Shown here one piece after another: positions 1-12,140 of a stretch of DNA of 12,140 nucleotides. The position numbers and the translations under genes were made by a program. Location of the stretch: positions 1-12,140 of the forward strand of contig JAJYZN010000075.1 in assembly GCA_021799915.1 (NCBI GenBank), in the 5' to 3' direction. Below the pieces are notes generated by a model. The model was not told the origin of the DNA and ran no database searches. It saw nothing but the letters and a program-made list of their open reading frames with translations. The DNA comes from Actinomycetes bacterium (GTDB lineage Bacteria; Actinomycetota; Acidimicrobiia; Acidimicrobiales; RAAP-2). Position 1 is the first letter of the stretch, and every line of letters starts with the position of its first letter.

Positions 1-1
1 C

Positions 2-661
2 TACCGCCTGGACGGGGTCACCTCGATCTCGTCTGACACCCACAAGTACGGCTACGCGCTCAAAGGGTCGTCCGTGCTCACGTTCCGCGACAAGGCGCTG
101 CGCAACGCCCAGTACTTCTACCTCACCGACTGGAGCGGGGGGAAGTACTGCTCGCCGGGAATGGAAGGCTCGCGGTCCGGCGGCCTGATCGCCGCCACGT
201 GGGCGGCGATGGTCCAGCTCGGCCGGGAGGGGTACCGACGCTACGCCCAGCAGATCTTCGAAACCGCCTCGGCGATGCAAGACGCCGTGCGAGCCCATCC
301 CGAGCTGCGCATCCTCGGTCAGCCGACGTTCCTCTTCAGCTTCACCTCCGACGACTTCGACATCTACCACGTGAACGACTTCATGCGGACCCGCGGGTGG
401 CGGTTCAACGGCCAGCAGTACCCCAACGCCCTCCACATGGCCGTCACCCGGCCCCAGACCCAAGAAGGCGTGGTCGAGGCGTTCGCAGCCGACCTGGGCG
501 AGGCCGTGGCCTACGCCCATGCCCACGCCGCCGAGAACCCCCAGTCCGGAGCCATCTACGGCGGGGTCGCCGGAGGTATGACCGCCGAGGTCGACGAGCT
601 CATCAAGATGGTGATGGCCGACATGATGGACTCCCAGCAGGCGATCCCGGATCCGCAGTGA
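2..661 (+). CDS. PLP-dependent lyase/decarboxylase, sphingosine-1-phosphate lyase-like (5' partial)
   Basis: The reading frame is open from base 2, so the N-terminus lies outside the window; about 219 residues are visible. The segment SSDTHKYGYALKGSS near the visible start is the PLP-binding signature of the group II decarboxylase / sphingosine-1-phosphate lyase fold. The Schiff-base lysine is encoded at 44-46. The following TDWSGGKYCSPGMEGSRSGG block matches the conserved TDWxGGxYxSPxxxGSRxGG region of S1P lyase-type enzymes. Members of the family cleave phosphorylated long-chain bases or decarboxylate amino acids with PLP in the cytosol; the actual substrate here is unknown. The visible C-terminal two-thirds looks intact and ends at TGA 659-661. 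The next gene starts with GTG at 658 inside a GTGA overlap, implying translational coupling. Family assignment is firm, substrate is not. Confidence 0.88.
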   Translation, partial: YRLDGVTSISSDTHKYGYALKGSSVLTFRDKALRNAQYFYLTDWSGGKYCSPGMEGSRSGGLIAATWAAMVQLGREGYRRYAQQIFETASAMQDAVRAHPELRILGQPTFLFSFTSDDFDIYHVNDFMRTRGWRFNGQQYPNALHMAVTRPQTQEGVVEAFAADLGEAVAYAHAHAAENPQSGAIYGGVAGGMTAEVDELIKMVMADMMDSQQAIPDPQ

Positions 662-1200
662 GCAGCGGTCCGGCTCCGAGCTCGGTGCACCGTCACCTGC
701 CCATGAGGCCGGCCGCCCGGGGAGCCGCTCTCGTCGGCGCGGCGGCCTACGCCGGGCTCGTCGCCACCACCAGGCCCTTCACGACGGAGGCCGACGTCGT
801 GACCGCGGTACCGCTGGCGGTGGTTGCGGTCGCTGTCGGGGTGGGCACTGTTGCCGGCCGCTCGCGGCCGGCGGTGGGGGTGGACGGAACCGAAGGGGCG
901 GACGGAACGGGTGTGGTTGGCGGAAGCGGAGTGGTTGGCGGAACCGGAGTGGTGGACGGAACCGGAGTGGTGGACGGTCGCCCGGGCTCGGTGTCGACGA
1001 GCCGGTGGCGGCCCTTCGCGTGGTGGATCGCATTGGCCGGCGCCCTTCTCGCGTGGGAGCTGTTCTGTTTCTTCGGCGGGGCGCGCCACGCCCACCCCAC
1101 GTTCAGCTCGATCTACGACATCGTTGCCCGCGCCGAAGCGGCCAAGGCGGCCGTCGTCCTCGCCTGGCTCGGGCTGGGATGGGCTCTGGTGCGATCGTGA
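658..1200 (+). CDS. Small multi-pass membrane protein with internal hexapeptide repeat
   Basis: The 180-aa protein starts at GTG 658, which overlaps the stop of the upstream lyase by 4 nt (GTGA); this coupling is the reason for the start choice. Four hydrophobic segments are visible: about residues 20-37 (GAALVGAAAYAGLVATT), 42-64 (VVTAVPLAVVAVAVGVGTVAG), 122-139 (WWIALAGALLAWELFCFF) and 160-178 (AAVVLAWLGLGWALV). Between segments two and three lies a Gly/Val-rich stretch of five six-residue repeats (GTGVVD type), encoded by an 18-bp DNA repeat. The C-terminal half resembles the next gene's product: a membrane segment, a short polar loop, then AVVLxWxxLGW. From memory this layout recalls small actinobacterial membrane proteins such as DUF6186; no function is known. 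The longer open frame running back into the lyase gene is a shadow. Confidence 0.7.
   Translation: MSSGPAPSSVHRHLPMRPAARGAALVGAAAYAGLVATTRPFTTEADVVTAVPLAVVAVAVGVGTVAGRSRPAVGVDGTEGADGTGVVGGSGVVGGTGVVDGTGVVDGRPGSVSTSRWRPFAWWIALAGALLAWELFCFFGGARHAHPTFSSIYDIVARAEAAKAAVVLAWLGLGWALVRS
886..975 (+). repeat. 18-bp tandem repeat, five copies, in-frame within membrane protein gene
   Basis: Five consecutive 18-bp units begin at 886, 904, 922, 940 and 958. The last two (GGAACCGGAGTGGTGGAC) are identical and the earlier ones diverge gradually. The unit is six codons, so copy-number change would not shift the frame; it encodes GTEGAD, GTGVVG, GSGVVG, GTGVVD, GTGVVD. It lies in the predicted loop between membrane segments two and three. 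Confidence 0.93.
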
Positions 1201-1397
1201 CCTGGCGCTCGGCGACGTTCCTCATCTGGGGCGTGCTCGGGCTCGCGACGCTCACCGTGCTCCTCTTCTCCCTGCTCGGCAAAGGGAGGCTGGCCCGTCC
1301 TGCCGAGCTCCTCGGACCGGTCCAGGCCCACCCGATGCTGCGGATCGCTGTCGTGCTGGGATGGATGTGGCTCGGCTGGCACTTCTTCGCGCGCTGA
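1197..1397 (+). CDS. Small DUF6186-like membrane protein
   Basis: The product is 66 aa if started at GTG 1197, which overlaps the previous stop as GTGA, the same coupling used one gene upstream. ATG 1179 would add six residues (MGSGAI). The protein has a hydrophobic N-terminal segment (FLIWGVLGLATLTVLLFSLL), a polar loop and a second hydrophobic segment ending in WMWLGWHFFAR. A terminal W-x-W-L-G-W-H-F motif is what I recall for small actinobacterial DUF6186 proteins; the family name is from memory and the function is unknown. It parallels the C-terminal half of the preceding gene product and may have arisen by tandem duplication. It is the last gene of the three-gene plus-strand run; a second 18-bp repeat array starts directly after its stop. 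Confidence 0.68.
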   Translation: MTWRSATFLIWGVLGLATLTVLLFSLLGKGRLARPAELLGPVQAHPMLRIAVVLGWMWLGWHFFAR

Positions 1398-1469
1398 GCG
1401 CTGCTGGCGTGTCGAGCGGTGCTGGCGCGTCGAGCGGTGCTGGCGCGTCGAGCGCTGCTGGCGTGTCGT
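1398..1469. repeat. 18-bp tandem repeat, four copies, between convergent genes
   Basis: Four 18-bp units begin at 1398, 1416, 1434 and 1452. Units 2 and 3 (GCGGTGCTGGCGCGTCGA) are identical. Units 1 and 4 share a different variant (GCGCTGCTGGCGTGTCGA, with T as the last base in unit 4), giving a mirror order A-B-B-A. The array begins at the first base after the stop of the small membrane protein and ends 28 bp before the stop of the convergent MFS gene. It is not related in sequence to the array at 886-975 although the period is the same. Confidence 0.93.
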
Positions 1470-1497
1470 CGGGCCGTTTGCGCAGGACCCCGGTCGC

Positions 1498-2868
1498 TCA
1501 ACCCGCGTGCCAGAGCTCCTCGGGCTCCCGGCCCTTGGTCTCGGGCAGCAGCAGCAGCAGCCCGGCGAAGAGCACCGCCGGGAAGAACGTGATCACCGCG
1601 GCGAACCCGGCATGGTTGCCGGTCCCGTGCACGTCAGCGAGCACACCGAACTCGAGCAGGCCGAGCACCGCCCCGAGCACGCCCGCCGCGATGTTCCAAC
1701 CGGCGACCGACGCCCGGACGCCGGTCGGGAACAGCTCGTTGGCAAGCGCTCCCCCGGCGGGAGCCAACACCGAGCCGGCTGCCACGCCCATGATGTAGCC
1801 ACCGATCAGACCTGGGACCGATCCGCTATAGGCCAGCGCGCCAAAGACAGCCATTCCGACGATCCCCGCTGCGACCGTGGGCCGCCGCCCCCAATGGTCG
1901 GCCAGCCACCGCCCGACCAGCAGGCCGCCCAGCCCGGCGATGCCGGCACCCACCACCATGCCCGAGGTCGCGATCCCCGAGACCCGTCGGATGTTCTCCG
2001 CGTAGATGAAGACCAAGCTGTTCGCAGGTCCCGTGATGATCGACACCCCGAACATGATGAGAGCGACCAGGGCAAGGCGTCCCCGGTAGGCCTTGGCCAC
2101 AGGGCCGATCACCGGACGGCGCTCTGCGGAGCTGTCGGCTTCCAAGTTGATGTAGCGAGCCGGCTCGACCACCCACCGCTGGATGAGCACGAGCAGCACC
2201 AGCGGGAGGATCGCGAGCGCGAAGATGCCGCGGAAGCCGAGCACGCTCGACGCGAGGCTGTGGATGATGGCGGTGAGGCCGGCGCCGACGCCATAGCCCG
2301 CCGCGATGAGCGCCACGGCTTTCGCCCGCTCGCCGGTCGCCGTGAGCTCGACGGCAGCCACCTGGGAGACCCCGTTGGTCGCGCTGAGCGGCGGGCGGCC
2401 GAGCGCGAAGATCGCCACGAACCACCAGTACCCCGGGCTCGCCGCCGCGACCACGGTGAGCGCCAGCCCGATCCCACAGGTGGCGAGCAGCACGGTCCTG
2501 CGGCCGAACCGGTCGGCGAGCCCGGCGAGCGGGAGTCCGCCCAGCGACGCCAGCCGGAGGATCGCGAGACCGACCCCGAGAGTCGTCCCCGACAGCCCGG
2601 CCTCGTCGGCGAACGAGGCCCCCGAGCCGATATGGCCGAACGCCTTGGCGACGCTGCCGAGAGCCGACACGGCGCCGAACTGCCCGAAGCCGGCTGCCAG
2701 CGCCAGAAGCGCGATCCCGATCACGGGCGGATCGTGCCAGCGGAACACCGACGGTGCTCCCAGCTCCGCGGACGCGACCGTCGGGATGGTGCTCGGGATC
2801 GCGCCCGAGGGCTCGGGTTGTGTCGAGCCCGGGGTCCCTGGCGACTGCCTGCTCACCGCAAGGACCAC
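1498..2868 (-). CDS. MFS transporter, sugar/metabolite porter type
   Basis: The protein is about 456 aa with roughly twelve hydrophobic segments, in the usual range for the major facilitator superfamily. The loop 2-3 signature GLADRFGRRTVLL is present and its second-half counterpart GRWLADHWGRRPT occurs mid-protein. The C-terminal PETKGREPEEL resembles the PETKG motif of sugar-porter and metabolite:H+ symporter groups. It should be a secondary transporter in the cytoplasmic membrane; the substrate is not evident. An N-terminal stretch of about 45 Pro/Ser/Thr-rich residues precedes the first membrane segment. The start is uncertain: the open frame extends to 3057 but would overlap the divergent gene, so GTG 2868 or GTG 2856 is preferred, neither with a clear Shine-Dalgarno. 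It converges on the small membrane protein genes and diverges from the DinB-fold gene, so it may be transcribed alone. Confidence 0.85.
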   Translation of the reverse strand: MVLAVSRQSPGTPGSTQPEPSGAIPSTIPTVASAELGAPSVFRWHDPPVIGIALLALAAGFGQFGAVSALGSVAKAFGHIGSGASFADEAGLSGTTLGVGLAILRLASLGGLPLAGLADRFGRRTVLLATCGIGLALTVVAAASPGYWWFVAIFALGRPPLSATNGVSQVAAVELTATGERAKAVALIAAGYGVGAGLTAIIHSLASSVLGFRGIFALAILPLVLLVLIQRWVVEPARYINLEADSSAERRPVIGPVAKAYRGRLALVALIMFGVSIITGPANSLVFIYAENIRRVSGIATSGMVVGAGIAGLGGLLVGRWLADHWGRRPTVAAGIVGMAVFGALAYSGSVPGLIGGYIMGVAAGSVLAPAGGALANELFPTGVRASVAGWNIAAGVLGAVLGLLEFGVLADVHGTGNHAGFAAVITFFPAVLFAGLLLLLPETKGREPEELWHAG

Positions 2869-2935
2869 CGCGACATGAAGAGGAAGGTTACGCCCGTCCC
2901 TCTCTGCCGGTGCGGTCGGTGCTAGGAATGGCGGG

Positions 2936-3532
2936 GTGACCGTCCCGGTGCAGGAGATCGAGGGCTGCCGCCGTGCCCACCGGGCGTTGCTCGACTCGCT
3001 CGACCACCTTACCGACGAGCAGGCGCGACAGCCGAGCCTCCTGCCTGACTGGAGCATCGGTCACCTGCTCACCCACGTGGCTCGCAACGCCGACAGTTGC
3101 ACTCGACGCGTGGAAGGTGCCATCCGTGGCGAGGTGGTGGACCAGTACCCCGGTGGCTACGCGGGCCGGGCCGCCGAGATCGCGGCGGGCGCGGGACGCA
3201 GTGCGGCCGATCTCGTGGCCGACGTGCGCGAGAGCGCGTACCGGCTGGAGTCGGCGTGGCTCTCGACCCCGGACGAAGCATGGGAGCGCCCCGGGCGCGA
3301 CGTGAGCGGGACCGAGCAGCCGGTATCGCTCACGGTCTTCCGACGCTGGCGTGAAGTCGAGGTCCACCATGTCGATCTCGGTCTCGGCTTCACGCCGGCC
3401 GACTGGTCCGGTGAACTGGTCGCGCGGTGGCTTCCTCGCCTGGTCGAGCGCTTGCCCGACCGCACCGACTCGAGGTCTTTGCTCGCCTGGCTGGTCGATC
3501 GCGGACCTGCCCCGTCGCTCGGCCCGTGGTGA
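2936..3532 (+). CDS. DinB/maleylpyruvate isomerase N-terminal domain protein (MDMPI-like)
   Basis: The 198-aa product has the MDMPI/DinB four-helix metal-binding fold. The N-terminal segment with W39, S40 and GHLLTHVARNAD (residues 42-53) carries H47. The segment WREVEVHHVDLG carries E140 and H144. The His, Glu-x3-His pattern matches the zinc ligands known for mycothiol-dependent maleylpyruvate isomerase (His52, Glu144, His148 in the corynebacterial enzyme), so the metal site looks complete. Members use mycothiol as thiol cofactor for isomerisation or thiol transfer in actinobacteria; the precise reaction here is unknown. GTG 2936 is the only start giving the conserved N-terminus. TAGGAA at 2923-2928 sits 7 nt upstream, compatible with a leaderless message, though no good -35 is seen. 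It is divergent from the MFS gene. Confidence 0.82.
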   Translation: MTVPVQEIEGCRRAHRALLDSLDHLTDEQARQPSLLPDWSIGHLLTHVARNADSCTRRVEGAIRGEVVDQYPGGYAGRAAEIAAGAGRSAADLVADVRESAYRLESAWLSTPDEAWERPGRDVSGTEQPVSLTVFRRWREVEVHHVDLGLGFTPADWSGELVARWLPRLVERLPDRTDSRSLLAWLVDRGPAPSLGPW

Positions 3533-3566
3533 TCGAGATTGCCGCAGTGCCTCGCCATCGCATACC

Positions 3567-3601
3567 GCGACAAGCGACGAGCGACAAGCGACAAGCGACA
3601 A
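3567..3601. repeat. 7-bp tandem repeat GCGACAA, five copies
   Basis: Five consecutive heptamers begin at 3567, 3574, 3581, 3588 and 3595. All read GCGACAA except the second, GCGACGA. The array lies between the DinB-fold gene and the nitronate monooxygenase promoter. No hairpin or function is apparent. Confidence 0.85.
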
Positions 3602-3651
3602 AGCGGCCTCGAGCGTGCAGTCGTGCGGCGAACGATCGGGGACTCCCTAGA

Positions 3652-3681
3652 TTGACTCATCAGTCAGTTATACGCTAGGGT
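3652..3681 (+). promoter_or_regulatory. Promoter of nitronate monooxygenase operon
   Basis: TTGACT at 3652-3657 and TAGGGT at 3676-3681 are separated by 18 bp, fitting a sigma-70-type -35 and the TANNNT -10 of actinobacteria. Transcription would start near 3688, leaving a short leader that contains GGAGGG. The operator-like sequence covers the -35 and the spacer, so a bound repressor should block polymerase. Confidence 0.7.
3653..3667 (+). promoter_or_regulatory. TetR-type operator, site A
   Basis: TGACTCATCAGTCAG contains a near-perfect 14-bp palindrome of form TGACT-S-AT-S-AGTCA. The same 15 bp occurs on the minus strand at 8109-8095, next to the tetR gene. It overlaps the -35 and spacer of the operon 1 promoter. 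Size and symmetry fit a TetR-family site; the link to the local regulator is inferred from the shared sequence and proximity. Confidence 0.75.
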
Positions 3682-3704
3682 CTCCTGCGGCAGTCGCCGC
3701 CGAT

Positions 3705-3710
3705 GGAGGG
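3705..3710 (+). promoter_or_regulatory. Ribosome binding site deciding NMO start
   Basis: GGAGGG lies directly against ATG 3711 but 6 nt before ATG 3717. Normal spacing therefore favours 3717, which also gives the family-typical N-terminus MRTRLTDLLGIEHPV. Confidence 0.75.
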
Positions 3711-3716
3711 ATGAAG

Positions 3717-4697
3717 ATGCGCACCCGTCTGACCGACCTGTTGGGGATCGAGCACCCGGTCATGCTGGCCGGGATGGGAGGAGTGTCGTACGCGCCACTC
3801 GTGGCTGCGGTCTCGGGCGCCGGGGGGTTCGGCTGCCTCGGGGCGTCGACCATGACCCCCGACACGATGGTGGCCGAGATGGCCGCGGTGAAAGAAGCGA
3901 CCGACAAGCCGTTCGGTGTCGACCTCCTCACCGCCATGCCAGGGGGGCTGACCGACCAGGTCCGGCTCATCATCGACGCCGGAGCCTCCGCGTTCGTCGC
4001 TGGTCTCGGTGTGCCGTCAGAGGTCGTCGACCTCTGCCATGACCACGGGTTGCTCGTGGTGAACATGTGCGGCAAGGTCGCCCACGCCGTCCGGGCAGTC
4101 GAAGCCGGCTGTGATCTCGTCGTGGCCCAGGGCACCGAGGCCGGTGGGCACACCGGCCAGGTGGCCACGATGCCGCTGGTACCTCAAATTGTCGACGCCG
4201 TCGGTGACCGGGTCCCGGTCGCTGCCGCCGGAGGGATCTTCGACGGACGGGGATTGGCCGCTGCCCTCGCTCTCGGGGCCGACGGGGTGTGGGTCGGGAC
4301 GCGCTTCATCGCCACGCCCGAAGCCAGGGGTGTGCCGGGGTACAAAGAGTCCCTCGTGGCGAGCGCCGAGGATGCCACGACGGTGAGCCGGGCCTACTCT
4401 GGCAAGACGATGCGGGTGATCCGCAACGAGTACACGGACTATTTCGACGCTCATCCCGAAGAGCTCGCTCGGTTCCCCGAGCAGATGGGGCGCTCTTTCA
4501 CCGACGGTGTGCTCCATCTCGGCGCCGACGACAACGCGACGGGCGTGGACCCCAAGCGCGAGTGCTACCCGGCAGGTCAAGGCGTGGGGGGGATCGACGA
4601 GCTGCTGCCGGCTGCAGAGCTGGTCGGACGGTTCGTACGCGAAGCGGAGGCTGCGCTGGCCCGCGCCGGCGACTTGGCTGGCGCGACTTCCCGATAG
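3717..4697 (+). CDS. Nitronate monooxygenase family protein (2-nitropropane dioxygenase-like)
   Basis: The 326-aa FMN-dependent TIM-barrel protein has normal family length. The N-terminal RLTDLLGIEHPVMLAGMGGVS is the typical opening. AQGTEAGGHTGQ near residue 145 is the conserved FMN/substrate segment with its His. AAGGIFDGRGLAAALALGADGVWVGTRF is the phosphate-binding end of the barrel. Characterised members oxidise alkyl nitronates to carbonyl compounds with O2; many annotated relatives sit in catabolic clusters with unknown true substrates, so the reaction here is only suggested. The start is set by GGAGGG 6 nt upstream. It is followed after 14 nt by the alpha/beta hydrolase gene, whose AGGAG overlaps the NMO stop, so the two form an operon. 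It is probably controlled through operator site A. Confidence 0.9.
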   Translation: MRTRLTDLLGIEHPVMLAGMGGVSYAPLVAAVSGAGGFGCLGASTMTPDTMVAEMAAVKEATDKPFGVDLLTAMPGGLTDQVRLIIDAGASAFVAGLGVPSEVVDLCHDHGLLVVNMCGKVAHAVRAVEAGCDLVVAQGTEAGGHTGQVATMPLVPQIVDAVGDRVPVAAAGGIFDGRGLAAALALGADGVWVGTRFIATPEARGVPGYKESLVASAEDATTVSRAYSGKTMRVIRNEYTDYFDAHPEELARFPEQMGRSFTDGVLHLGADDNATGVDPKRECYPAGQGVGGIDELLPAAELVGRFVREAEAALARAGDLAGATSR

Positions 4698-4711
4698 GAG
4701 CGCGTACCGCC

Positions 4712-5833
4712 GTGGCACGTTCCTCGATGGTGCCAGGAATGATCCGAATCGGCGGACGGCGCCTGCGCTTCGCCATCTCGTCCAATGCTGCGGGTCCCAC
4801 GGAGACGGCGACACTCGAACCCGGCCCGCTCTGGGCGGTGAACCTCCATGGCTTCTTCGCCGGTGGGGAGATGTACTCGGGAGAGAGCAATCACCTCGCG
4901 ACCAGGCTTGGGTGGCGCGTGGTGAACCCGAGCCTGCCCGGCTTCGGCGGCAGCCAGCCGCTCCCGTGGAACCTGCTCTCGATGCGAGCCCTGGCCGACG
5001 CGGTGGCCGCGTTGCTCGACCACCTCGGAGTGGAGCGGGCGGTGCTGCTCGGGCACTCCATGGGCGGTGCTGTCGCAATCGGGTTCGCAGACCGGTTCCC
5101 TGATCGGGTGCTGGGGATCGTGTACCGCGACGGCGCCGCGACCCCTCGCTGGCGAGATCGGCGCGGCATGCTGCCGGCCGCACTCGTCCCGTGGGCCCCC
5201 GACTTCGCCGGCCCGATCGACCTGCTGCTCGCTGCAGCGCTCGACGCGCCTGATCTCCTCCTCGGGAGGTTTCATCGCACGCTTCCCGGCTTGCTGCCCG
5301 ACGTACGGCGGAACATCCGCACCCTCGGTCGGACGGCCCCGGTGGCAGCGCTCCTCATGACGCTCGACATGCGCGAAGAAGTGCGCCGCCTGGCGGAGGC
5401 CGGCGACATCCCGATCGTGGCCGAATGGGGCTGCTTCGACCGGATCGCCCACGCGTGGACGGCGGCCGAGTTCTCGGAGCACGCCGGTGTGCCGGTGCAT
5501 TGGGTGCCCGGGGGGCACAGCTGGATGCTGGCACGGCCACGGAGCCAGGCTGATCTGTTCACCTCGATCGACTGGGGACGGCGCTTCGTCGCCGACGCCG
5601 AGGAGCGGAACCGCCAGCTCGCGGGGTCAGCCCGGGCCGACTCGCCCCCAGCCCAACCCAACCCAACCCAACCCGGCCCAACCCAACCCAACCCAACCCA
5701 GCCCAACCCAACCCACCCCAACCCAACCCAACCCAGCCCACCCCAGCCCAGCCCAACCCAGCCCAACCCAACCCAGCCCAGCCCAGCCCAGCCCAGCCCA
5801 GCCCAGCCCAGCCCAGCCCAGCTAACTGATTGA
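4712..5833 (+). CDS. Alpha/beta hydrolase with repeat-encoded Pro-rich C-terminal tail
   Basis: The product is 373 aa from GTG 4712, preceded by AGGAG at 4696-4700; ATG 4727 and ATG 4739 are alternatives. The core (about residues 10-310) is an alpha/beta hydrolase: oxyanion-region NLHGFFAGG (44-52), nucleophile elbow GHSMGG with Ser116, a probable acid in WGCFDRIA, and the catalytic His in PGGHSWM. It probably hydrolyses an ester, lactone or C-C bond in the cytosol; the substrate is unknown. From about residue 312 the protein becomes a 58-residue low-complexity tail of repeating PNPTQ/PSPAQ, encoded by a pentanucleotide array. Homologues normally end near residue 310, so the tail is probably an accretion, not a domain. 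The stop TGA 5831-5833 falls inside the -35 of the next promoter. Confidence 0.87.
   Translation: MARSSMVPGMIRIGGRRLRFAISSNAAGPTETATLEPGPLWAVNLHGFFAGGEMYSGESNHLATRLGWRVVNPSLPGFGGSQPLPWNLLSMRALADAVAALLDHLGVERAVLLGHSMGGAVAIGFADRFPDRVLGIVYRDGAATPRWRDRRGMLPAALVPWAPDFAGPIDLLLAAALDAPDLLLGRFHRTLPGLLPDVRRNIRTLGRTAPVAALLMTLDMREEVRRLAEAGDIPIVAEWGCFDRIAHAWTAAEFSEHAGVPVHWVPGGHSWMLARPRSQADLFTSIDWGRRFVADAEERNRQLAGSARADSPPAQPNPTQPGPTQPNPTQPNPTHPNPTQPSPPQPSPTQPNPTQPSPAQPSPAQPSPAQLTD
5647..5821. repeat. Pentanucleotide CCCA(A/G) tandem array, 35 units
   Basis: Thirty-five contiguous pentamers run without phase slip from 5647 to 5821. Nearly all are CCCAA or CCCAG; exceptions are CCCGG at 5672 and CCCAC at 5712 and 5737. 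The proximal part is mostly CCCAA and the distal part homogeneous CCCAG. Because 5 is not a multiple of 3, every frame reads the same Pro-rich peptide with no stop. The minus strand consists of GGG tracts spaced by two bases and could form G-quadruplexes. The array abuts operator site C of the next operon. Confidence 0.96.
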
Positions 5834-5845
5834 CGGATCAGTTGG
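5823..5845 (+). promoter_or_regulatory. TetR-type operator, site C (degenerate)
   Basis: TTGACGGATCAGTTGGTTAT at 5830-5849 aligns with TTGACTCATCAGTCAGTTAT at 3652-3671 in 16 of 20 positions and occupies the same position relative to a promoter. The local symmetry is AACTGAT (5824-5830) facing ATCAGTT (5837-5843). It overlaps the -35 and spacer of the alcohol dehydrogenase promoter. The match is weaker than between sites A and B. Confidence 0.6.
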
Positions 5846-5858
5846 TTATTGGTACGGT
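5830..5858 (+). promoter_or_regulatory. Promoter of alcohol dehydrogenase operon, probably leaderless
   Basis: TTGACG (5830-5835) and TACGGT (5853-5858) are spaced by 17 bp. The in-frame GTG at 5866 lies 7 nt after the -10, where transcription should begin, so the message is probably leaderless; no Shine-Dalgarno is present. The -35 overlaps the hydrolase stop codon. Confidence 0.68.
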
Positions 5859-5865
5859 CGCAACA

Positions 5866-6975
5866 GTGCCCGGATCCCAAACCTGCGCCACGCTGATCCT
5901 GGAATCACCCGAGCACCTGGTCGCGAACGAGATAGCAGTCCCCGACGTGGCCGACGACGACGCGCTCCTCCGGGTCGAGGCCTGCGGGCTCTGCGGCACC
6001 GACCACGAGCAGTATGCCGGGGTCTTGCCGGCCCCGGTCGGCGTACCCGGCCACGAGACGGTCGGGGTGATCGAGGCGATCGGCCCCCGGGCGGCAGAGC
6101 GCTGGGGCGTGGCGATCGGCCAGCGCGTCGCGGTGGAGGTGTTCCAGTCGTGCGGGCTCTGCCGTGCATGCCAGGCCGGGGACTACCGGCGCTGTGAACG
6201 CCACGGCATCGGGGACATGTACGGGTTCATCCCGGCTGACCGACCCCCTGGACTGTGGGGTGGCTATGCCCGCTTCCAGTACCTGGCACCGGACTCGAAG
6301 GTCCTGGCCGTCGACCCGGGACTCGACCCCGTCGTGGCCACCCTGTTCAACCCACTCGGGGCCGGCTTTCGATGGGGTGTGCAACTTCCCGGCACGTCGC
6401 CGGGCGATGTCGTCGCCATCCTCGGACCGGGGATCCGCGGGCTGTCGGCCGCGGCCGCGGCCCACCACGCCGGTGCAGGTTGCGTCATGGTGGTCGGCAA
6501 GGGACCAGGCGATGCGACCCGCTTGGCTCTTGCCCCGACATTCGGTGCGGCACTGGCGGTGGATTCGGCGATCGACGACCCCGTCAAGGCACTGACTGCG
6601 GCGTGCGGCACCTTGGCCGATGTCGTCGTCGACGTCACCGCCCGGGCTCCTGAGGCATTCGCGCAGGCAGTGGCCCTGGCTCGGCCTGGAGGGACCGTCG
6701 TCATCGCCGGTACGCGCGGTTCGCCGGAGACTCCGGGCTTCCATCCCGACCTCATCGTGTACAAGGAGTTGCGCCTGCTCGGCGCCCTCGGGGTCGACAC
6801 CCCGGCCTACCAGAGCGCGCTCGACCTCCTCGCCACCGGCAGGTACCCCTTCGAGAGCCTTCCCCGACGCACCGTGCCATTGGACCCGGCGTCGGTTGGC
6901 GGCTTGCTTGCAGACATGGGAGGCGCCGGCGGCGGTGAGCGTCCTGTGCACGGGGTGGTGCTCCCATGGGCGTGA
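5866..6975 (+). CDS. Zinc-dependent MDR-superfamily alcohol dehydrogenase
   Basis: The 369-aa protein is a medium-chain dehydrogenase/reductase. The catalytic zinc ligands are C43 (in CGTD) and H63-E64 (in PGHETVG). The structural zinc lobe is complete with C96, C99, C102 and C110 (CGLCRACQAGDYRRC). The Rossmann fold shows GPGIRGLSAAAAAHHAGAG as the dinucleotide-binding loop. It should oxidise an alcohol or reduce a carbonyl with NAD(P); the sequence recalls threonine/sorbitol dehydrogenase-like members, but the substrate is unknown. The frame is open back to TTG 5830, but that start would lie in the -35; GTG 5866 fits the promoter and gives a normal N-terminus (MPGSQTCATLILESPEHL). The stop overlaps the next gene, forming operon 2. 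Confidence 0.9.
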   Translation: MPGSQTCATLILESPEHLVANEIAVPDVADDDALLRVEACGLCGTDHEQYAGVLPAPVGVPGHETVGVIEAIGPRAAERWGVAIGQRVAVEVFQSCGLCRACQAGDYRRCERHGIGDMYGFIPADRPPGLWGGYARFQYLAPDSKVLAVDPGLDPVVATLFNPLGAGFRWGVQLPGTSPGDVVAILGPGIRGLSAAAAAHHAGAGCVMVVGKGPGDATRLALAPTFGAALAVDSAIDDPVKALTAACGTLADVVVDVTARAPEAFAQAVALARPGGTVVIAGTRGSPETPGFHPDLIVYKELRLLGALGVDTPAYQSALDLLATGRYPFESLPRRTVPLDPASVGGLLADMGGAGGGERPVHGVVLPWA

Positions 6976-7565
6976 GCAGCACCGACGGGAGCGAGGACGG
7001 CGGGGGGCGGATCCCCCCGCTCGGAGCTGAAGAAGCTCGGGTCCGCTCCGACGAGGTTGGCGTCCCCCACTACATGACGTCGCTCAACGTCTTTCGCGTG
7101 CTCCTGCAGAGCCCAGGAGTGGCACGGGCGTGCAACGAGCTACTCTCCGAGCTGCTCTTGCATGGCGCGCTCGATGTGCGGCTCCGAGAGCTCATCATCA
7201 TGAGGTTGGGTTGGACGACCGGTTCGGTCTACGAATGGACCCAGCACTGGCGCGTCGCCACTGACCTGGGCGTCTCGGCCGAGGACCTTCTCGGCGTTCG
7301 CACATGGGAGCGCTACCCAGGTTTCGGAGCGACCGAGCGGGCAGTGCTGGCCGCCACCGACGAGACCGTTCGCGACGGCGCAGTATCGGCCGCCACGTGG
7401 CAAGACCTGTGCGACCACGTGGCAGCAGATCCGGCCGTGCTCGTGGAGCTGCTGGCCGTGATCGGGTGCTGGCGCATGGTGGCGTCGATCCTGCGCAGCG
7501 CGCAGGTTCCACTCGAAGAGGGTGCCGCGCCGTGGCCCCCCGACGGCCTGGCGCCGCGGGGTTGA
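6966..7565 (+). CDS. Carboxymuconolactone decarboxylase (CMD)/AhpD-like family protein
   Basis: The 199-aa product has the CMD helical fold in residues 38-120. LNVFRVLLQSPGVARACNELLSELL leads into LDVRLRELIIMRLGW, then YEWTQHW with E90 and H94. In redox-active AhpD relatives a CxxC motif is present; here the corresponding region reads TGSVYEW, so peroxidase/disulfide chemistry is unlikely and a decarboxylase or unassigned role is more plausible. Such proteins are common in aromatic and terpenoid catabolic clusters. ATG 6966 lies 10 bp inside the dehydrogenase gene; GTG 6972, giving a GTGA overlap, is an equally plausible start. Both imply translational coupling with the dehydrogenase. It converges on the thioesterase gene with a 21-bp gap. 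Confidence 0.85.
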   Translation: MGVSSTDGSEDGGGRIPPLGAEEARVRSDEVGVPHYMTSLNVFRVLLQSPGVARACNELLSELLLHGALDVRLRELIIMRLGWTTGSVYEWTQHWRVATDLGVSAEDLLGVRTWERYPGFGATERAVLAATDETVRDGAVSAATWQDLCDHVAADPAVLVELLAVIGCWRMVASILRSAQVPLEEGAAPWPPDGLAPRG

Positions 7566-7586
7566 CCCGTGCGCTCGACGGACCGC

Positions 7587-8069
7587 TCAGGTGATCCGGT
7601 ACGTCTGAAGGGCCTGTGCCAGGACCCTCCCAGAGGGATCGGTAGCGGTGATCTGAGTGAAGATGAGCTCGCGGGCCCGCCGGACAGTCACCGCTCGGCA
7701 CACCAGGTCGGTCCGGTCCGAGGCAGCCAGGTACTGGACCGACATGGAGACGGTGGCAGCCCGCACCCCGCGGTCGAAGTCATGGTTCGACCATGCAGCC
7801 AGCGCCCCGGCGGTGTCGAGCATCGTCGCCACGACCCCGCCATGGTAGGTGTGACCGTCGTTCGAGAGGTCGTGACGGAACGGCAGGCGGATCTCCACCT
7901 CGTCGGGCTCGTAGTGCTCGACGACCAGGCCCAGCGTCGCCAGGTACGGCGTTCCGACGAACAACGCCGGCATGGCCTGGCGCCGTACGACCTGCTCCTC
8001 CTCGCTGAGCGCGGGAGGGCCGCCGCCGGCTCCGCTCACAGCCGCTCCGCCCCGATCGTCCGGTCCCAC
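7587..8069 (-). CDS. PaaI-type hotdog-fold acyl-CoA thioesterase
   Basis: The 160-aa product contains a hotdog domain. Its signature GHTYHGGVVATMLDTAGALAAW has HGG at 76-78 and the catalytic-type Asp85, as in PaaI/YbgC-like thioesterases, which hydrolyse aryl- or acyl-CoA thioesters in the cytosol. The start is GTG 8069: AGGAGG lies at 8081-8076 with 6-nt spacing. The longer frame to 8090 begins upstream of this site. The first 20 residues (Gly/Ala-rich) are probably disordered. It is divergent from tetR with operator site B between, so it is likely controlled by that regulator. It could release CoA from a pathway intermediate or rescue dead-end thioesters. Confidence 0.86.
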   Translation of the reverse strand: MGPDDRGGAAVSGAGGGPPALSEEEQVVRRQAMPALFVGTPYLATLGLVVEHYEPDEVEIRLPFRHDLSNDGHTYHGGVVATMLDTAGALAAWSNHDFDRGVRAATVSMSVQYLAASDRTDLVCRAVTVRRARELIFTQITATDPSGRVLAQALQTYRIT

Positions 8070-8075
8070 CTTCCA

Positions 8076-8081
8076 CCTCCT
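8076..8081 (-). promoter_or_regulatory. Ribosome binding site for thioesterase
   Basis: Perfect AGGAGG on the minus strand, 6 nt before GTG 8069. It fixes the start seven codons inside the longest open frame. Confidence 0.8.
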
Positions 8082-8094
8082 GGATCCCACTATG

Positions 8095-8109
8095 CTGACT
8101 GATGAGTCA
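8095..8109 (-). promoter_or_regulatory. TetR-type operator, site B, in thioesterase-tetR intergenic region
   Basis: The minus strand reads TGACTCATCAGTCAG, identical over 15 bp to site A. It lies about 26 bp upstream of the thioesterase start and about 155 bp upstream of the tetR start, placed to act on both divergent genes. TATGCT at 8091-8096 could be a -10 for tetR that the operator overlaps; no convincing matching -35 was found in either direction. Confidence 0.75.
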
Positions 8110-8250
8110 GTCTAGAGCAGCGCGAGCTTGTGGCAAGGCCCCGAGCCACCGTCGGCAGCCTCAACAATGAAGACAGGAAGCGCAGCGTTGTCGTGGCCGG
8201 CATCGGCGTCGGGAAGATGGGCGTGGCGAGCGCCGGGCCACAGAAGCGCC

Positions 8251-8257
8251 AGAGGAG
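8251..8257 (+). promoter_or_regulatory. Ribosome binding site for tetR
   Basis: AGAGGAG lies 7 nt before ATG 8265 and selects this start over GTG 8130 and ATG 8217 in the same open frame. Confidence 0.8.
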
Positions 8258-8264
8258 CACAGCC

Positions 8265-8894
8265 ATGCAGCGGGCGATGAACGACGAGAGCAAGGCGCAG
8301 CGGCGGACTCAGCTCCTGCAGGCCGCCAAAGACGTCTTCGCCGAGAAGGGGTACCACACAGCCACCATGGCCGACGTGGCCCGATCAGCTCAGGTCTCCT
8401 ACGGCAGCGTGTACTGGTACTTCGATTCCAAAGACGAGCTCTTCCGGGCCCTCATGTCCGACTGCGAGATGGCGTTGCGCGACCATGTCGGCACGGCGCT
8501 TCAGACGACGCCCGATACAGGTGACCCGGCGGCACCGTTCAGGGCAGCAGTCCAAGCGGCGTTCGAGTTCTTCGAAGCAGACCCGCCCCTCGTGAAGCTC
8601 CTTTTCCGCGACGCTCAAACTCTCGGTCGCGGAATCGAGACCCACTTGGTCGGGATCTACGAGGGGTTCATCTCCGACATCGAGCGGATCGTCGTACCGG
8701 CCCAGGCCGCGGGAGCGGTAATCGACGCCCCGCCACGAATGGTGGCGTTCTCGATTGCCGCCCTCGTGGGGCAGATCGCATTGCGCCGATCAATCACCGA
8801 CGACGGCTTCAATGCTCGCGAAGTCGCGGACTTTGTCGTCGACATGCTCCTGAGCGGCTTGCGGCCGCGCCGGGAACCGGTTGCTTGGGGCTAG
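8265..8894 (+). CDS. TetR/AcrR-family transcriptional regulator
   Basis: The 209-aa product, from ATG 8265 behind AGAGGAG, has the length usual for the family. The N-terminal DNA-binding domain spans residues 13-60: RRTQLLQAAKDVFAEKGY, then the helix-turn-helix TMADVARSAQVSYGSVYWYF, then KDELF. The C-terminal helical ligand-binding domain (about 80-205) has no recognised subfamily signature. Members dimerise, bind palindromic operators and release DNA when a small ligand, often a pathway substrate or acyl-CoA, binds. The operator-like sequence 155 bp upstream recurs at two nearby catabolic promoters, so this protein is the likely local repressor of the cassette and of itself. A leader of roughly 150 nt separates site B from the start. 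It converges on the minus-strand hypothetical gene. Confidence 0.92.
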   Translation: MQRAMNDESKAQRRTQLLQAAKDVFAEKGYHTATMADVARSAQVSYGSVYWYFDSKDELFRALMSDCEMALRDHVGTALQTTPDTGDPAAPFRAAVQAAFEFFEADPPLVKLLFRDAQTLGRGIETHLVGIYEGFISDIERIVVPAQAAGAVIDAPPRMVAFSIAALVGQIALRRSITDDGFNAREVADFVVDMLLSGLRPRREPVAWG

Positions 8895-8906
8895 TCGTCG
8901 AGGACA

Positions 8907-8920
8907 AGCGCTTCGGCGCT
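8907..8920. terminator. Possible short hairpin between convergent genes
   Basis: AGCGC, TTCG, GCGCT forms a 5-bp stem with a stable TTCG tetraloop 12 bp after the tetR stop and 28 bp from the convergent gene's stop. There is no T-tract, so intrinsic termination is doubtful. Confidence 0.3.
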
Positions 8921-8948
8921 CGATCCAGATTCTTGCCGCTCGTCAGGT

Positions 8949-9365
8949 TCAGGCCGTCAGTGGTTCCGCGCCCGCACCGAGCGCAGATCCGCCAGCCGGC
9001 CCCTGCCCCTCGTGTGGAACCACGTCGGCATCTGCCCCAGTGACCGCAGTGCTCGCTCCCATCAAGGCGTCGAGTTGTTGGGCCAACGCCTCGATCTCAG
9101 CTGAGCTGTACCAATTGCGGTCCAACGTCAATCCGAGGTGCCGTTGGAGTAGTGCCAACGCTTCGGGCACCGAGCTCACGTCGTCGTAGACTGCAAAAAG
9201 ACGAGCTTGGACGGCCTGGGCTGACACCATCGGTGCACCGCGCCGAATGGACTCGTCCACCAGGGCGCGAATTCGCGCGCCGGGCGAATGGGTCTCACTG
9301 ATGCCGTCGATGCTGACCGCCGGCACTCCGTCAACAATCGGATCGAATCCTCTCGTCTCGTCCAT
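8949..9365 (-). CDS. Hypothetical protein, unrecognised family
   Basis: The 138-aa product starts at ATG 9365 behind AGGAAGGTGG (9380-9371, 5-nt spacing). I do not recognise the family. The central part is predicted helical: SPGARIRALVDESIRRG, then AQAVQARLFAVYDD, PEALALLQRHLG, and SAEIEALAQQLDALM. The last 25 residues are Gly/Ala-rich and probably disordered. No signal peptide or membrane segment is seen. An upstream in-frame ATG at 9449 also has a good site (GGAGG, 5-nt spacing) and would give 166 aa with C12, C19, C22 and H28, a possible metal-binding extension. The gene lies downstream of the CLC gene on the same strand, 232 bp away, and may or may not share its transcript. The much longer open frame to 10073 is a shadow of the CLC gene. 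Confidence 0.65.
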   Translation of the reverse strand: MDETRGFDPIVDGVPAVSIDGISETHSPGARIRALVDESIRRGAPMVSAQAVQARLFAVYDDVSSVPEALALLQRHLGLTLDRNWYSSAEIEALAQQLDALMGASTAVTGADADVVPHEGQGPAGGSALGAGAEPLTA

Positions 9366-9457
9366 GTGACCCACCTTCCTCATGCATTTGTCGCAGCGCA
9401 CCCGGTCGCTATCGCACTCTGAACCCCACTCTGTCTCTTCCAACACCATCCAGGCCT

Positions 9458-9480
9458 CCGGTGTTCCGGCGACACACCGG
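9458..9480. other. GC-rich inverted repeat upstream of hypothetical gene
   Basis: CCGGTGT (9458-9464) and ACACCGG (9474-9480) form a perfect 7-bp stem with a 9-nt loop. It lies between the CLC stop and the hypothetical gene and touches the GGAGG of the upstream alternative start. No T-run follows, so a terminator is not established. Confidence 0.35.
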
Positions 9481-9597
9481 CGAACTGACCCTTTGATCCG
9501 ACCCCTTCGGCGCTGCTTGCCGGATTGGTCGGTCACCCAGCATGCAGCGGTTCGCGTCGTAGCGCTCCGAACTGGGTACCCCGGAGGTGTCTCGGCG

Positions 9598-11373
9598 TCA
9601 TGTGCCCCGATCCAAGCGACCATGACTGCTGTCATCGATTGGGGACTGATCCGTTGCTGTCGGGTCGTCGTGCGCCGCTGGTGGCGCGGCTGAAGTCCGC
9701 TCGGCAGTGGTCGCGTCAGCCGCGCCCGTCGTTGTGGTCGCAGGGGTCGCGCGGGCCTTCCGACGAGCGAGTCGTGCCGCCCAAGGACCGAGCGACGGGG
9801 CCTGGATGTCCTCATCGGCGATCCGGCGACGAAGCTCGGTGCCAAGCTGGGTCCAGTGAATGCTGCCGATGATCCTTCCGTGATCGGTGACTGCCACGCT
9901 CGGGGTGCCCGGGTCGAGCAGCATGGGCAATGCTTCAGAAAGGTAGGCCCACCGATCCACGGTTGGCTGGTCGCGATCGGCTCCAGTCGCCTCGTCAACG
10001 GGTTCCATGACGAGCCCGGCGACACGCATACGCAGTGGGTCCGTCTGGGCGTCGAAGTCGACTCGGTAGCCACGGCGACGCAGCTTGTCAGTCATGACTC
10101 GCTCATCGACTCCCAGCTCGGCGACGAGCTCGGCCACCCCCGCTGCCAGGAGCAACGGAACGAGCATGCTGTAGGCACCGGTCACCTCGGCGGCGAAAAT
10201 CGCGCCGGTGAGGAGCGCTCGAGCACTCGCACCAAAGGTGGCGCCCATGCCGACCAAAGCGAAGGCACCAGGTTGGATGTGGGCACCGGGAAACATGTGG
10301 GCAAAGCCGATTCCCACCATTTCGCCCATCGTCGCCCCGACCAGGAAGATCGGCGCCAGCGTGCCACCTGACGTGTTCGATCCCAACCCGATCCACCATG
10401 AGGTCATCTTTCCGATGAAGAGGACGGCGGCCGCTCCCAAAAGGAACCGGCCGTTGACGGCATCACTGATCGCCCAGTAGCCCACGGACAACGAGCCGGG
10501 CACGGCCAGCCCGATCGCACCGAAGCCGAGTGCGCCGACGATTGGTTGAGTCCACTCGGGGATCGGTAGCCGGCGGAAGCCGCCTTCGAGGATGAACAGT
10601 CCCCGGTTGAGCACGACGGCCAGCGCGCCGGCAGCCAGGCCCACCACCCCGAACAACGGAAGCTGGCTGACATGGAAGACAAGCGGGTGCACCACGGCAA
10701 AGAGGGGGCGAGGTTCAAGGAGCACGTCGTGGAGAGCGCCGGCGACCGAGGTGGCGAGCACGAGGGGCACCAAAGCTCGAAGTGAGCGTTCGAACAGCAA
10801 TAGCTCGAACGCGAGGATGACCGCGGCAACCGGGGTTGCAAACACCCCGGCCATGCCCGCGGCGGCACCCGTTGCAAGCAGGATCCGCCGCTCCGCCGGG
10901 CTCGCCGGCACCAGTTGGCCGATGAGGGAGCCGACCGACGCGCCCGTGACGATGATGGGCCCCTCGGCCCCGAACGGTCCACCGGTGCCCATCGCAACCG
11001 CCGCCGACAGCGGCTTGGCCAGTGCAGCACGCGGTTGGACGCGGCTGTCGCGGAACAAGATCGCCTCGAGGGACTCGGGGATACCGTGCCCTTTGATGAT
11101 CGGGCTCCAATGTGCCAGGACAATGACGACCAACGCGCCACCGACCGCTACCGCCAGAAGCACCGGCGTCGGGTGGTAGTGGCGCAGGTTCGGAAGCTGC
11201 CAGCCAAAGCGGTGCAGCAGCGCCAGATTGCTGATGAGCCCGACGAGGTGAACGACCGCGTCGGCGGCAACGCCGCCGACGCCGCCGAGCAAGACTCCGG
11301 CCACAGCCAGCACAGCCAACCGCTGCCGGGTCGTTCCAAGGCTGACGTGGGGGTCTACGCCTTTCAGATACAT
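9598..11373 (-). CDS. CLC-family chloride channel/antiporter with degenerate CBS region
   Basis: The protein is 591 aa from ATG 11373. The CLC core (about residues 15-430) has the selectivity motifs KGHGIPE (94-100, GSGIP in E. coli), GPFGAEGP (gating Glu137, GREGP in E. coli) and GSNTSGGTLAPIF (GxFxP region). FATPVAAVILAFELLLFE aligns E190 with E202 of the E. coli protein and L191 with the proton-path Glu203. It transports Cl- or another anion across the cytoplasmic membrane. Residues about 455-530 (MRVAGLVMEPV to SVAVTDHGRIIGSIHW) look like one degenerate CBS unit, and the last 50 residues are a disordered Ala/Thr-rich tail. The frame is open to 11451, but a near-perfect palindrome lies between 11381 and 11396 and favours 11373; no Shine-Dalgarno is seen there. 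Confidence 0.88.
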   Translation of the reverse strand: MYLKGVDPHVSLGTTRQRLAVLAVAGVLLGGVGGVAADAVVHLVGLISNLALLHRFGWQLPNLRHYHPTPVLLAVAVGGALVVIVLAHWSPIIKGHGIPESLEAILFRDSRVQPRAALAKPLSAAVAMGTGGPFGAEGPIIVTGASVGSLIGQLVPASPAERRILLATGAAAGMAGVFATPVAAVILAFELLLFERSLRALVPLVLATSVAGALHDVLLEPRPLFAVVHPLVFHVSQLPLFGVVGLAAGALAVVLNRGLFILEGGFRRLPIPEWTQPIVGALGFGAIGLAVPGSLSVGYWAISDAVNGRFLLGAAAVLFIGKMTSWWIGLGSNTSGGTLAPIFLVGATMGEMVGIGFAHMFPGAHIQPGAFALVGMGATFGASARALLTGAIFAAEVTGAYSMLVPLLLAAGVAELVAELGVDERVMTDKLRRRGYRVDFDAQTDPLRMRVAGLVMEPVDEATGADRDQPTVDRWAYLSEALPMLLDPGTPSVAVTDHGRIIGSIHWTQLGTELRRRIADEDIQAPSLGPWAARLARRKARATPATTTTGAADATTAERTSAAPPAAHDDPTATDQSPIDDSSHGRLDRGT

Positions 11374-11374
11374 C

Positions 11375-11418
11375 GCAACACGATATCTAAATATCGCCGA
11401 CCGATGTATATGCGTTGC
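11375..11418. promoter_or_regulatory. Nested inverted repeats upstream of CLC gene
   Basis: CGATATCTAAATATCG (11381-11396) has perfect 6-bp arms around CTAA. It is enclosed by GCAAC (11375-11379) and GTTGC (11414-11418). The minus strand TATCGT (11385-11380) could be a -10 placed 6 nt before ATG 11373, giving a leaderless message with the palindrome over the -10, as expected of a repressor site. No good -35 was found. The rest of the gap to 11656 shows no gene or clear structure. Confidence 0.45.
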
Positions 11419-11656
11419 ATTGGCCATCTGCTGGTCTCGCAGCGGTGGCACTTTCGCCCAACCGCCGGCCCACCCGTTCGACGACCTTCCGCACGAGGTC
11501 CCGGCCGGTCAGCTCGACCGCCGCGCGCGGAGTGACGAAACCGTTCGTGATCTCATCTGACCTGGTGAGGTCTTCACGTTTGGGTTTGACCAGGCATTAC
11601 GTAGCGTGATCCTGGAGCCACCCACGCGGTAAGCGCCTGGCGCCCACACGGAAGGT

Positions 11657-11998
11657 TCAGCGTCGACGCGGCGTGCGTGGATCGGCTTCGAGCACCGAGA
11701 CGCTCAGAGCCTCGATCTCACGGACGAGCGCCTTTAAGCGTCGATGGTTGTCGAACCACTCTTGGTACTCTGCGACCTGGTCGGCGCCGAGCGTGCGACT
11801 CACCGTCTTGCCGGCCACCTTGCGGCTCCATTGGAAGTAGGGACCGTGGAGGGCTGGCGGGTCCGCGTGGCAGTGGCACCCGGAGTGCGTGCACGAAAAG
11901 TGCCGCTCGGTGAGGCTGCCGGGGAGGGCGAAGCCCATTTCGCCGAGAGCCCGAGCGATCCGGGCCTGCTCATTGGCATCACTCGCACTGACGACCAC
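11657..11998 (-). CDS. Small Cys/His-rich DUF6788-like protein
   Basis: The 113-aa product starts at GTG 11998 behind GGGAAGG (12011-12005, 6-nt spacing). The core CTHSGCHCHADPP (C36, C41, C43 with H38, H42, H44) looks like a small metal-binding knuckle. HGPYFQWSRKVAGKTVSRTL follows, then an amphipathic helix with EWFDNHRRLKALVREIE. This C-x4-C-x-C, HGPY-x-W and KT-x-R order is what I recall for DUF6788 proteins, often found in variable regions of actinobacterial genomes. The function is unknown; nucleic-acid association is only a guess from the basic, Cys/His-rich character. Upstream lies the palindrome GTATATATAC and a possible divergent gene. Confidence 0.72.
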   Translation of the reverse strand: MVVSASDANEQARIARALGEMGFALPGSLTERHFSCTHSGCHCHADPPALHGPYFQWSRKVAGKTVSRTLGADQVAEYQEWFDNHRRLKALVREIEALSVSVLEADPRTPRRR

Positions 11999-12042
11999 GC
12001 TCTACCTTCCCACGAGGATCCCCCACCGGGAGGGTTGCACCC

Positions 12043-12053
12043 AGTATATATAC
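12043..12053. promoter_or_regulatory. AT-rich palindrome, possible divergent promoter
   Basis: GTATATATAC at 12044-12053 is a perfect 10-bp palindrome in GC-rich surroundings. On the minus strand TATACT (12048-12043) could serve as -10 for the DUF6788-like gene; on the plus strand TATATA (12045-12050) lies 6 nt before GTG 12057. No clear -35 is present on either side. Confidence 0.4.
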
Positions 12054-12056
12054 GGT

Positions 12057-12140
12057 GTGCTCTCCGCACAGGTGGTCGCCGTCATCGAGGGATTCACGCC
12101 GCGTCTCGTGTCGCTCGAAGCCGCCGCCTTCGCAAAGAAG
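12057..12140 (+). CDS. Possible gene running off the right edge (3' partial)
   Basis: The frame from GTG 12057 is open to the window end: 28 codons reading VLSAQVVAVIEGFTPRLVSL and then EAAAFAKK. It looks amphipathic and protein-like and could be leaderless from the palindromic AT-rich element just upstream. It is too short to identify or to be sure it is coding. Confidence 0.3.
   Translation, partial: MLSAQVVAVIEGFTPRLVSLEAAAFAKK

Follow-up and report, generated by a model that had tools for sequence, protein, structure and literature searches.

The window, i.e. the whole stretch of 12,140 nucleotides that was analysed, carries five enzyme genes, a gene for a TetR-family regulator and three copies of a predicted operator, the 18-bp palindrome TGAYTGAYNNRTCARTCA. 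The closest relative found is the locus L001, whose TetR is 79% identical and which shows the same gene order as the window. The features are, in order of position:

3649..3666, + strand: operator 1, AGATTGACTCATCAGTCA, one mismatch to the palindrome; upstream of the NMO-hydrolase unit, with the -35-like TTGACT inside (3652-3657); kept at the corresponding position in L001
3676..3681, + strand: -10-like TANNNT hexamer TAGGGT, 18 nt after TTGACT and 29 nt before the NMO start
3711..4697, + strand: NMO, flavoprotein of the nitronate monooxygenase/FabK family (Pfam NMO, 220.6 bits)
4727..5833, + strand: alpha/beta hydrolase (Pfam Abhydrolase_1, 78 bits, scan on 4718-5833); start placed by comparison with the L001 homologue
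5827..5844, + strand: operator 2, TGATTGACGGATCAGTTG, two mismatches to the palindrome; -35-like TTGACG inside (5830-5835); overlaps the hydrolase stop codon; conserved in L001
5853..5858, + strand: -10-like TANNNT hexamer TACGGT, 17 nt after TTGACG and 7 nt before the GTG; leaderless-type promoter
5866..6975, + strand: ADH, zinc-binding alcohol dehydrogenase (Pfam ADH_N and ADH_zinc_N, scan on 5830-6975); start placed from the spacing and the L001 footprint
6966..7565, + strand: CMD, carboxymuconolactone decarboxylase family protein (Pfam CMD, 55.9 bits), overlapping ADH by 10 bp
7587..8039, - strand: TE, hotdog-fold thioesterase (Pfam 4HBT and DUF4442, scan on 7587-8090); start at 8039 or 8090
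8096..8113, no strand assigned: operator 3, TGACTGATGAGTCAGTCT, one mismatch to the palindrome; between the divergent TE and tetR; conserved in L001
8265..8894, + strand: TetR-family regulator of 209 aa (Pfam TetR_N, 67.9 bits, and TetR_C_24); structural model closest to Bacillus FadR

The NMO protein scores 217.8 bits against the NCBIfam FabK model, under its cut-off of 453.1, and in the PDB it most resembles enoyl-ACP reductases of the FabK type. The C-terminus of the hydrolase is extended by a CCCAA/CCCAG repeat, and TE reaches 51.7 bits against TIGR00369 (cut-off 36.6).

One operator at three positions

A reading of the sequence alone had noted 15 identical base pairs in two copies, TGACTCATCAGTCAG at 3653-3667 on the plus strand and its reverse complement at 8095-8109, and a third copy agreeing in 16 of 20 positions (3652-3671 against 5830-5849); both observations hold, as does the placement of one site between the thioesterase gene and tetR. 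That the three sites belong together under one shared operator likewise stands, with the difference that the unit is 18 bp and thus longer than the 14-bp motif TGACTSATSAGTCA then proposed, which was abandoned because orthologous sites agree across 18 bp. At up to three mismatches the 14-bp motif occurs at exactly the three window places, while shuffled sequences gave a mean of 1.09 and reached three in 15 of 200 cases. Since first-order Markov simulation of the window yields some repeated 15-mer in 139 of 200 runs, the repeat as stand-alone evidence is weak and was rejected as such; it is conservation elsewhere and genome-wide rarity that raise it above chance. On this combined sequence evidence, the three predicted sites in the window are genuine and form one set.

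The proposed overlap of two sites with the -35 regions of the NMO-hydrolase and dehydrogenase-CMD promoters is borne out by TTGACT and TTGACG within operators 1 and 2. A strict sigma-70 scan lists neither of these two promoters and yields a single match between 3500 and 8300, a minus-strand pair at 8136-8109 whose -10 element overlaps the edge of site 3; that site has no suitably spaced TANNNT on the plus or the minus strand. The geometry of TACGGT at operator 2 is that of a large group of tightly spaced sites in related loci, which cover the -35 of leaderless-type promoters and have TANNNT at the -10 position in 45 of 47 cases; in ten mycobacterial loci the two half-sites may constitute the -35 elements of two divergent leaderless-type promoters simultaneously. 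Such coverage of the -35 implies repression. The TANNNT geometry is shared by no more than 61 of 137 distinct combinations of site and target, and among 111 distinct sites nine lie inside called genes and nine are more than 400 bp away from any called gene.

Conservation and genomic distribution

In L001 all three sites are found at corresponding positions, conserved as blocks within the intergenic stretches. Conservation at orthologous loci, followed up in relatives, extends to 58 of 72 loci with a related TetR, a count made in the same 72 loci from which the palindrome was derived and leaving out the distant TetRs of L073-L079; in 55 of the 72 the site lies within 3.6 kb upstream of tetR. 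The remaining 14 are without a site at up to one mismatch, L005 and L007 among them having one site each at two mismatches, and the upstream sequence contained in L007, L028 and L048 is shorter than 750 bp. Some stretches overlap (e.g. L002/L137, L043/L155, L049/L168 and L070/L170), and deduplication reduced 117 sites to 111. A TE homologue is present in 29 of the 72 loci. An operator in the regulator's own upstream region as well as at the targets is seen in the window, in L001 and at many further loci.

Rarity across the genome was assessed in G001, the 2.5-Mb genome of L001, which holds exactly three sites at up to one mismatch, all within this locus. The earlier view of the enzyme genes and the regulator as one module, tied by a shared operator, is supported by this rarity together with the conservation in 58 of 72 loci. 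Throughout the order to which the genome of L001 belongs, a site occurs in 22 of 26 genomes that carry the TetR (four have none) versus 21 of 172 TetR-less genomes; in the mycobacterial genus the figures are 28 of 28 versus 44 of 170. The reversed control matches in 9 of 198 genomes of the order set and in 26 of 198 of the mycobacterial set, so that the mycobacterial background, at 44 of 170 TetR-less genomes, is above the control. The predicted sites thus follow the TetR across genomes.

Whether the regulon is local, as had been suggested, depends on the genome. A local arrangement applies to the genome of L001 and to 19 of the 23 mycobacterial genomes with the TetR that entered the count, in which the sites fall within about 10.5 kb, whereas seven genomes of the order set carry four to eight sites each, mostly spread over several contigs, and therefore look like holders of a multi-locus regulon. 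This spacing tally covers 20 of 22 order-set and 23 of 28 mycobacterial genomes, leaving out G131, G162 and five mycobacterial genomes.

The regulator and its relation to known systems

Assignment to the TetR/AcrR family follows from scores above the cut-offs for both TetR_N (cut-off 24) and TetR_C_24 (28.4 bits, cut-off 26.4). The structural model (mean pLDDT 79.4, nine helices) has its best structural matches in Bacillus FadR, an acyl-CoA-dependent regulator (PDB 3whb, 3whc, 5gp9, 5gpa and 5gpc), with a modest lead over other TetRs in a comparison that covered the families listed by VIA-align. The overall fold is close to FadR, while sequence identity is 17-20%, the gene set differs from that of the window, and membership in FadR proper was rejected (NCBIfam FadR, 51.1 bits versus a cut-off of 200). 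The operator of Bacillus FadR is described as the 18-bp TGAATGANTANTCATTCA. Compared with this box, the window palindrome would have the same length and the same TGAnTGA framework and would differ at the fourth base, which is A in the FadR box and C or T in the window half-site.

By sequence, the top PDB match is FasR of Mycobacterium tuberculosis (52.7 bits; 67.4 bits with a profile), a sensor of long acyl-CoA that is reported to activate lipid synthesis (PMC7382501). FasR membership was rejected at 73.4 bits versus a cut-off of 330, and the recognition helix SYGSVYWYF of the window TetR does not match SKPVLYQHF of FasR. The archaeal FadRSa of Sulfolobus acidocaldarius, 17% identical, is reported as a TetR repressor with few genomic sites and a 16-bp motif that lets go of its DNA in the presence of acyl-CoA (PMC6449355). 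It touches DNA through Tyr47, Gly48, Leu49, Tyr51 and Phe52, which resemble Y46-G47-S48-V49-Y50-W51 of the window TetR. The mycobacterial BkaR (Rv2506) is, like the regulator proposed for the window, an autoregulated TetR that goes with a palindrome and a divergently arranged operon (PMC3920632). It differs in the motif itself, GTTA(N)T(N4)A(N)TAAC, and in its branched-chain keto-acid genes. Among the titles and abstract openings through which the literature was mainly searched, nothing was recognised as the same regulon.

Proposed mechanism and alternative explanations

With a probability of roughly 80% for the explanation as a whole, we infer that the window TetR is an autoregulated FadR-like repressor which acts on TGAYTGAYNNRTCARTCA and is released by acyl-CoA. 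A TetR dimer would bind the palindrome at the NMO-hydrolase promoter, at the ADH-CMD promoter and in the divergent TE/tetR region, and at the former two would keep RNA polymerase out by covering the -35 hexamer. The protein would come off the DNA on meeting a small ligand, for which an acyl-CoA formed from the substrate is the likeliest candidate; all units would then switch on together, and the enzymes would act on activated acyl compounds. What the sequences show directly is the operator, its conservation, its occurrence alongside this TetR and its placement over -35/-10-like elements.

That the sites reflect a chance palindrome or mere resemblance to promoters could draw on the frequency of repeated 15-mers at this composition and on the -35-like left half of the palindrome; 300 permuted palindromes, though, gave 0.1 sites on average in total over the 72 TetR loci, compared with 58 loci holding the real site, and together with the three-site footprint conserved in L001 this leads us to consider the idea already refuted. 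It is very improbable that the sites serve another regulator with the TetR as a bystander. Sites do occur in some TetR-less genomes, yet of 13 such sites examined five lie inside called genes and none has a called target matching the window NMO, hydrolase, ADH, CMD, TE or TetR, and co-occurrence, co-location and the site ahead of tetR itself speak for the TetR as the binder.

An activator role like that of FasR, as suggested by the top PDB match and by the designation of FasR as an activator (PMC7382501), is scarcely less improbable, as the tight site group places the operator over the -35, a repressor position, and the recognition helices differ. A more serious alternative, still unlikely, retains operator and TetR and makes the ligand a free substrate of the ADH, NMO and hydrolase set, such as an alcohol, an aldehyde or a ketone. 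Against it stand the structural matches to FadR, among them the stearoyl-CoA complex 3whc, and the repeated appearance among the targets of thioesterases, acyl-CoA dehydrogenases, thiolase-like proteins and acyl ligases. The inducer of the window TetR is thus probably an acyl-CoA.

Targets and wider reading

Many predicted targets across the loci are acyl-CoA or lipid enzymes; an amidohydrolase, an arylsulfatase-like and a 246-aa protein fit this theme less well, and a target family of about 340 aa had no Pfam or NCBIfam match in its one scanned member. Gene calls came from a home-made codon scorer that produced wrong frames in some GC-rich loci (e.g. L010 and L029), and target names were therefore based on homology or on Pfam/NCBIfam matches, most named groups being scanned through a single representative. 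The predicted operator is shared with the same type of regulator in many relatives, mycobacteria included, and probably controls genes that handle fatty-acid-like molecules. The local sequence hint has thereby become a testable regulon common to distant actinobacterial groups, in which the 18-bp operator can be used for finding further members and connects enzyme families without a clear role (NMO/FabK-like, CMD, MiaE_2-like and the ~340-aa family) with acyl metabolism; once the ligand is identified, the operator could serve as a sensor part.

More tentatively, and at somewhat less than even odds, an undescribed acyl-CoA-responsive regulon of Actinomycetota may exist in Acidimicrobiales-type genomes and a subset of mycobacteria, its palindrome doubling as the -35 of leaderless promoters and controlling a new oxidative acyl pathway of FabK/NMO-like flavoprotein, ADH, CMD protein, hydrolase and thioesterase. 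In some mycobacteria the operator is also located ahead of genes for fatty-acid-AMP ligase and for type I PKS, a position that, should this wider reading be true, would tie the regulon to the synthesis or turnover of complex lipids.

A conserved palindrome at TetR loci

The 15-mer repeat and third copy, from which a shared operator had been proposed in the sequence-only reading, are present in the window, but by themselves they are weak evidence, since a repeated 15-mer arises in 139 of 200 Markov simulations of the window and three matches at ≤3 mismatches are reached in 15 of 200 shuffles. An alignment of TetR homologues, scanned against one genome per GTDB species, gave 79 loci from the best 80 of 167 relatives, and the 72 loci with clear TetR relatives were kept. 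The element common to TetR loci is the 18-bp palindrome TGAYTGAYNNRTCARTCA, which at ≤1 mismatch occurs 74 times in the 72 loci (1.2 Mb) and is present in 58 of them, in 55 at ≤3.6 kb upstream of tetR, versus a mean of 0.1 and a maximum of 3 sites for 300 palindromes built by half-site permutation. The proposed motif is real and conserved at orthologous loci, with its extent corrected to the 18-bp palindrome. For 67 of the 74 sites the centre falls in the 200 bp before a called start, zones of this kind accounting for 14.4% of bases. No site at ≤1 mismatch was found in 14 of the 72 loci (L005, L007, L009, L028, L048, L056, L058, L061, L062, L065, L066, L068, L069 and L071), of which L005 and L007 each have one site at 2 mismatches.

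The window cluster consists of the following genes:

3711-4697, nitronate monooxygenase/FabK-family flavoprotein (NMO), first gene of the cluster
4727-5833, alpha/beta hydrolase, after NMO
5866-6975, zinc alcohol dehydrogenase (ADH), after the hydrolase
6966-7565, carboxymuconolactone decarboxylase-family (CMD) protein, after ADH
7587-8039, minus strand, thioesterase, start uncertain
8265-8894, tetR, last in the cluster

From gene order and strands, three transcription regions with one site apiece are presumed, NMO-hydrolase, ADH-CMD and the divergent thioesterase/tetR. The closest relative found, L001 (MAG FK2.bin96), encodes a TetR 79% identical and has the same gene content and order, with sites at -4473, -2473 and -122 from tetR compared with -4616, -2438 and -169 in the window. 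The longest conserved non-coding blocks between the two, in three aligned stretches, are the operators (CTAGATTGA..CATCAGTCAGTTA, CAGCTAACTGATTGACGGATCAGTT and CCACTATGCTGACTGATGA.TCAGTCTAG). The flanks of the cluster hold an MDMPI_N (mycothiol-dependent) gene (2936-3532) and an MFS transporter, both retained in L001 and lacking an operator of their own.

Several repeats lie in the window. A long run of CCCAA/CCCAG units (5648-5822) is read as the terminal part of the hydrolase gene, providing the protein with a QPNPT-rich tail that is absent from the L001 homologue (called at 310 aa). GACAAGC-like 7-bp units form a short tandem repeat at 3571-3603, in the gap separating the MDMPI-like gene from operator 1, and two clusters of short tandem repeats with 18-bp spacing (939-977 and 1396-1468) lie in or near small predicted ORFs.

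Co-occurrence with TetR

Motif frequency genome-wide was assessed in relatives, where 10 genomes hold 19 sites at ≤1 mismatch (reversed control, 2), 16 of them, by coordinate comparison, inside the fetched tetR stretch. The remaining three are one before a gene whose first residues match NMO (L161), one upstream of a MiaE_2-like gene (L162) and one at a distance of 54 bp from the end of its contig (L160). In the order to which L001's genome belongs, 26 of 198 genomes encode TetR (E up to 1e-40) and 43 have the site, namely 22 of 26 genomes with TetR versus 21 of 172 without (Fisher p 1e-13); in the genus that includes Mycobacterium kyorinense, also with 198 genomes, the site occurs in 28 of 28 versus 44 of 170 (p 8e-15). 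Among genomes whose sites were listed, a site lies ≤5 kb from tetR in 17 of 20 for the order and 23 of 23 for the genus.

The reversed control matches 9 and 26 of 198 genomes in the order and genus sets, so that most, though not all, of the sites found without TetR are probably background. Five of 13 such sites fetched are inside called genes, and none of the 13 has a called target matching window genes. A near-site, TGTCTGATCGATCAGTCA, is common to the TetR-less mycobacterial genomes G205, G266, G306 and G334, and with one change to G240 and G283, which suggests another conserved element and not background.

TetR acyl regulators are well known as a class. No published description of the proposed regulon was recognised in a literature search which covered few subscription journals.

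Promoter geometry

Of 47 distinct upstream sequences in which site centre and called start are 28-32 bp apart, TANNNT is present at -15 to -5 in 45, compared with a shuffled mean of 3.55. As the -35 is contributed by one half of the operator, TGATTGAC (or TGATTGAT), these tightly spaced sites look, on sequence grounds, like leaderless promoters whose -35 lies within the operator. The window ADH matches this geometry (TTGACG, 17 nt, TACGGT, 7 nt, GTG), and NMO has TTGACT, 18 nt and TAGGGT, then a 29-nt leader. At site 3 the TANNNT geometry was not found; a strict scan gives a minus-strand -35/-10 pair at 8136-8109, which would place the operator over the last part of that -10 and over the start point.

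Overall, 61 of 137 distinct site-target pairs show the TANNNT geometry. One palindrome lies 29-32 bp from each of two divergent starts in ten mycobacterial loci (L016, L020, L027, L030, L031, L037, L042, L052, L053 and L072), and TANNNT occurs on both sides in 14 of 37 sites flanked by two divergent called genes. That a single palindrome doubles as two -35 elements is an elegant arrangement, though one that results from site symmetry.

Predicted target genes

Taken together, the 72 loci, the window and the distal stretches that were fetched contain 111 distinct sites with 131 called targets at ≤400 bp, those outside the window's own families being named from one scanned representative per group. 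Most frequent are NMO (39), thioesterase (18), TetR (13) and ADH (10), followed by acyl-CoA dehydrogenase (6) and SCP2 (4). Groups of 3 are thiolase-like, LLM flavin enzyme, alpha/beta hydrolase and a 246-aa protein, and groups of 2 are PhyH, aldehyde dehydrogenase, amidohydrolase and MiaE_2-like; P450, acyl-CoA ligase, AKR and an arylsulfatase-like protein are among the targets seen once. NMO is 68-88% identical to the window NMO in 13 other loci, whereas the tetR-adjoining mycobacterial NMO (e.g. L015, L023, L046) shows 34-38% identity (L048, 45% over a fragment) and is, judged by sequence, a different subfamily in the same place under the same operator.

In TetR-bearing mycobacteria, distal sites lie upstream of a fatty-acid-AMP ligase (scanned in L187, with a similar-looking case in L188) and, in L189 and L190, upstream of genes 73% identical to a PKS, a neighbouring PKS (L046) having been scanned. 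In several mycobacteria a large gene of ~2,100 codons stands beside the TetR locus, at L046:1164-7469 (type I PKS, scanned), L015:763-7050 and L039:849-7100. A neighbour of ~320-380 aa with a start like RLEVWYAT..DPATG recurs at L154:10941-11969, L137:6048-6998, L195:2990-3940 and L008:3196-4332; its L154 member, the one scanned, had no Pfam/NCBIfam match. A MiaE_2-like (ferritin-like) protein also recurs near TetR or operator, at L008:2519-3184 and L162:2880-3626 (both scanned) and, called by similar first residues, at L137:7117-7836, L154:7889-8560 and L018:8606-9088.
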